Shown here: positions 1 to 64,000 of the stretch, piece by piece | How the letters are laid out: each line of letters begins with the position of its first letter | How positions within the stretch are numbered: the stretch's first letter is position 1 | Source of the DNA: Bathymodiolus thermophilus thioautotrophic gill symbiont | GTDB taxonomy: Bacteria > Pseudomonadota > Gammaproteobacteria > PS1 > Pseudothioglobaceae | Length of the DNA stretch: 64,000 nucleotides | Assembly: GCF_003711265.1 (NCBI RefSeq) | Contig: NZ_CP024634.1 | Coordinates: forward strand, 2,728,001-2,792,000 | Direction of reading: 5' to 3' | Made by a program: the position numbers and the translations under genes | Notes under the pieces: model-generated | Seen by the model: only the letters and a program-made list of their open reading frames with translations | The model's database searches: none | What the model was told of the DNA's origin: nothing

Positions 1-1
1 A

Positions 2-727
2 GCCATTCACCTACTTGACTCAGGACAAGCACGCGTCGCCGAGCAAAAAGGGGTGGGTGATTGGGTGGTCAACGAATGGCTAAAAAAAGCGGTGTTATTG
101 TCTTTTAGACTAGAGGACAATGTGCCTATGCAAGGCGGTTTTACCCAATATTATGACAAAGTTCCTTCAAAATTTGCCACTATGTCCGCAGACGAATTTG
201 CAGCAGCAGGCGTTCGTGTCGTTCCCCCGGCAAGCGCACGCCGAGGTTCTTTTATCGCCAAAGACACCGTGCTAATGCCCAGTTATGTCAATATTGGCGC
301 TTATGTGGATTCAGGCACTATGGTAGATACTTGGGCAACTGTTGGCTCATGCGCACAAATTGGTAAAAATGTTCACTTGTCTGGTGGCGTTGGTATTGGT
401 GGCGTATTAGAGCCATTGCAGGCTAGCCCAACGATTATTGAAGACAACTGCTTTATCGGCGCTCGTTCAGAGGTTGTGGAAGGGGTGATTGTGGAAGAGG
501 GTGCGGTGATTTCAATGGGTGTTTATATTGGACAATCTACCAAAATTTTCAATCGTGAAACAGGGGAAATTACTTATGGTCGTGTGCCAGCAGGATCGGT
601 TGTTGTTTCGGGTAATTTGCCTTCAAAAGACGGCAGTTATTCACTTTACTGTGCAGTAATTGTTAAACAAGTTGATGCCAAAACTCGCTCTAAAGTAGGC
701 ATTAATGAGTTGTTAAGAGGTATTTAA
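2..727 (+). CDS. dapD: 2,3,4,5-tetrahydropyridine-2,6-dicarboxylate N-succinyltransferase (3' part)
   Basis: Acyl-CoA-dependent succinyltransferase of the succinylase branch of lysine and meso-diaminopimelate synthesis in the cytoplasm. The reading frame is open from the window edge, so the N-terminal domain start is missing. The visible part has the conserved [11 protein letters not shown] segment, [27 protein letters not shown], the [13 protein letters not shown] turn and the left-handed beta-helix hexapeptide repeats, ending with KVGINELLR as in the E. coli protein. An internal GTG at 53 could be mistaken for a start, but homologous residues ([15 protein letters not shown]) precede it. It is followed by a degenerate repeat and a convergent lipase gene. 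The identification is close to certain; only the 5' end is unseen. Confidence 0.96.
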
Positions 728-737
728 CTGCTGGACT

Positions 738-845
738 GAGAGGTTTTTGTGTAAATATGAATATGCATCAATAATCCACTTTTTCGCCCACTGGGTCATT
801 TGTTTAAACCGTAAAATCCACCAAGTTGGCAAAAAAAATTAAATA
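738..845 (-). repeat. Degenerate, truncated copy of the 161-bp palindromic element (MITE)
   Basis: The stretch between dapD and the lipase matches the reverse complement of the right arm of the full elements elsewhere in the window. It shows the altered terminus GAGAGGTTTTTGTGTAAATATG, read with small gaps, then ATCCACTTTTT, CGCCCACTGGGT and TTTAAACC. A remnant of the other arm follows (ACCAAGTTGGCAAAAA). The second terminus is missing and the copy stops at the lipase stop codon. It is older and more diverged than the copies at 21340, 50793 and 51469. Confidence 0.7.
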
Positions 846-1622
846 TTATTCTTCATTCGTATTTGCACAAAGACCTTCTTTCATTTTTTCCAGCTGACTG
901 ATGTAGTTAGGTAATAAATGGTCCTCCGCCCAGTCTTCAATGCAGCCACTGCCAAAGGTTATACTAAATTCTTGATTTACATGCTGATAATAACAACCTA
1001 AGGTGTTTTTTAAAGGCAATTTTGGCACTTCGTCGTTTACATTAACCACTCGCCAAGAATTGAGGTTTGCATTGTTGTATATTGCAGCATATTCAGGAGA
1101 GCCTGTGCGAGGCGCTGCAAATGAGTAGAGAATAAGGTCTTGATATTCTGTATGCTTGACAATATCAAGTGCATTCAACACAGCAAGAGCGCCACCCAAA
1201 CTGTGGCCAGTCAAATATATATTGCCTTTTATTTGCCTCTCTTTAAGAAAGTTCAAAACCTTGACCTGAGGGGAGAAAATTTTTTCTGCCAATGTATATA
1301 CTTGATAAAACCCAGATTCAACTTTGCTGCCTTCTGTAAGGTAAGCACAATCTTCTTGCTCAAAGTCAATCGCTTCAAACCACTCTTCAATGGTAAGAAC
1401 ACCACGCCAACTAATATAAATATCCCCTCCTTTAGAGGCGATAAAGCCCAATGGATAAGGGTCACCTTCATGCGTTGTTTGGAATGTGATTTCTAATTTA
1501 TAGCCCTCAGGTACTGTCCATTTTTTGCCTTTTATATAATCAACATATTGAGCATATGTCGCAGCGCTCAAATGAGCCAATTCTAAGGCTAGGTTTATAT
1601 CAAATTTTTTTGATGAAGTCAT
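846..1622 (-). CDS. Lipase class 3 family protein
   Basis: Alpha/beta-hydrolase of the fungal-type class 3 lipase family, predicted to cleave ester bonds of acylglycerols or related lipids. The 258-residue product shows the nucleophile elbow TGHSLGGALA, placing the catalytic serine at about residue 141. The likely acid is Asp197 in VNVNDEVPKLP and the likely base His235 in EDHLLPNY, which gives a plausible Ser-Asp-His triad in the right order. A Trp-rich SWRGV segment before the elbow is also typical. No signal peptide is visible, so it is probably cytoplasmic or leaves by a route not seen here. It is a single leftward gene, with a secreted metallophosphatase upstream and transcribed the same way. 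The natural substrate cannot be told from sequence. Confidence 0.85.
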   Translation of the reverse strand: MTSSKKFDINLALELAHLSAATYAQYVDYIKGKKWTVPEGYKLEITFQTTHEGDPYPLGFIASKGGDIYISWRGVLTIEEWFEAIDFEQEDCAYLTEGSKVESGFYQVYTLAEKIFSPQVKVLNFLKERQIKGNIYLTGHSLGGALAVLNALDIVKHTEYQDLILYSFAAPRTGSPEYAAIYNNANLNSWRVVNVNDEVPKLPLKNTLGCYYQHVNQEFSITFGSGCIEDWAEDHLLPNYISQLEKMKEGLCANTNEE

Positions 1623-1659
1623 TTTAATTGAATTGAGTGTTAATATCAGTCAAGCAAAA

Positions 1660-2886
1660 CTATTGGCAAATCAATGAAGCACGCTTGTTGGGGAACCATA
1701 TACATTTTCCAACATTACTTCCTTTTTGATTATAAAATCTAAAGACTTTATCCTTGTCGGTCAAAATTCCGTAGCCGAAACCTGAGCGAGAATAAACAAA
1801 ATTAGCCTTATGTTTGTTAATATCAACGGATTTTTTCGTGGTGTTACCCACTTTGTATAATGCTGTGCCGCTATTGCCAACAATCAGTTGATCGTAATCG
1901 GTGTGCATATCTAACACTTGTAAATAATGTGCGTGCCCAGCAATAAATAGGGTGCGATTAGGCAGTAGGTTTTTGAAGGCCATTTGTTGGGTTAAATTGC
2001 CATAATAATATTTGGATTTAATCTTATTATAGGTCCACATAGGTCGGTGTGTCAGCACTATATTGGTCGAATCTTTGTCAAGTTTTAACTGCTCTATTGT
2101 CTTTTTATACAGTGCTAATTGTGTGTCGGAGGTACGGTCGTCCTGACCATAACTACTGTCAAACATAATATAATTAACATTTTTCAACTTAAACATATAG
2201 GGTTTTTCCATCTCGGCACAAGTTTGCCCAGTATATGCCCATGGCGATAAATAGCGGGACCAGCCATTTTTTGCCCTACTGCAATTTTCATGATTGCCCC
2301 TAGAAAAGGCAATGACTGCAGATTGAAACAACGAACTTGCAGGTGTAAACCAATCGGCATTCCAAGTGTCCCAATTGTATCCACTTGGCGAACCTTTGCA
2401 ACCTTTATTGCCCTTAGGACAGGGGGTTTCCCGGTAAAAATAATCACCTACATGTAAAATTATGTCAGGGGTTTTTGAGGCAATACTGGCACTTAATTCA
2501 CGAAACGGCCAAGCCTTAACATCGTTACAGTCTTGGACGCTAGTTTTCTTAATCCGACACCCTGTGTCGCCTAATATCGCAACACGATTTACTTCACTGG
2601 GTAAAGTAGGCAACACCCGCTGTTGAATTTTGATTGAATGGGTGTCACGGCTAACCAACAATTCACAGACTGCTGGAAAATTCGCCACCTTAGGCGCTCT
2701 TAATTTCATCACAGTAGGAACATTATTGATGTGTGCCACTGGACATTGTTTGTCATTTAATAAAATGGCTCTAACGCTAAGTTGATTATTTGCCGCCATT
2801 TGTACCCATCGATAAGGGGATTGTGCGTAAGTCAAAGATGACAATAATAACAACGAAATAGCAATAATAAACTTAGAAAAATTCAT
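1660..2886 (-). CDS. Secreted metallophosphatase (purple acid phosphatase-like)
   Basis: Calcineurin-like phosphoesterase of 408 residues with a Sec signal peptide (MNFSKFIIAISLLLLSSLTYA), so it acts outside the cytoplasm. The metal-binding blocks appear in family order: GDTGCR, GDYFYRE, RGNHENC, THRPMW and GHAHYLQ. These provide the Asp, Asn and His ligands of a dinuclear centre. A beta-rich N-terminal region precedes the catalytic domain, as in purple acid phosphatases. Its probable role is release of phosphate from extracellular phosphomonoesters, which is an inference. A clear AAGGAG ribosome binding site lies seven bases before the start. A short remnant of the palindromic repeat lies in its upstream leader between it and ubiA. 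Confidence 0.85.
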   Translation of the reverse strand: MNFSKFIIAISLLLLSSLTYAQSPYRWVQMAANNQLSVRAILLNDKQCPVAHINNVPTVMKLRAPKVANFPAVCELLVSRDTHSIKIQQRVLPTLPSEVNRVAILGDTGCRIKKTSVQDCNDVKAWPFRELSASIASKTPDIILHVGDYFYRETPCPKGNKGCKGSPSGYNWDTWNADWFTPASSLFQSAVIAFSRGNHENCSRAKNGWSRYLSPWAYTGQTCAEMEKPYMFKLKNVNYIMFDSSYGQDDRTSDTQLALYKKTIEQLKLDKDSTNIVLTHRPMWTYNKIKSKYYYGNLTQQMAFKNLLPNRTLFIAGHAHYLQVLDMHTDYDQLIVGNSGTALYKVGNTTKKSVDINKHKANFVYSRSGFGYGILTDKDKVFRFYNQKGSNVGKCIWFPNKRASLICQ

Positions 2887-2900
2887 AAAAACTCCTTAGA

Positions 2901-2950
2901 GAGACCTTTGCATAAATATAAATAATCATCCATATTTACGCAAAGGTCTC
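2901..2950. repeat. Minimal palindromic remnant of the MITE (ends only)
   Basis: A 50-bp near-perfect palindrome. It begins GAGACCTTTGCATAAATAT, ends ATATTTACGCAAAGGTCTC and lacks the roughly 110-bp interior found in full copies. It is best read as an internal deletion product in which only the two terminal inverted repeats survive. It sits between the start of the metallophosphatase gene and the end of ubiA. Confidence 0.85.
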
Positions 2951-2952
2951 AG

Positions 2953-3795
2953 TTAATAACTGACGCTAAAAATAACACCAAACAACACACTCATACCAAT
3001 ATATTGATTGTGCAAAAATGCCTTAAAATAGGCACTTTTTTCCCGTTTTTTAATTAAAAACTGATGGTAGATCATTAGCCCTAGCACCATAAAAAGCATA
3101 AAAAAATATTCTAATTTTAACGCAAATACCAACCCAATTATCAATAAAAGACTTATTAATATCAATTGTAATATGGCAATAATCAAACGGTCAAACTTTG
3201 CAAATAAAATAGCCGTGGATTTAACGCCAATCTTTAAGTCCTCTTCCCTATCTGCCATTGCATACATCGTATCGTAAATAACCGTCCAAACAACCGTTGC
3301 GAAGAAAACCCACCACGCCTCACTCGGCACACTGCCCTTTGTGGCAGCAAAAGCCATCGGTACACTCATCGCAAATGCACAGCCAAGCACGAATTGCGGC
3401 AGATGTGTCCAGCGTTTGGTAAATGGGTAAAGTGTCGCTAAAAAACCTGCAATTACTGCCAATTGAACGGTTAAAGCATTGGTCAACAACACCAAGCCAA
3501 AGGCAATCATCATCATTATAAAAAATAAAATCAGTGCCGACTTAGGATGAATTTCACCTGTTGTAATAGGGCGATTGTGTGTGCGTTCAATCAATTTATC
3601 GATTTTTCTATCGGCATAATCATTAATCACACAACCTGCTGAACGCATTAAAACCACGCCTAAAACAAAAATCAGGCATAACTTTAAATCAGGCAAACCC
3701 TCTGCCGCCAAAAACAATGCCCATAAAGCAGGATAAAGCAAAAGAGCAATGCCAATCGGCTTATCCAAACGCATCAGGCGAAAATAAGCATTCAT
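2953..3795 (-). CDS. ubiA: 4-hydroxybenzoate octaprenyltransferase
   Basis: Integral membrane prenyltransferase that attaches the polyprenyl chain to 4-hydroxybenzoate, the first membrane step of ubiquinone synthesis. The 280-residue sequence carries both Asp-rich motifs, NDYADRKID near residues 58-66 and DREEDLKIG near 182-190, which bind Mg2+ and the prenyl diphosphate. About eight hydrophobic segments surround them. It starts MNAYFRLMRLDKPIG, the usual UbiA opening. Its start overlaps the end of the rluC-type gene by four bases, so it is the last gene of a translationally coupled leftward run. Ubiquinone would serve the quinone-reducing Sqr and the respiratory chain that feeds the ATP synthase encoded in this window. 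Confidence 0.95.
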   Translation of the reverse strand: MNAYFRLMRLDKPIGIALLLYPALWALFLAAEGLPDLKLCLIFVLGVVLMRSAGCVINDYADRKIDKLIERTHNRPITTGEIHPKSALILFFIMMMIAFGLVLLTNALTVQLAVIAGFLATLYPFTKRWTHLPQFVLGCAFAMSVPMAFAATKGSVPSEAWWVFFATVVWTVIYDTMYAMADREEDLKIGVKSTAILFAKFDRLIIAILQLILISLLLIIGLVFALKLEYFFMLFMVLGLMIYHQFLIKKREKSAYFKAFLHNQYIGMSVLFGVIFSVSY

Positions 3796-4697
3796 AATGT
3801 TGCCAAAAATGCCTTTAATTCAGCTGACAACGGCGCTTTAACGGTTTGAATTTCTTCCGTACTTGGATTGGTAAAAGTTAATTGATGGGCATGTAAAAAC
3901 AAACGCCTCAGACCTTGAGCATGTAATTTACGGTCAAATTCCCTGTCGCCATATTTATCATCACCCGCCAACGGATGCCCTGCATATTGCGCATGCACAC
4001 GGATTTGATGCATTCGCCCAGTTTCAATTAACACTTCAACCAAAGCCGCATCAATACGGTCGAAATTTTTCAACGGTTGAAAATGACTCAACGCCTCTTT
4101 GCCTTTAACATCCACCACTGTGCAACGAGAATTTTGATGCAAAGGCGCATCAATCGTATGGCGTTTTTTTGACCAAGTGCCTTTAACTAAAGCGGTATAA
4201 CGCTTTTCCATTTGATGCTGCACCAATTGTTCATGCAAATTTTTCAACACACTGCGTTTTTTGGCAATCAACAACACACCCGAAGTCGCTCTATCAATAC
4301 GATGCACCAACTCCACAGGCGTGTTATACATATCTCTCAACGCCTCAATCACCCCCACATCAATCCCACTGCCACCATGGACTGCTAAACCACTCGGCTT
4401 ATTGATGATCAACAACCCTTTGTCTTCATATAAAATACTCTCAGTCAATAATTTCTTAAGACCGTCAGAAGTTTTACCAGACTTTGGCTCGGCAACCCGA
4501 ATAGGGGGAATGCGCACCACATCATCCATTTGTAATTTGTAATCCGCCTTTTTCCTGCCTTTATTAACCCGCACCTCGCCCTTACGAATTACCCGATAAA
4601 TATGCGATTTTGGCACGCCCTTTAGATGTTTTAATAAATAATTATCCAAGCGTTGCCCCACAGCAAATTCATCAACTGTTTGAAAAATAACGCTCAT
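3792..4697 (-). CDS. rluC: 23S rRNA pseudouridine synthase, RluC type
   Basis: Pseudouridine synthase of the RluA/RluC/RluD family, 301 residues. An N-terminal S4 RNA-binding domain (about residues 14-75, GQRLDNYLLKHL) is followed by the catalytic domain with VHRIDRATSGVLLIAKK, whose Asp is the nucleophile, and the C-terminal GRMHQIRVHAQYAGHPLAGD block. The wording of the HRIDRATSG region and the following LHEQL best fits RluC, which modifies positions 955, 2504 and 2580 in E. coli. RluD is the main alternative. It overlaps tatD by four bases upstream and ubiA by four bases downstream. Confidence 0.87.
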   Translation of the reverse strand: MSVIFQTVDEFAVGQRLDNYLLKHLKGVPKSHIYRVIRKGEVRVNKGRKKADYKLQMDDVVRIPPIRVAEPKSGKTSDGLKKLLTESILYEDKGLLIINKPSGLAVHGGSGIDVGVIEALRDMYNTPVELVHRIDRATSGVLLIAKKRSVLKNLHEQLVQHQMEKRYTALVKGTWSKKRHTIDAPLHQNSRCTVVDVKGKEALSHFQPLKNFDRIDAALVEVLIETGRMHQIRVHAQYAGHPLAGDDKYGDREFDRKLHAQGLRRLFLHAHQLTFTNPSTEEIQTVKAPLSAELKAFLATL

Positions 4698-5467
4698 AAG
4701 GCAAACAAGGTTTTAAAATTACTCGTGGTAGCACTGGCAATTGTCTCAATGCTTACGCCCCGAATTTCAGCTAATTTTTCAGCCGTATAATAAGTATAAG
4801 CAGGTGAATTAGGCTTACCACGATAAGGCACAGGGGTCAAATAAGGCGCATCCGTTTCCACCAAAATCCTATCCAACGGCACTTTTTTAGCAACCTCTCG
4901 CAAATCCCCCGCACTCTTAAAAGTAATAATGCCTGAAAATGAAATATAAAAACCCAAATCCAACGCCGCCTTAGCCGTCTCCCAATCCTCAGAAAAACAA
5001 TGCATCACCCCTTTCTGTGCCTGCTCTTCACGCATAATCTCAATAGTATCCGCCCTAGCATTCCGAGTATGAATAATCATCGGCTTACCCGAACGATTTG
5101 AAGCCTGAATATGTCGCCTAAAACGCGCCCTCTGCCAGTCAGCAGTGTCTTTTTCCACATGAAAATAATCCAACCCCGTCTCCCCAATAGCAATAATATT
5201 ATCATCCTGAGCCAACGCCAATAACGCCTCCACACTCGGATCCTGCCCCTCCATTTCACAAGGATGCACCCCCACCGACGCATAAATCTGCGGATACTTT
5301 TTCGCCAAAGCCAACACCTCATCAAAATGCTCCAAATCAATACAAACGCACAAAAATGTCTCCACCGATAGCGTCTTAGCATGCACCAACAAACTTTCCA
5401 TACTACCGCCAAATGCGGATAAATCTACTCTGTCGAGATGGCAATGTGAGTCAATAATTTTCATCAT
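4694..5467 (-). CDS. TatD family metal-dependent hydrolase
   Basis: TIM-barrel metallohydrolase of 257 residues. Metal-binding signatures are present in order: DSHCHLD at the N-terminus, IGETGLDYFH, IIHTRNA, MHCFS and VETDAPYLTPVPYRGK near the C-terminus. Family members (TatD, YcfH/YjjV) have 3'-5' exonuclease or related hydrolase activity on nucleic acid and perhaps D-aminoacyl substrates. The sequence is closest in style to YcfH, which often sits near pilZ/holB in other bacteria, but that context is absent here. Its start overlaps the stop of the upstream ATPase-nuclease gene by one base and its stop overlaps rluC. Confidence 0.9.
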   Translation of the reverse strand: MMKIIDSHCHLDRVDLSAFGGSMESLLVHAKTLSVETFLCVCIDLEHFDEVLALAKKYPQIYASVGVHPCEMEGQDPSVEALLALAQDDNIIAIGETGLDYFHVEKDTADWQRARFRRHIQASNRSGKPMIIHTRNARADTIEIMREEQAQKGVMHCFSEDWETAKAALDLGFYISFSGIITFKSAGDLREVAKKVPLDRILVETDAPYLTPVPYRGKPNSPAYTYYTAEKLAEIRGVSIETIASATTSNFKTLFAL

Positions 5468-7425
5468 TAAGAATCGTCAATTGACTGTAACAATTGTTGA
5501 ATACGCCCCTTATCTTTTCCTTTGTCTAGATAAGATTTATAACTATTTTCTGCGTCCTTAATTAATTGCTGATAAGTAATAACGGTTATATTGTGTGCCA
5601 TCAACGACTTTTCATCACTCTCTTTTTCAGATAGAACCTCCCATCCAGACAACCTATTGCCCACTAAACAAATTACTTCAATTTCACCTGTTTCGTTATG
5701 CTCATCAAGTTGTTTTTTTAACGCTCTTTTATACTTTTTAACCTGCTCTAAAATATTACCTGCTTTTGGCTTAACGCTAGATCTTTTTAATTCAATGATA
5801 ATATGCTTCCCTGAAGTTTTTCTATACTTAATATCAACTCGACCATTTTTCTCTTCTGCGCTTAGTTCGTCAGAGACACGACTAAACTCTGAGGTAATTT
5901 TTTTTTCCATAATAGGGGGCTCAGTTGCTCTTTCCCATGAAGGATCTAATAACCAAAGATGTTCATAGATATATTCTTGAACTACTTTTTCTAAAGCATT
6001 GCCCTCTATGTGTGTTTGTAATTTTTGAATTACACTCAGCCTGCCTACTGTGATTTGATAATACCAAGAAGCCTCTATATCGTCAAGCTCTGAAAAGATT
6101 TCTAGTGTTTGTTCAAAATTTTCGTCATTTAAGTTATCAAGCTGGCTTAATTTTTCCTTATGATGAAGCGTTTCAAAAGCAATTACTCCTTGCTTGTACA
6201 AAGATTTTCTTTGTAAGTCATCATCCAAGCTAATAGCATTAATTTTTCCAAACATGCTTTTAGCAGATTTTTTAGCATCTCCTTGTAAACTATTGAACCA
6301 TTCATTAATTGCCGGTATTTTTATCGCCATTTTTGTGCCATTTTCTTCTTTATATTTAACTCTTGCGTTACTAATGTATTTTAATTCATTCTCAATAAAC
6401 TCTTTAATCCTGATAAACCTCTTGTCATCTTGAATAAAATCCTGCCTACTAGATGTCGCTATATCTTCATCGTCTGTGTCATCTAGAAAGTCTGCTCTAA
6501 TTTCTCCTATTAAAAACTTTGTATAAAGCCCACCTTCTCTATATGAAACTAAAATATCCTCTAATGCAACCTTACCTCTAGACAATATAGAAATTTTATT
6601 TAAATTTACCCCATCCTCTTCTAAACTGCCAGACTCCTTAGATAATCCAATCCAACCACTAATTTTTAAACCATTTAGTTCGCTTGTTCTATCATGAACC
6701 ATATCATCGTCAAGCTTGCCTAAATACTTACCATAATTACCCAATTCTCCGTATTTTGTAGCAAATTCTAACTTATGAAAATAACCTCTGTCCCCAATAG
6801 TGACACTATCTCCATTTACTATGACTTTGAATTTATCCGAAAAAATATCAAAACGGCGAGAGATGCGTTTTTTTAAATTATTATTAATTGATGATTGAAC
6901 TCTTTTTTTAATGTCTCTTAAAATAATAACAGTGCCTGTTTCGCTTTCTATATTTATATGACCTATTTCATCTGGAAAATATTGCTCCTTAGATTCTATT
7001 TTTTCAATAATATCGCTGACATTCATTTTTATGCCAATTGTCTTGCCCTTTTTTTTTGTGTGTATTTCAATATCATTAGCAATAGAAAAAATTGACAACT
7101 TGCCGATCCCTTTTCTGCCCATTACTTGTCTACTAAATTTTGGAGTCAAGTCACCCCCCATATCCCTTCTTCTTTGGCGTCCTACCGTTAAAAACTTCTT
7201 ATTCATTTCTTGGGTGGTCATGCCACAACCATCATCTACGATCTTAATTTCTTCGTTAGATGTAGTAATTTTAATATTTTCAGAGTCTGCATCCCAAGAA
7301 TTAGCAATTATTTCTGATAAAACAGCAGGCACATTGCTATATAAATTAAGCCCTAAATGATTAAGTGCATTCAGATCAATGGTTAACTCATACTTGGATA
7401 CAGAAGATATGTTGTTATTTGCCAT
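5467..7425 (-). CDS. GHKL ATPase fused to a PD-(D/E)XK-like nuclease, partner of the adjacent m5C methyltransferase
   Basis: A protein of 652 residues. The N-terminal Hsp90/MutL-type GHKL ATPase has an N-box (SEIIANSWDAD, Glu38/Asn42), a G1 box DDGCGM (64-69) and a G2 box GRKGIGKLS (103-111). Near the C-terminus Asp531 and the IIIELKR motif (Glu545, Lys547) form a PD-(D/E)XK nuclease signature. The start at 7425 is preferred because AAGGAG lies just upstream; a longer frame to 7467 lacks such a site. It overlaps the methyltransferase by 11 bases, so the two are translated together. The likely role is the restriction or defence subunit of a modification-linked system. That is inference from architecture and neighbour, because no exact family name can be assigned without a search. 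Confidence 0.75.
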   Translation of the reverse strand: MANNNISSVSKYELTIDLNALNHLGLNLYSNVPAVLSEIIANSWDADSENIKITTSNEEIKIVDDGCGMTTQEMNKKFLTVGRQRRRDMGGDLTPKFSRQVMGRKGIGKLSIFSIANDIEIHTKKKGKTIGIKMNVSDIIEKIESKEQYFPDEIGHINIESETGTVIILRDIKKRVQSSINNNLKKRISRRFDIFSDKFKVIVNGDSVTIGDRGYFHKLEFATKYGELGNYGKYLGKLDDDMVHDRTSELNGLKISGWIGLSKESGSLEEDGVNLNKISILSRGKVALEDILVSYREGGLYTKFLIGEIRADFLDDTDDEDIATSSRQDFIQDDKRFIRIKEFIENELKYISNARVKYKEENGTKMAIKIPAINEWFNSLQGDAKKSAKSMFGKINAISLDDDLQRKSLYKQGVIAFETLHHKEKLSQLDNLNDENFEQTLEIFSELDDIEASWYYQITVGRLSVIQKLQTHIEGNALEKVVQEYIYEHLWLLDPSWERATEPPIMEKKITSEFSRVSDELSAEEKNGRVDIKYRKTSGKHIIIELKRSSVKPKAGNILEQVKKYKRALKKQLDEHNETGEIEVICLVGNRLSGWEVLSEKESDEKSLMAHNITVITYQQLIKDAENSYKSYLDKGKDKGRIQQLLQSIDDS

Positions 7426-8452
7426 AAAACTCCTTAATATGTTTATTAATTTGTTGTCCAACAACAAAACCTAGTTTTGGCGGAACTGCATTGCCAATAT
7501 GACGACTTGTAGCAACAATTCCAATTCCATCACCAAAATCATAATCTTTAGGAAATGTTTGCAATAATGCACCTTCCCTTATTGAAATAGCTCTATCTTG
7601 TTCAGGATGTCCAAATCTACCTGAGCCGTAACTGGTAAATTGAGTTGTGATAGTTGGTGAGACTTTATTCCAATTCATGCGACCATAAACAGTTGCATAA
7701 CTTTGTCCGCTTTCCTTTTTATAACAATCTAGCAATAATGTTTTATCCCAATCTTTCCATGTTCCACTGGGCCTTGACTGCCGTATTCTTTCTATATTTA
7801 ATGCAGAAAGGTTTCTAGATTTATGCACTTTATCTTTTTTACAAGTCTCGCCACTTTTTAGTGTTGGCAGGGTTTTAATAATTTTATTAATTGGAATATG
7901 GTTATCTTTTGTGTGGGTTTTTTGTGGCACAGATATATCGCCTAATTTAGAAGCTAAAAAAATTAATCGTTTTCTATTTTGTGGTATGCCGTAATCAGCA
8001 CAATTGACAACTTCGTAAGAAACCTTGTATTTCATTTTTTCTATTTGTTTAACAAAATTAGAAAATACTTGAGTTTTAGTTATCCCTCGTACATTTTCCA
8101 TGGAGATAATATCTGGCTCTATTACTTTAATTCCTCGCAAAAAATGATCAATCATATTCCATCTTACATCTTTTTCTCTGTCTTTCACTTTAAAGGTGTG
8201 AGATGAGAATGTTTGACAAGGTGCGCAACCTGCTAAGACCTTAATACTGTCTTTAGAATACATCTCTTTCATAGCTTTAAAGCCATATTTGGAAACATCT
8301 TCACAAATAAAATTAACACCATTATTTTTTTTGTACGAATATTCACATGATTTGTCATTATCAAGGCCAACAAGCACTTTTATCTTTGCCTGTTGCAGGC
8401 CGTATGTCAGACCACCGATACCGCAGAATAAATCAATTGCCTCTATTTTCAT
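7415..8452 (-). CDS. DNA (cytosine-5-)-methyltransferase
   Basis: A C5-cytosine DNA methyltransferase of 345 residues using S-adenosylmethionine. All key motifs are visible in order: I (DLFCGIGGLTYGLQ), IV with the catalytic Cys (AGCAPCQTFS), VI (MENVRG), VIII (GIPQNRKRLIFLA) and X (RHIGNAVPPKLG). The target recognition region lies between VIII and X (about residues 175-275), and its sequence specificity cannot be read by eye. It overlaps the AsmA-like gene by four bases and the GHKL ATPase-nuclease by eleven. This points to a restriction-modification or related defence pair inserted within a housekeeping operon. An orphan regulatory methylase is less likely given the nuclease partner. Confidence 0.93.
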   Translation of the reverse strand: MKIEAIDLFCGIGGLTYGLQQAKIKVLVGLDNDKSCEYSYKKNNGVNFICEDVSKYGFKAMKEMYSKDSIKVLAGCAPCQTFSSHTFKVKDREKDVRWNMIDHFLRGIKVIEPDIISMENVRGITKTQVFSNFVKQIEKMKYKVSYEVVNCADYGIPQNRKRLIFLASKLGDISVPQKTHTKDNHIPINKIIKTLPTLKSGETCKKDKVHKSRNLSALNIERIRQSRPSGTWKDWDKTLLLDCYKKESGQSYATVYGRMNWNKVSPTITTQFTSYGSGRFGHPEQDRAISIREGALLQTFPKDYDFGDGIGIVATSRHIGNAVPPKLGFVVGQQINKHIKEFYGK

Positions 8453-9240
8453 AACCCTAACCCCTTAAATAATTTCTTGGCTTTATTTTTAATATCATCA
8501 GTATCAAATTGCTTTTCAATGTCATCTAAACTACCCTTGATGCCGAGTTTTTGTTCAATCTGGCGGCGTAAGTTGGCTTCAATTTCTTTTTTACCTGTTA
8601 TTATCCCTTTTTTTTCTAAGGCGTTTTTTAGATTGTGCAGGATTTCTTTCGCCACTTCCTTGCCAATTTTATCAACTGGAATGCCAGAACTGCCACCAAA
8701 ATTGCGTGCTGAGATATTGGGTACTTTAAGGGTGGTTTTGAGCCATTTGGTGTTAATTTTAAGGCTAATGTTGCGGACTTCAAGGTGTTTTATTTGAATG
8801 CGTTTTGTTTGGGATTTTTGGGATTTTTGGGTTGTGGGTTTGGCGCTGGTTAGGGTGTTGTTGTCGGGTTTGTCTAAATTGGTTAATAATTGGGTTAAAT
8901 TGACTTGGTTGGCATTTTGTTCTAGGGCAAATTGCAAGCCATCCAGTTTGATTTCGTCAATAACGATTAAATGGCTATTTATGGGACCGATTTTGAGTAA
9001 AAAGTGATCCAGAGAAAGGGCGTCTTTATGCTTGAAATTAAAGGGGTTCTGCACTTTGATGAAGTCAATATTAAGGCTTTTTTCAAACAAATGGAGACTA
9101 AATTGGCTGATTTCAACGGGTGATTTGAACAAGGTTTGGGCGTATTTTTGAGTGTAATGTTTGCCAATTGGGTTGATAAAAAAAGCGATGGCTAGGGCTA
9201 GAATGGCAAGTAAAGCTAATATTTTGTAGAGTATTTTCAT
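8449..9240 (-). CDS. AsmA-like single-pass membrane protein
   Basis: A 263-residue protein with one N-terminal membrane anchor (residues about 4-24, ILALLAILALAIAFFI), no lipobox and a periplasmic remainder. The phrases VEISQFSLHLFEKSLNIDFIKVQNP and IDEIKLDGLQFALE resemble AsmA/TamB-type proteins, which are beta-rich lipid-handling proteins of the envelope. A low-complexity Ser/Thr/Gln/Lys linker (TTQKSQKSQTK) follows, then a C-terminal region rich in charged helices. Its stop overlaps the methyltransferase start by four bases, so it heads the leftward run that ends at ubiA. Family membership is suggested, not proven, and no specific function can be assigned. Confidence 0.6.
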   Translation of the reverse strand: MKILYKILALLAILALAIAFFINPIGKHYTQKYAQTLFKSPVEISQFSLHLFEKSLNIDFIKVQNPFNFKHKDALSLDHFLLKIGPINSHLIVIDEIKLDGLQFALEQNANQVNLTQLLTNLDKPDNNTLTSAKPTTQKSQKSQTKRIQIKHLEVRNISLKINTKWLKTTLKVPNISARNFGGSSGIPVDKIGKEVAKEILHNLKNALEKKGIITGKKEIEANLRRQIEQKLGIKGSLDDIEKQFDTDDIKNKAKKLFKGLGL

Positions 9241-9259
9241 TGTGTTTTCCTTATTTTTT

Positions 9260-9334
9260 GAGACCTTGGTATAAATATGAATGGTGGGTAAACAGTGGAT
9301 TTTTGATAATTATTCATACTTGTGCAAAGGTTTC
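9260..9334. repeat. Internally deleted copy of the MITE
   Basis: The left end reads GAGACCTTGGTATAAATATG and the right end TATTCATACTTGTGCAAAGGTTTC. About 75 bases remain, including GTGGATTTTTGATAATTATTC from the right arm, while the central stem is lost. Its right terminus overlaps the 3' end of rsmG and encodes that protein's last residues. Confidence 0.8.
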
Positions 9335-9924
9335 ATTTTAATTAAAAATCGTTGGTCTGAAACCCAAGGGACAGACAGTTGATAAATTTCAGCCTCTTTG
9401 GGCGGTGTTTCTTGTTTGGCATTTGCGCCTTTCATTAGCAAATAATGTCCATTATCGCATAACAAATGTTGGGTTAAGTTTAAAGTTTTGTCCACTTCTG
9501 CAAATGCTCTGGAGGTGATTTGACCAAAACATTGTTGTGGGTTAAATGCTTCAACTCGTGCATTTATCACAGACAAATTTTTGAGCGCCAACTGGCTTTT
9601 TACAAATTGCATAAATCGGCATTTCTTGCCTACTGTATCCAGCACACTCACGGCAAGGTCGGGCTTCATAATGCTGAGTACAATCCCTGGTAATCCTGCG
9701 CCTGAGCCTACATCAAGCAATGGCGATTGGTCGATAAATGGCACGATGGATAAACTGTCTAGCAAGTGTTTTTTAACGCCGACTTCCATCGTGCGAATTG
9801 CGCTTAGGTTGTAAGTTTTGTTCCATTTTATAATCAATTCTAGATAATGAATGAGTGCGCTTGCTTGAGCATCGTTAAGTGCGATGTGCATCTCTTTTGC
9901 ACCTTGTATGAGGAGTTCTTTCAT
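9310..9924 (-). CDS. rsmG: 16S rRNA (guanine527-N7)-methyltransferase
   Basis: SAM-dependent methyltransferase that modifies G527 of 16S rRNA. The 204-residue protein has the RsmG signatures [41 protein letters not shown] (SAM site), [10 protein letters not shown] and ITSRAFAEV. It overlaps mnmG by four bases, the classic gidA-gidB arrangement. The C-terminus is odd: after the family-typical QRFLIK strand the protein ends MKPLHKYE, and those codons lie inside the terminal inverted repeat of a MITE remnant. The original tail was therefore probably replaced by repeat-derived codons. The catalytic core is intact, so the gene is likely functional. Confidence 0.94.
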
Positions 9925-11777
9925 CGTTTATAGGTTTTTAAATACACCAATAAAATAGAAATAGAGGCGGGGGTAATGCCTTGAAGTCGGCTGGCTTGGC
10001 CAATGGTTTCTGGTTGATGGTCGTTAAGTTTTTGTATGACTTCGGCAGACAATGCTTTGATGGCGCTATAATCCATGGTTTCTGGCAAAAGGGTGTTTTC
10101 GTTTTTGCGATATTTTTCAATTTCTTCTAATTGGCGTTTGATGTAACCGGCGTATTTGATTTGATTTTCTACCACGGCAATCAAAGTTGTGTCATGCAAA
10201 AAAGGCTTTCCTGATGCAATTTGACTTAAAATTTGATAATCTACTTTTGGTCGTTTTAACAATTCCAACAAAGAGTATTCGTGGTTCAATTTCCCCAGTA
10301 TTTCGCTTGCTTGCGTATCGTTGGCTTGAATCCAAGTGGTTTTTAGGCGTTGTTTTTCTGCTGCAACTGCTACATATTTAGCCTCAAAGGCTGTCCATTG
10401 TTCATCATCTACGAGCCCCAACGCTCTGCCTTTGGGAGTGAGGCGTTCATCGGCGTTATCTTCTCTTAATAACAAGCGGTATTCGGCACGAGAGGTAAAC
10501 ATTCGATACGGTTCGTTTGTGCCTTTGGTGATCAAATCATCTACCATTACGCCAATATAAGATTCATCACGTTTTGGGTGCCAAGGGGCTTTTTCCTGCA
10601 CGGCACAGGCGGCATTAACACCTGCCAACAGACCTTGTGCTGCTGCTTCTTCATAACCTGTTGTGCCGTTAATTTGCCCTGCAAAATACAGGCCTGATAT
10701 TTTCTTTACTTCCAGCGTTTGCTTTAATCCTCTAGGGTCGAAGAAGTCGTATTCAATGGCATAGCCGGGGCGTATAATTTGTGCATTTTCAAAGCCTTTG
10801 ATTGATTGTATAAAATTGCATTGTACTTCGTAAGGCAAGGAAGTGGAAACCCCGTTTGGATAGACTTCATGGGTCGTTAGCCCTTCCGGTTCAACGAAGA
10901 TTTGATGCGAATCTCGCTGGGCAAAACGCACCACTTTGTCTTCGATTGATGGGCAATACCTTGGGCCAATGCCTTCAATATTGCCTGTATACATGGGTGA
11001 ATCTTTTAAACCATCGCGAATAAAATCGTGCGCTTTTTCGTTGGTATGGGTGATATAGCAAGGGATTTGCTGTGGATGGTCGCTCGCTTTTCCCATAAAA
11101 GAAAAAGTGGGTAACGGGGTGTCGCCGGGTTGTTCTTGTAGCACGCTAAAATCAATAGTGCGGCCGTCAAGCCTGGGCGGTGTGCCTGTTTTTAATCGAC
11201 CCACGCCTAAATCATAAGCACGAAGAGTTTTGGACAATGGATTAGAAGGCGCATCGCCTGCTCGTCCACCTTGAAAATTGCTTTGCCCAATGTGGATAAT
11301 GCCCCCCAAAAAAGTGCCTGTCGTCAGCACCACTTTATCAGCAAGAAAATTCAAGCCCATCTGGGTTTTAATGCCCTTAATCACATTATTTTCAATGATT
11401 AAATCATCAACTGCCTGTTGAAATAATGATAAATTCTCCTGATTTTCTAAAGCATAACGAATGGCTGCTTTATACAGCACCCTATCTGCTTGCGCCCTAG
11501 TGGCACGCACCGCAGGCCCTTTGGAAGCATTCAGCGTGCGGAACTGTATCCCAGCCTTATCAATGGCACGAGCCATCACCCCACCCATGGCATCAATCTC
11601 CTTGACCAAATGCCCTTTGCCAATCCCACCAATTGCAGGATTACAACTCATTTGCCCCAAGGTTTCAATGTTGTGAGAAATCAACAAAGTCTTCACCCCC
11701 ATACGAGCAGACGCAAGTGCCGCTTCGGTGCCTGCGTGTCCACCGCCAATGATAATGACGGAATAATTTTTATTCAT
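9921..11777 (-). CDS. mnmG: tRNA uridine 5-carboxymethylaminomethyl modification enzyme MnmG
   Basis: FAD-dependent enzyme that with MnmE installs (carboxymethyl)aminomethyl groups at U34 of tRNAs. The 618-residue protein matches the family end to end: [14 protein letters not shown] (FAD-binding Rossmann), [81 protein letters not shown]-type block, [14 protein letters not shown] and [19 protein letters not shown]. The start at 11777 is chosen because MNKNYSVII matches family length and ATG overlaps the stop of the upstream PIN remnant. A start four codons earlier is possible. A decayed second copy of this gene's 5' end lies at 12390-12645. Confidence 0.96.
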
Positions 11778-12058
11778 GCTTCCACCCATTGAAATAATTT
11801 ATGTTTAGCGACTTTGTTGTCAAATGTTAATACCGATTGAATGCCAAACTTTTCAGCAGAATGGGCAATTAGTAAGTCTGATAAATCAAACTTTGTGCTT
11901 TGTGCATCCTGAATGCAGGCCTGAATGACTGATAAATTTTCAAACTTAAAAATAGGCATTAGCGTCAAATCCGACAAGGTTTGTAAAATCTCAGTGCGTT
12001 CAAATTTGTAAACAGATTCAAACACCCAAATTAACTCAATAATAACCAACATTGGCAC
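11774..12058 (-). pseudogene. Truncated PIN-domain toxin (VapC-like)
   Basis: The 94-residue frame is the C-terminal two-thirds of a PIN-domain ribonuclease. VPMLVIIELIWVFESVYKFER, read with its neighbours, corresponds to the central conserved Glu region, then come FDLSDLLIAHSAEKFG and VLTFDNKVAKH with later acidic residues. The N-terminal LDTNVL-type strand carrying the first catalytic Asp is missing. Upstream of the Met the frame continues only as RNERAELYV, so about 40 codons were lost. A frameshifted AbrB-type antitoxin lies just upstream, making this a dead VapBC locus. Its stop overlaps the mnmG start (ATGA). Toxin activity is unlikely without the N-terminal Asp. Confidence 0.75.
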
Positions 12059-12096
12059 ATATAATTCCGCTCTTTCATTTCTTCCACAGAAAGAAA

Positions 12097-12275
12097 CTAC
12101 TTAAAACGCTTTAACTTGCAAAGCATCTTATCAACGGTCTTGAAATAGGACACATAATTGCCTCGCCATTTTTTGGCAAAACTTCAATTTTATTACCAAA
12201 ATTTAAACGAAAAAGATCGCAAATACTTTTGATTATAGTAATCTGTCCTTCACTACTAATAGTGGCTAATGACAT
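12097..12275 (-). pseudogene. Frameshifted AbrB/MazE-type antitoxin (VapB-like)
   Basis: From the ATG at 12275 the frame reads MSLATISSEGQITIIKSICD followed by LFRLNFGNKIEVLPKNGEAI, a swapped-hairpin AbrB DNA-binding fold. Family members usually read SSKGQITIPKSIRDLF at the start. After PIS the frame shifts: frame one ends RPLIRCFAS and stops, whereas the next frame continues KTVDKMLCKLKRFK to a TAG at 12097, which looks like the original C-terminus. The conserved Lys and Pro are replaced by Glu and Ile. It precedes the truncated PIN toxin, so this is the antitoxin half of a decayed VapBC pair. A GGAAG-like ribosome binding site lies before the ATG. Confidence 0.75.
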
Positions 12276-12389
12276 AACAACACTTCCTACTTAAAAACAG
12301 TTCCTTACATTATAGTAAGGTTTTTAAATAATGGGTAACTCAATCTAAGCCCCCCTAGAAAAGCGCTTGTTGAAACGGCGATAAACTTT

Positions 12390-12645
12390 CTGATTTTCTA
12401 AGACACAATGAATGGCTTCCTTGACAATGCTCATCACAGGCTTATTGGAGATATTTAGCGTGCAAAACTGTATCAATTGCTCAATCCATCTTTGACCAAA
12501 TGCCCTTTACCAATGCTCATTTACGCTAGGATTTCAATGTTATGAGAAATCAACAAAGTCTTTACCCATGTAAGCAAAAGCAAGCGTCACCTCGGTACCT
12601 GCGCGTGCCCATCGTCAATTATGACAACTGAGAACTACTTATTCA
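12390..12645 (-). pseudogene. Decayed duplicate of the mnmG 5' end
   Basis: Aligned by eye, this stretch matches the first roughly 105 codons of the intact mnmG with many substitutions and small gaps. Shared blocks include CTGATTTTCTAA, GACCAAATGCCCTTTACCAAT, read with one or two changes, and ATGTTATGAGAAATCAACAAA. Read leftward it begins ATG AAT AAG and hits TAG at codon four, but still recalls [13 protein letters not shown] from the parent. It is a non-functional relic of a tandem duplication whose two copies now flank the dead VapBC pair. Its first codons are also the last codons of the neighbouring membrane-protein gene. Confidence 0.8.
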
Positions 12646-12992
12646 TTTGTTTCATAAAGCCACTTAGAGGCTATATAAAACACACCCAAAATATTTGCAG
12701 TAGTTGTGCTTAATAAAGCAATTAATACTGAGCCCTTAAGTTGAAAATAATGTTCATTCCCAGTGAGCAAGAAAAATACTAAAAGAATATAAACACAAAT
12801 AGCCCAAAACAGTTTTTTGTATATTTCAACTGCGAGTTCGTGTTTGTTATTTTTGTGCTTTAACTCTTGTCTTTCTTTTTTAGAACTTAAAGATTCAGAA
12901 AGATCTTGCTCTGACCCTTGGGCTTCACTTTGGGGCTCTATGTTCTGCGACTTTTCTATTCTTTCTTGTATAAGTTTATAATAATCAACCAT
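12639..12992 (-). CDS. Small two-helix membrane protein, putative toxin of a Panacea system
   Basis: A protein of 117 residues, not recognised as a named family. The N-terminal half is charged and helical (SKKERQELKHKNNKHELAVE). It is followed by two hydrophobic helices, about residues 65-85 (FWAICVYILLVFFLL) and 92-112 (SVLIALLSTTTANILGVFYIA). The ATG at 12992 is preferred over a TTG nine bases earlier. It begins ten bases after the stop of the DUF4065/Panacea gene and is transcribed with it. Known Panacea antitoxins are paired with many toxins, including small membrane proteins, so this is a candidate membrane-acting toxin. That role is inferred from context. Its last codons run into the decayed mnmG copy, so the native C-terminus may have been altered. 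Confidence 0.6.
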   Translation of the reverse strand: MVDYYKLIQERIEKSQNIEPQSEAQGSEQDLSESLSSKKERQELKHKNNKHELAVEIYKKLFWAICVYILLVFFLLTGNEHYFQLKGSVLIALLSTTTANILGVFYIASKWLYETNE

Positions 12993-13001
12993 AATTATCA
13001 A

Positions 13002-13448
13002 TTAAACACGATTATTCTTATAAGACTCATATATATCGTCAGCAGGAATTACGCCATATTTATTGTTTTTCCAAGATTTACTCCAAGGAGTATTCTCTTT
13101 ATGTGTTAAATTTGATAATTGCATGCCACTATATTGCTTATAATTTTCATACACAGCTTTGACAATCTCCAAACTATCTTCATCAAGCTCTTCTGCATTA
13201 TCAGAACCTATACTTTTTGTCACCTCATTAGAGCCATACTGTCGCAACTGTTCATAAAGTTCTGGCACGACAGGCCCAAAATTCCAAGCCCTAGTATCTT
13301 CATAGTACAGTTTAGTACCTCTAAGCGCTAAATTATATCCATGTGCAATATAAACCATCTTTTGTAATTGCATATTAGTTAAATACTTACCCTTATCTTT
13401 GGCTAAATCAATAAATTTATTAGCAATAGTTATCGCCGAATAAACCAT
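13002..13448 (-). CDS. Panacea-domain (DUF4065) protein, putative antitoxin
   Basis: A 148-residue protein of the Panacea/SocA-like domain family. Diagnostic features are the start AITIANKFIDLAKDKGKYLT, LQKMVYIAHGYNLAL, the YEDTRAWNFGPVVPELYEQL block and the closing TPWSKSWKNN. Panacea proteins are known as promiscuous antitoxins that neutralise varied toxins encoded beside them. Here the adjacent downstream gene is a small membrane protein. A 25-bp perfect inverted repeat lies just upstream and could be an autoregulatory operator. No helix-turn-helix extension is seen, so DNA binding would have to come from the Panacea domain itself or from the complex. Domain assignment is good; the toxin-antitoxin role is inferred. 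Confidence 0.82.
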   Translation of the reverse strand: MVYSAITIANKFIDLAKDKGKYLTNMQLQKMVYIAHGYNLALRGTKLYYEDTRAWNFGPVVPELYEQLRQYGSNEVTKSIGSDNAEELDEDSLEIVKAVYENYKQYSGMQLSNLTHKENTPWSKSWKNNKYGVIPADDIYESYKNNRV

Positions 13449-13476
13449 ATAACTCTCCCATTAAAATGCATCCACA

Positions 13477-13501
13477 TTGCAAGTACAATCTATACTTGCA
13501 A
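13477..13501. promoter_or_regulatory. Inverted repeat upstream of the Panacea gene, candidate operator
   Basis: TTGCAAGTA, seven bases, then TACTTGCAA form a perfect 9-bp inverted repeat 29-53 bases before the start of the Panacea gene. Its centre-to-centre spacing suits a dimeric repressor. No T-run follows, so a terminator is unlikely. Autoregulation is common in toxin-antitoxin loci, but binding is inferred. Confidence 0.55.
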
Positions 13502-13518
13502 CAAACTTCTTAATCAAA

Positions 13519-14580
13519 CTATTTGATTTTTGCATCCAACTCACCAGATAAATATCTTTGGCTCATTGTGTCTAATGAAGATACTTTGATTTTATCGGCA
13601 TTGCCTGCTGAACCAAAAGCCTCAAAGCGAGCAGCACAAATATCACTCATCGCATTGGTTGCTTCTTTTAAGAATTTGCGTGGATCAAAGTTTGCGGTGT
13701 TTTCAATCAAGTGCTTGCGAACTGCACCTGTAGAAGCCATGCGTAAATCAGTGTCAATATTTACTTTGCGCACGCCGTTTTTAATGCCTTCTTGAATTTC
13801 GCTTACTGGCACGCCATAAGTTTGCCCCATATCGCCACCGTGTGAGTTGATGATTTCTAACCACTCTTGTGGCACTGAAGAAGAACCGTGCATAACTAAG
13901 TGTGTATTTGGTAAACGCTGGTGAATTTCTTTAATGCGGTCAATACGCAAGATTTCGCCATCTGGCTCTTTGGTAAATTTGTAAGCACCGTGCGAAGTTC
14001 CAATGGCAATTGCCAATGCGTCAACATTCGTTTCTCTCACAAAATCAGCGGCTTCTTCAACTGAAGTTAGTAACAAATCAAGGTCTAGTTTGCCTTCAGC
14101 ACCATGTCCGTCTTCTTCGCCCATTTCACCTGTTTCTAATGAACCTAAACAACCTAACTCGCCTTCAACAGAAACACCACCAGCGTGTGCCATTTTGACC
14201 ACTTCTTTAGTTACTGCGACATTGTATTCAAATGAGGCTGGTGTCTTGCAATCTGCTTCTAAAGAACCGTCCATCATAACTGATGAAAAACCTGATTGAA
14301 TTGAACGCAAACATACTGCTGGCTCGCTACCATGGTCTTGGTGCATTACCACGGGAATATGTGGATACATCTCAGTTGCTGCAATGATTAAATGACGCAA
14401 AAATGGTTCGCCTGCATAGCCTCTTGCACCAGCAGAACCTTGCATAATAACGGGGCTATTGGTTTTGTCTGCTGCTTGCATAATGGCATGGACTTGCTCC
14501 ATATTGTTCACATTAAACGCTGGCATACCGTAATTGTTTTCTGCTGCGTGGTCTAATAATTCTCTTAATGAAATTAACAT
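13519..14580 (-). CDS. fba: Fructose-bisphosphate aldolase, class II
   Basis: Zinc-dependent aldolase of 353 residues interconverting fructose 1,6-bisphosphate with dihydroxyacetone phosphate and glyceraldehyde 3-phosphate. In Calvin-cycle organisms it often also acts on sedoheptulose 1,7-bisphosphate. Visible motifs are [21 protein letters not shown] with zinc-binding His and the catalytic Asp, [35 protein letters not shown] and [14 protein letters not shown]. It is the last gene of the leftward tkt-gap-endA-pgk-pyk-fba run, with a 92-base gap after pyk. An AAGGAG-like site precedes the ATG. This is the CbbA-like long form found in autotrophic proteobacteria. Confidence 0.96.
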
Positions 14581-14672
14581 ATTTCTTTCTCCTTGTTTTT
14601 TTACTTAAATCAAATGTTGAATGTTACTTGTTTACTTACCAACAATAACACACTTTTTATACTGCTTTACCC

Positions 14673-16121
14673 TTATAAATCATCATCACCAACGCGTAAG
14701 ATCTTCATCAGATTAGTGCCGCCCGATTGATTAACATGCATTCCTTTGGTTAATATTATCATATCGCCTTCTTCGACAATATTCTTCTCTTCCAATATGC
14801 TAACCACCCTGCCGTTAACCTTTTCCCATTCTGCGTCATTCATCTTGTCAATACCACAAGGATAAACGCCACGATAAAGTGTTGTTTTGCGCAAAGTGGC
14901 AACGCTATCACTCATGGCATAAATTGAAATATTAGAACTCATGCGTGACATCCATAACGGTGTTTTTCCACTGTCAGTAAGTGCCACTACAACTTTAACG
15001 CCTAAATGATTGGCGGCATACATTGAACTCATGGCAATGGTTTCATCAATATGATCGAAACACTCATGTAGGCGATGATGTGAAACTTTTGCAGTTGGGC
15101 TTTTCTCAGTTTCTACGCAAACATCATGCATCGTTCTTACTGCATTCTCTGGGTAATCGCCTGCTGCTGTTTCAGCAGATAACATAACTGCATCGGTGCC
15201 ATCTAACACAGCATTTGCCACATCAAACACTTCTGCACGCGTTGGAATTGGACTGTGAATCATTGATTCTAACATTTGAGTTGCGGTAATGACAATGCGG
15301 TCATTTGATCTGGCTAATTTAATCAAGCGTTTTTGTTGTGCGGGTAATTGTGGGTCACCAATTTCGACTCCTAAATCGCCGCGTGCAACCATGATGCCTG
15401 CTGATTCTTGAATAATATCGTTAATGACTTCTTCCACCAAAGACTCAGCACGCTCAATTTTTGAAATCACGCCTGCATCAGAGCCTGCCGCTTTCAATAA
15501 CTTTTTAGTAAGGCGCACATCGTCACCACTGACTGGGAAGGACAAAGCTACATAATCTGCTTTTGCTTTAGCGGCTGTTACAATGTCTTTTTTGTCTTTT
15601 TCAGTTAATGCATCAGCGGACAAGCCACCACCACGAAGGTTAAGCCCTTTCTTGTCCGAAAGTATGCCACCTTGCGTAACCACAGTATTGATTTTATTGC
15701 CATTGATGTTGGTCACTTCTAGCACAATTTTGCCATCGTCTAGCAATAAAATATTGCCTTCTTTGACTTCTTGTGGCAAGGTTTTATAAGCAATACCAAC
15801 GGCATCTTGGTTGCCAGAAGTGTTGTCCATATCTGCATCAAGTGCAAACTTATCGCCAACATTTAATGTGATTTTTATACCGTCTTTAAAGCTGGCAATG
15901 CGAATTTTTGGCCCTTGTAAGTCCATCAAAATTCCCACATAAGTATTATTCACATGCGCCCAATTGCGCACCGCTTTAACACGGGCTAAATGCTCTTCTT
16001 CTGAGCCATGGGAAAAATTAATGCGCACAACATTAGCACCTGCTGCTAAAACGCTCTCTAAGACACCAGGCTTATCCGTTGCTGGACCAAGCGTTGCTAG
16101 TATTTTGGTTCTTCTTAGCAA
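14673..16121 (-). CDS. pyk: Pyruvate kinase
   Basis: Converts phosphoenolpyruvate and ADP to pyruvate and ATP, 482 residues. Signatures: RRTKILATLGPATD at the start, NFSHGSEEEH, MDLQGPKIRI, LTEKDKKDI, the catalytic Lys block VISKIERAE, MVARGDLGVEIG and the ATQMLESMIHSPIPTRAEV block. The start is a TTG six bases after GGAG, and that ribosome binding site lies within the last codons of pgk, so the two genes are translationally coupled. An intact C-terminal regulatory domain is present. In this autotroph-like operon the enzyme links triose phosphates from carbon fixation to pyruvate. Confidence 0.96.
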   Translation of the reverse strand: MLRRTKILATLGPATDKPGVLESVLAAGANVVRINFSHGSEEEHLARVKAVRNWAHVNNTYVGILMDLQGPKIRIASFKDGIKITLNVGDKFALDADMDNTSGNQDAVGIAYKTLPQEVKEGNILLLDDGKIVLEVTNINGNKINTVVTQGGILSDKKGLNLRGGGLSADALTEKDKKDIVTAAKAKADYVALSFPVSGDDVRLTKKLLKAAGSDAGVISKIERAESLVEEVINDIIQESAGIMVARGDLGVEIGDPQLPAQQKRLIKLARSNDRIVITATQMLESMIHSPIPTRAEVFDVANAVLDGTDAVMLSAETAAGDYPENAVRTMHDVCVETEKSPTAKVSHHRLHECFDHIDETIAMSSMYAANHLGVKVVVALTDSGKTPLWMSRMSSNISIYAMSDSVATLRKTTLYRGVYPCGIDKMNDAEWEKVNGRVVSILEEKNIVEEGDMIILTKGMHVNQSGGTNLMKILRVGDDDL

Positions 16122-16124
16122 GGG

Positions 16125-17285
16125 CTACTCCGATGCTCTTTGTTCTAAAATTTCTACTGCTGGCAGTTTTTTACCTTCTAGAAATTCTAAAAAAGCACCG
16201 CCACCCGTTGAAATATAGCTGATTTTGTCTTCAATACCGTATTTGTCAACTGCTGCCAAAGTGTCGCCACCGCCAGCAATTGAAAATGCATCAGATTCAG
16301 CAATTGCCATACCTAATGTTTTGGTACCGCCAGCAAATTGGTCAAATTCAAACACGCCTACTGGGCCATTCCAAACGATTGTTCCTGCATTTTTCATAAT
16401 CTCAGCCAATTGCTGAGCAGAATCAGGGCCAATATCAAAAATCATATCGTCATCAACAACGGCAACTGATGCTTTGGTTTCAGCCTTAGCGGTCTCTGAA
16501 AACTCCTTGCCACAAACCACATCAGTGGGTACTGGAATTTCACAATCTTCCATCAATTTTTTTGCTGTTGGAATTAAATCGTTTTCACACAATGATTTAC
16601 CAATATTATGGCCTTGTGCTGCAATAAAAGTATTGGCAATACCGCCACCAACAACCAATTGATCAACGATTTTAGACAAAGATTCTAAGACTGTTAACTT
16701 GGTTGACACCTTAGAGCCACCAACAATTGCTACCATTGGACGCTTTGGATTGTCTAATGCCTTACCAAGTGCTTCTAATTCACCTGACAACAATGGACCC
16801 GAACAAGCAATTGGCGCATATTTAGCCACGCCATGTGTTGAAGCTTGCGCACGGTGTGCGGTGCCAAATGCATCCATTGCAAAAATATCGCACATCGCTG
16901 CCATTCGTTTAGACAATGCCTCATCATTTGACATTTCACCCACATTAAAACGCACATTTTCACACAGTACGACTTCGCCATCTTGCATTTCAATACCGTC
17001 TAGCCAATCTTTCTCTAGGCGCACAGTAATATTTAACAACTGACTGAGGCGCTCAGCCACTGGTTGCAAAGTAAATTCATCACTTGATTTGCCTTCTGTG
17101 GGGCGACCACGATGTGACATTAACATTACTTTGGCACCTTGTTTGATTGCCATTTCAATGGTTGGTAATGACGCTTTGATGCGTTTATCGCTTGTTACTA
17201 CGCCATCTTTAATAGGTACATTTAAATCCTGACGAATCAGTACTTTTTTACCGCTTAATTCCAACTCTTCTAAATTTATAATCAT
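16125..17285 (-). CDS. pgk: Phosphoglycerate kinase
   Basis: Reversible phosphoryl transfer between 1,3-bisphosphoglycerate and ADP, 386 residues. Visible blocks: [47 protein letters not shown], the hinge [28 protein letters not shown] and the nucleotide site [11 protein letters not shown] with [11 protein letters not shown]. The N-terminal Asn of the substrate site (DLNVP) and the glycine-rich loops are intact. Its start overlaps the end of endA by four bases and its end carries the pyk ribosome binding site. It serves both the reductive pentose phosphate cycle and glycolysis. Confidence 0.97.
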
Positions 17286-18091
17286 AAATTATCCTTCCAT
17301 ATTTTTTTAACCAATCCAGGACTCATAATAAAAGGGTTGTAATTTCCTTGTATTGCCATAATCTGCTTATTGCGTTTTATTTCTTTATCACTCACTGGAT
17401 CTTGCTTGTGCCATTTAAGCAATATCTTTTGTGCCCACGGCGTAAAGTTATTCCCTTTTAATATAGGCGAGGACCAATTTTGAACTTTGTCATAATAAGC
17501 AGTAAGTAAGTAAAAATATCCTCTAGCAAGATCTCCTTTGAACTCATTAACTGGCTCAAAAAATATGCCTTTTAAGTGTTTATTTTTTGCCTTTCCTACC
17601 AAAGACCCACTCAGAGAGCGCTTTGCATTTTTTGGATCAACTTCTGCATAAGGATAAGCGGCACGCATATTATTCACAAACCCATCTGTCGGGTATATGT
17701 GAAATAAATCCGTAGCCATTGGCTTGTGTAAACTACCGCCCCACCAAGTTTTTGGAAAAGAATGTTCTCTGTTATAACAGTCGCCTTCTTTTTTATAATG
17801 ACCACATTGATCAGTAAAGAGCTTATAAACATACGGTAACTTACCCTTCTTATACGAATAAATATCAAACACTTTATCTGGCTGATTGGGCAATGGATCA
17901 GTTTTTTTAAATGCCTTCCATAACTCTTTATAACTTAAAACCTTGTGTTTGCCTATTATTTCATACAATTTCTTCCTTAATGGTTCCCCCTGTAGTTGAC
18001 TACTTACTTTGCTCTCAGTAGTAGAAGTGGATAAATAGCCGTATGAGTTTAGGCTTATTAGTACAATGCTAAAAAGAAAAAGTTTTTTCAT
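17282..18091 (-). CDS. endA: Endonuclease I family secreted nuclease
   Basis: A 269-residue protein of the EndA/Dns family, metal-dependent nucleases that degrade DNA outside the cytoplasm. It has a signal peptide ([18 protein letters not shown]). The beta-beta-alpha-metal core has [12 protein letters not shown] with the catalytic His, [15 protein letters not shown] and the metal-coordinating [12 protein letters not shown]. The start at 18091 is chosen because the signal peptide begins there; the longer frame would run into gap. It sits five bases after the gap stop and overlaps pgk by four bases, so a secreted nuclease is embedded in the carbon-metabolism operon. It may scavenge nucleotides or phosphate, which is inference. 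Confidence 0.87.
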
Positions 18092-18096
18092 GAGCG

Positions 18097-19092
18097 TTAA
18101 GCGATATGTTGAACTAAACGCAACATATTGCAAGTGTAACCATATTCATTGTCATACCAAGAAACCAACTTCACAAAAGTATCATCAAGTGCAATACCCG
18201 CATTCGCATCAAAAATTGAAGAAGCACTAACACCACGGAAATCACTAGATACAACCATGTCTTCTGTGTATTGTAGCGTGCCTTTCATAGTAGTTTCTGA
18301 CGCTGTTTTAATGGTTGCGCAAATTTCTTCATAAGAAACGCTCTTGTCTAATTCACAAGTTAAATCAACCACGGAAACATCAACTGAAGGGATACGGAAA
18401 GCCATGCCTGTTAGTTTGCCATTTAATTCCGGCAATACAATACCAACCGCTTTAGCAGCACCTGTTGATGAAGGAATAATGTTCTCAAATACCGCACGAC
18501 CTCCTCTCCAATCTTTCATTGAAGGGCCGTCAACGGTTTTTTGTGTTGCTGTTGAAGCATGAACTGTTGTCATTAATCCACGCTTAAGACCCCAATTATC
18601 ATTGATAATCTTAGCAATTGGCGCCAAGCAGTTAGTGGTGCAAGAAGCTGCTGAAACAATAGATTGACCGTCATAAGCATCATGGTTAACGCCATACACA
18701 AACATAGGTGTACTGTCTTTAGCAGGTGCTGATTGAACCACTTTTTTAGCGCCAGCATCAATGTGTGCTTGACAAGACTCTTCAGTTAAGAAAAAACCTG
18801 TACAGTCAATAGCAACATCTACATCAATATCGCCCCATTTAAGATCCGCTGGGTTGCGCTCAGCAGAAAGACGAATTTTCTTGCCATCAATAACAAAATT
18901 ATCACCCTCAACTTCAACAGTGCCATCAAAACGACCTTGTGCCGTATCATACTTAAGCATATACGCTAAATAATCATTGTCTAATAAGTCGTTAATACCG
19001 ACTACTTCTAATTCTGGAAAATCCTTTTTAATTGCACGAAAAACCATGCGACCAATACGACCAAAACCATTAATACCTACTTTAATTGCCAT
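18097..19092 (-). CDS. gap: Glyceraldehyde-3-phosphate dehydrogenase, type I
   Basis: NAD(P)-dependent oxidoreductase of 331 residues linking glyceraldehyde 3-phosphate and 1,3-bisphosphoglycerate. The N-terminal [16 protein letters not shown] dinucleotide fold is followed by the active site [15 protein letters not shown] with the catalytic Cys, [34 protein letters not shown] and the closing [15 protein letters not shown]. Position 33 is Asn in VGINDLLD, whereas NAD-specific enzymes typically read NDLTD, so the cofactor preference cannot be stated firmly. It lies 27 bases downstream of tkt in the same leftward operon and is followed closely by endA and pgk. Confidence 0.97.
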
Positions 19093-19119
19093 TTTACTTA
19101 CTCCTATATAATATATAAA

Positions 19120-21105
19120 TTACGCCAAAACTTCATTCACAGTTTTAACAACATTGTCCACTGTAAAGCCAAATTCTTTAAATAACTGTCCTGCTGGTGC
19201 GCTTTCGCCGAATGTTGTCATGCAAACCAACCCACCTTCTAAGCCAACATATTTATACCATGCATCGCCAACGCCTGCTTCAATGGCAACCCGTTTAACA
19301 CCTACCGTTAATACAGAATCTCGGTACGCTTTGTCTTGTGCATCAAATGCATCTGTTGAAGGCATGGAAACAATACGCACCTTCTTATCGGTCATTGCTT
19401 TTGCACTTTCAACTGCTAACGATACTTCAGAACCTGTTGAAATTAGAATAATATCTGCTGTGCCATCACAGTCTTGCAATACATAGCCTCCTTTTTCAAT
19501 GTTCTTCACTTGTTCAGCCGTTCTTTCCATGGGCGTTAACGCTTGTCTTGAGAAGATTAACGCCGTTGGTGCATCACCTCTCATCATTGCAACTTTCCAA
19601 GAAACTGCGGATTCAATTGCATCGCAACCTCTCCAAGTTTGAAAACCCGGAATCATTCTAATGGTTGCCAACTGTTCAACGGGTTGGTGTGTGGGTCCAT
19701 CTTCACCTAAGCCAATAGAATCATGTGTATAAACATAAATTGTACCGATTTTCATAAGGGATGACATACGCAAGGCGTTACGCATAAATTCCATAAACAT
19801 AAAGAAAGTTGCGCCGTAAACTTTAAAACCACCGTGCAAAACCATGCCATTCATCATATGTGCCATGCCAAATTCACGCACACCCCATGAAAGATAATTG
19901 CCATTTGCATTCTCTTTGTTGACTTTCACAGTACCTGACCAGTTCGTCAAGTTTGAACCTGTTAAGTCTGCAGATCCACCGAACATCTCTGGTAACAATG
20001 GACCCATTGCCTCAATCGCTCTTTGTGAGGCTTGTCTAGAAGCGATATTTGGCATTTCTTCTTGTGTTGCAGCAATAAACTTATCCATTTCAACTTCAAA
20101 GTTAGCTGGCAAATCACCCGCCATACGCCGCTCAAACTCAGCCGCTTCTGCTGGAAACTCAGCCTGATAAGCGGCAAATTTGTCATTCCAAACACTTTCA
20201 TCTATCGCACCCTGTGCCTTATGATCCCAACCTGCATAAACATCAGCAGGAATTTCAAACGGTGCATGCTCCCAACCTAATTGCTTGCGCGTTGCTGCGA
20301 TTTCTTCATCACCTAAAGGTGCACCATGACAATCATGTGTGCCTGCAAGGTTTGGCGAGCCAAAACCAATGGTTGTTTTACAACAAATCAAACTTGGCTT
20401 ATCAGTCACTGCTTTCGCCTCTTCAATCGCTTTATTAATTGCATCTGCATCATGGCCATCAACGGCAACCACATGCCAATCATAAGATTTAAAACGACCT
20501 GGAACGCCTTTTTCCATCCAATCGCCAATGTGGCCATCAATTGAAATATCATTATCATCCCAAAATGCCATCAATTTACCCAAGCCTAATGTTCCTGCCA
20601 TTGCACAAGATTCGTGCGATAGGCCTTCCATCAAACAACCATCACCCATAAAGACATAAGTATTATGGTTAACAATTTCATGACCTGGCTTGTTAAATTG
20701 TGCCGCTAAAGTGCGCTCTGCAATTGCCATGCCAACCGCATTGGTAACACCTTGCCCTAAGGGGCCTGTCGTTGTCTCAATGCCATCAGCATAACCATAT
20801 TCAGGATGTCCTGCTGTCTTTGAATGTAACTGACGAAAATCTTTAATATCGTCTATACTCAATTCAAAACCCGTAAGATGCAACAATGAATAAATCAACA
20901 TTGACCCATGTCCATTTGATAATACAAAACGGTCGCGATCTGCCCAACTAGAATTTGTGGGATTGTATTTTAGATGATCATTCCAAAGCACTTCGGCAAT
21001 ATCTGCCATACCCATTGGGGCACCTGGATGACCTGAATTGGCTTTTTGAACTGCATCCATGCTTAAAGCACGAATTGCATTTGCTAAATTTCTGCGTGAC
21101 GACAT
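19120..21105 (-). CDS. tkt: Transketolase
   Basis: Thiamine-diphosphate enzyme of 661 residues transferring two-carbon units between sugar phosphates in the Calvin cycle and the pentose phosphate pathway. Blocks include [52 protein letters not shown], the thiamine-diphosphate motif [31 protein letters not shown] and a full C-terminal domain. The start at 21105 is chosen because AAAAGGAAG precedes it and [20 protein letters not shown] matches the family; the frame extends a little further upstream without support. It is the first gene of the operon and has a near-consensus promoter 32-60 bases upstream. Its 5' end and promoter also exist as a decayed copy near 25.8 kb. Confidence 0.97.
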
Positions 21106-21136
21106 ATTAAACTTCCTTTTAGAACAAAATTGAATG

Positions 21137-21165
21137 ATTATACGCAAAACTTTTCAAATTATCAA
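21137..21165 (-). promoter_or_regulatory. Sigma-70-type promoter of the tkt operon
   Basis: On the minus strand a -35 box TTGATA is separated by exactly 17 bases from a perfect -10 box TATAAT, just upstream of the tkt ribosome binding site. The same arrangement survives unchanged in the decayed tkt copy at 25924-25952, which argues that it is functional sequence. Confidence 0.75.
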
Positions 21166-21339
21166 CCCAACCCTAAAATCCTAAATTTCTACCTTGTTAA
21201 TCGTTTGCTATTTTTGGATTGAAACGCCACTGCACAAAAAAAACTCCATTTTAAAAGATAATTTTTTTTCATTTGCTGGTCTCATTTTTCTAAAATTTTT
21301 ATCTAAAAATCACCCGCTCTTTATTTGTTAAAACCAATA

Positions 21340-21500
21340 GAGACCTTTGCATAAATATGGATGATTAGCAAAATTCAATTTTTGCCCAATTGGTAATTTC
21401 CTTAAACCTTGTCCTAGCAGGGCTAAGGCTGGGTTTAAAAAATTACCAAATGGGTGAAAAGTGGATTCTTGATGATCATCCATATTTATACAAAGGTCTC
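21340..21500 (+). repeat. Full-length 161-bp palindromic element (MITE), copy between tkt and a DUF1566 gene
   Basis: The element begins GAGACCTTTGCATAAATATGG and ends with the inverted terminus TATACAAAGGTCTC. Nearly the whole length folds on itself: GCCCAATTGGTAATT pairs with AATTACCAAATGGG, and TTAAACC with GGGTTTAA. The central loop contains CCTAGCAGGGCTAAGG. It has no coding capacity, and TA occurs directly outside both ends. The length is identical to the copies at 50793 and 51469. Confidence 0.93.
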
Positions 21501-21517
21501 TAATAAAATAAATAGCG

Positions 21518-21541
21518 TTATTCGTATTTATACAAAAGTCT
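21518..21541 (+). repeat. Solo right terminus of the MITE
   Basis: A short run ending TATTCGTATTTATACAAAAGTCTC follows the full element after about 18 bases and matches its right terminal repeat with two or three changes. It is probably the relic of an older insertion next to the newer one. Confidence 0.6.
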
Positions 21542-21559
21542 CAGAATAAAAGAAAAAAA

Positions 21560-22105
21560 TCACTGTACAAAGCGCACTAAACGAACATAACCTTTTGAAC
21601 TTACAGCAGTACGATGGCCTGATGTATCGTTAGCACTATTAAAATTTACCTGCCATGATCTTGAACCCGAACCAGGAGAGGATGACCAAAAGACATTGGA
21701 AGGTGTACTTGGAAAAATAGTCTCATTAATACTAGGATTAAAGCAGCGATTCGAAACTAAAGAGCCCAGTTCCTTTATATTTGGCAAGCGCCAATCGTTA
21801 TGATTTGCAAAATTACTATTGTTCGTACTATTGATTACCTTTTTGCTTGTTTCTAATGCTTCTTTCCAAGTGAATGGTAGGGCTGCGCTCCTACAGTCAT
21901 TACTTCTTGCTAGAAAGAATAAGCCTTCGGAACATTTTTTCCACATTAAATTGGTTTGTTTATCAGTAATCGTTCCATCTTTATTATCGGTGTACCTGCT
22001 ATCTTTCCACCTGTCGAAAGTATAATTCGTGCAGGTTTGAGCCAACACATAACTGGTGGTTAAAAATATAATGTTGATTGTTAAAAATAAAATTGTTTTT
22101 TTCAT
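21560..22105 (-). CDS. Secreted DUF1566 (Lcl C-terminal-like) protein
   Basis: A 181-residue protein with a Sec signal peptide (ILFLTINIIFLTTSYVLAQ). The mature part is a DUF1566 domain: the typical opening RYTDNKDGTITDKQTNLMW, then WKEALETSKKV, NDWRLPNIKELGSLV, and the closing FWSSSPGSGSRSWQVNF with YVRLVRFVQ. Such domains are found in many secreted and surface proteins of aquatic bacteria and are C-type-lectin-like, but their ligands are mostly unknown. The same domain forms the C-terminus of the much larger lipoprotein next upstream (22579-25701), so the two genes are paralogous in that part. Repeat copies lie on both sides of it. No specific function can be assigned. Confidence 0.8.
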   Translation of the reverse strand: MKKTILFLTINIIFLTTSYVLAQTCTNYTFDRWKDSRYTDNKDGTITDKQTNLMWKKCSEGLFFLARSNDCRSAALPFTWKEALETSKKVINSTNNSNFANHNDWRLPNIKELGSLVSNRCFNPSINETIFPSTPSNVFWSSSPGSGSRSWQVNFNSANDTSGHRTAVSSKGYVRLVRFVQ

Positions 22106-22373
22106 ATTGTGTCCTTAGTTATAGGTGAATAATAAACGGAGTTTTCGATTTTTAAGTCGATTATGCCGATAATCTTGCTCATTAATAAAGTGCATATACA
22201 ATTGCATAAAACCATTTTGACTACTCTTTATTAATTGCTGTAAATATTGTAAAAACTTGTGCAAACTGTCTTTTTAAAACAAAGCAAATAACGAAATTTT
22301 TAACCCCACCTTCTATCTCAACTAAGCGTGTTATATCACGATCAGTAGTAAATATTTTTTGATGAGTCATCAT
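22106..22373. other. Intergenic stretch with a possible gene-end relic
   Basis: No intact gene is seen. Read leftward from the repeat, a short frame gives TTDRDITRLVEIEGG and ends FTAINKE. It weakly resembles a frame beside another repeat copy at 50637-50790 (TDNELIAPVEI, ending ANKHQFT). Both may be relics of one gene family, but the likeness is too weak to name. Confidence 0.3.
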
Positions 22374-22559
22374 CAGACCTTTGCATAAATATGGATTAAC
22401 AAAATTCAATGTCTGCCAAATTGGTAATTTTCTTAACCCTTGTCTCAACAGAACCAAGGCTAGGTTTACCTTAGGGGATTGCTGGGGATCGTTGGAATAA
22501 TTGCCAAATGGAAGAAAAGCGGTTTTTTGATGATTATTCATAATTTATGCAAAGGTCTC
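22374..22559 (+). repeat. Diverged, enlarged copy of the MITE
   Basis: The left terminus CAGACCTTTGCATAAATATGG and right terminus TTATGCAAAGGTCTC flank a diverged interior. TGCCAAATTGGTAATTTTCTTAACC pairs with a partly disrupted right arm, and an extra GC-richer stretch (TTAGGGGATTGCTGGGGATCG) has been inserted before it. It lies between the two DUF1566 genes and just downstream of the large lipoprotein gene's stop codon. Confidence 0.8.
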
Positions 22560-22578
22560 ATAAGATTAAAATAAAAAA

Positions 22579-25500
22579 TCACTGCTTAAAATACACCAAA
22601 CGAACACTTCTTAACTTATTGCGAACATCGACAGAATTCCTACCATAGGTAAAACCTAAGAGCCACGCCCTCTCAGAGTTCTGAGCATTAGGCACAGATG
22701 ACCAAAAGAAGCTAGAGGCAATATTTGGGAAATGATGATCGTTGGCATTTGCTACTTCAGTTGATAAATTAGCAATTGAGCGTAATTCCCCTACAGTCGG
22801 CACACGCCAATTATTACCACCACAGAGATTTTCAGTATTTGTACCATCAACTAAGCCCGTCCAATCATCATAATAAAGACCTTCTCTGTTGGCACGAATT
22901 TTACCAAGTGCGGTTTTTCCACCCCAACGATATAGATTATCTTTATGGTGAATGTTGGTATGAGTACCATCAGTAGTATCGCTGTCTTTACTGCCATTAC
23001 TCGTTTTTATCTCCCAAATCAATCCTGTTACATTGTCTCGCACACAAGACCATTTAGTGCCAGCACTTTCTGTGCCATCTGCTGTCCATGTTGCATCTTG
23101 AACGCTTAACACATTGCCTGTACTGCCGAGCTTGGTGAAATCAAATCCTGCTTCACCACCACCCACTTTTGTCAAGGTGCCAGCGACTGCCTGAGCATCT
23201 CGTCCATGTGAACAGTCTTGTGCCGATATTTCTACACCCGTGCAGGCGTTATTGTTACCTGATAACTCGTTCCCACCCCAAGTTATGCCTGTATCGTTGA
23301 GCGCCCCAGTTGATGTCGCTTCTATTTTGGGGGTAGCGGTTACCTCATTAGATTTGCCACTTTCAAAAGCGTCTTTAACGGCTGTAACAACAAAATAGTA
23401 TTTTGTACTGCTTAGACCATCAATGGTTTTACTATGGTTGGTAATATTTTGCAATAATGAACCACCGTTTAAAGAAGCGTAATTAGACAGACTAATACCG
23501 CTAAAACTTTCCTCAGCGTGATATATTTGGTACCCTGTCGCCCCTTCAACTGCACTCCAAGTTAAAGTAACAAAATCTTCACCTTTGGCGGCTGTCAGGT
23601 TTTTTGGTGTGTCTAAAATAACGCTGATGCTTACCGTGGCTGTATGATCACCCATTGCATTAGTGGCTTTAATGGTGTAAATTGTAGCGTTTTGTAATGC
23701 AGTTGGTGCACCAGAGATTTCGCAACTACCACTAACAAGCTTTATTGTTAAACCACTTGGAAGACTGGGCTCACTACGACAACTACTAGCGCTACCACCT
23801 GTGTTACTAAATGCAAAGGTTGCATTGCTATTAAGAATTAACTGTTTGTCTGATAAATTAACGAATGACGGCTCGCTCGTAGGTGTGGTAGCGACCATAG
23901 CACTTGGAGAACCTTCAAAGCCATCTTTTATTGCAGTAATGACAAAATAATATAAAGTGTCATTAGTTAAGTTGTCAACGGCTCCACTAATACCAGAAGA
24001 TACTTGTACTGACGAGACGCCAGCACTGCCTAAGTTAGATGCGTTAATTGCATTTTGGGAGTAATATATTTTATAGCCTGTTGCTCCGTTAACTTCACTC
24101 CAAGCTAAGGCAACAGTGGCATTACCTTGAATGGCTGTAAAGTTTTTTGGTGTATCTAAATTAACGCTGATACTGACCGTGGCAGTGCTATAACCTGTTG
24201 AATTGATGGCTTTAATAATGTAAATTGCAACACCTTGTAATGCAGTTGGTGTGCCAGAAATTTGACATCTGCCACTAACAGAGGTTACTGTTAAGCCATT
24301 TGGAAGGCTAGGATTGCTGCTACAACTACTAGCGGCACCACTATTTTCCTCGCCAAATGCAAAGGCCGTGATAACGCTATTAAGAATTAAATGTTTGTCT
24401 TGTAAATTAGCAAGTGACGGATTGATCACAGGGGTGGCAGTTATCATGCTACTTAGAGAACTTTCAGCGTTACCTTTTATTGCAGTAATAACAAAATAAT
24501 ATAAAGTGTCGTTAGTTAAGTTGTCAACAACTCCACTAATGCCATATGATATTTGCACTGACGAGACATCATTACTCTCTAAATTGGATGCATTAATTTC
24601 ATTTTGGGAATAATATATTTTATACCCTGTTGCTCCGTGAACTGCATCCCAAGCCACAGTAACAGCACTATCACTTGTGGCGGCTACAAGGTTTTTTGAT
24701 GTGTCTAAAATAACGCCAATATCAATCGTGGCTGTGCTATTACCTGTTAAATTAGTGGCTTTAATGGTGTAAGTTGTAACATCTTGTAATACAATTGGTG
24801 TGCCAGAGATTTCACAACTGTTATTAACAAGTGCTATTGTTAAACCACTGGGAAGACTAGGATCAGCGCCACAACCATTGATACCACCACCTGTGTTACC
24901 AAACGCAAAAGTTACCGCTCTGCCACTAATCAAACTTTTGCCCAATAAGTTAGTAAGAACTGGCGTGCCAATTATATTTGCTTTAATTTTATTAGCATTA
25001 ATATTTTTAAACTTGTCATCTAAGCCATCAAGTGCTGCCACTAATTTTTTTGCAGTTGTTTGCTCTAATGTTTTATCAATTAAATCAACTTTGAGTGAAT
25101 CCATAACTTTACTAAGGCTATCGTTCCCGTTTACGCCTTGTCTTTCAAGTTCTGAAAGCATTGCTAAAATCATTGCATAATCTCCAGCGCTGTCATCGGC
25201 TAAAACAGTTCTACTAGTTTTGTAAATATCTGTAGGAAGAATTGAAGCGATACTTTTTCCTGACAAACCAAAAGCCATGGAAACTGCGCCATTATAAACA
25301 TTAATAACATTACTAAGATTAATGTCAGCTTGTACGGCAATTTCAGTCAATGGCGTAATGGCAAATTTCTCACCCTCGACAAAATCAAGTGCCACTCGCA
25401 ACATTGGCGATTGTTTTTCTGCGTTTGTCGCTTCATCAATATAACTTCCAGCAGAACATTCAATTAAAGCTTCGCCAGAATAGCCAACATCGCTAAATTC

Positions 25501-25701
25501 AACAAAACCCTTGTCGCTAATCGCAGAGGCTAGTTTATCGCCTTTTGCACCCGCTACAGTGATTTTATGAATAGCGCAACTTGCCTTATCAATTGGAGCG
25601 GCAGAGAGGAAACCAGAAGAAATATTTGGCGATGATTCACCACCACAAGATTGCAATACTAAAGCTACCAAAACTAATAAATACCTTAACAAACTAAACA
25701 T
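22579..25701 (-). CDS. Large surface lipoprotein with Ig-like/FN3 repeats and a C-terminal DUF1566 domain
   Basis: A 1040-residue predicted lipoprotein: signal peptide with lipobox LQSC near residue 19, then a helical N-terminal region (about 20-245). Three repeats of roughly 180 residues follow. Each repeat joins an Ig-like putative sugar- or peptide-binding module (SLPSGLTI...CEISGTPTALQ) to a fibronectin III module (TVAWDAVHGATGYKIYYSQ, LTNDTLYYFVITAIK). The C-terminal 230 residues contain a DUF1566 domain (GLIWEIKTSNG, NNWRVPTVGELRSIANL, FFWSSVPNAQ). The layout suggests a surface adhesin or recognition protein. For a symbiont that could mean host contact, which is inference. A decayed second copy and a duplicated tkt promoter lie directly upstream. 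Confidence 0.82.
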   Translation of the reverse strand: MFSLLRYLLVLVALVLQSCGGESSPNISSGFLSAAPIDKASCAIHKITVAGAKGDKLASAISDKGFVEFSDVGYSGEALIECSAGSYIDEATNAEKQSPMLRVALDFVEGEKFAITPLTEIAVQADINLSNVINVYNGAVSMAFGLSGKSIASILPTDIYKTSRTVLADDSAGDYAMILAMLSELERQGVNGNDSLSKVMDSLKVDLIDKTLEQTTAKKLVAALDGLDDKFKNINANKIKANIIGTPVLTNLLGKSLISGRAVTFAFGNTGGGINGCGADPSLPSGLTIALVNNSCEISGTPIVLQDVTTYTIKATNLTGNSTATIDIGVILDTSKNLVAATSDSAVTVAWDAVHGATGYKIYYSQNEINASNLESNDVSSVQISYGISGVVDNLTNDTLYYFVITAIKGNAESSLSSMITATPVINPSLANLQDKHLILNSVITAFAFGEENSGAASSCSSNPSLPNGLTVTSVSGRCQISGTPTALQGVAIYIIKAINSTGYSTATVSISVNLDTPKNFTAIQGNATVALAWSEVNGATGYKIYYSQNAINASNLGSAGVSSVQVSSGISGAVDNLTNDTLYYFVITAIKDGFEGSPSAMVATTPTSEPSFVNLSDKQLILNSNATFAFSNTGGSASSCRSEPSLPSGLTIKLVSGSCEISGAPTALQNATIYTIKATNAMGDHTATVSISVILDTPKNLTAAKGEDFVTLTWSAVEGATGYQIYHAEESFSGISLSNYASLNGGSLLQNITNHSKTIDGLSSTKYYFVVTAVKDAFESGKSNEVTATPKIEATSTGALNDTGITWGGNELSGNNNACTGVEISAQDCSHGRDAQAVAGTLTKVGGGEAGFDFTKLGSTGNVLSVQDATWTADGTESAGTKWSCVRDNVTGLIWEIKTSNGSKDSDTTDGTHTNIHHKDNLYRWGGKTALGKIRANREGLYYDDWTGLVDGTNTENLCGGNNWRVPTVGELRSIANLSTEVANANDHHFPNIASSFFWSSVPNAQNSERAWLLGFTYGRNSVDVRNKLRSVRLVYFKQ

Positions 25702-25748
25702 CTACACCTCCAATTACGAAAATTATATCGTTTTTACATTATCAAAAA

Positions 25749-25891
25749 AAAGATGATACTCCAAGGTGTCTCGGAATATCTTCCTTCTATACCTATCCAT
25801 TAGCGCACTTAGATGATCTGAATTGGCTGTTTAAAGGCCACACCTAATTAAAAGCCGCGAACTGCGTCACTAAATCTCCGTGTGATGACAT
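25749..25891 (-). pseudogene. Decayed duplicate of the tkt 5' end
   Basis: The sequence aligns with the first roughly 48 codons of tkt. Shared blocks include GATGATCTGAATTGGCT (parent GATGACCTGAATTGGCT) and the start region ACATATCAAACTTCCTTT (parent ACATATTAAACTTCCTTT). Read leftward it gives MSSHGDLVTQFAAFN and stops, so it is not functional. The similarity continues into the leader up to about 26080, including the poly-T-rich stretch AATAATTTTTTTTCATT. It is one end of an eroded segmental duplication. Confidence 0.82.
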
Positions 25892-25923
25892 ATCAAACTT
25901 CCTTTAGAGCAAGCAATTGAATG

Positions 25924-25952
25924 ATTATACGCAAAACATTTCAAATTATCAA
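25924..25952 (-). promoter_or_regulatory. Duplicated tkt promoter upstream of the large lipoprotein gene
   Basis: The -35 TTGATA, 17-base spacer and -10 TATAAT of the tkt promoter are preserved exactly in the decayed copy, although the surrounding coding sequence has degraded. It points left towards the large lipoprotein gene, whose start lies about 220 bases downstream. It could therefore drive that gene; this is inferred from position and conservation. Confidence 0.55.
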
Positions 25953-26129
25953 CCAGCCTCAGTCAATCAATTACTGTTCTTGGACTAAATCCGCTACACA
26001 ACAACAAAAAACACCCTAATTTAAAAAATAATTTTTTTTCATTCATCTAAAACCTTAGTCTAAAAAATTCCTCTCTGGCGATTACACAGCACACACCGAA
26101 TATATGAGTTAGATCTGAGGATGTGGCAA

Positions 26130-26463
26130 AGTGCCAGTGCCCTATTGACACAAGACAAGGGCGATCAAAAATGAGAAGAGGAATTTAGGAAATAATTACG
26201 ATCACTGACCAGCAATGCAGGGGGGCTCAATTGATAAATCAGCAATGCGCCCCAACGATAGCAAGGCATTCAACTAAAGCCTTGCCAGAATAGCCGACAT
26301 TACTAAATATGACGACAGCCTTATTGCTAATCGCAGAGGCTAATTTATGCCTATTGGTATTGTTAATTGGAATGGCGTAGCAAAACTAGAAGAAATCTTT
26401 GGTAATGGGCGCGCCATCACCACAAGACTACCATGCAAAAACTACTACAACTAACTAAAACAT
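26130..26463 (-). pseudogene. Decayed, internally deleted relic of a second copy of the large lipoprotein gene
   Basis: The right part (about 26260-26463) aligns with the first 80 or so codons of the 1040-residue lipoprotein. Shared runs include GCTAATCGCAGAGGCTAATTTAT (parent GCTAATCGCAGAGGCTAGTTTAT, each read with neighbours), GCCTTGCCAGAATAGCC and CACCACAAGACTACCATG. The ATG equivalent is at 26463, and the leader AAAATTATAT beyond it is also shared. The left part (about 26130-26250) resembles the gene's 3' DUF1566 region (GATAAATCAGCAATG). The whole middle is missing and stop codons abound. With the tkt relic it shows that the tkt-to-lipoprotein region was once duplicated in tandem. Confidence 0.72.
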
Positions 26464-26517
26464 TGGGCGTGCAATAAAACGAAAAATTATATTGCTTAAA
26501 AACCCTCTGTATAAATA

Positions 26518-26593
26518 TGGTGCCGAAGGCCGGACTCGAACTGGCGACCTACTGATTACAAATCAGTTGCACTACCAACTGTGCTACTTCGGC
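26518..26593 (-). tRNA. tRNA-Thr (anticodon TGT)
   Basis: A 76-base cloverleaf on the minus strand. The acceptor GCCGAAG pairs with CTTCGGC, the D-arm is AGCACAGTTGGTAGTGC, the anticodon stem ACTGA/TCAGT encloses loop TTTGTAA, and the T-loop is GTTCGAGTC. An encoded CCA end is present. Anticodon TGT reads ACA and related Thr codons. Confidence 0.95.
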
Positions 26594-26675
26594 GTAATTA
26601 AAAAGTAAGAATTATACAATCTTATTTAAAAAATAACTCATGTTTTTTATTATAAATTGTATAAATTCTTAAATA

Positions 26676-26752
26676 TGGTGGTTATAGGTGGACTTGAACC
26701 ACCGACCCCAGCATTATGAATGCTGTGCTCTAACCAGCTGAGCTACATAACC
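26676..26752 (-). tRNA. tRNA-Met, elongator (anticodon CAT)
   Basis: A 77-base cloverleaf on the minus strand starting GGTTATGTAGCTCAGCTGG. The anticodon stem CAGCA/TGCTG encloses loop TTCATAA, the T-arm loop is GTTCAAGTC, and CCA is encoded. The anticodon stem lacks the three G:C pairs of the initiator, which is found separately at 39485. A CAT-anticodon tRNA-Ile2 is possible but the body resembles elongator tRNA-Met. Confidence 0.92.
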
Positions 26753-26823
26753 GTAAAGAGAGCGTATTATCCAAACTTTTATTGAAAAAGTCAATAGTTT
26801 GCCCTTAATATTATTTAAAATCA

Positions 26824-27432
26824 ATGATTATGACAGTTCTTAAAATTGCACTCACGGGTGGCATTGCCTGTGGAAAATCACAATTGGCTCAAATTTTTGC
26901 TAAGTTTGGCGTTGATGTTATTCAACTTGATAACATCAGCAAAGAGATAACAGCGCCTAAATCAGCTGGAATAAAAGAGTTGATTGATGCCTTTGGTAAG
27001 AAAATTGTCCATCCAAATGGTGGCTTAAATCGAGCAGTTTTGCGAGAGATATTATTAGCAAGCAAGAGTAATCAAGCAACTATTGAGCGCATTCTACACC
27101 CAAAAATATTGACAAAAATGCAAGAAAAGATAGAAACGCTGGAAAAACCATTGGTTATTATCGAAATTCCGTTACTCATAGAAGGGTTTAAATATTTTTT
27201 TGATAGGGCTATTGTCGTAACCTGCCATAATAAAAACCAACTAGAAAGGCTAATAAATCGTACAAATATTGACGAAAAACTAGCGAAAAAAATGATTGCC
27301 GCACAAATTAATCAAGAAGAGAGATTAAAAATAACCGAATTATTACCAAGTGATATTGTAGAAAACAATAATACTGTCTCTGATTTGGAACAGCGTGCCG
27401 AACAATTGTATCAAAAATTAATCAATTTGTAG
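26824..27432 (+). CDS. coaE: Dephospho-CoA kinase
   Basis: Last step of coenzyme A synthesis: ATP-dependent phosphorylation of the 3'-hydroxyl of dephospho-CoA. The 202-residue protein opens LKIALTGGIACGKSQLAQIF with a Walker A loop (GGIACGKS). It continues with DVIQLDNISKEI, the conserved ILHPKI segment and VIIEIPLLIEG, and ends with a helical lid. The start at 26824 gives MIMTVLKIAL; the second ATG six bases later is equally plausible. It is the first rightward gene after two leftward tRNAs and is convergent with the ferredoxin-like gene, leaving only four bases between stops. Confidence 0.93.
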   Translation: MIMTVLKIALTGGIACGKSQLAQIFAKFGVDVIQLDNISKEITAPKSAGIKELIDAFGKKIVHPNGGLNRAVLREILLASKSNQATIERILHPKILTKMQEKIETLEKPLVIIEIPLLIEGFKYFFDRAIVVTCHNKNQLERLINRTNIDEKLAKKMIAAQINQEERLKITELLPSDIVENNNTVSDLEQRAEQLYQKLINL

Positions 27433-27436
27433 GTGC

Positions 27437-27754
27437 TTATGCAAAGTTCGTTTGCAGGCGTTTGACTGGTTTGCCATTGATTAAATGCTCGGTGATAATT
27501 TCATCAATATCCTCTTCGTCAATATATTGATACCAAATATTATCAGGATACACCACAGCCACTGGACCCAACTCACACCTCCCCAAACAACGAGATACAC
27601 TTACACCGATTTTCCCTTTACCAAGTTTGCCTTGGTCTCGGCATTTGTCTTTGGCGTAACGATACATTTGTTGAGCGCCAAACTGCGAACAGCATGTCTT
27701 GGCGTCTTGGCGAATGTTATTGCAAAAGAAAATGTGTCGTGTGTAGTAACTCAT
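27437..27754 (-). CDS. Thioredoxin-like [2Fe-2S] ferredoxin domain protein
   Basis: A 105-residue protein of the thioredoxin-fold ferredoxin family. The Cys ligands are arranged as HIFFCNN, KTCCSQFG and SRCLGRCELGPVAVVYPDN, the pattern seen in Aquifex-type [2Fe-2S] ferredoxins and in NuoE-like folds. The start at 27754 is chosen because its ATG overlaps the rsmI stop as ATGA and MSYYTRHIFFCNN fits the family. A longer frame exists but lacks support. It would act as a small electron carrier or redox sensor in the cytoplasm. The redox partner is unknown. Confidence 0.85.
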   Translation of the reverse strand: MSYYTRHIFFCNNIRQDAKTCCSQFGAQQMYRYAKDKCRDQGKLGKGKIGVSVSRCLGRCELGPVAVVYPDNIWYQYIDEEDIDEIITEHLINGKPVKRLQTNFA

Positions 27755-28575
27755 AATTTGATAGCCCGTTGATAGCAATGTTTTTTATCAATACCCGTTA
27801 TTTTTGCCGCCAATTTTGCGGCTTTTGAGGCGCCCATTTCAACGAGTAAAATCGGTAAAATTTTATCCAATTGCGCCTCGCCTGCAACCAAATTACGCTT
27901 ATCAATGCTGGAAACAATAATAACAAACTCGCCTTTTTGGTGTGCCTTATCTTCAATTAAATATTCAATTAATTGTGGCAAAGTGCTGGTTTTGATGGTT
28001 TCAAAAGATTTGGTAATTTCCTTGGCAAAACAAACAATGCGCTCCTCACCCAACACACCTAACAGGTCGTTTGCACAGGCTAAAATGCGTTTAGGTGACT
28101 CGTAAAATACAGCCGTTTCATGGCAGTGAGAAATTGCTTGAATGGCTTTGATACGAGCGCTGGATTTGGCGGGCAAAAAACCAAAAAAACTAAAACTATC
28201 ACTGGCAATACCACAACTGCTTAAGGCACTAATCAACGCTGATGCACCGGGAATAGGGCAGACTGTTATACCCACTTTTTTGGCCTCGCTAACCAAAACA
28301 AAACCTGGGTCACTAATCAGCGGCGTGCCTGCATCGCTAATGAGTGCGATATTTTTCCCTGCCAATAATTCTACCACCACGGCAGCGGTTTTGGCAGATT
28401 CGTTATGCTCGTGAAAAGCTTGAACAGGGGTATTAATGTCATAATGATTAAGCAACTTTTTACTGTGGCGAGTATCTTCTGCTAAAATCAAGTCAACCGT
28501 TTTGAGCGTTTCTATCGCTCTAAACGATATATCTTCAAGGTTTCCAATAGGGGTGGCTACTATATATAAGGACAT
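27751..28575 (-). CDS. rsmI: 16S rRNA (cytidine1402-2'-O)-methyltransferase
   Basis: SAM-dependent methyltransferase of the tetrapyrrole-methylase fold that 2'-O-methylates C1402 of 16S rRNA. The 274 residues begin MSLYIVATPIGNLEDISFRA, with EDTRHSKKLLNHY, ALISDAGTPLISDPGFVLV, VCPIPGASALISALS, FGFLPAKSSARI and FYESPKRI, all diagnostic. It is divergent from yraN (five bases between starts), the usual rsmI-yraN arrangement of gammaproteobacteria. Its stop overlaps the start of the ferredoxin-like gene. Confidence 0.95.
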   Translation of the reverse strand: MSLYIVATPIGNLEDISFRAIETLKTVDLILAEDTRHSKKLLNHYDINTPVQAFHEHNESAKTAAVVVELLAGKNIALISDAGTPLISDPGFVLVSEAKKVGITVCPIPGASALISALSSCGIASDSFSFFGFLPAKSSARIKAIQAISHCHETAVFYESPKRILACANDLLGVLGEERIVCFAKEITKSFETIKTSTLPQLIEYLIEDKAHQKGEFVIIVSSIDKRNLVAGEAQLDKILPILLVEMGASKAAKLAAKITGIDKKHCYQRAIKL

Positions 28576-28580
28576 AAAAG

Positions 28581-28955
28581 ATGTTTAGTTTAAAGCGACA
28601 AGTAGGCAATACAGCGGAAAAATTAGCACTTCAATATTTAACAAAAAAGGGGCTAAAACTTGTCGAGCAAAACTATTTAACTAAGTTTGGTGAAATAGAC
28701 ATCATTATGCTTGATAAATTGGAACAAATATTAGTTTTTGTTGAAGTTCGTTATCGTAAAAATGTATGCTTTGGATCTGCAACTAGTACGATTAACAGCA
28801 CTAAACAAGCAAAAATCATCTGTGCTGCCAACCATTTTTTACAAAAAACCTCTCAATATGACGATTTTATTTGCCGGTTTGATGTTGTTGGGCTAGAATC
28901 TGATTTAAAATATCCTGAAATAAATTGGATAAAAAATGCTTTTGAAGCTATATAA
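28581..28955 (+). CDS. yraN: YraN family protein (UPF0102)
   Basis: A 124-residue protein of the UPF0102 family with a restriction-endonuclease-like fold. Motifs GNTAEKLALQYL, EQNYLTKFGEIDIIMLD and LVFVEVRYRKN supply the Glu, Asp and Glu-X-Lys-like residues of that fold (here EVRYR instead of EVK), and STINSTKQAKI follows. Its biochemical role is unsettled. It lies back to back with rsmI and three bases before the BON-domain lipoprotein gene, the same order as yraM-yraN-diaA-dolP in E. coli with genes missing. The match to the family is clear. Confidence 0.9.
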   Translation: MFSLKRQVGNTAEKLALQYLTKKGLKLVEQNYLTKFGEIDIIMLDKLEQILVFVEVRYRKNVCFGSATSTINSTKQAKIICAANHFLQKTSQYDDFICRFDVVGLESDLKYPEINWIKNAFEAI

Positions 28956-28958
28956 CTG

Positions 28959-29651
28959 ATGAAAAAAATTATTCTATCCACCATGCTAATGGCAAGCACG
29001 CTGTTCTTAACTGGCTGTTTTATAACAACGGCAATTAGCACCACCTTTTTGCTTTCTAACGACAGGCGCAGTAGTGGTGAAATTATTGATGATAAGGGCA
29101 TTCAATTTGTTTTACTGAGCTGGACAAGTGAAGATAAAATCTTACAAGATGCCCATTTAAATTTCCTAATTTATAATAAAACCGTGCTGGTAACAGGCGA
29201 AGTTCCTACTGCTGCTGCACTTGATCACCTTACTGCACAAGCGCCTTCCCAAGATTTTAAAATTAAAAAAGTTATTAACGAAGCGCGCGTTGCAGAAAAT
29301 AGCAGCCTATTTAATCGCATAAAAGATTCAGCCATTACCGCTCAAATTGAAACATTATTCCTTGATCAAGAAGTGTTTAACCCAATACATGTGAAAATTA
29401 CCACAGAAAATCGCACCGTCTATCTAATGGGGTCTGTTACTCAACGCGAAGCGAATTTTGCCACAAAGATTGTATCTTCAGCACAAGGTGTAAAGCGCGT
29501 GGTTAAATTATTCCATTATCTAAAAGACCGTCCTGCGGCTGAAATTAAACGCGATAAACAAAGAAAAATTGAGGCAGAAAACGAAGCCAAAGAAGCAGAA
29601 CGACAACGCCAAGAAGAACTGTTAAGCCCGGCCTTTAACTGGGGAAAATGA
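28959..29651 (+). CDS. BON-domain outer-membrane lipoprotein (DolP/YraP-like)
   Basis: A 230-residue lipoprotein: signal peptide with lipobox LTGC near residue 20, then two BON domains. The first contains VLLSWTSEDKILQDAHLNF and VLVTGEVPTAAALDHL, the second SAITAQIETLFLDQEV and VYLMGSVTQREANFATKI. The C-terminus is a long charged helix (RDKQRKIEAENEAKEAERQR). DolP in E. coli supports outer-membrane integrity and BAM function, and the adjacent yraN supports the assignment. The extended charged tail is longer than in E. coli DolP. Its last 30 bases overlap the convergent rnhB gene. Confidence 0.82.
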   Translation: MKKIILSTMLMASTLFLTGCFITTAISTTFLLSNDRRSSGEIIDDKGIQFVLLSWTSEDKILQDAHLNFLIYNKTVLVTGEVPTAAALDHLTAQAPSQDFKIKKVINEARVAENSSLFNRIKDSAITAQIETLFLDQEVFNPIHVKITTENRTVYLMGSVTQREANFATKIVSSAQGVKRVVKLFHYLKDRPAAEIKRDKQRKIEAENEAKEAERQRQEELLSPAFNWGK

Positions 29652-30176
29652 ATAACGGTGCTGGTCTTTAAGCGCACCAAATCTCTCCAGTGCTATTAAA
29701 TGTTGTTTGGTGCCATAACCTTTGTGCTGTGCAAAGCCATATTCAGGGTGGTAAGCGTCTAATTCAATCATCTGCCTATCGCGTGTTACTTTGGCAATAA
29801 TGGATGCAGCTGAAATGGCTGGTTCGCTCAAATCACCTTTAATAATAGCTGTGCAATTTTCCAATTTCGGGCAACGATTGCCATCTACCAAAACCCTGTC
29901 ATATTGCATATTCAAACTTTCTACCGCACGCCTCATCGCTAACATCGTGGATTGTAGAATGTTAATATCATCAATTTCATTTGCACTTGATTCACCCACT
30001 GCCCACTGGCATTGGTTAGTAATCAGAGTATATAAAACCTCACGCTTTTTCTCGCTAAGTTTCTTAGAATCGGTTAATTCAGGCAAATCAAAATCATCCG
30101 GCAAAATAACCGCACCTGCCACCACATTACCCACCAAACAGCCTCTGCCAACCTCATCAACACCAACAATAATCAT
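29622..30176 (-). CDS. rnhB: Ribonuclease HII
   Basis: Cleaves RNA in RNA-DNA hybrids and at single ribonucleotides in DNA. The 184-residue enzyme has IVGVDEVGRGCLVG with the first acidic pair, LTDSKKLSEKKREVLY, AISAASIIAKVTRD and LDAYHPEYGFAQHKGYGTKQH with the closing Asp and His. In many homologues the first motif reads GRGPLAG, so Cys and Val are mild substitutions outside the catalytic residues. It overlaps fic by four bases upstream, so the two share an mRNA. Its 3' end overlaps the convergent BON lipoprotein gene. Confidence 0.94.
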   Translation of the reverse strand: MIIVGVDEVGRGCLVGNVVAGAVILPDDFDLPELTDSKKLSEKKREVLYTLITNQCQWAVGESSANEIDDINILQSTMLAMRRAVESLNMQYDRVLVDGNRCPKLENCTAIIKGDLSEPAISAASIIAKVTRDRQMIELDAYHPEYGFAQHKGYGTKQHLIALERFGALKDQHRYSFSPVKGRA

Positions 30177-31486
30177 TTGTAAGCCTTGATGCGTTGCTCC
30201 AAGTCATTTGGGGCAATAAAAACAAAGGCTCGCCCTTGTTTAGAGTGTTGCAGTAAATTGAGTTTTGACAAGCCCACCAAGTCAGTTTTTGCAGTTTGAT
30301 AACTAATCGATTGTGAAATTTTATGTCCTGCAATGGTATAAACCGAACCGGGGTGTTTTAGTGCATTTTGAATGAGCATGGCTTGGCGTGAATTGACCTT
30401 GCCATTACTTAGATAATTGCCCAATAAATTAAGCGCTTGTTGCTGTTGCTGCTGTTTTTCATCAACATAATCAAACAACCCAGTAATGGCTTGGGTAATA
30501 AACTTAAGTTGACTGTTAATAAAATAAGTCAAATCAAAATCATCACTTTCAACCATTAAAAACGATTCTCCATATTGAACTTGCGCTTTCTTAATATACC
30601 TTGACAAAGTAATGTATTGAAACAACCAATAATTATTTTTCAAAATCACCCAATAAAACAAAGCCCTTGTCGTCCGCCCATTGCCATCAGCAAAAGGGTG
30701 GTCATACGCCAAAATAAAATGCACAACAATCGCTCGAATAATGGGATGCACAAAATAATCAGGCGAGTTGCCATTCGCAAAATCACATAAAACTGTTAGC
30801 CTGCTAGGCAATTCTTGAAAATCAGGCGGATGATGCAAAATAGTCTGTGTGCTATTATCAACCACATTTACTTCATTGTCCCGCCTAAGTTTGCCAACTT
30901 CCGAATCATCCATCGTTCCCTTGGTAACAATAGCATGTAGTTGCAAAATCAAACTTGGGGTTAATTCATCTTGCTTGTGCTCATTAATAAATTTAATGGC
31001 ATGGTAATTATTGTCAATCATTTTCTGCGAATGGTCGTTAGGCGTTTTGTCGTGTTTCAACATTTCCCGTGCGACTTTTCTGGTGGTTGTTGCACCTTCA
31101 AGTTGGGAGGAACTAATCGCCTCATCTATTAACGCACGCACAATATACCTGTCGCTATTACTGTCAATATTTTTGGCTTCAAGTGAGCCCCGCATTTTTG
31201 AATCTATCTCATGAATATTTTTCTGAATATCATCCGTCAAAACAAAAGAGAAATTCTCAGAAAAAGGTAGATTTTTTTGTTGTTGCAAGCGTGAATATTT
31301 AAGGAAATGCCAATATTGCTCAATATCATCAAACTTATCGGGTGTTTTTAGATGGCGTATTTTATCCCAGTGTGAATAGCGTTTTTTCTCATCAACAATA
31401 GTAGGCACAAGTCCTTGTTGTATTTTTTTAAATACCGACGCAAACAATTCTTCCCGAGAAATTTTAGGTGGTGGAACGATTTTCAT
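30173..31486 (-). CDS. Fic family protein with self-inhibitory helix
   Basis: A 437-residue Fic protein, predicted to transfer AMP from ATP onto hydroxyl side chains of target proteins. The core motif HPFADGNGRTTR (263-274) is complete, including the catalytic His and the phosphate-binding glycines. An upstream inhibitory helix S-S-Q-L-E-G (126-131) fits the (S/T)xxxE(G/N) rule, marking a self-inhibited class II-like enzyme that needs relief of inhibition. The C-terminal 90 residues (KVNSRQAMLIQNALK, ISYQTAKTDLVGLSKL) look like a winged helix, so it may also bind DNA. A perfect palindrome lies upstream as a possible operator. The target proteins are unknown. Confidence 0.88.
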   Translation of the reverse strand: MKIVPPPKISREELFASVFKKIQQGLVPTIVDEKKRYSHWDKIRHLKTPDKFDDIEQYWHFLKYSRLQQQKNLPFSENFSFVLTDDIQKNIHEIDSKMRGSLEAKNIDSNSDRYIVRALIDEAISSSQLEGATTTRKVAREMLKHDKTPNDHSQKMIDNNYHAIKFINEHKQDELTPSLILQLHAIVTKGTMDDSEVGKLRRDNEVNVVDNSTQTILHHPPDFQELPSRLTVLCDFANGNSPDYFVHPIIRAIVVHFILAYDHPFADGNGRTTRALFYWVILKNNYWLFQYITLSRYIKKAQVQYGESFLMVESDDFDLTYFINSQLKFITQAITGLFDYVDEKQQQQQQALNLLGNYLSNGKVNSRQAMLIQNALKHPGSVYTIAGHKISQSISYQTAKTDLVGLSKLNLLQHSKQGRAFVFIAPNDLEQRIKAYK

Positions 31487-31526
31487 ACAAACAATGACAA
31501 CTGAAAAAATTGCTATTATATCACTA

Positions 31527-31553
31527 ATTACTAATTTTCATTAAATTAGTAAT
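31527..31553. promoter_or_regulatory. Perfect inverted repeat upstream of fic, candidate operator
   Basis: ATTACTAATTT, five bases, then AAATTAGTAAT form an 11-bp perfect inverted repeat about 40 bases before the fic start. No T-tract suggesting a terminator follows on either strand. The Fic protein's C-terminal winged-helix-like region could bind it, giving autoregulation; this is inference. Confidence 0.45.
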
Positions 31554-31644
31554 TAAATAAAAATTTCATAATATTCTTTGTTTTGACAGGGGTAATTCGA
31601 AATAAAAACTTATGAATTAACATCTAAAACCCACCAATATAACA

Positions 31645-32916
31645 CTAACTACTAATCGCCTTAAAACCAATATCAGTTCGATAATAAGCATTTTCCCAGT
31701 CAATTTTTTGTAATAACGCATACGCATTTGCCTGTGCATCCTGAGTATCCACACCAAGTGCCGTGGCACATAAAACACGCCCACCATTACTGACAACATT
31801 ATCACCTTCCATCTTAGTGCCAGCATGAAACACCTTAGCCGAAGCACTGTCCTCTGGCAATCCAATCACTTCGCCCGAAGGATAAGCGTTAGGATAACCA
31901 TTCGCCGCCAACACCACGCCCATTGATGAGCGCTCATCCCATTCAATACTGGCTTGGTCTAATTTTTGTTGTGTTGCCAACAAGCATAATTGTGCTAAAT
32001 TAGAGTGCAAACGCATCATAATCGGCTGCGTTTCTGGGTCGCCAAAACGGCAATTGTATTCCAAAACCTTAGAATTTCCTTGCTGGTCAATCATCAACCC
32101 CGCATACAAAAAACCCGTATAAGGCCTACCTTCAACCGCCATACCCTCAACCGTTGGACGGATAACCGTGTCCATAACATCTTGAAAAATCTCATCAGTA
32201 ACAATCGGTGCTGGCGAATAAGCACCCATGCCACCAGTATTCGGGCCTTTATCGCCATTGTCTCGTGCCTTATGATCTTGTGAAGTTGCCATTGGCAAGA
32301 TATTTTTGCCATCAACCATCACAATAAAACTCGCCTCTTCACCCCTTAAAAATTCCTCAATCACCACACGAGAACCCGCTTCACCAAAGCGATTACCTTC
32401 CAACATATCGTTAATCGCATCACTCGCTTCTTGTTGCGTATTGGCAATAATCACCCCTTTGCCCGCCGCCAAACCATCCGCTTTAATCACAATCGGCGTG
32501 CCCTTTTCTCGCACATACTTCACCGCAGGCTCAACCTCAGTAAAAACCTCATAAAATGCAGTCGGAATATTATTCCTATCAAGAAAATCTTTACAAAACG
32601 CCTTCGACCCCTCCAATTGCGAAGCCGCCTGAGTAGGTCCAAAAATCGCCAACCCCTCCGCCTGAAATGCATCCACCACTCCAATCACCAACGGTGCTTC
32701 AGGTCCCACAATAGTAATATCAATCCCATTATTTTTAGCAAACTCAATCAAAGCGCTAGTATCCTCCACGCCAATATCAACATTCGTCAATTTGTCCTCC
32801 AACTGCGTCCCCGCATTACCCGGCGCCACAAAAACCGCCTCAACACTATCAAACTTAGCACACTGCCAAGAAATAGCATGCTCACGCCCACCACTGCCTA
32901 TTACTAATACTTTCAT
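31645..32916 (-). CDS. purD: Phosphoribosylamine-glycine ligase
   Basis: ATP-grasp enzyme of purine synthesis that joins 5-phosphoribosylamine and glycine. The 423 residues start MKVLVIGSGGREHAISWQCA. They contain VFVAPGNAGTQ, VVGPEAPLVIGVVD, the ATP-grasp block IVIKADGLAAGKGVIIA, GEEASFIVMVDG, the GPNTGGMGAYSPAP block and LEYNCRFGDPETQPIMMRL. All family segments are present and length is normal. It is flanked by a MITE remnant upstream and the fic operator region downstream, so it appears to be transcribed alone. Confidence 0.96.
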   Translation of the reverse strand: MKVLVIGSGGREHAISWQCAKFDSVEAVFVAPGNAGTQLEDKLTNVDIGVEDTSALIEFAKNNGIDITIVGPEAPLVIGVVDAFQAEGLAIFGPTQAASQLEGSKAFCKDFLDRNNIPTAFYEVFTEVEPAVKYVREKGTPIVIKADGLAAGKGVIIANTQQEASDAINDMLEGNRFGEAGSRVVIEEFLRGEEASFIVMVDGKNILPMATSQDHKARDNGDKGPNTGGMGAYSPAPIVTDEIFQDVMDTVIRPTVEGMAVEGRPYTGFLYAGLMIDQQGNSKVLEYNCRFGDPETQPIMMRLHSNLAQLCLLATQQKLDQASIEWDERSSMGVVLAANGYPNAYPSGEVIGLPEDSASAKVFHAGTKMEGDNVVSNGGRVLCATALGVDTQDAQANAYALLQKIDWENAYYRTDIGFKAISS

Positions 32917-32931
32917 TGTTTTATCCTATAT

Positions 32932-33013
32932 GAGACTTTTGCATAAATATGGATGATTAGCAAAATTCAATTTTTGCCCACTTGATGATTATTCATATTT
33001 ATGCAAAGGTCTC
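32932..33013 (+). repeat. Internally deleted copy of the MITE upstream of purD
   Basis: An 82-bp element. It begins GAGACTTTTGCATAAATATGG and ends TATTTATGCAAAGGTCTC, keeping the left arm as far as TTTTTGCCCACTTG and then jumping directly to TGATGATTATTC of the right arm. The central stem-loop is deleted. Its right terminus contributes the last base of the stop codon of the next gene. Confidence 0.88.
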
Positions 33014-33639
33014 TATATATATTGTTCTATAAATTCTCTAAAATTTTTATGTGACATAATCTGTGTGCCGTCGCAATTAAATGACATTGATACGGTTGAA
33101 TTAAATAGATTGATGGTAATTGTGCGTAAATAATAACCTTCTAAATGACGCAATTTAGGAATATTTTCCAGAATAAAGCGCAAGTCGTTGATGTTGGTTA
33201 ATTGCCCCATTTTTTGGTTGCGCTCGAGTAAAGATTGTTGCCATTGTGGGGAGAGGATTTCAAATGAGTCGTCTTGTTCGAGCAATTTGTAAATGCGCTT
33301 AATCAACTGGCTTTTTTCTTTTAACGCAATTTTATTAAAATGAAAATCTATATACTCGGGACTTAGCAAATCTTCTGCTAAATGCACCTCGGTATTAAGT
33401 GGGTCAAAAACGCTGGATAACCGAACTTCGGTATTATTCAAGCCAATTACCAAACGATAAGCGCCTGTTTCAAGTAGCAAATACAGCCAAACCCTCGCAA
33501 GTTCGTCAATGTTTTCATCTACAACATTAAAAGCCCGTTCACGGTTATAAACACTTTCACGCAGGCTTTTATCACCTTTGATGGAGTGCATTAAGTTGTT
33601 ATTAAAATAATAGCCAACGAGGGCGTCTTTTTTCTTCAT
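33013..33639 (-). CDS. Hypothetical protein of the truB operon
   Basis: A 208-residue soluble protein that I do not recognise. It has no signal peptide or membrane helix. It is rich in charged helical segments such as NVVDENIDELARVWLYLLLE and LKEKSQLIKRIYKLLEQDD, and ends SHKNFREFIEQYI. It starts inside the last four bases of truB and so is translationally coupled to the rimP-nusA-infB-rbfA-truB operon. That suggests a co-expressed but unknown role. Its stop codon TAG is completed by the terminal base of a MITE remnant, so the original C-terminus may have been longer. Confidence 0.65.
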   Translation of the reverse strand: MKKKDALVGYYFNNNLMHSIKGDKSLRESVYNRERAFNVVDENIDELARVWLYLLLETGAYRLVIGLNNTEVRLSSVFDPLNTEVHLAEDLLSPEYIDFHFNKIALKEKSQLIKRIYKLLEQDDSFEILSPQWQQSLLERNQKMGQLTNINDLRFILENIPKLRHLEGYYLRTITINLFNSTVSMSFNCDGTQIMSHKNFREFIEQYI

Positions 33640-34547
33640 ATAAATAATCGCTTGGGTTGTAAGTAGCCATTTTCTATTTGTCCAATACCTAGAAAAATGG
33701 CGTTTTCGTCAAACATTTTAACCAAATTATCAACTTGGTTTGCAATTTTAATTTGCCTGCCATAACGAATGTCTATGCCTTGTTGTTTGTCAATGGTAAC
33801 GCTGTGAATACTAGGTAGCATTTCTTCACTTGGAAAAATCTTGGCATCCAATTGTTCAAAATCACCTGTATCGCCTGTTAAAGCTTCCAAATCAGCAAAC
33901 TTAAGCGCCTGAGTGATGTCAATGTGGGCAAATCCTGTACGGCGTAATTCAATAACATGTGCGCCACAACCCAATTTATCGCCAATATCAGCAATCAATG
34001 AGCGAATATAAGTACCTTTAGAGCACGACACCTCTAAACTGACTACACCATTTTCATAGCCTAAAAAATCAAGTTTATGAATGGTAACTGAGCGGGCTTT
34101 GCGTTCAATCTCAATCCCTTGTCTAGCAAGTTTGTATAAAGGTTGTCCGTCTTTTTTAAGCGCTGAATACATCGGTGGCACTTGCTCAATATCACCTTGA
34201 AAACTCAATGCGGCATCCAGCACTTGCGCTTCACTGATTTGCCCAAAGTCTTTTATTACAGTAACTTCACCTTCGCAATCCAGCGTATCTGTCGTTTGTC
34301 CAAGTTGCCCACGCACAAAATATCGTTTGTCATCATTAAGCAAAAATCCTGCAACTTTTGTAGCCTGCCCCAAACAAATTGGCAATATGCCACTTGCCAA
34401 AGGATCCAATGCGCCGGTATGCCCTGCTTTTTTGGCAAAAAATAAGCGTTTAACTTTTTGTAAAGCGGCGTTAGAACTCAATCCTGTGTCTTTATCCAAC
34501 AGAATGATGCCATTAATATCCCTGCCTTTTGCGTTGCGTCGTGACAC
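33636..34547 (-). CDS. truB: tRNA pseudouridine(55) synthase
   Basis: Makes pseudouridine 55 in the T-loop of tRNAs. The 303-residue protein starts with INGIILLDKDTGLSSNAALQ. It has KAGHTGALDPLASGILPICLG with the catalytic Asp, QVPPMYSALKKDGQPLYKLARQG, and the C-terminal VSCSKGTYIRSLIADIG block. A PUA-like C-terminal part follows (IDKQQGIDIRYGR). It lies nine bases after rbfA in the conserved nusA-infB-rbfA-truB order. In many gammaproteobacteria rpsO follows, but here an unknown gene overlaps its 3' end instead. Confidence 0.96.
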   Translation of the reverse strand: MSRRNAKGRDINGIILLDKDTGLSSNAALQKVKRLFFAKKAGHTGALDPLASGILPICLGQATKVAGFLLNDDKRYFVRGQLGQTTDTLDCEGEVTVIKDFGQISEAQVLDAALSFQGDIEQVPPMYSALKKDGQPLYKLARQGIEIERKARSVTIHKLDFLGYENGVVSLEVSCSKGTYIRSLIADIGDKLGCGAHVIELRRTGFAHIDITQALKFADLEALTGDTGDFEQLDAKIFPSEEMLPSIHSVTIDKQQGIDIRYGRQIKIANQVDNLVKMFDENAIFLGIGQIENGYLQPKRLFI

Positions 34548-34556
34548 CAGTCGAAT

Positions 34557-34895
34557 TTAAAGTTTGGCTAATAATTTATCAATTCTAGCACCTGTGTTTG
34601 GCGCTGAATCGTAAATAAACTTGAGGGCTGGCGTATGGCGTAAGTCTAGGGTTTTTGATAGGCGAGAACGGAAAAAACCACTGGCTTTATAAAGTAAGGG
34701 TGCCACAGTGTTTTGCTGATCTTCTGGTACGGTGTAAAAAACCTTCGCACTGCTTAAATCACGACTGCTTAAAACATCGGTGATGCTAACCATTTGCAAT
34801 CTAGGGTCTTTGGTTTCGTTTCTTAACAGCATTACTAATTCTCGATGAATCAATTCATTAACTCTTTCAACTCTATAAGAAGCTTGCTCTGCCAT
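34557..34895 (-). CDS. rbfA: Ribosome-binding factor A
   Basis: Cold-shock-associated factor that binds the 30S subunit and helps maturation of the 16S rRNA 5' end. The 112-residue product has the KH-like fold sequence RVERVNELIHRELVMLLRNE, DPRLQMVSITDVLSSRDLSSAKVF and LDLRHTPALKFIYDSAPNTGARID. The start at 34895 (MAEQASYR) is preferred because it follows the infB stop by ten bases and fits the family; an upstream extension would overlap infB. It sits between infB and truB as usual. Confidence 0.92.
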   Translation of the reverse strand: MAEQASYRVERVNELIHRELVMLLRNETKDPRLQMVSITDVLSSRDLSSAKVFYTVPEDQQNTVAPLLYKASGFFRSRLSKTLDLRHTPALKFIYDSAPNTGARIDKLLAKL

Positions 34896-34905
34896 TTGTA
34901 AGTGC

Positions 34906-37437
34906 TTAAAGCGTACGCGCCCTTTCAATGCGCTCAAAGACTTCAATTTGGTCGCCTGCTACAACATCATAACCTGCAACACCAATGCCACATTCGGTAC
35001 CTGATTTAACTTCTTTAACATCGTCTTTAAAGCGTCTCAGTGATTCTAACTCACCTTCAAACACTACTATGCTATCACGCAATACACGAATTGGGCTGTC
35101 TTTTCTAACCACGCCTTCTTCAACCATACAACCAGCAATATCACCCAGTTTTTGTGATTTAAACACTTCTTTCACATTGGCAATACCAATAATATTTTCA
35201 CTTAATTCAGGACTAAGCAGTCCGCTCATAATCGCCCTTACATCATCAATTAAATTGTAGATGATTGAATAGTATTCAATTCGCACACCTTCATTATCAG
35301 CGGTCTTGCGTGCCATCGCATCAGCACGCACATTAAAACCAAGTACCAATGCACCTGAGGTGGCCGCTAAGTTAATGTCGGTATTGTTAATACCACCCAC
35401 GCCACTTAAAACAACTTTCACACGGACTTCATCAGTTGACAATTCTTCAAGTGCTTCAACCAATGCTTGTGCCGAGCCTCGCACATCAGATTTAAGCAAC
35501 ACATTGACGGTAGAAACATCGCCTTCTTCCATCTTTTGTAAAAAATTCTCCATCTTTAATGCTTGTTGCTTTTGTAGCACAGCCTCACGGTCACGCGCTT
35601 TTCTAAAATCGGCCACTTCTCGTGCTTTGCGTTCCGTTTCTACTACCAAAACTTCATCACCTGAATCTGGCACACCTGACAAACCAAGCACTTCAACTGG
35701 CATTGATGGTCCAGCTTCTTGTAAAACTTTGCCTTGGTCATTCACAATTTGTTTAACCTTGCCGTATTCTAAACCAGCAATCATAATGTCGCCTTTCTTT
35801 AAAGTGCCTGATTGCACAAGAATTGTGGTTACTTTGCCACGCCCTTTTTCAAGGCGTGCTTCTAATACGGTGCCTTGTGCTGGACCTTCAACAACTGCTG
35901 AGAATTCTGAGACTTCGGAAGTCAAGATAATGGCCTCTAAAAGCGCATCTACACCTTCGCCTGTGTGTGCTGATACACCTACCATTATCACATCGCCACC
36001 CCAATCTTCTGAGATAACTTCATGCAAAGAGAGTTCTTGTCTAACTTTATCAAGGTCTGCGCCTTCTTTGTCAATTTTGTTCACGGCAACAATAATTGGC
36101 ACGCCTGCTTTTTTTGCATGCTTAATTGACTCAATCGTTTGTGGCATCACGCCATCATCAGCTGCCACTACAAGAATAATAATATCGGTTGTACTTGCGC
36201 CACGAGAGCGCATTTTTGAAAACGCCGCATGTCCTGGGGTGTCAATGAAAACAATATCATTGCCATTTGAATGCACTTGGTAAGCACCAATGTGTTGAGT
36301 AATACCACCGGCCTCTCCGTCAACAACTTTTGCCTTGCGAATGTAGTCTAATAACGATGTTTTGCCGTGGTCAACATGACCCATAATCGTGACTACTGGT
36401 GGCCTAGGTGTCTCGTTACCAGTTGCTTTTGCTTTTTCAATAACAGCATCTTCAATGGTCTCTTCTTTACTGGCAACACCTGTATGTCCCATTTCTTCAA
36501 CCACTAAAAGTGCGGTGTCTTGATCAATAACATCGTTCAGCGTGACCATTACACCCATGCCCATCAATACTTTGAGGATTTCTCCAGCCTTGGTGGTCAT
36601 TTTTTGCGCCAAGTCAATGACTTTAATATTATCGGGCACAGCCACTTCACGAATCACCTTTTCAATCGGTTTTTGGAAGCCGTGTTGGGCTTGCTCTTCT
36701 TGAATTTTTTGACTAAGGCGAGTTCTGTCTTTCTTTTTTAATTTTCTGTTTGTTTTCTTGGCAACATGCAATTGTGTGCGTCCTGCTCCTGCTGTTGAAC
36801 TTGCATTGCGTAGTCGTTTTGGCTTCTTGGCGTCTTTTGAGGTGTCGCTTGCGGGTGTATTGGCAACTTTTTCGGTGCTTTTTTCCTTTTTCTCAGTAAC
36901 TTTTTCGGTGTTTTCTGTTTTTTTCTCAGTAACTTTTTCGGCGTTGTCTTCTTTTTTCTCGACAACTGCTTCAGGGTTGTTTGCTTTTTGCTTTGCTTGT
37001 ATTTGCTGTTGCTTTAAGTCTTCTGCTTCTTGCCTTTGTTTTTGAATCATTTCTTTGCGCTTGGCATCTTGTTCTGCTAGTTTTGCATCTGCATCACGCC
37101 CAGCTTCTAATGCTGCTTTTGCTGCTTGCACTGCTTGCATTTCTTCATTGCTATCTTGGGCGCTTTCAGAGGTCAATTTTTTAGCACGGGTTGCCTTAAC
37201 TCGAATCTTAATACTGCCATCCGTACTTGCACTTGTCTTTGCACTTGGTTGACGAGAAACAGATATACTAGATTTACTTGAACGCTTTGACAAATTGCTC
37301 ATTAAAACTTTGCGCTCATCTCCTGAAATATCAGAAGATGCGGTTTTACCTTCAATGCCAGCATTTGCTAAAATTGTAATAACTTCTTCTTCAGTCTTTT
37401 TCAGTAACTTAGAGAGTGATTGAACTGTATGTGCCAT
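34906..37437 (-). CDS. infB: Translation initiation factor IF-2
   Basis: GTPase that brings initiator tRNA to the 30S subunit. The 843 residues comprise an IF2 N-terminal module (1-52), a long Lys/Glu-rich linker and a second N-module (about 265-325, [19 protein letters not shown]). They are followed by the G domain with [44 protein letters not shown] and the C-terminal beta-barrels. Odd feature: the linker has a short tandem repeat of the type [11 protein letters not shown] / [11 protein letters not shown], which varies easily in copy number. It is the middle gene of the rimP-nusA-infB-rbfA-truB operon. Confidence 0.97.
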
Positions 37438-37482
37438 AGCGTTTGCCTTTATTTTATTTATTAAGAATTAGCGTTTAAAGAG

Positions 37483-38958
37483 TTACTTAAACCATCCTTC
37501 GTTTTCCCTTGCGGTCATAATCATAGCTGATGCCGCTTCTTTGTCCATCGTTTGAATGTCCAATAACTCATCAACTGATAACTCCGCCAAATCTTCTACT
37601 GTAGTAATTTCTGCTTCAATTAATGCCTGCACCAAATCCTCGCTAACGCCTTTAACGCTCATTAACAAGTCAGAAGATTCTGAATCACCTAAAGCTTGCA
37701 CAAGTTGCGCATCAGAAGCACGCTCTTGTAACTCTTCAACCATGGAAGCATCAAACTCTTCAATGTTTTCTAAACTACCGGTATCAGCATCAGCAATATC
37801 ATCAATGTTGACAAAGCCTTCGTCAATTAATACGCCTGCCACTTCAGAATCAACGCCTAATTGTTCGGCTAACTTATCGCTAATTTTTTGATTCTCTTCC
37901 ACTTGTTTATCGTTAGATTCACTCGTGGACATTACATTTAACTTCCAGCCAGTAAGGCGTGATGCCAATTTAATATTTTGACCACCACGACCAATTGCTA
38001 ATGCCAATTGATCTTCTTCAACGGCAATGTCCATTGAATTTTTATCTTCATCAATCACAATAGAGCTGACTTCTGCTGGCGCCATGGCGTTAATCACATA
38101 TTGCGCAGGATCTTCATCCCATAAAATAACATCTACACGCTCGCCATTCAATTCATTTGATACCGCTTGCACGCGTGCACCACGCATACCAATACATGAG
38201 CCGATTGGATCTAGGCGCTTGTCTTTGGTTTTTACTGACAACTTTGAGCGTAAACCAGGGTCACGGCTAGCGCCCATAATTTCAATAACGCCCTCAGAAA
38301 TCTCTGGCACTTCCATCTCAAACAATTCAATCATCATTTCAGGTACAGTGCGACTTAGGAAAATCTGTGCGCCTCGTGGACTTGATTTCACTTCTTTAAT
38401 ATAAGCTTTTAAACGGTCATTCTTACGAATAGATTCGTTTGGAATTAAATCAAATTTAGAAATCATTCCATCAGCACCACCCATATCAACATAAGCATTA
38501 CCACGATCAACACGCTTCACAGTTACCATAATAACTTCGCCTACACGCTTAGTGTAATCTGCAACAATTACTTCTCTTTCTGCTTCGCGCATCTTTTGAA
38601 TAATAACTTGCTTAACAATTTGTGCGGCAATGCGGCCAAACTCTTCGGTTTTCATTGGTTCGCGTACAAAATCATCCACATCTACGCCATTTGCATCCTT
38701 GGCATGAATGTGTAATGCTGCATCAAACTCAGTGCCGTCATCATCCACAAAATTATCGCCATCTACAATAACCATCCACTGTCTAAAGGTGGAAAAATCA
38801 CCCGTTTTTCTGTCGATTTTAACATGAGCATCAATATCATGGCGTTTTTTAGTTGCAACCGCCATTGCTTCTTCTAACGCTTCAAAAACATCCTCTTTAG
38901 AGATGTTCTTTTCGTTAGAAATTGCCTCAACCATTAAAAATAATTCTTTACTTTCCAC
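37483..38958 (-). CDS. nusA: Transcription termination/antitermination factor NusA
   Basis: RNA-polymerase-binding elongation factor for pausing, termination and antitermination, 491 residues. An N-terminal RNAP-binding domain (1-125) is followed by an S1 domain (about 135-200, GEVIMVTVKRVDRGNAYVDM). The KH1 and KH2 domains carry DPIGSCIGMRGARVQAVSNEL and EDQLALAIGRGGQNIKLASRL. Two C-terminal acidic repeats (about 365-490) follow, of the type that contacts the alpha subunit and NusG in E. coli. It lies ten bases after rimP and 45 bases before infB. Full length and intact. Confidence 0.97.
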   Translation of the reverse strand: MESKELFLMVEAISNEKNISKEDVFEALEEAMAVATKKRHDIDAHVKIDRKTGDFSTFRQWMVIVDGDNFVDDDGTEFDAALHIHAKDANGVDVDDFVREPMKTEEFGRIAAQIVKQVIIQKMREAEREVIVADYTKRVGEVIMVTVKRVDRGNAYVDMGGADGMISKFDLIPNESIRKNDRLKAYIKEVKSSPRGAQIFLSRTVPEMMIELFEMEVPEISEGVIEIMGASRDPGLRSKLSVKTKDKRLDPIGSCIGMRGARVQAVSNELNGERVDVILWDEDPAQYVINAMAPAEVSSIVIDEDKNSMDIAVEEDQLALAIGRGGQNIKLASRLTGWKLNVMSTSESNDKQVEENQKISDKLAEQLGVDSEVAGVLIDEGFVNIDDIADADTGSLENIEEFDASMVEELQERASDAQLVQALGDSESSDLLMSVKGVSEDLVQALIEAEITTVEDLAELSVDELLDIQTMDKEAASAMIMTARENEGWFK

Positions 38959-38967
38959 TTTATTCTC

Positions 38968-39429
38968 CTAAAAATGCGCTATTAAATTCGCTTTCTCAAT
39001 TAAATCAATATCCAATTTATGACTACCTATATTCGTCATTAACTCTATGCTGTTGTCCTTTTCACTCACACTACCGATAACACCCTTAAATTTCCTTTGA
39101 CCGTTGATCGGCCTTAATAACCTCAAAGCAATATCGCTGCCTAAAAATCTCTGGTAATGTCTAATATGAAACAACGGTCGTTCAATACCGGGTGAAGATA
39201 CTTCTAGATTATACGGCATTGTAATCGGATCTTCCACATCAAAAACACTACTTAACTGACGCGACACCGTTTCACAATCACTCAACCCGATACCTTGTTC
39301 TGAATCAATATAAACCCTCAAGATGCTGTGCTTACCACTGGCAACATACTCAATGCCCACCAATTCATAACCCATATCTTCAATTACTGGCTGAATTAGT
39401 ACTTCGATCTTATCCGTAATTTTTGCCAT
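38968..39429 (-). CDS. rimP: Ribosome maturation factor RimP
   Basis: Assembly factor for the 30S subunit, 153 residues. Family signatures: IQPVIEDMGYELVGIEYV, LRVYIDSEQGIGLSDCETVSRQLSSVFD, the YNLEVSSPGIERPLF block and a C-terminal SH3-like domain (GSVSEKDNSIELMTN). It is the first protein gene of the rimP-nusA-infB operon and follows tRNA-fMet and its terminator. The initiator tRNA gene next to rimP is the conserved metY-rimP arrangement of gammaproteobacteria. Confidence 0.94.
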   Translation of the reverse strand: MAKITDKIEVLIQPVIEDMGYELVGIEYVASGKHSILRVYIDSEQGIGLSDCETVSRQLSSVFDVEDPITMPYNLEVSSPGIERPLFHIRHYQRFLGSDIALRLLRPINGQRKFKGVIGSVSEKDNSIELMTNIGSHKLDIDLIEKANLIAHF

Positions 39430-39454
39430 ATTTTAAAACAAACCTTCAATAAAA

Positions 39455-39474
39455 ACCCCCCTAAAAAGGGGGGT
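39455..39474 (-). terminator. Rho-independent terminator after tRNA-fMet
   Basis: On the minus strand ACCCCCC, six bases (mostly T), then GGGGGGT form a strong GC stem followed by TTTTTA. It lies between the tRNA-fMet gene and rimP, so it could end the tRNA transcript or attenuate read-through into the rimP operon. Confidence 0.8.
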
Positions 39475-39484
39475 CGTGATTATT

Positions 39485-39561
<77 letters not shown>

Positions 39562-39676
39562 CTAAAGAGAACGGATTATACACTAATATAATACTATGTC
39601 CACCCTAATCCAAATATAGAAATTAAAAATGCAGAAAACCTAGTTGGCATAATAGTTTCAAGCAAAAAATCACTTT

Positions 39677-39796
39677 GCCCAATAGGAACGGGGCAATTTA
39701 ATGTCTTGATAGTTTGTTCCTTTAAGTGTATAAATGTGATATTAAAAGCGTGAACTATCGCCGTGGTAGACTTGTTTTTCCTTTGATTTGTTATCA
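39677..39796 (-). repeat. attC-like site after the DUF5655-like cassette
   Basis: Read on the minus strand it begins TGATAAC, overlapping the stop of the preceding gene, and ends ATTGGGC, one base from the GTTRRRY consensus. The 120-bp interior shares TTAAAGGAACAAACTATCAAG with the site at 42055-42187 (AAAGAACCAAACTATCAAG), so the two belong to one attC subfamily. Confidence 0.6.
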
Positions 39797-40705
39797 TTTA
39801 AATATATATGATTGTTTAATTAAACTTAATATATATTCAAAATCATTATCGTTTGTAATTTTTATTTGATAATCTCCATTACCCATTTTTCCAATATTTG
39901 ACACATCTCTAGTTATTTCTTTTGGATCATTCAAAATGCCTTGTCCTAAATTTATTGTTATCTTTATAGATTTTGAAAGTATTTCAAAATCTGTTACATT
40001 TGCAGAGTTTTTAATAAATGAAATATAAAATTTATTTGGTTTAATTTCAATATTATCAAAATTTAAAATTGACACTTTAAATTTTTCATATAATTCTTTA
40101 ATTTCATCATTTGCTTTTGATAGCGTATCATCTTCTGTATATACTTTTATTTCTTTGCTTACAGTATTTATAGTATCATTTTCTTTTGAAATTGTTTTTA
40201 TACTTTCTTCTGCACCATCTGTTTGTATCTGTCCGTATGATGCCGTTTGATTTGTATATTTTTTAATTTCCCATAATTCAATTGGTAAATCTTTAAAATT
40301 TATAGCTTCTCTTTGGTAAGTTGTAAATGATGGAGATATAAACATAACTCTTGATTGTGACCAATCAACATCATTTCGTTTTAATGTGTGTTTTGTATTT
40401 TCATTATATTCTAAAATAAAATCTGCTTTATTATTTAACATTAATGCTAAATAAGCATATCCTTGGTCTATTACGCTAAAATTTTTATCTCGTTTGTATT
40501 CTATAATTACAAATGAATTTAATTTTTTATCAAATGCTAATGAATCAATTCTAAATTTATTTAGTGAAAATTCAGATTTTATAAAATCTAGTCCAAATAC
40601 CATTGATAAATTATCTTCAGTTAATTTCTGAATATCTTTTTCAAGTTTAAATTTTTCTTCTTTTATATAGTTTAATTTATCTTTGTTTATTTCAAATAAT
40701 GCCAT
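39794..40705 (-). CDS. Cassette-borne protein with PD-(D/E)XK-like N-terminus (DUF5655-type)
   Basis: A 303-residue protein and the most AT-rich gene of the region. The N-terminal half (FRIDSLAFDKKLNSFVIIEYKRDKN, read in pieces) shows an Asp followed by an Glu-X-Lys (IEYKR), the signature of a restriction-endonuclease-like fold. DWSQSRVMFISPSFTTYQ and LPIELWEIKKY continue the pattern. The C-terminal part (about 185-300) resembles the DUF5655 module. A role in nucleic-acid binding or cleavage is possible but not shown. It is the last ORF of the cassette array in transcription order, and its stop overlaps an attC-like site. Confidence 0.65.
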   Translation of the reverse strand: MALFEINKDKLNYIKEEKFKLEKDIQKLTEDNLSMVFGLDFIKSEFSLNKFRIDSLAFDKKLNSFVIIEYKRDKNFSVIDQGYAYLALMLNNKADFILEYNENTKHTLKRNDVDWSQSRVMFISPSFTTYQREAINFKDLPIELWEIKKYTNQTASYGQIQTDGAEESIKTISKENDTINTVSKEIKVYTEDDTLSKANDEIKELYEKFKVSILNFDNIEIKPNKFYISFIKNSANVTDFEILSKSIKITINLGQGILNDPKEITRDVSNIGKMGNGDYQIKITNDNDFEYILSLIKQSYIFK

Positions 40706-40733
40706 TTTACTTCCTATTTCTTATGATAATGTC

Positions 40734-40836
40734 AGTAATAACTGGAATTTTGGAGTGGCGTTTGAACTGTGCTAGGGCTTTTTAGCACAACTCAAACACC
40801 GCGGAAAAATGTCCGTGTTGATTGCTTTTGTTATGT
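40734..40836 (-). repeat. Possible degenerate attC site or non-coding cassette end
   Basis: On the minus strand it runs from ACATAAC to GTTATTA, with a strong internal hairpin: GTTTGAGTTGTGCTA pairs with TAGCACAGTTCAAAC. The outer arms do not pair well, so the site may be degenerate. Together with the site at 40912 it encloses only about 75 bases, suggesting a non-coding cassette between two attC sites. Confidence 0.4.
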
Positions 40837-40911
40837 GTTTTTTCTTATTATATCTTTAATAGCTTAGGTGGCTTTATGAGTCATTGTCACCTGCTGGCAT
40901 TCATTTTTTTC

Positions 40912-40988
40912 AATTAACCCAGTTTGCAACTTTAAAGGGTGGCATTCCCTTTAACTTTGACTCCTTATTTTGGAATAATTTGTTAGAA
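40912..40988 (-). repeat. attC-like site after the cassette lipoprotein gene
   Basis: On the minus strand TTCTAAC opens and GTTAATT closes a 77-base palindrome with inner arms AAAGTTAAAGGGAATG and CCACCCTTTAAAGTT. The outer boxes deviate by one or two bases from RYYYAAC and GTTRRRY. Confidence 0.55.
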
Positions 40989-40995
40989 TATTTTT

Positions 40996-41532
40996 TCACT
41001 TTATTTTCACAAACCTAACATGTTGAACAGTATATATGGCAAATGGAATAATAAGAATAGCGATGCCTATGGCGGCGCCACTATTAACATATTTGCCATT
41101 TCCTAATGTATCTATTCCTACAGTAATATCGTGATATTCTATCCCAATCGCAATATCATTTATTATTGAAAATCCACTTCTTAAATTAATCTTTCCAGAG
41201 TCAATATTAAAATCTTTGCCTTTTATGAAAATTTGCTTCTTTACTATGGATTGACCTTGCATAGCCTCTACTTGCAATTCATTTGAGTTTAAAGCCTTAA
41301 TAACAATTTCGCTAATCAATTTATGGTTAAGTAGCCTATCATTAGCCCAAACAACTCTAGACAAATGCACACCTATTTCGTCCCCAGTATCACCTTTGTT
41401 AAGATAAGTACCGTTTAAATCTTCAATTTTTCTTATTTTCTGAAAATCTTTATTGTTTATCGGTGCAGTAAAACATCCGGCAATACTTACAATAAATATT
41501 ATGGCTATAAATTTAATAAACTTATTTTTCAT
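40996..41532 (-). CDS. Cassette-borne putative lipoprotein
   Basis: A 178-residue predicted lipoprotein with signal peptide FIKFIAIIFIVSIAGCF, lipobox IAGC near residue 20. The mature part is beta-rich and contains DLNGTYLNKGDTGDEIGVHLS, ISEIVIKALNSNELQVEAM and a hydrophobic stretch near the C-terminus (GAAIGIAILIIPFAIYTVQ). I do not recognise a family. The opening resembles small outer-membrane lipoproteins found in integron cassettes. It is AT-rich like its neighbour and is bounded by attC-like sites on both sides, marking it as a single-gene cassette. Confidence 0.6.
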   Translation of the reverse strand: MKNKFIKFIAIIFIVSIAGCFTAPINNKDFQKIRKIEDLNGTYLNKGDTGDEIGVHLSRVVWANDRLLNHKLISEIVIKALNSNELQVEAMQGQSIVKKQIFIKGKDFNIDSGKINLRSGFSIINDIAIGIEYHDITVGIDTLGNGKYVNSGAAIGIAILIIPFAIYTVQHVRFVKIK

Positions 41533-41537
41533 TTTGT

Positions 41538-41634
41538 GTTCTAATGCTTAAAGGTAGTAACAGTTTAAAGGGATGCGTTTTTGCGCAAGCAAAAAGGGGT
41601 GCTTTGAACTGTCCACTAGATTTTTTTGTTAGGC
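41538..41634 (-). repeat. attC site after the DUF2703 cassette
   Basis: On the minus strand the site opens with a perfect GCCTAAC that includes the stop codon of the DUF2703 gene. It contains long complementary arms (GGACAGTTCAAAGCACCCC against GGGATGCGTTT and AAACTGTTAC on the other side) and closes near ATTAGAA, one base from consensus. Confidence 0.7.
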
Positions 41635-42027
41635 AACTTTTCCACAGCATTGAGTAATTACACATGCTGTTTGGCGTATAAGGGACGAAGGAATTTCTTC
41701 ATATATATTTCCATCAAACTCAACAGTGCGACAAGATGTTGATGAATCACCTGTAAACTCACAACATGATTGACAATGACTTTCTGATGCTTTTGCTTCT
41801 GGCAAAATATCCTCAATTGCCTTGCCATTAAATAGGATTATGTTTGATTCTGGTATTTCATGCTCAGATAATTTTGTTTCTTTAAATTTTACTTCCCATC
41901 CACATGGTTCGCATTCCACAGCAAGTTTTTCGATGACCTCTTGAAGTGCCTCTCCAGTATCTGAGCAACGGATACAAGTATTACCAGATTTTTCTAGGTG
42001 CTTCCATTCAATTTCAAGTCTATTCAT
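41629..42027 (-). CDS. DUF2703 family cysteine-rich protein (cassette)
   Basis: A 132-residue cytoplasmic protein of the DUF2703 type. It opens LEIEWKHLEKSGNTCIRCSDTG, read in two parts, followed by a thioredoxin-like region (VKFKETKLSEHEIPESNIILFNG, also in parts) and a Cys cluster HCQSCCEFTG with CRTVEFDG. Ten or more Cys residues point to metal or redox chemistry; family members occur near metal-resistance and redox genes. The ATG at 42027 follows a GGGGG ribosome binding site and is preferred over a TTG twelve bases earlier. Its stop codon TAA is part of the GCCTAAC box of the attC site. Confidence 0.72.
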   Translation of the reverse strand: MNRLEIEWKHLEKSGNTCIRCSDTGEALQEVIEKLAVECEPCGWEVKFKETKLSEHEIPESNIILFNGKAIEDILPEAKASESHCQSCCEFTGDSSTSCRTVEFDGNIYEEIPSSLIRQTACVITQCCGKVA

Positions 42028-42054
42028 TTTTTCCCCCAATGATTACTTATGATT

Positions 42055-42187
42055 GCCCAACAACGGTCTTGAGAGGCGGGACGATTTAACAACTTGATAG
42101 TTTGGTTCTTTAGTTTTCTTTATGCGACACTTAAAAGCCAAAAAAATCCACAGTGTAACCGTGCTCCTCTCCTGATAATTATTATCT
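42055..42187 (-). repeat. attC site after the methyltransferase cassette
   Basis: On the minus strand it closes with a perfect GTTGGGC (GTTRRRY) and contains the arms AGGAGAGGAGCACGG and CCGCCTCTCAAGACCG. It shares an internal block with the site at 39677-39796. The opening box (AGATAAT) is weak. Confidence 0.65.
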
Positions 42188-42763
42188 TTACTTTTTAGTG
42201 CAAATTATAATACCTGTTGACCAATTTAATTTTACACAATTAAAATCTTCTCTATTTTCTAAATATTGAATTAAATTATCAGCCTTAATATTATGACCTT
42301 CAGGCCAATTTTCTTGTGGCAGCATATCATCAATTAAATATATTCCCCCGCCTTTTAATAAATTTAATAGCTCTTCAAGATAATTATATTTTCCTGGCCA
42401 AGTATCTGCAAATATAAAATCTATTGAATTTGGCTCTGTTCTTAAAATCAAATCTTCACCATTTTCAATAAAAAACTCTACTCTTTTATCATCTTGCAAA
42501 TATTGCTTTGCAATATTGACTAAGTTTTCATCATTATCTACAGTTTGTAATGTTGAATTATTATCCATACCAGCTAATAACCATACAGTGGATAGCCCAC
42601 TCCCTGTTCCCAGTTCTAATATTTTACTATTTGGTTTTGATGCAACCAAAGTGGTTAATAACGAACCTAATTTATCATCTGATAATTGATCAAATCCTGC
42701 TTGTTTTGTTTGTTGCATTATTTCATAAAAATATTTTGGATATTTTGTCACCTTGTCTTGCAT
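42188..42763 (-). CDS. Class I SAM-dependent methyltransferase (cassette)
   Basis: A 191-residue Rossmann-fold methyltransferase. The SAM site is KILELGTGSGLSTVWLL, the acidic end of strand beta-2 is TLQTVDNDENLV, and the later motif SIDFIFADTWPGKY carries an Asp typical of O-methyltransferases. GGIYLIDDMLPQENWPEGH follows. The order resembles the caffeoyl-CoA O-methyltransferase-like group, but the substrate is unknown. It is flanked by attC-like sites on both sides. As a cassette gene it may be a resistance or modification enzyme, which is speculation. Confidence 0.8.
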   Translation of the reverse strand: MQDKVTKYPKYFYEIMQQTKQAGFDQLSDDKLGSLLTTLVASKPNSKILELGTGSGLSTVWLLAGMDNNSTLQTVDNDENLVNIAKQYLQDDKRVEFFIENGEDLILRTEPNSIDFIFADTWPGKYNYLEELLNLLKGGGIYLIDDMLPQENWPEGHNIKADNLIQYLENREDFNCVKLNWSTGIIICTKK

Positions 42764-42781
42764 GTTTATTTTTCCCTTTTA

Positions 42782-42870
42782 AGATAACGCTTTGCACAAT
42801 CTGACAGTTTTACAAATCGTAACATAGTGAAGTAGCGTATAAAGCCAGTCAGAGTTTATGCGCTTATTAG
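42782..42870 (-). repeat. attC-like site after the GyrI-like cassette
   Basis: On the minus strand complementary arms GCGCATAAACTCTGAC and GTCAGATTGTGC enclose a roughly 45-base loop. The closing box is GTTATCT, the form with A-T instead of two purines. The site follows the stop codon of the GyrI-like gene within ten bases. Confidence 0.5.
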
Positions 42871-42878
42871 TCCGTCGG

Positions 42879-43340
42879 CTACAATAATGGTAGATAAACA
42901 TCTGTAATCATGTCTTGTTCTTGAATGTCTTTGCCTACATTTACATAGTGAAAAAACACAGGGTAATCGCGTAGTTTCTCACCACTTTGAGGTAGCCATT
43001 GCTCATATAGATAAGCCACTGCTGTAACATTATTTCTTGAACCTATGTGGCGTATCACAGCGCAACGACCTGCAGGGATTACTTTATTTATAACTCCTTG
43101 AGAATTTGGTGGAACATCTCGATTTGTAGAAATGCAAAGATCTACCCGATATTCATCAGGAGGCGTAGTTTCAGGGTTATTGTAATGAACACCATAACTT
43201 TTATGCTTTTCAGGTGGCAATTTATTTTCAATACGCCATGCAATTAACTTTTTAATTGATTCATGCTTAAGCACAGGTGAGCCATGATGTTCTAAAACAG
43301 CTACTTTTGTTGCTGGAAAATTAACGATTTTTACCTCCAT
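42879..43340 (-). CDS. GyrI-like small-molecule-binding protein (cassette)
   Basis: A 153-residue protein of the GyrI-like / AraC effector-binding (SOUL-type) fold. Recognisable parts are VKIVNFPATKVAVLEHHGSP, the YGVHYNNPETTPPDEYRVDL block, IPAGRCAVIRHIGSRNNV and the closing YLYEQWLPQSGEKLRDYPVF. Stand-alone members bind hydrophobic small molecules or, in E. coli SbmC, protect gyrase from toxins such as microcin B17. A protective or sensor role is plausible here but unproven. It is a single-gene cassette between attC sites at 42782 and 43373. Confidence 0.82.
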   Translation of the reverse strand: MEVKIVNFPATKVAVLEHHGSPVLKHESIKKLIAWRIENKLPPEKHKSYGVHYNNPETTPPDEYRVDLCISTNRDVPPNSQGVINKVIPAGRCAVIRHIGSRNNVTAVAYLYEQWLPQSGEKLRDYPVFFHYVNVGKDIQEQDMITDVYLPLL

Positions 43341-43372
43341 TTATTTAAACCTCCTGATGATTTATTGTATTG

Positions 43373-43429
43373 GTCTAACACTTGAATTCAGCCGACGCAT
43401 TGGCGGTCGGCTGGAATGATTTGTTAGGT
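43373..43429 (-). repeat. Canonical 57-bp attC site after the DUF4238 cassette
   Basis: On the minus strand it reads ACCTAAC (RYYYAAC), then arm AATCATTCCAGCCGAC, a short loop CGCCAATGC, arm GTCGGCTGAATTCAAG and finally GTTAGAC (GTTRRRY). The arms pair with unpaired bases in the manner of integron attC hairpins. A near copy is at 45699-45755. Confidence 0.88.
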
Positions 43430-43505
43430 GCTTTTACAACCATAAGTTATTGTTTTTAAATATAATTTACTAAATAAAAGGGTGGCGCCCCCTTGTTTCT
43501 TATTA
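43430..43505. repeat. Cassette tail block, first copy
   Basis: About 75 bases next to the attC at 43373 (AAGTTATTGTTTTTAAATAT, then AATTTACTAAATAAAAGGGT) recur nearly unchanged at 45756-45828 beside the sister attC. The block is the untranslated 3' tail of the DUF4238 cassette. Confidence 0.8.
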
Positions 43506-43535
43506 CCCCCCCTTATTCACTAGTGCATGCGATTA

Positions 43536-44480
43536 TTAGGGTTTCATACATTGGAAAAATTCATTTCCGCTTCGTATTTCACCATTTTCCCATCTGAATT
43601 TAAATTTTGTTTTTGGTGCATATATTTGCTTACAACTAAACGTTAAAAGTTTTGAATTAAGTGCGGCGATAAGCTCTACATTTCCTTTCAACACCCTCTC
43701 TTTAATATCAAACTCACCTATAAGGCCTAAGTTTTTTGAAACTGGAAAATACACTTGTGTTTCATTCATTCCGTAGCCTGGACTATTTCTACAGAATAGC
43801 GGAATTTTATCTGGTTCTTTCCATACAAGATTTACAGGATTATTTGTTGTTATAAACGGCCCAGTTTCATCGGTGCTTTTGACTAACAACCAATTTCTTG
43901 CGTGCAATAAAGGCAAGATTGCCTCCACACCAACAAATTCCATTCTGATATGATGCTCTCTAGACACCGTTATTGCGTATTTTTTACTTTCATGGAATTT
44001 CCTTACTTCCTCATAAGATACATTTTCATTTATATCTTCTCCACTTTCTTTAACTTGTTTAATTTGCGATTCCCAACACTCTTTTGTGGCTAATGAAAGA
44101 CCCATGATTTGATCGACAATTTTTGCCAGAGAGACTCCCCAATGTTCACGCATTTCTGGTGAACGAACAGCCAACAAAGCTATTAAATTAAGGATTAAAT
44201 CTTTTGTATCACCTTCAAATTCATGTGTTTCTTCTAACTTACGAAGTGCGGACGCTGCTTTACCTTCAAATGTAGCAAGAGATTTTTCAATCTCATTCTG
44301 ATCTCTTCCTTTGATATCAATACGATTAAAATCTCGTATACCTCCAACATTTCTCGGTATTGTTTCAAATATTTTTTTACCTCTTAAATCAAATACCTGG
44401 AGTTTAGATTTTTTAGAGCCACCTTTCGTAAAGCCCTTCAAGTAGCATTGTGAGAGATAATGATGATGTCTTGCTGTCAT
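43536..44480 (-). CDS. DUF4238 family protein (cassette)
   Basis: A 314-residue cytoplasmic protein of family DUF4238. Diagnostic parts are the opening HHHYLSQCYLKGFT, LQVFDLRGKKIFETIPRNVG, the DFNRID region, RNWLLVKSTDETGPFITTNN and a final VYFPVSKNLGLIGEF. DUF4238 proteins are widespread, and many occur in integrons, plasmids and near defence genes, but their function is unknown. It starts just after the attC of the preceding cassette and is followed by a 57-bp canonical attC, so it is a complete cassette. A second copy of its downstream tail is found at 45756-45828. Confidence 0.82.
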   Translation of the reverse strand: MTARHHHYLSQCYLKGFTKGGSKKSKLQVFDLRGKKIFETIPRNVGGIRDFNRIDIKGRDQNEIEKSLATFEGKAASALRKLEETHEFEGDTKDLILNLIALLAVRSPEMREHWGVSLAKIVDQIMGLSLATKECWESQIKQVKESGEDINENVSYEEVRKFHESKKYAITVSREHHIRMEFVGVEAILPLLHARNWLLVKSTDETGPFITTNNPVNLVWKEPDKIPLFCRNSPGYGMNETQVYFPVSKNLGLIGEFDIKERVLKGNVELIAALNSKLLTFSCKQIYAPKTKFKFRWENGEIRSGNEFFQCMKP

Positions 44481-44486
44481 TTAATT

Positions 44487-44552
44487 CCCTAACGCTCACC
44501 AAACCGAAAAGTTTCGTGACTTTTTGGGTCTGCGTGCAACTTTTTGTTAGGC
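44487..44552 (-). repeat. Canonical attC site after the abortive-infection cassette
   Basis: On the minus strand it opens with GCCTAAC, which contains the stop codon of the upstream cassette gene. It has arms AAGTTGCACGCAGACCC and GGTTTGGTGAGC around an inner hairpin (AAAAAGTCACGAAACTTTT), and closes with GTTAGGG. Both boxes are close to consensus and the length is 66 bp. Confidence 0.82.
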
Positions 44553-45353
44553 ATTTGTATGCCACCGCTCTAGTATAAATACTACAAGAGTATGGGAAGC
44601 ATTTACTGCTAGTCTTGCTTCTGATACTTTTATTGTTGGTGGTGATTTGCCTCGACCATGTGCAGAGCCAATATGTGTTCTAAATGCACCTATTCCATCT
44701 ACTACTGATGATAAGCCTCTAACAATACCGTTTTGGTCATCAGCTAAGAGACCATTAGAGTTAAGTTTTAAATGTTGTTTTACAGCCTTCCAAAGGGGAA
44801 CAACAGTTTGTGTATTTGGCATTGTTAGCTCAAATGACTCAATATATATTTTGCAAAGTGCCTCTATAATTGAACAAGCAGCAGTAATTGATGCGTGTGG
44901 ATCTCTGTCGATGTTCTTTAAGGCTCTTTCAAATTCTTTGTCTATTGATACAAGATCGCCAGACTTCAGAAAATCTATAAGTGTTTTAGTTGTAGGGTTT
45001 GCACCAGCCAATACAACTTGACCATTTATTTGGTAACTAAGTTGATTTTTAACTAAGGCTTTTATTATGCGGTCTTGACCTTTTTTTACATCTTTTTGGA
45101 CGCCAAAAGAGCTTGGTTCCATTTCCATGTAGTCTTGGATGACTTCACCAAGAATTAATAACCCGTCAACTGAGGCATCGTTGTTACATCGCTTTAACCA
45201 GTCGCTACATTTTTTTTCACAGTTTCCAGCAGGCGCATCACCAGGTGCACCTGACTCCATGAACAAAGTATCAAGTTCGGAATGTTTGTAGTAATGAGCA
45301 GCTATTACCGATGAAACCGCTCCAATTACTGAGTTTGGAACATCTCTATTCAT
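44547..45353 (-). CDS. Abortive infection family protein (Abi-C-like, cassette)
   Basis: A 268-residue protein with the C-terminal Abi-type domain: DPHASITAACSIIEALCKIYIE, read in parts, the LWKAVKQHLKL segment, GIVRGLSSVVDGIGAFRTHI and the closing GSAHGRGKSPP with a conserved Arg and His. Related proteins are annotated as abortive phage infection proteins, and the RT-x-GSAHG block recalls HEPN-like ribonuclease helices (R-x4-6-H), so an RNase toxin is possible. The N-terminal half (DWLKRCNNDASVDGLLILGE) is not recognised. It is the first intact ORF of the array in transcription order and its stop lies in a canonical attC site. Confidence 0.75.
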   Translation of the reverse strand: MNRDVPNSVIGAVSSVIAAHYYKHSELDTLFMESGAPGDAPAGNCEKKCSDWLKRCNNDASVDGLLILGEVIQDYMEMEPSSFGVQKDVKKGQDRIIKALVKNQLSYQINGQVVLAGANPTTKTLIDFLKSGDLVSIDKEFERALKNIDRDPHASITAACSIIEALCKIYIESFELTMPNTQTVVPLWKAVKQHLKLNSNGLLADDQNGIVRGLSSVVDGIGAFRTHIGSAHGRGKSPPTIKVSEARLAVNASHTLVVFILERWHTNA

Positions 45354-45412
45354 TTTATTTTTTATTGCCTAACTATTTATTAACATCGCTATTATACACA
45401 CATAATAATACT

Positions 45413-45441
45413 CTCGTTCCCACGCTGTGCGTGGGAACGAG
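45413..45441. repeat. Short perfect palindrome (REP-like)
   Basis: CTCGTTCCCACGC, loop TGT, then GCGTGGGAACGAG. This GC-rich palindrome is of a type seen dispersed in many proteobacterial genomes. It interrupts a cassette pseudogene at its 3' side. A bidirectional terminator is an alternative reading, but no T-run follows. Confidence 0.7.
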
Positions 45442-45674
45442 GGCAAACATTTAATGTTGCTTCATTCTGAGAAGCAATTCCAGATAAAACATTTAGCACA
45501 TTTCCTGAATAGTCCTCATCTTCCCAAAACAAACTTCTTAACAGTTGCTCATGGCCTTTTATTAAACCAGAAAACCCTGTGAGTAAGTCTATTTCTTCCC
45601 AATCTTCGTGAGTAAAAATTTGAAATTATCCTCTCTCGTATTTTAGGTATTCTTTTCCCTGAATCTGAATTCAT
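45442..45674 (-). pseudogene. Truncated and frameshifted cassette gene
   Basis: From the ATG at 45674 the frame gives MNSDSGKRIPKIRERIISNF. A one-base shift then leads into HEDWEEIDLLTGFSGLIKG and HEQLLRSLFWEDEDYSGNVL, with SGIASQNEATLNV at the end. The open frame runs into a GC-rich palindrome where homology would be expected to continue. I read it as a cassette gene of unknown function that lost its 3' half and its own attC. It begins just after the attC site at 45699, as a cassette gene should. Confidence 0.6.
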
Positions 45675-45698
45675 ATATTGTCCTAGTATATTGTGTGT

Positions 45699-45755
45699 TC
45701 ATAACGCTTAAATTCAACCGATGCGTTAGCGGTTGGCTGGAATGATTTGTTAGGT
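45699..45755 (-). repeat. 57-bp attC site, sister of the one at 43373
   Basis: On the minus strand it reads ACCTAAC, arm AAATCATTCCAGCCAACC, loop region GCTAACGC, arm GGTTGAATTTAAGC and GTTATGA. Length and arms match the site at 43373 with few changes, including compensating ones (GCCGAC/GTCGGC against GCCAACC/GGTTG). Confidence 0.82.
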
Positions 45756-45828
45756 ACTTTTATAATCACAAGTTATTGTTTTTAAATATAATTTACTAAA
45801 TAAAAGGGTAGCGTCCCCCTATCATACT
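45756..45828. repeat. Cassette tail block, second copy, without its gene
   Basis: This repeats the block at 43430-43505 with a handful of differences (for example GGGTAGCGTCCCCC against GGGTGGCGCCCCC). In the first copy a DUF4238 gene lies on its far side. Here the sequence switches instead to an unrelated, oppositely oriented gene fragment at about 45830, so this is the truncated right end of the array. Confidence 0.78.
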
Positions 45829-45834
45829 TATCAT

Positions 45835-46146
45835 AGAATTGTTAAAGTCATTCTTAGTGGTGTAAATAAGGATATTCTTACCACCGATTTAGATTTATAC
45901 ACTAAACTATATGCCACTAATGAGGATATTGCTAATAACGATATTACAACCAGTAGCTTTGATTGTCGCTCTTACTTAAGTGCTTCTGCGACAGGAGCCT
46001 GCAAAACTCAATACAATAAAGACAGTGCTCGAAATATTAATGAAAAAGTTCGTATTCGAGTGCGCGGCTATTATGCTAGCGATACTGAAGATAAAACTGT
46101 GGAATTTAAAATTATTACCAGAACATCTAGGCATATTGCTTATTAA
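45835..46146 (+). pseudogene. 3' fragment of a secreted peptidase-type gene (PPC-like domain)
   Basis: An open frame without a start that enters from the array boundary and ends at TAA 46146, about 103 codons. It reads VKVILSGVNKDILTTDLDLY followed by SSFDCRSYLSASATGACKT and VRIRVRGYYASDTEDKTVEF. This is the pattern of bacterial pre-peptidase C-terminal domains (DLDLYV, SSYDCRPY, the closing RGY). These domains normally sit at the C-terminus of secreted metallo- or serine peptidases. The rest of the gene is absent, cut off where the cassette array begins. A lipoprotein gene follows 15 bases later. Confidence 0.65.
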
Positions 46147-46160
46147 AAAGGAGAAAATAT

Positions 46161-47414
46161 ATGAAAACAACTGTTCAATTGATAATAACAATTGCCACAA
46201 TCAGCTTTCTTAGCGCCTGTGGCTCATCTAATGACGACGATGTCAAAACAGGGGTATTCAAAGACTCAGCCGTTAAGGGGTTGAGTTATAAAACCGCTAC
46301 CCAAAGTGGCATAACCGATGAAAAAGGTACTTTTAAATACAAAGCAGGTGAAACTGTAACTTTTCAAATTGGGGAAATGAAAATTGGTAGTGCCAAAGGC
46401 AGGGGTATTCTTTTTCCAACGCATATTACTAATAACAAGGTAGAAGCTATAAAAGTTGCCCAAGTATTACAAACTTTGGATAAAGATGGCAATCCAGATG
46501 AAGGCATTGATATTGCAGGGCAGTTTGATGTTAAATCCACCGAACACCATAATATACAAGATATAAACTTACAAACATTAATAGACGATATTAAAACCGC
46601 TAACTCACTAACATTGGTTGAGGCTGACAAAGCTGAAAAACATATGGATTCCATTATATCTTCCGAAAGACATATAATTTCCCTTATATCTCCCGAATAT
46701 TATAATAATACTTTTGAGTCTTTATCTGATCAGAATGATATTGGCAATCAGATTAGTATTGAAGATAATCGCTTAAAACTTAGCCTACAAGACTCAGATA
46801 ATATTTGGTTATTAGTAAAGAATGCAACGGAAGTTACCTCATTATCGGCAGATGTTGAGTTTGTTCCTAAAGCTAAAATACTACATTTAGGGTTGCTCAT
46901 GGAATTAATTATTGATAAACACATTAGACGCTTTCACATTGTTATTGAACGCGGTGTTGCTCAATGCTTTTTGGATGTAACACCGTGTCCGAACACCGTT
47001 CATGATTATATAATGATTACTCACGGGGGATCGCCTTATGTAGCAGAGACATTAGACGAAAGTATTCTTTTGTATCGAAGTGAAGATCGCCCCGAATCTG
47101 AATTGGAAAAGCATATGTTGCCATCGGATTCTTTTAAAGCTAACTTTACTATTGCATTTGATAAAGTAGCTAAAAAAGTTATTATCAAATACGGTGATAA
47201 GCAAGGTTATTTTGACATGGGTGATTACTTTAGCAGCTTTACTCAGCAGATACAAGCTAAGTTCTTTATCAAAGCTCAAAGTATTAATGATAGCGAAGAA
47301 TCAGTCTTTGTGGACAATGTTAAAGTCAACGGACAAGACTTTGATGATTTTTCTGCCCCAACGCTAGATAACACTAAATGGAAAACAGGTAAGTTTTTTT
47401 ATAGAGGATATTAA
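46161..47414 (+). CDS. Putative lipoprotein, unknown function
   Basis: A 417-residue predicted lipoprotein: signal peptide ending in lipobox LSAC near residue 20, then a Ser/Asp-rich linker. An early region (SAVKGLSYKTATQSGITDEK, FKYKAGETVTFQIGEM) resembles the beta-sandwich modules often found at the N-terminus of proteobacterial surface lipoproteins. The second half is beta-rich (VFVDNVKVNGQDFDDFSAP) and could be a lectin-like sandwich. No catalytic motif is seen. A GGAG site precedes the ATG, and the next gene starts one base after its stop. It may have been co-transcribed with the truncated peptidase gene upstream. Confidence 0.65.
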   Translation: MKTTVQLIITIATISFLSACGSSNDDDVKTGVFKDSAVKGLSYKTATQSGITDEKGTFKYKAGETVTFQIGEMKIGSAKGRGILFPTHITNNKVEAIKVAQVLQTLDKDGNPDEGIDIAGQFDVKSTEHHNIQDINLQTLIDDIKTANSLTLVEADKAEKHMDSIISSERHIISLISPEYYNNTFESLSDQNDIGNQISIEDNRLKLSLQDSDNIWLLVKNATEVTSLSADVEFVPKAKILHLGLLMELIIDKHIRRFHIVIERGVAQCFLDVTPCPNTVHDYIMITHGGSPYVAETLDESILLYRSEDRPESELEKHMLPSDSFKANFTIAFDKVAKKVIIKYGDKQGYFDMGDYFSSFTQQIQAKFFIKAQSINDSEESVFVDNVKVNGQDFDDFSAPTLDNTKWKTGKFFYRGY

Positions 47415-47415
47415 A

Positions 47416-47745
47416 ATGACAACAAGAACTTTATTATTGGCCTTTGTATTAACAATTAGCAACTACAGCATTGCAAATATAATCAAAGACCAGATAGCAG
47501 TTAAATTTTCACCCACCAAGCTCTCCATGTCAGATCGATTAGATCTCATAAAAGAAAGTTTAGTGGTGCTCAACTTTGATTTACCTGAACCACTTAAATT
47601 GGATTATGTTAATTATCATAATCCACAATATGATATTATTATTACCATGAATCAACCTTTAAACGCTCAAGAAGCTGCCGCTGAATTAACTAATGAGCCT
47701 TATATTGATTATGCAAAAGCAGTTGGCCCGATTATGGTTTATTAA
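47416..47745 (+). CDS. Short secreted protein, possibly a peptidase propeptide remnant
   Basis: A 109-residue protein with a signal peptide (LLLAFVLTISNYSIAN). The mature part KDQIAVKFSPTKLSMSDRLD, LDYVNYHNPQYDIIITMNQ and LTNEPYIDYAKA has the alpha/beta layout and the closing YIDYAxA of subtilisin-type propeptides (peptidase inhibitor I9-like). It stops where a catalytic domain would begin. It may be a free-standing inhibitor or the remnant of a truncated S8 peptidase whose C-terminal PPC-like fragment is at 45835-46146. It is directly coupled to the lipoprotein gene before it. The family is uncertain. Confidence 0.5.
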   Translation: MTTRTLLLAFVLTISNYSIANIIKDQIAVKFSPTKLSMSDRLDLIKESLVVLNFDLPEPLKLDYVNYHNPQYDIIITMNQPLNAQEAAAELTNEPYIDYAKAVGPIMVY

Positions 47746-47826
47746 GATAAAGTGAGAGATAAGAAATAGAGATAGTCTTGATTTCACACCATAAGCACAA
47801 CACTCGTTAGTCGGCTAAAAGAGCAT

Positions 47827-47954
47827 ATTGGTAACTTTTTTTAAACCTTGTCCTGAACAATAGAGAAGGAGCGGTTACAAACCGCTCTCCACAGTTGGAT
47901 TTAAAAAATTTCCAAGTGAGTGTTGATGATTATTCATATTTATGCAAAGGTCTT
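47827..47954 (+). repeat. Partial MITE with altered central hairpin, upstream of gshB
   Basis: The left terminus is missing. It starts at ATTGGTAACTTTTTTTAAACC and ends TATTTATGCAAAGGTCTT. The usual loop is replaced by a different perfect hairpin, GAGCGGTT ACA AACCGCTC. It ends 28 bases before the gshB start. Confidence 0.75.
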
Positions 47955-47982
47955 AATAAAAAGCTCTTGTATAATCATTGCC

Positions 47983-48933
47983 ATGAAAATTGCCATACTC
48001 ATGGATGATATTGCCAATATTAATCCAAAAAAAGATTCTTCACTAGCAATGATGTTGGAGGCTGTGCGTCGTGGTTGGGAAGTTTGGACATTTGACACCA
48101 CGGATTTATTTGCAGACAAAAGTGGGGTTTATGCGAACACTTCACAAACTACTGTCATTGATAATCTTGAACATTGGTTTGAAAAACAGCCTAGTCAAAC
48201 GAGGTTACTCGGTGATTTTGATGTGATTTTGATGCGTAAAGACCCGCCATTTGATATGAATTACATTTATGCCACCTACTTTTTAGAGCAGGCAGAAAAA
48301 CAAGGGGTGTTGGTTGTTAATAAGCCGCAATCTTTACGCGATGCCAACGAAAAATTATTTGCCCTTAATTTCCCACACTGTATGCCAAAAACACTGGTTA
48401 GTAGCAATAAAACGCAAATTAACGCTTTTATTAATGAACAAAAAACAGCGGTGGTTAAGCCATTAGATGGCATGGGTGGACACGATATTTTTAAATTTAA
48501 AGCAGGTGATGACAAAATAAATACAACCTTAAAGCGTCTAACAGATAACGGCAAACAGCCTATTATGGTACAAGAATTTTTATCTGATATTGTCAAAGGT
48601 GACAAACGCATTTTACTCATTAATGGCAAACCGATTGATTATTGCCTAGCCCGCATTCCTGCTAAAGGCAATTTCAAAGGCAACCTTGCCGCAGGTGCCA
48701 CAGGCATCGGTCAACCACTCAACAAACGCGACTATTATTTATGCACGCAAATCGCACCCACGCTGAAAGCCAAAGGGCTGATGTTTGTTGGATTGGATGT
48801 CATTGGCGACTATATTACTGAAATCAATGTGACTAGCCCGACTTGCATTCGTGAGCTTGACACGCAATTTAATCTGAATATCGCTGGCGTGTTGTTTGAT
48901 GCAATTGAACAAAAACTCAAACTTCAAAAATAA
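47983..48933 (+). CDS. gshB: Glutathione synthase
   Basis: ATP-grasp ligase joining gamma-glutamylcysteine and glycine. The 316 residues begin MKIAILMDDIANINPKKDSS. They contain VILMRKDPPFDMNYIYATY, VVNKPQSLRDANEKLFAL, VVKPLDGMGGHDIFKF, MVQEFLSDIVKGDKRILLING and the closing FVGLDVIGDYITEINVTSPTC. The ATG at 47983 is chosen because the family starts there; the longer frame runs into repeat DNA. The MITE upstream forms most of its leader, so expression may depend on sequence brought or disrupted by the repeat. It is convergent with crcB. Confidence 0.95.
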   Translation: MKIAILMDDIANINPKKDSSLAMMLEAVRRGWEVWTFDTTDLFADKSGVYANTSQTTVIDNLEHWFEKQPSQTRLLGDFDVILMRKDPPFDMNYIYATYFLEQAEKQGVLVVNKPQSLRDANEKLFALNFPHCMPKTLVSSNKTQINAFINEQKTAVVKPLDGMGGHDIFKFKAGDDKINTTLKRLTDNGKQPIMVQEFLSDIVKGDKRILLINGKPIDYCLARIPAKGNFKGNLAAGATGIGQPLNKRDYYLCTQIAPTLKAKGLMFVGLDVIGDYITEINVTSPTCIRELDTQFNLNIAGVLFDAIEQKLKLQK

Positions 48934-48945
48934 CCGCTTAATTGC

Positions 48946-49320
48946 CTATCGAGTCAACACAATGCCAAAACTTGCCGCTGATAATGACAAAAACACATTC
49001 AGCAAAAGATTAAGTCCAGCTTGCCCATAATGCCCATGACTCATCATCTCAACTGACTCCAAAGACAAGGTTGACATTGTGGTCAAAGAGCCCGTCATGC
49101 CCACTATTAATAACACACGATACACCTCATTCAACTCAGCTTTTAAGATAACTCCCACCAGCACACCCGCCAAAAATGAGCCAACAACATTTGCACTCAA
49201 TGTGCCATAAGGAAAAGCCGAGCCAAAAATACCGTTCATTAATAGCGTTAAATAATAACGCACACTTGCGCCAATCGTTGCACCAATGCCAATTGCCAAT
49301 ACAGTTGGAAAAAAAGTCAC
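48946..49320 (-). CDS. crcB: Fluoride ion channel CrcB/Fluc
   Basis: A 124-residue membrane protein with four hydrophobic helices. Family signatures are IGATIGASVRYYLTLLM, FPYGTLSANVVGSFLAGVLVG and GMTGSLTTMSTLSLESVEM, which carry the conserved Asn and Phe/Thr residues of the fluoride pore. Proteins of this family export fluoride as dual-topology dimers. Its start overlaps the rarA stop (ATGA), so it is translated from the rarA mRNA. No fluoride riboswitch-like leader is visible. Confidence 0.92.
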   Translation of the reverse strand: MTFFPTVLAIGIGATIGASVRYYLTLLMNGIFGSAFPYGTLSANVVGSFLAGVLVGVILKAELNEVYRVLLIVGMTGSLTTMSTLSLESVEMMSHGHYGQAGLNLLLNVFLSLSAASFGIVLTR

Positions 49321-50561
49321 TCTACACCTCTAAGTTGTTGCAATTTTCCTCTAATTTTAATCTCCAACCCTCTATCAACAGGCTGATAATAAACTTGCTC
49401 ACCCAAATCCTCAGGAAAATAAGTTTGCCCCTTAGCAATTCCGCCCACCTCATCGTGGGCATAACGATAATTCTCCCCATAACCCAGTGCATTCATCAAA
49501 TCCGTTGGTGCATTGCACAAATGCTTAGGCACTGACAAATCTCCGGTCTCTTTTGCCTCACTCATTGCCTGATTAAACGCCTTGTAAACCGCATTAGATT
49601 TAGGCGCAACAGCGCAATACACCGCTGCCTGAGCAATTGCTCTATTACCTTCTTTGGCGCCTACTCGTTCATACACATTCCACGCATTTAAAGTGATTTC
49701 CAACGCCCTAGGATCCGCATTACCAATGTCTTCTGAGGCAATAGCCAGCAATCGTCTAGCAATGGTTTTCGCATCACAACCTGCCACCAACATCCTTGCC
49801 ATCCAATACAAAGCCCCATCAGGAGACGAGCCACGCACCGACTTATGAAAAGCTGATAATTGCTGATAAAAAACATCTCCACCTTTGTCAAAAACGCTGA
49901 TTTTTTCTTGCAACAACTGCCCCACCGACGCCACATCCAACTTGTCCAACTTAGCCAGCGCAATTTGCTCAACAACATTGATCAGCCGCCGTGCATCTCC
50001 ACCGCTTGCATTCACAATACAGTGCTGCGCATCTTCATCCATCAAAGTCAAATTTTCATGCGCCAAAGCCCGTTGTAATATCTGCATCAACTCAGTCACA
50101 TTCAACGGCTCAAGCACATGTACACTCAACCGTGAAAGCAACGCACGATTCAACTCAAACGATGGATTCTCAGTTGTCGCCCCAATCAGCGTAATCAGTC
50201 CAGATTCAATATGTGGCAAAAATCCATCCTGCTGCGCCTTATTAAACCGATGAATCTCATCCACAAACAACACCGTTTGCTGCCCAATATTTTGAAATTT
50301 CTTAGCATTTTCCACCACCACCCTAAGCTCTTTCACTCCATCCAATACTGCACTCATTTGCGCAAAATGCCCCTCAACCTGCCGACATATAATCCTTGCC
50401 AAAGTCGTTTTCCCCGTACCAGACGGCCCCCACAAAATCATCGAATGCAAGCGCTTATTATCAATTGCCTGCCTCAACGGATGCGCACCACTCAACAAAT
50501 GTGACTGCCCAAAGAACGCCTCTAAAGTTTGTGGTCTTAAATTTTCAGCTAAAGGTTGCAT
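49317..50561 (-). CDS. rarA: Replication-associated recombination protein A (AAA+ ATPase)
   Basis: AAA+ ATPase of the RarA/MgsA/WRNIP1 family that acts at stalled replication forks, 414 residues. It opens ENLRPQTLEAFFGQSHLL, then the Walker A loop LWGPSGTGKTTLARII, the Walker B VLFVDEIHRFNKAQQD, sensor 1 IGATTENPSFELNRALLSR, and the SSPDGALYWMARML and DIGNADPRALEI blocks. The C-terminal tetramerisation region includes APKSNAVYKAFNQA. It precedes crcB with a four-base overlap. Often lolA lies upstream in other gammaproteobacteria; here a repeat-bearing intergenic region is found instead. Confidence 0.95.
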   Translation of the reverse strand: MQPLAENLRPQTLEAFFGQSHLLSGAHPLRQAIDNKRLHSMILWGPSGTGKTTLARIICRQVEGHFAQMSAVLDGVKELRVVVENAKKFQNIGQQTVLFVDEIHRFNKAQQDGFLPHIESGLITLIGATTENPSFELNRALLSRLSVHVLEPLNVTELMQILQRALAHENLTLMDEDAQHCIVNASGGDARRLINVVEQIALAKLDKLDVASVGQLLQEKISVFDKGGDVFYQQLSAFHKSVRGSSPDGALYWMARMLVAGCDAKTIARRLLAIASEDIGNADPRALEITLNAWNVYERVGAKEGNRAIAQAAVYCAVAPKSNAVYKAFNQAMSEAKETGDLSVPKHLCNAPTDLMNALGYGENYRYAHDEVGGIAKGQTYFPEDLGEQVYYQPVDRGLEIKIRGKLQQLRGVE

Positions 50562-50792
50562 AATTTATCCATTGAATTAACCCTGTATTTATTAAATGCA
50601 GGTTTGTTTTCTGTTATTATAATCGCCAAGTTGAAATTATGTAAATTGATGTTTATTTGCTTGCACAATATTCAATATTTTAGATTGATAAAATGGTGCA
50701 AATGTAACGCTCTTGCATGGTTTTATTTCAACAGGAGCAATAAGTTCGTTGTCCGTATACAAAAAAATTAATTTAAGGAAAAAATAAATAAT
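50562..50792. other. Intergenic region with a possible gene-end relic
   Basis: No intact gene. Read leftward from the repeat, a short frame reads TDNELIAPVEIKPCKSVTF and ends NIVQANKHQFT. It looks like the C-terminal end of a lost gene, weakly similar to the relic near 22.3 kb which also abuts a MITE. The rarA start lies to the left. Confidence 0.3.
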
Positions 50793-50953
50793 GAGGCCTT
50801 TGCATAAATATGAATGATTAGCAAAATTCAATTTTTGCCCACTTGGTGATTTTCTTAAACCTTGTCCTAGCAGGGCTAAGGCTGGGTTTAAAAAATTACC
50901 AAGTGGGTGAAAAGTGGATTCTTGATGATTATTCATATTTATACAAAGGTCTC
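50793..50953 (+). repeat. Full-length 161-bp MITE directly upstream of the VOC gene
   Basis: The element begins GAGGCCTTTGCATAAATATG and ends TATACAAAGGTCTC, with complementary arms of about 70 bases on each side of a CCTAGCAGGGCTAAGG centre. It ends three bases before the start codon of the next gene. The AAAGG of its terminus then lies at ribosome-binding-site distance. Confidence 0.93.
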
Positions 50954-50956
50954 ATA

Positions 50957-51331
50957 ATGATAAAAATTTCAATAAGCATTGATGTTTCAAACTTAAAAGA
51001 AGCAGAAAAGTTTTATGTAGAAGCACTCGGCTGTAAAAAAGTTCGCAACCAAGGTTCTGACATGGTAGTTCTTTCTGTAGAAAATTCTGATATATATCTA
51101 CAAGAAAAAGAGCCCGGATCAAGCCCCCTAAAATCAAGTGATGTTGTCCGTGATTACGGGCGTCATTGGACACCCATTCATTTAGATTTTCTCTGTGAGA
51201 ATGTCGATGAACTGGTATCGAAAATAGTAACATTAGGAGGGGTGCACGAAGGAGGAGATAGCGGCGACTGGGGCTCTATTGCTTATTGTTCAGACCCCTT
51301 TGGCAATGGTTTTTGTGTAATTAACGAATAA
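50957..51331 (+). CDS. VOC family (glyoxalase/bleomycin resistance-type) protein
   Basis: A 124-residue protein of the vicinal oxygen chelate fold. It begins IKISISIDVSNLKEAEKFYV with the typical EALGC turn, then MVVLSVENSDIYLQEKEPGS and the second half HLDFLCENVDELVSKIVTLG, ending YCSDPFGNGFCVINE. Paired beta-alpha-beta modules provide metal ligands (His and Glu); the exact reaction cannot be predicted. The start at 50957 is the family start. A longer open frame reads backwards through a MITE and is not real coding sequence. The best candidate ribosome binding site, AAAGG, lies within the MITE terminus. Confidence 0.85.
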   Translation: MIKISISIDVSNLKEAEKFYVEALGCKKVRNQGSDMVVLSVENSDIYLQEKEPGSSPLKSSDVVRDYGRHWTPIHLDFLCENVDELVSKIVTLGGVHEGGDSGDWGSIAYCSDPFGNGFCVINE

Positions 51332-51468
51332 TGTAATCTTGAAAAAACTCTTAAAATTTCTTGTTGTAAGCCCTAACAAGTATTTGAGCTGTTCTTTTAT
51401 CAACATTCCTACTAGATACCGCTTTCACCCATCAGCCACAAAACGATTTGTATTTTAAATATCTTTTA

Positions 51469-51629
51469 GAGGTCTTTGCATAAATATGGGTGATTAGCAA
51501 AATTCAATTTTTGTCCAATTGGTAATTTTCTTAAATCTTGTCCTAGCAGGGCTAAGGCTAAGTTTAAAAAATTACCAAGTGGGTGAAAAGTGGATTGTTG
51601 ATGATTATTTATATTTATGCAAAGGTCTC
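51469..51629 (+). repeat. Full-length 161-bp MITE, third intact copy
   Basis: It begins GAGGTCTTTGCATAAATATGG and ends TATTTATGCAAAGGTCTC, with the same arms and centre (CCTAGCAGGGCTAAGG) as the copies at 21340 and 50793. It lies only 515 bases from the second copy in the same orientation. These two copies could support recombination that would delete the VOC gene. Confidence 0.93.
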
Positions 51630-51763
51630 AATTTAAGTAAAAAAAATATTTTTCCCTATGGTTACCAGTTTTTCATTAAAGTAAATTCCATGCCTTGCCC
51701 TTGCTCATAATTTGTTAATTTTTAATGCGCCCTTGGTTACTTCAATGTGTAAAGCAATATAGC

Positions 51764-51792
51764 GTGAAAAATCCAAAAAAATAAGTTATAAT
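51764..51792 (+). promoter_or_regulatory. Putative promoter of the beta-barrel protein gene
   Basis: A perfect -10 box TATAAT lies 35 bases before the start codon, with a weaker -35 GTGAAA 17 bases upstream of it. AAGGAAA before the ATG is the ribosome binding site. Confidence 0.5.
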
Positions 51793-51826
51793 TTAACTTT
51801 CAATTACAACAAAGGCCTCAAGGAAA

Positions 51827-52333
51827 ATGAAAAAGATAGGAAAAATAAATGCTTTAATATTAACTGGAATGTTATCAATGCCAATATACGCTGAGGAAAT
51901 AATAGCTGAAGCTGGAAAAATAACAATTGAAGCTGGCATAGGTGTTAATTACGGTGGCTTAATTGGTGTAACCGCCAGTAAGCCAATAAATGCAAAAATA
52001 GAATTGTTTGCTGGACTGGGCATCTCAGGTAATAAAACTGGATACACTGTCGGTGGTAGATATTATATTGATGATTCTATTCGTCTCATTGCAAATTATG
52101 GCACTAACGCCCTCATTGAAACTGAAAAATTCTATCGGGAGACTGATTATGAAATTTTTGAAGGATTAAATTTTGGCGTGGGCTATCTTGTCAACAATAG
52201 ATGGTCAATTGATTTAATGTATATTGATGCATCAAAAGCAGACGATAGAATAGAGGAGTTAAAAAGAGAAGGCTATGTTCTCTCTGGACAATCTTCTGGA
52301 AAAGTCAAGCTGTCTTTGGGGTATCGCTGGTAA
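51827..52333 (+). CDS. Small outer-membrane beta-barrel-type protein
   Basis: A 168-residue protein with a Sec signal peptide (INALILTGMLSMPIYA, cleavage before EE). The mature 145 residues alternate polar and hydrophobic positions in about eight strands: AGIGVNYGGLIGVTA, IELFAGLGISGNKTGYTVGG, SIRLIANYGTNALI, FGVGYLVNNRWSIDLMYI. It ends KLSLGYRW with the C-terminal aromatic residue used by the outer-membrane insertion machinery. It is an OmpW/OmpX-sized barrel of unknown cargo. A promoter-like sequence and a strong terminator flank it, so it is a single-gene unit. Confidence 0.75.
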   Translation: MKKIGKINALILTGMLSMPIYAEEIIAEAGKITIEAGIGVNYGGLIGVTASKPINAKIELFAGLGISGNKTGYTVGGRYYIDDSIRLIANYGTNALIETEKFYRETDYEIFEGLNFGVGYLVNNRWSIDLMYIDASKADDRIEELKREGYVLSGQSSGKVKLSLGYRW

Positions 52334-52380
52334 CAACTTCCCTCTAATTTAAATATAAGTTGTAAACATAACAACGATTC

Positions 52381-52415
52381 TGTCGCTCCGAATGCAATTG
52401 GAGCGACATTTTTTT
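52381..52415 (+). terminator. Rho-independent terminator of the beta-barrel gene
   Basis: GTCGCTCC, a ten-base loop, then GGAGCGAC followed by ATTTTTTT. It is a strong GC stem with a T-run in the direction of the upstream gene, 49 bases after its stop codon. Confidence 0.88.
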
Positions 52416-52786
52416 AAATTATTGTCAGTAAATTTTACTATTAATCTAGTCCTTTAAAAAGCACTTGTTCAAATGAAATTTTAGCCAATGGTGGATTAGA
52501 GCGTAGAACAAAGTTTTTTATTGAAAACTTAAAGGTACAGCATCTAAATTGCTAGGCTGGCAATATGCTTTTAATAGCGAACTGTGTTAAATAGTAGTCT
52601 ACACGAGGTTTTATAAGCATACCAAACAAAGGGGTTTGTATAAATGTTAGGCTATAAAGTTGAATAAATTTATTTCTTGCTTTTATGCATTTCAATGGCG
52701 ACAACTAACCTGAGATTCCGCTAGATACACTTTTTTTTTATACCAAGATAATTAGATATGTCATAAAGATAAAACCAAACAAAAAA
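52416..52786. other. Intergenic region with nothing recognisable
   Basis: About 370 AT-rich bases between the terminator and the sqr stop codon. I see no open frame of note, no MITE and no tRNA. Short frames lack coding character, and it may be decayed gene sequence. Confidence 0.5.
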
Positions 52787-54073
52787 CTATTTTTTCTTCA
52801 AGCGCTCAATGCCCAATATTTTAAAAATGTATTTTTGATACGCAGGCTCTGGGTTGCCTGTTTTCATATTGCGGATGAAAAATTTCTCAAAGGCAATTTT
52901 TGCCAAATGCATCATTTTGCCTTTCTTTGCCCAAGTTACATTTCTTGGTGGAATTTGTGGCATGGCGATAAATGCCGCACCTGTATCACCCATATCGGCA
53001 ATACAAACTGCATTCCAAGTTGGAATATTTGATGGGGCTTTGCCGTTGATCATGTCTTCAATATTATGCACAACTGCGGTTACCATAGATTCAATCATAT
53101 AACCTGTTTTAGGTGTGCCACACATGACAGGTGTTACTTCAACAGGGGGAATAGCGATATTCACGCCGACTGAGAAAATATTGTCTTTAACGGGGGATTG
53201 TTGATAGTCGTTTACCATGACAAAGCCACGAGGATTAACGAAACCAGCGTCGACATTCGCCAAATTTGCAACTGTGTCAACTCCCTTAAAGGCTGGTAAT
53301 AACATAGTGTGCTTACTGGCGATTTCAATCGTTTTCAGTGCCTCGCCATTCTCATCACATTCACTAACAATCACCTTGTCTGCTTCAACTTTGTCAACTT
53401 TAGAATTGGTATGCCATTTAATGTGACGATGTCTAAATTCAGATTCTAACAACCCTCTGGAATCACCAACACCACCCAGACCTAAATGTCCGATATAAGG
53501 CTCAGGGGTAACAAAAGTTATGGGACATTTGTCACGAATACCGCGTTTTTTCAAATCAGTATCCATAATTGTGGCAAATTCATAAGCGGGACCAAAGCAA
53601 GAGGCGCCTTGTGCAGCACCTACAACGATTGGGCCACCGCCATTGGCACAGAAATCTTCCCATTCTTGACGGGCAATTTCGGCGTGTGCCGTGGTGCAGA
53701 TAGAAACGCTATGTTCCTCTGGCCCTAAACCTTCAATTTCGTCAAATGCTAATTTGGGGCCAGTGGCCAAAACTAAATAATCATAGTCAACCACTTTGTC
53801 GCCGACCATAACTTGGTTTTCGTTTGGCTTAATTTCAGTTGCTTCACCAATAATTAAGTTGATTTCTTTGCGTTTTAATCTAGGTTCAAGCTCAATACTA
53901 ATATCATCCTCAGAGCGCCAGCCAACTGCTAACCATGGATTTGAGGGGATAAAATTAAAATTTGGGTTATTCGAAATAACCGTTATTTTATGATTCTTGC
54001 CCAATGTTTTCTTTATATCGTAAGCAAACGGCAGTCCACCTGTACTTGCACCAATTACAACAACATGTGCCAT
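52787..54073 (-). CDS. sqr: Sulfide:quinone oxidoreductase-like flavoprotein
   Basis: FAD-dependent oxidoreductase of 428 residues, predicted to oxidise sulfide at the membrane and pass electrons to quinone. The FAD fold opens HVVVIGASTGGLPFAYDI, YDYLVLATGPKLAF follows, and IFSVGVNIAIPP marks the second FAD segment. Cysteines at 126 (SVSICTTAH), 159 (AQGASCFGP) and 318 (PVMCGTPKTGYM) match the three catalytic Cys expected of type I-like SQR. The C-terminus is amphipathic and basic (FEKFFIRNMK, GIERLKKK), fitting monotopic membrane attachment. It is divergent from the atp operon with a repeat between. Flavocytochrome-type FccB is the main alternative, but there is no signal peptide. Confidence 0.85.
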   Translation of the reverse strand: MAHVVVIGASTGGLPFAYDIKKTLGKNHKITVISNNPNFNFIPSNPWLAVGWRSEDDISIELEPRLKRKEINLIIGEATEIKPNENQVMVGDKVVDYDYLVLATGPKLAFDEIEGLGPEEHSVSICTTAHAEIARQEWEDFCANGGGPIVVGAAQGASCFGPAYEFATIMDTDLKKRGIRDKCPITFVTPEPYIGHLGLGGVGDSRGLLESEFRHRHIKWHTNSKVDKVEADKVIVSECDENGEALKTIEIASKHTMLLPAFKGVDTVANLANVDAGFVNPRGFVMVNDYQQSPVKDNIFSVGVNIAIPPVEVTPVMCGTPKTGYMIESMVTAVVHNIEDMINGKAPSNIPTWNAVCIADMGDTGAAFIAMPQIPPRNVTWAKKGKMMHLAKIAFEKFFIRNMKTGNPEPAYQKYIFKILGIERLKKK

Positions 54074-54164
54074 ATTTCCCTCAACTATTTTATAAAAGTT
54101 TTGGTATTATTGAGTGTGTTGCCTTTGTTGTCAAGTTTATAAGAATATCATTATATTTTAATAA

Positions 54165-54463
54165 AGGCTCTTACATAAATATATGAATGATTAAAAAAAT
54201 TCAATTTTTTACCAGATTGATGATTTTATTAAAACTCACCCCAAGACCCCACATTAAACATGAATATCAAATGAAGGGCAAGTTTTATTTAGTTGTAATT
54301 TTTTATAAAGCCTATATCTAGCAGAACTAAGATTAGGATGTTCGTTAATATTTATATCTAATGCAGAGGCTTTTCTGGCGGGATTAAGACTGGGTTTAAA
54401 AAATTGCCAAGTAGATGGAAAGTGGATTTTTGATGATTATTCATATTTTATACAAAGACCTTT
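54165..54463 (+). repeat. Strongly diverged, enlarged MITE relic between sqr and atpI
   Basis: The left end resembles AGGCTCTTACATAAATATATG and the right end TATTTTATACAAAGACCTTT. Arms TTCAATTTTTTACCAGATTG and AATTGCCAAGTAGATGG are recognisable. About 140 extra bases of unclear origin are inserted, and a second loop-like motif (CTAGCAGAACTAAG) appears. It is one of the oldest-looking copies. Confidence 0.7.
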
Positions 54464-54493
54464 AATTAAATAAAAAACTCAATAAAATTGCCT

Positions 54494-54521
54494 TCAATCT
54501 TTATTATTTAGGCTGTATAAT
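54494..54521 (+). promoter_or_regulatory. Putative promoter of the atp operon
   Basis: A perfect -10 TATAAT directly preceded by TG lies 43 bases before the atpI start. The best -35 at suitable spacing is TTCAAT, 16 bases upstream, which is weak. The strong extended -10 region may compensate. Confidence 0.55.
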
Positions 54522-54563
54522 GCACATTTTTTAATAGGTTTGTAATATTTTGAGGTTTTGGCG

Positions 54564-55989
<1,426 letters not shown>

Positions 55990-56017
55990 GTTATTATTAT
56001 TTTAAAGGCATAAGACT

Positions 56018-56488
56018 ATGAACATTAATGCAACTTTGTTTGGGCAAATGATCATGTTCGCCATGTTTACATGGTTTTGCATGAAGTTTGTGTGGCCGCC
56101 AATTGTAGCGGCTATGGAAGAGCGTAAAAAGCGCATCGAAAGCGGTTTAATTGCGGCAGAACGAGGATTATCGGAGCACAAAGAAGCGCAACAAAAAGCG
56201 CAAGAAATGCTCAACCAATCCAAAGATCAGGCCTCTGAAATTATTGCCAATGCCACTAAACAAGCGTCCAATATAGTTGAAGACGCTAAAGGTACTGCCT
56301 CTCAAGAAGCGCAGCGTATTAAAACGCAAGCGCAAACAGAAATTGAGCAAGAGTCTCAGCGAGTGCGTAATGAGTTAAAAGACCAAGTGTCTGGCTTAGT
56401 TATGCAGGGTGTGCGTTCCGTTCTAGGAAAAGAAGTAGACGCCAAAGCACACCAAGGCATGCTAGAAAAGTTATCACAAACTTTATAG
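56018..56488 (+). CDS. atpF: F0F1 ATP synthase subunit b
   Basis: Peripheral-stalk subunit of 156 residues. One N-terminal membrane helix (ATLFGQMIMFAMFTWFCMKF) is followed by VWPPIVAAMEERKKRIE and a long charged coiled coil to the C-terminus, with Ala- and Gln-rich heptads as usual. It forms a dimer that connects subunit a to the delta subunit. It is located between atpE and atpH in standard order. Confidence 0.94.
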   Translation: MNINATLFGQMIMFAMFTWFCMKFVWPPIVAAMEERKKRIESGLIAAERGLSEHKEAQQKAQEMLNQSKDQASEIIANATKQASNIVEDAKGTASQEAQRIKTQAQTEIEQESQRVRNELKDQVSGLVMQGVRSVLGKEVDAKAHQGMLEKLSQTL

Positions 56489-56497
56489 GACTGAGCA

Positions 56498-57049
56498 GTG
56501 GAACTAACGACAATCGCCAAACCTTATGCCAACGCAATTTTTGAGATTGCACAGCAAAATAAGTCTTATGCTGACTGGAAAGAAGTTTTAACAGTGGGTG
56601 CATTGGTTGCTGACGATACAACAATGCGTGCATTTGTTGCTTCGCCTAGTTCAAGCAAATCTGACAAAGTTGAAACCATGGTAGCGGTATTTAAGTCGGC
56701 TTTAAATAGAGTGTTGAGCAAGCAAGAATCATCATTTGTTAATTTGTTATTAGAAAATGGCCGTATGGAAATTTTGCCAGCTATTTTAGAATTGTTCGAA
56801 ACAATGAGCAATTTGAATGGTGACACCAAAACATTTCATATTGTTAGTGCTTACCAATTAAGCGAAAAAGAAAAAGCGCAAATCGTTAGCGATTTGTCAA
56901 ATAAATACAGCACAACGGTCAATATCGATGTTACAGTAGATGAGAATCTAGTTGGTGGCGTGGTGATTAAAGAAGGTGATAAAGTGATTGATTTGTCAAT
57001 CCAAGCTCGAATAGGTGAGTTGGGTTCACATCTGTCGGTTACTTATTAA
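56498..57049 (+). CDS. atpH: F0F1 ATP synthase subunit delta
   Basis: Stator subunit of 183 residues that links the peripheral stalk to the alpha3-beta3 head. It opens ELTTIAKPYANAIFEIAQQN, has VNLLLENGRMEILPAILELF in the middle and ends with the conserved LVGGVVIKEGDKVIDLSI and RIGELGSHL. The start is GTG, preceded by GGACTGAG, nine bases after atpF. Standard length and order. Confidence 0.94.
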   Translation: MELTTIAKPYANAIFEIAQQNKSYADWKEVLTVGALVADDTTMRAFVASPSSSKSDKVETMVAVFKSALNRVLSKQESSFVNLLLENGRMEILPAILELFETMSNLNGDTKTFHIVSAYQLSEKEKAQIVSDLSNKYSTTVNIDVTVDENLVGGVVIKEGDKVIDLSIQARIGELGSHLSVTY

Positions 57050-57085
57050 TTTAAAAATTTATAATATTATTAAAGAGGAAGAGTT

Positions 57086-58627
57086 ATGCAATTAAACGCC
57101 AGCGAAATTAGTGATTTAATTAAAAAACAAATAGAAGGTTTTGATTTTGCAGCCGAGGCACGCACAGAAGGAACCGTTATTAGTGTTAGTGATGGCATTG
57201 TTCGTATTCATGGCTTGGCTGATGTTCAATTTGGTGAAATGCTTGAGTTCCCTGGCAAAACATTTGGCATGGCACTTAACTTGGAACAAGATTCGGTTGG
57301 CGCAGTAGTGCTGGGCGATTATCTGCATATCTCTGAAGGCAATACGGTCAAATGTACCAACCGCCTAATGGAAGTACCCGTCGGTGAGGCCATGCTAGGT
57401 CGTGTTGTTAACCCGCTAGGCAAGCCAATTGACGGCAAAGGCGATATTGACACACAACATTCTCACCCACTAGAAATTGTTGCACCAGGCGTTATTGACC
57501 GTCAATCTGTTGACCAGCCAATTCAAACTGGGGTTAAGGCGATTGATGCAATGGTACCAGTAGGTCGTGGACAACGAGAGTTGATTATTGGTGACAGGCA
57601 AACAGGTAAAACAGCAGTAGCAGTTGATGCTATTATCAATCAAAAAGACACCGGTGTTAAATGCGTGTATGTTGCGATTGGTCAAAAAGACTCTTCTGTG
57701 GCAGCCGTTGTGCGCAAATTGGAAGAGCATGGCGCATTAGAAAATACAATTATTGTTTCAGCAGGTGCTTCTGACTCAGCGGCACTGCAATATATTGCCC
57801 CTTATGCCGGTTGTGCAATGGGCGAATACTTCCGTGACCGTGGCGAAGATGCGTTAATCGTTTATGACGACTTAACCAAGCAAGCATGGGCCTATCGTGA
57901 AGTGTCTTTATTATTGAAGCGTCCACCGGGTCGTGAAGCCTATCCAGGTGATGTATTCTACTTACACTCTCGCTTACTTGAGCGGGCATCGCGTGTGAAT
58001 GCAGACTATGTTGAAGCATTCACAAACGGTGAAGTCAAGGGCAAAACAGGCTCATTGACTGCCTTGCCAATTATTGAAACCCAAGGGGGCGATGTATCTG
58101 CATTCGTGCCAACCAATGTAATTTCTATTACCGATGGCCAGATTTTCTTGGAAACTGACTTGTTTAACGCAGGTATTCGTCCAGCGATTAATGCAGGTTT
58201 GTCCGTTTCTCGAGTCGGTGGTGCAGCACAAACCAACATTATTAAAAAGTTGGGTGGCGGTATTCGTCTTGACCTTGCTCAATATCGTGAATTGGCAGCA
58301 TTTGCACAATTTGCATCAGACCTCGATGCAGAAACAAAAGCACAAATTGATCGTGGCCAGCGAGTAACAGAATTAATGAAGCAAAACCAATATTCACCCC
58401 TATCAGTGGCTGAATTGGCAACTTCATTGTTTGCGGCTAACTCAGGTTCATTAGATGATATTGATGTTAATAAAATAGTTGATTTTGAAGCGGCATTGCT
58501 TGCTTATATGGGTGCAAACCAAACCGTGTTAATGGACAAGATTAACGAAACAGGCGATTACAACGATGATATTGCTGGCGAATTACAAGCAGCAATTGAC
58601 GATTTTAAAACAAACCACACTTGGTAA
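57086..58627 (+). CDS. atpA: F0F1 ATP synthase subunit alpha
   Basis: Non-catalytic nucleotide-binding subunit of the F1 head, 513 residues. It opens [19 protein letters not shown], has [19 protein letters not shown], the Walker A loop [16 protein letters not shown] and [20 protein letters not shown]. The signature block [18 protein letters not shown] is present and the C-terminal helical domain is complete. AGAGGAAGAG precedes the ATG. Full length and intact. Confidence 0.98.
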
Positions 58628-58639
58628 GCAGAGTAGATA

Positions 58640-60924
<2,285 letters not shown>

Positions 60925-61341
60925 ATGTCAAGCATGTATGTCGATGTCGTCAGTGCCACTGAATCGCTTTATTCAGGTGAAGCAAAGTGCGTGTTTGCAC
61001 CTGCATCAACGGGTGAATTAGGCATTTATCCAAAGCACATGGCGCTTCTATCCGTTTTAAAACCCGGTGAAGTTCGCATTGAAACCGAAAGCGGCATTCA
61101 TTCTATTTATGTGTCTGGTGGCGTTGTTGAAGTGCAACCCGATGCAGTAACCATTTTTTCTGACACTGCAATCAGAGCCAATGATTTAGACGAATCCAAA
61201 GCCCTAGAAGCCAAACAACGCGCAGAAGAAGCCATGGCAAACGCCGAAGGTGAAAAAGATATTTCAGCAACACAAGCAGCCCTTGCCGAGTCAATGGCGC
61301 AGTTGCAAATGATTTCTAAAATGCGTGGTAAGAAAATTTAA
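60925..61341 (+). CDS. atpC: F0F1 ATP synthase subunit epsilon
   Basis: Rotor subunit of 138 residues that also inhibits ATP hydrolysis. The N-terminal beta-sandwich (VDVVSATESLYSGEAKCVFA, STGELGIYPKHMALLSVLKP) is followed by GGVVEVQPDAVTIFSDTAIR and a C-terminal helical hairpin (EAKQRAEEAMANAEGEKD). It begins directly after the atpD stop codon and closes the atpIBEFHAGDC operon. Confidence 0.95.
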   Translation: MSSMYVDVVSATESLYSGEAKCVFAPASTGELGIYPKHMALLSVLKPGEVRIETESGIHSIYVSGGVVEVQPDAVTIFSDTAIRANDLDESKALEAKQRAEEAMANAEGEKDISATQAALAESMAQLQMISKMRGKKI

Positions 61342-61353
61342 AGTTGACCAATT

Positions 61354-61962
61354 ATGAAAAAACATTTTATTTCAATATTTGTACTTATCCTTTTATTGAC
61401 AGGTTGCAGCACAACTCCCTTGACCAAGCAACAATTAAGCAAAGTCCAAACTGTTGCTATTGTCAATAGTTTCCCTAAACACCCTAGTTATTCACTCATT
61501 GGAACAACAGTTTTTCAAAATGAGATCAGTTATATAGGGGGCGAAGATTATCGAGCAGAATTGTCCAATATGTTTGTTAAATACTTTACTCAAAAAGGCT
61601 ATAAAAATATTGCTGTTTATAATAATAAAAAAGAAGCCAAAGGTGATTTAATTATAATGCTTGAACCTGCAGAACTAAATGTCCCTGGTGTTTACGGCAA
61701 TGTAGGTTATGGAATTTATCAAAAATCATTTTTTGGGATTTCTGGCGATCCACTCACTTATATAGAAATGAATGCTTCTGCAGAATTAAGATCTGGTGAG
61801 GAATTTAATACGCATTTTCATAACTCAATACCTACTTCATTTAAGAAATTAACCAAGAAATGGAACGACCTATCTGATTCTAAAAAAGATGCCATTAGGG
61901 GCAAAATCAAGAAAAGCATGAAAAAATCTGTAAAATCAGCCATGCATGATCTCGGGTTATAG
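61354..61962 (+). CDS. Putative lipoprotein downstream of the atp operon
   Basis: A 202-residue predicted lipoprotein with a short signal peptide and lipobox LTGC near residue 18. The mature protein has a mixed alpha/beta region (VQTVAIVNSFPKHPSYSLIG, FVKYFTQKGYKNIAVY, GDLIIMLEPAELNVPG) and a basic C-terminal helix rich in Lys (GKIKKSMKKSVKSAM). I do not recognise a family. It lies 12 bases after atpC and may be read through from the atp operon. A terminator-like hairpin follows at 62095. Confidence 0.6.
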   Translation: MKKHFISIFVLILLLTGCSTTPLTKQQLSKVQTVAIVNSFPKHPSYSLIGTTVFQNEISYIGGEDYRAELSNMFVKYFTQKGYKNIAVYNNKKEAKGDLIIMLEPAELNVPGVYGNVGYGIYQKSFFGISGDPLTYIEMNASAELRSGEEFNTHFHNSIPTSFKKLTKKWNDLSDSKKDAIRGKIKKSMKKSVKSAMHDLGL

Positions 61963-62094
61963 CCGTAGAAAAATCTAACTTCACGAAATATCTTAATCCG
62001 GCATTTAACTACCAGGTTAGAGCGTTTTTTCAAAAATAAAATGGCATTATAGGCAGATATTTTGAAAATTCACGATCTTACCATTTTCTACTGA

Positions 62095-62124
62095 AACGCC
62101 TTCTGCTTGAAGGCGTTTTATTTT
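62095..62124 (+). terminator. Possible terminator for the atp/lipoprotein transcript
   Basis: AACGCCTTC, loop TGCTT, GAAGGCGTT followed by TTATTTT on the plus strand, 132 bases after the lipoprotein stop. It lies within the coding 3' part of the convergent split alkyltransferase gene. Confidence 0.45.
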
Positions 62125-62285
62125 GAGAGAAATATCATAGGCAAAACCGCCTAAGTCGCCATTTGATTTCACCACACGATGGCAAGGTATTGCGGGGGCA
62201 AAGGGGTTTTTATTCATGGCACTGCCAACGGCACGAAATGCTTTGGGATTGCCGATTAGTTTGGCAAGTCCGCCGTAGGTAATTA

Positions 62286-63792
62286 GTCAACCCTTAAAAA
62301 CCACACAACAATTTGATTTATAACAATAAAAAATCAAATACCCATAGACAAATCAACCAACTTTTGGTATAACAATACTCTTTTACTGGTCGTTTTACCT
62401 AAAAAATATGCTAACCGAATCCTTACCAATATCCACCCAAAACAATTTATTCCATTCAGAGCTTTTTAATCAATTAGACATCAAAGACCCACTCATTACA
62501 CTATCTCACGCCATAGACTGGCAAGTTTTCAATGATGCCTTCACCAAGCACTATTGCCTTAACAATGGCAGACCCTCAAAACCCATTCGCCTAATGGTAG
62601 GCTTGCTTATCCTCAAACAGTTAGAGAATCTATCAGATGAAGCCGTTGTTATGCAGTTTAAAAGAAACCCGTATTACCAATACTTTTGTGGTCACAGTGC
62701 TTATATTGCTAATGTACCTTGTAACGCCACTGAGTTAGTGCATTTCAGAAAACGCATTGGCGTTAAAGGTTTTAATCTTATCTTTAAAATGAGCGTTGAG
62801 TTACACGGTAAAAAAGCACAAGAGTCAACTGTGTTAATTGACACCACCGTTCAAGAGAAAAACATCACTTATCCTACTGACGCCAAACTGGCAATTAAGA
62901 TAATTAATCGCTTAAACAAACTGGCAAAACAACACAGCATCAAACAGCGAAGAACTTATGTCAAAGAAGTTAAAAACTGTCGTCTTAGCATTCGCCACTT
63001 TCGCCATGTCAAAAAGCGTGCCAAAGCCAAAAAAGCCCTTAAAAGACTCAGAACCATTGCCAACAAGCTTATCCGTGAACTGCAACGCAAACTTCCAGCC
63101 TATTCTTTGTTTGAAATCTATCAAAAAGACTTCTTGTTCTACCAAAAAGTGCTCGCTCAACAACCTGGAGACAAAAACAAAATTTACGCCCTACATGAGC
63201 CTGATGTTTATGTTATTGCCAAAGGCAAAGACCATAAGAAATATGAATATGGCAACAAAGTTTCAATCGTCTCTACCAAAGACAGCAACATTATCGTTGG
63301 CGTGGCAAGCCATAAAACAAACATTCATGATTCAAAAACACTAGATACAGCCATTGTTCACGCTAACGCTAATCGTATCAAGCCCATTCAGAAGGCAGTA
63401 TGTGATAGAGGGTATGTGGGTGCAAAAGAAGTATTAGGTGCTGAAATCATCTTACCTAAAAAGCCCCTGAAACGAGACAGCCGTTACCAACGAGATAAAA
63501 AGCGTAAGTTGTGTAAAAGACGAGCAGCAATAGAACCTATCATTGGACATCTTAAAGCAGATTTTAGATTGTCTAGGAATTTACTCAAAGGGCAAGTTGG
63601 TGATGAGATTAATGTTTTAATGGCTGCTATAGCGTGGAATTTGAAAAAGTGGCTGATTGCCACTGTTATTTTTTTGTCTTTGCAAAAAATTGGTTTGTTT
63701 TTTGTGAAAAGGGCGAGGATTTTGTGTGTTATTGTTTGAAAACTGGTTTGGTTGATTAGGGGTGGTGGGGTTTGGGGTTTTTAAGGGTTGAC
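62286..63792 (+). mobile_element. Insertion sequence of IS5-like type, 1507 bp, intact
   Basis: Perfect 17-bp terminal inverted repeats: GTCAACCCTTAAAAACC at the left end and its complement GGTTTTTAAGGGTTGAC at the right. The sequence TAATTA occurs immediately outside both ends (62280-62285 and 63793-63798), consistent with a six-base target duplication, although TAATTA is itself palindromic. One transposase gene fills the element. The intact ends and gene suggest recent transposition into the alkyltransferase gene. The ends are unrelated to those of the 161-bp MITE. Confidence 0.92.
62408..63739 (+). CDS. IS5-type DDE transposase
   Basis: A 443-residue transposase. The N-terminal part (SHAIDWQVFNDAFTKHYCLN, RPSKPIRLMVGLLILKQLEN) is the DUF772-like region. 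The catalytic residues are likely the Asp in VLIDTTVQEKNITYP, the Asp in AVCDRGYVGAKEV and the Glu in RRAAIEPIIGHLKAD. A basic insert between the first and second Asp (RHFRHVKKRAKAKKALKRL) is typical of this IS5/IS1182-like group. No frameshift or stop interrupts it, so it may be active. It lies wholly within the 17-bp inverted repeats. Confidence 0.93.
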   Translation: MLTESLPISTQNNLFHSELFNQLDIKDPLITLSHAIDWQVFNDAFTKHYCLNNGRPSKPIRLMVGLLILKQLENLSDEAVVMQFKRNPYYQYFCGHSAYIANVPCNATELVHFRKRIGVKGFNLIFKMSVELHGKKAQESTVLIDTTVQEKNITYPTDAKLAIKIINRLNKLAKQHSIKQRRTYVKEVKNCRLSIRHFRHVKKRAKAKKALKRLRTIANKLIRELQRKLPAYSLFEIYQKDFLFYQKVLAQQPGDKNKIYALHEPDVYVIAKGKDHKKYEYGNKVSIVSTKDSNIIVGVASHKTNIHDSKTLDTAIVHANANRIKPIQKAVCDRGYVGAKEVLGAEIILPKKPLKRDSRYQRDKKRKLCKRRAAIEPIIGHLKADFRLSRNLLKGQVGDEINVLMAAIAWNLKKWLIATVIFLSLQKIGLFFVKRARILCVIV

Positions 63793-63855
63793 TAATTACT
63801 GTGCCAGCAGGGACTTTATCTTTAAGGGTTTGGTAGCACAGTTGTTGAAATTGGG

Positions 63856-64000
63856 TCATTGTAAATAAGGCGCCATGGCTTTATCAAACTTGCCTTGTGC
63901 TTTGAGGATAAAATCACAGACTTCACGCACTGCACCTTGTCCACCATTTTTTTGGGTAATAAGGTTGGCGTTTTGTTTGACCAAGTCGTGTGCATTGGCA
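63856..64000 (-). CDS. kdsC: 3-deoxy-D-manno-octulosonate 8-phosphate phosphatase (3' part)
   Basis: The 48 codons seen end a KdsC-type HAD phosphatase: ANAHDLVKQNANLITQKNGG, GAVREVCDFILKAQGKFDKA. The NGGQGAVREVCDFIL block is the hallmark of the family's C-terminus. The enzyme releases phosphate from KDO 8-phosphate in lipopolysaccharide inner-core synthesis. The gene continues beyond the window edge. Its TGA stop overlaps the ATG of the split alkyltransferase gene. Confidence 0.88.
   Translation of the reverse strand, partial: ANAHDLVKQNANLITQKNGGQGAVREVCDFILKAQGKFDKAMAPYLQ

Follow-up and report, generated by a model that had tools for sequence, protein, structure and literature searches.

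The site between a DUF748-like gene and tatD in a thioautotrophic gill symbiont of Bathymodiolus thermophilus and in some of its sister genomes carries the same cytosine methylase paired with different partner genes. In the window, the 64,000-nt stretch of DNA analyzed here, the partner is a GHKL ATPase-nuclease. The two genes most probably form a further BbrUII/HgiDII-type pair for type II restriction-modification (probability ∼0.85), for which cleavage, methylation, and ATP dependence are predictions. The surprising feature is the partner difference at one locus; the family of the window pair, predicted fused forms, and partner exchange in phosphorothioate systems are already described in the literature cited below. 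The features of the locus are as follows.

4694..5467, minus strand: tatD flank, host gene outside the system (TatD_DNase, 1.4e-84)
5467..7425, minus strand: BbrUII/HgiDII-family restriction enzyme, 652 aa (NF050001, 1.4e-231, 770.6 bits)
5575..5913, minus strand: predicted PD-(D/E)XK nuclease domain, residues ~505-617 with E507, D531, E545, and K547 (PDDEXK_4, predicted model, conservation)
6343..7398, minus strand: GHKL ATPase and S5-like domain, residues ~10-361 (HATPase_c_3, structural match to the MORC3 ATPase)
7415..7425, minus strand: 11-nt overlap of the methylase 3' end and the nuclease gene 5' end (ORF coordinates)
7415..8452, minus strand: C5-cytosine DNA methyltransferase, 345 aa (Pfam DNA_methylase, 4.3e-60; TIGR00675, 134.7 bits against 100.65)
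8449..9240, minus strand: DUF748-like flank gene, host gene outside the system (Pfam, 43.1 bits against a cut-off of 50, which it does not reach)

The original prediction described a methylase ORF overlapping a GHKL-nuclease ORF, and both frames were re-found together with their 11-nt overlap. The nuclease gene runs from an ATG at 7425 to a stop at 5467, with an alternative TTG start at 7467 that yields 666 aa. The DUF748-like gene and the methylase gene share 4 nt, at the stop of the former and the start of the latter, and among the ORFs of the window the methylase and nuclease genes alone lie between that gene and tatD. The methylase motifs PCQ (78-80), ENV (119-121), QxRxR (158-162), and GNA (320-322) are invariant in alignments A1 and A3.

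The family of the partner is defined by the NCBIfam equivalog NF050001 (BbrUII/HgiDII restriction enzyme), which the protein matches over model positions 1-659 of 659 with 770.6 bits against a cut-off of 550. This full-length match and the coupled methylase bear out the earlier reading of methylase, GHKL ATPase, and nuclease as a restriction pair. The window protein resembles the BbrUII/HgiDII enzymes in whole length, domain order, and adjacent m5C methylase, and no feature separating it from that family was found at the sequence level. Proteins with GHKL, S5, and RE-fold domains in restriction operons were described in 2008 as paraMORC3 by Iyer, Abhiman, and Aravind (PMC2292703), and the window protein shares their architecture, E-D-ExK residues, and restriction-modification context (PMC2292703). 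It has the intact GHKL motifs and S5-like domain of paraMORC3 and the C-terminal residues E507, D531, E545, and K547, the fold of this part being assessed only visually on the predicted model. The system is therefore already known from NF050001 and from paraMORC3, and the suggestion of a distinct mechanism does not hold up as a novelty (PMC2292703). The 2008 account of paraMORC3 was itself a prediction, in which HgiDII and BbrII have no occurrence (PMC2292703).

The assignment of the tail as a nuclease relies on profile matching and conservation. Pfam PDDEXK_4 matches the 652-aa protein at 6.9e-6, with 26.6 bits against a gathering score of 22.3. In alignment A5, D531 is present in 9/10 relatives, E545 and K547 in 8/10 each, and E507 in 7/10. 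In L034 the frame terminates ahead of E545; at positions 531, 545, and 547, L104 shows H, S, and a gap, respectively. Among the relatives with a nuclease tail in alignment A2, D531 is found in 6/6, E545 in 5/6 (D in L024), and K547 in 5/6 (M in L029, which scores below the family cut-off). The predicted D531/E545/K547 motif is thus upheld, with numbering that fits 652 aa, by the PDDEXK_4 match and this conservation and not by the bare motif: D-x(8-20)-E-x-K turns up in 98% of shuffled versions of the protein (7 seen, 5.5 expected) and was discarded as nuclease evidence. As judged by eye, the predicted tail model has a succession of helices and strands that fits PD-(D/E)XK. Profile A7 of the nuclease part gave no match among solved structures (best E 0.11), and the fold-search matches of the window protein all fall on the ATPase domain, with the nuclease part outside their reach. 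A search for nuclease relatives in viral contigs gave one pattern match and none confirmed.

The N-terminal ATPase boxes of the original prediction are well founded, with a Pfam HATPase_c_3 match of 4.2e-19 and eight residues (E38, N42, D64, G66, G68, G103, G106, and G108) invariant in 11/11 rows of A5 and 8/8 rows of A2, which represent loci from different phyla. A fold search with the predicted model retrieved the MORC3 ATPase (ATPase-CW; Z 23.1, rmsd 3.6, 289 residues, model residues 20-361), and the N-terminal part of the model has a MORC/Hsp90 fold. The term GHKL motor is doubtful, as GHKL/MORC modules are dimerizing clamps rather than helicase-type translocases. The window enzyme has a GHKL domain, whereas a classical type II enzyme carries no nucleotide-dependent domain. 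In VcSduA, a GHKL Shedu of Vibrio cholerae, defence requires both the ATPase and the nuclease residues (PMC12137116); with the GHKL residues of the window protein also intact, ATP-gated nuclease action is plausible. A GHKL ATPase precedes a PD-(D/E)xK nuclease in both proteins, but VcSduA is reported as a DUF4263 nuclease, whereas the window tail matches PDDEXK_4 and has a coupled methylase (PMC12137116). Pfam matches of the window protein up to E 1 include PDDEXK_4 and no DUF4263. Both of these families lie within PD-(D/E)XK.

M.BbrUII has been described as a 5mC methylase, and M.HgiDII likewise, with GTCGAC as its target (PMC5867850). From these descriptions and the family membership of the pair, we infer GTCGAC as the recognition site (PMC5867850). 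Within the clade, the methylase shows roughly equal conservation in its target-recognition region and its core; the conservation of the target region is in part a product of selection because the 80 loci compared are those most query-like over full length. In 464 kb sampled from the window's genome, GTCGAC ranks fifth from the bottom among 64 palindromes (O/E 0.42; 8 seen, 18.8 expected). Such avoidance was set aside as proof of specificity; it is non-diagnostic, and density across 12 genomes leans the opposite way, with ∼29 sites per Mb in the window's genome (third highest) and ∼3 (G001) and ∼18 (G010) per Mb in genomes where the tatD site is empty.

In the proposed mechanism, the methylase would mark a cytosine within its site, presumably GTCGAC, in host DNA. 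The partner would dimerize through its MORC/Hsp90-like GHKL-S5 clamp and bind DNA with the unmodified site, GHKL-S5 acting as the putative reader of methylation state. ATP-dependent closure of the clamp may serve as the gate, after which the C-terminal PD-(D/E)XK domains would cut. Classical type II enzymes do not need ATP, and the work on BbrII/HgiDII reportedly used standard digests; both points favor an ordinary ATP-independent type II nuclease with the GHKL domain as a mere dimerization platform. This alternative is unlikely, as the eight GHKL residues are invariant in every row of A5 and A2, as expected of working ATPases, and an ATPase mutant of VcSduA abolishes defence (PMC12137116). 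For MORC and paraMORC proteins, a GHKL module that loops or moves DNA was proposed in 2008 (PMC2292703), and cutting would then occur away from the recognition site. Here, that possibility is remote, since the interval bounded by the DUF748-like gene and tatD holds no further gene and hence no helicase. Looping is also unneeded if BbrUII cuts within GTCGAC, as SalI does.

Related methylases are accompanied by a range of partners. Among the 80 best-scoring of 515 confirmed methylase loci, a non-random sample, the partners are GHKL-PD-(D/E)XK at 10, GHKL-TIR at 6 (the TIR of L070 cut by a contig end), GHKL with a HEPN-like motif at 17, GHKL-Ymh at 2, other GHKL at 3, DUF262 at 35, and none recognized at 7, of which L086 and L108 end shortly after the methylase. 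These counts include near-copies or pairs from one genome (L043/L044, L076/L078, L085/L091, and L082/L093), and L040, which has an upstream DUF262 gene and a GHKL partner, is counted as GHKL. Among the 10 nuclease loci, L034 ends before E545, the frame of L093 breaks off early beyond K547, and the residues are missing from L104. A MAE_28990-like HEPN gene stands beside DUF262 in 34/35 DUF262 loci of the same 80; the contig of L074 ends before any HEPN gene, and in L105 and L106 the DUF262 or HEPN matches lie in short or split frames. Ymh-HEPN paraMORCs and MAE_28990 HEPN operons (PMC3710099) thus share the methylase clade, at the 2 GHKL-Ymh and 35 DUF262 loci of the best 80, but their HEPN proteins are predicted RNases, whereas DNase activity is predicted for the window protein.

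The third tail type carries R-[DN]-x-x-x-H-T, and its HEPN identity was rejected, with the motif alone in support. Pfam HEPN up to E 1 is absent from 18/20 members of A4, the other two matching Hypoth_Ymh; profile-profile comparison with MAE_28990-like and Ymh tails gave 0.3%; solved structures gave no match (best E 0.072); and PADLOC matches were weak (PDC-M34B, 0.0012 in 3/14; CARF_HEPN, 0.0018 in 1/14). For these reasons the tail is labeled HEPN-like motif and not HEPN. It is predicted to be helical with low confidence, and its fold-search matches are all on the ATPase part.

At the tatD site, three sister genomes have a methylase ∼83-88% identical to that of the window and another partner gene: GHKL-TIR in two and an HNH nuclease in one. 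The site is empty in two (G001 and G010, where the DUF748-like gene is directly followed by tatD) and holds other ORFs in one (Sel1-repeat ORFs, G002); five genomes in which it is not readable are outside the count. The sister-species partner L004 has a GHKL front and a TIR tail matching SpbK (5.6e-9; PADLOC spbK, 4e-14), the kind of GHKL-TIR fusion predicted earlier as paraMORC4 (PMC2292703). Unlike that of the window protein, its GHKL part groups with forms bearing HEPN-like-motif tails (98/97 support) in a tree of 48 rows in which long HK and TIR branches meet and which left out L001, L005, L071, and L111 (L077 was never among the input matches). A single clade with support 100 unites the methylases of the window, L004, and L143 in a quick tree of 90 rows with SH-aLRT values only. 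That tree left out L001 (the window's own copy), L002, L005, L106, and L111, lacks L025, which has no methylase, and has long branches at L028, L029, and L026; the label of L028 may be wrong because its methylase row adjoins a HaeIII-type enzyme.

No report of same-locus partner exchange on one methylase was found in searches of an open-access library. Separate insertions of whole cassettes would be a different origin of the tatD-site partners. In its favor, tails largely stay with their GHKL proteins (5 label changes on the GHKL tree against a minimum of 4), the site holds other cargo in G002, and in G007 a short duplicate of the beginning of tatD lies beyond the methylase, on its far side. 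Against this origin, which we regard as improbable, stands the single clade of the three methylases. DNA homology with the TIR genomes also extends across the DUF748-like gene and the methylase, stopping 6 nt (G006) or 53 nt (G005) short of the nuclease start codon, and restarts between species at tatD. Repeated arrival from one source pool may still account for this pattern. A wider and tentative reading, with the odds somewhat against it, is one methylation password with exchangeable weapons, in which GHKL-S5 would read site methylation and fire whichever tail is attached, for DNA cleavage (PD-(D/E)XK), NAD destruction (TIR), or RNA cleavage (HEPN). Alternatively, the TIR- and HEPN-tailed GHKL partners could guard the restriction system and kill the cell when it is blocked, as PrrC does, rather than respond to unmethylated sites. 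PMC3710099 proposes such a role for the HEPN domains of restriction operons, but it is rather doubtful here, as the G006 cassette consists of the methylase, then GHKL-TIR only, then tatD, and so has no nuclease left to guard, one elsewhere in that genome being possible.

If the password reading is true, there would be restriction-modification systems that answer unmethylated DNA with cell suicide instead of DNA cleavage and that evolve by swapping one gene beside a fixed methylase. The window pair is valuable within a natural experiment, of which it forms one arm: closely similar methylases, one chromosomal site, one genus, and three different partners. Should all partners answer the same mark, the function of GHKL modules in restriction operons could be tested directly, and the boundary between restriction and abortive infection would shift. 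A parallel is provided by the Dnd/Ssp phosphorothioate systems, in which modification and restriction modules are exchangeable or decoupled and other nucleases or suicide effectors stand alongside the modification genes (PMC12707154, PMC10853773). As described there, these systems use a backbone sulfur mark and unrelated proteins, in contrast with the cytosine methylase found here and its GHKL or DUF262 partners.

The cytosine methylase and its GHKL partner lie on the minus strand of the window as the original prediction described them, with an 11-nt overlap between the genes and a GHKL ATPase domain in the second product (Pfam HATPase_c_3, 4.2e-19).

8452-7415, minus strand: C5-cytosine methylase, 345 aa
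7425 (ATG) to 5467 (stop), minus strand: GHKL-nuclease gene, 652 aa

The C-terminus of the nuclease matches Pfam PDDEXK_4 (26.6 bits vs a gathering score of 22.3), and the full-length protein belongs to NCBIfam NF050001, 'BbrUII/HgiDII family restriction enzyme' (770.6 bits vs a cut-off of 550). PADLOC labels the nuclease REase_II (3.5e-94), and its best model for the methylase is DrmMII of DISARM. The pair is a member of an already known restriction family, and the distinct mechanism proposed earlier comes down to a putative ATP gate. The family cut-off is passed in the window's own genome only among the 95 searched (own included); matches at E 0.001 or better occur somewhere in 86 of them, and 11 of 14 control genomes show sub-cut-off matches via the ATPase part. 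Relatives of the nuclease are held by 32 plasmid records, and the seven inspected are 26-42% identical; a cytosine methylase adjoins the relative in six (Rhizobium, Halobaculum, Deinococcus, Burkholderia, Streptococcus, and Pantoea), while the Rubrobacter plasmid has none within the stretch displayed.

The residues proposed for the nuclease site, 531, 545, and 547, are correct in the 652-aa numbering. The bare D...ExK motif was rejected as nuclease evidence because it is present in 98% of shuffles, so conservation rather than motif presence counts; the nuclease assignment rests instead on the PDDEXK_4 match above gathering score and on the retention of these residues. In one alignment of the window nuclease with its relatives (A5), D531 is kept in 9/10 and E545 and K547 in 8/10 each, the relatives missing the latter two being L034, with an early frame stop, and L104; in a second (A2), D531 is kept in all six relatives with a tail and E545 and K547 in five each. 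L104 (2643-4616, Halarchaeum) is a GHKL-PD-(D/E)XK relative beside a methylase in which D531 is replaced by H and E545 by S, with a gap at K547, and its nuclease is perhaps dead or altered. Residues 20-361 of an AlphaFold2 model (mean pLDDT 78.4) match MORC3 ATPase structures (Z 23.1, rmsd 3.6, 289 residues). The modelled tail comprises a helix (505-519), two strands (529-537 and 540-547), a helix (555-575), and a strand (581-588), with D531 on the first strand and E545 and K547 on the second. Judged by eye, this order fits PD-(D/E)XK; the fold search covered the ATPase part, and no solved structure matched a profile built from the tails.

The main interest of the pair is the probable exchange of partners at the same locus. 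A search of twelve genomes of the genus (G000-G011) targeted tatD and the methylase, and stretches were then inspected. Site contents were assigned in seven; G003, G004, G008, G009, and G011 were left out owing to contig ends, the lack of a full tatD, or, in G011, neither a DUF748 nor a methylase match within the 3 kb inspected.

Contents of the tatD site in seven genomes of the genus
G000 (window): methylase and GHKL-PD-(D/E)XK
G006: methylase (83%) and GHKL-TIR; contig end falls inside tatD
G005: methylase (85-88% across pieces) with GHKL-TIR, both in the same place and both with broken frames
G007: methylase (87%) cut at about residue 292, 308-aa HNH protein (HNH_2 8.1e-13), tatD
G001, G010: cassette absent; DUF748-like gene followed by tatD
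G002: DUF748-like gene, Sel1-repeat ORFs, tatD

Alignment of the window DNA with G006 runs from 8649 to 7431, stopping 6 nt short of the nuclease ATG, and resumes at 5469. With G005 it extends to 7478 and resumes at 5464; with G007 it extends to 7593, resuming at 5470. The plainest reading of these sequences is exchange of the partner gene beside a retained methylase; repeated arrival of partners at the site from a common pool is a possible alternative. The TIR tail of the sister-species protein L004 matches SpbK (9phb 5.6e-9; PADLOC spbK 4e-14), with no Pfam TIR match up to E 0.1. The glutamate aligned in this comparison, which we take to be the TIR catalytic residue, is present in all six aligned TIR tails (A11) reaching that position.

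In G007 (L143:1376-1525, 2430-3356), the start of tatD is duplicated upstream of the truncated methylase (49 bp, 85.7%), and the methylase is followed by the HNH_2 protein; the ORF holding this copy has an end resembling, by eye, that of the DUF748-like gene, and the arrangement resembles the footprint of an insertion ahead of tatD. A Sel1-repeat ORF lies upstream of the G007 cassette too, and the Sel1-repeat ORFs of G002, recognized by eye, span L147:355-1600. In G005 the locus occurs a second time, in decaying form, on another contig (L145, contig C24), with part of a methylase, fragments of an HNH ORF, and a decayed tatD plus a pseudouridine synthase gene.

A wider partner census used the best 80 of 515 loci retrieved with the methylase alignment (A3), with partners assigned by iterated profiles. 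Among these best 80, the partner is GHKL-PD-(D/E)XK in 10, GHKL-TIR in 6, a GHKL protein with an R-[DN]-x-x-x-H-T tail in 17, GHKL-Ymh in 2, another or cut GHKL protein in 3, and DUF262 in 35 (34 placed in the tree, and L106), with none recognized in 7. A MAE_28990-like HEPN gene adjoins 34 of these 35 DUF262 partners. Pfam confirmed examples of GmrSD_N (DUF262; 3/3 scanned), HEPN_MAE_28990 (3/3 scanned), and Hypoth_Ymh (2/2). GHKL+S5 proteins of restriction operons, the paraMORCs, were described in 2008 with RE-fold (paraMORC3) or TIR (paraMORC4) tails (PMC2292703); a 2013 study added Ymh-HEPN tails and described operons that combine MAE_28990 HEPN genes with a ParB nuclease and a DNA methylase (PMC3710099, excerpt).

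The methylase tree requires 33 changes of partner class (28 with the 'none' class left out), where the least possible is 7 and shuffled labels need 49.8; the classes are thus clustered, chiefly DUF262 and PD-(D/E)XK, yet often changing. The TIR class shows little clustering (7 changes, with 100/500 shuffles giving no more), and the methylase clade of the window, L004, and L143 (support 100) has three partners. Tail type changes 5 times on the GHKL tree, against a minimum of 4 and 23.6 for shuffled labels, so ATPase and tail mostly travel together. The exception is L004: its TIR-bearing protein groups with GHKL parts that carry the R-[DN]-x-x-x-H-T tail (support 98/97), a position that looks like a tail swap. 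Four of the seven loci with no recognized partner in the best 80 of 515 (L064, L087, L103, and L107) have a very large ORF adjoining the methylase; that of L103, the sole one scanned, has SNF2-type helicase matches. The window's genome holds another methylase and GHKL pair (L002, G000:C1, about 33 kb), whose GHKL protein carries an additional HATPase_c domain, matches HEF_HK weakly, and resembles histidine-kinase-like paraMORCs (PMC8011034, excerpt).

The window nuclease is most likely an ATP-gated clamp, in which ATP would close the GHKL dimer around unmodified site DNA and the closed clamp would license the tail nucleases. Phage defence by VcSduA, a GHKL-PD-(D/E)xK protein, requires both ATPase and nuclease residues (PMC12137116, excerpt). 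In a bold extension of this model, the GHKL part would read the methylation mark whatever tail is attached, and TIR or HEPN forms would kill or stall the cell rather than cleave the invader. Against this, the third tail type is HEPN-like by motif, not a proven HEPN, and the commonest partner among the best 80 of 515 is DUF262, not a GHKL protein; a PrrC-like guard model is a possible substitute for a mark-reading GHKL. The literature on phosphorothioate marks already discusses modification and restriction modules that are exchanged or decoupled, with other nucleases or suicide effectors alongside the modification genes (PMC12707154 and PMC10853773, excerpts).

We infer GTCGAC as the target site of the window pair; M.HgiDII is a characterized 5mC methylase of GTCGAC and M.BbrUII a characterized 5mC methylase (PMC5867850, excerpt). 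Mean identity to the window methylase in the target-recognition region (residues 171-270) vs the N-terminal core is 53 vs 52% for the TIR class, 42 vs 42% for PD-(D/E)XK, 47 vs 46% for DUF262, and 45 vs 48% for other GHKL partners, hence at most 3 points below the core, or above it, in every class. The values are 85-87 vs 84-87% for L004 and L143, 14.5 vs 29.8% for the distant L028, and 27 vs 34% for the distant L029. This pattern suggests one target common to the methylase clade; ranking the loci by similarity to the full-length query itself favours such target-region identity. Avoidance of GTCGAC was rejected as specificity evidence: a 464-kb sample of the window's genome ranks the site fifth lowest among 64 palindromes, but whole-genome counts (about 29 per Mb) place this genome third highest of 12 in density, so avoidance adds nothing on specificity. 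Avoidance may also be a trace of lost systems (PMC4687349, excerpt).

A search at E 1e-5 finds relatives of the window methylase in 484 phage records, such as Moraxella phages Mcat24-32; 117 cover at least 80% of it, and all are <60% identical. These phage methylases may serve as self-protection from such systems. Elsewhere in the window, two adjacent minus-strand ORFs (12639-13448), one encoding a small membrane protein and the other a Panacea/SocA-like protein (by eye), are possibly a toxin-antitoxin pair.
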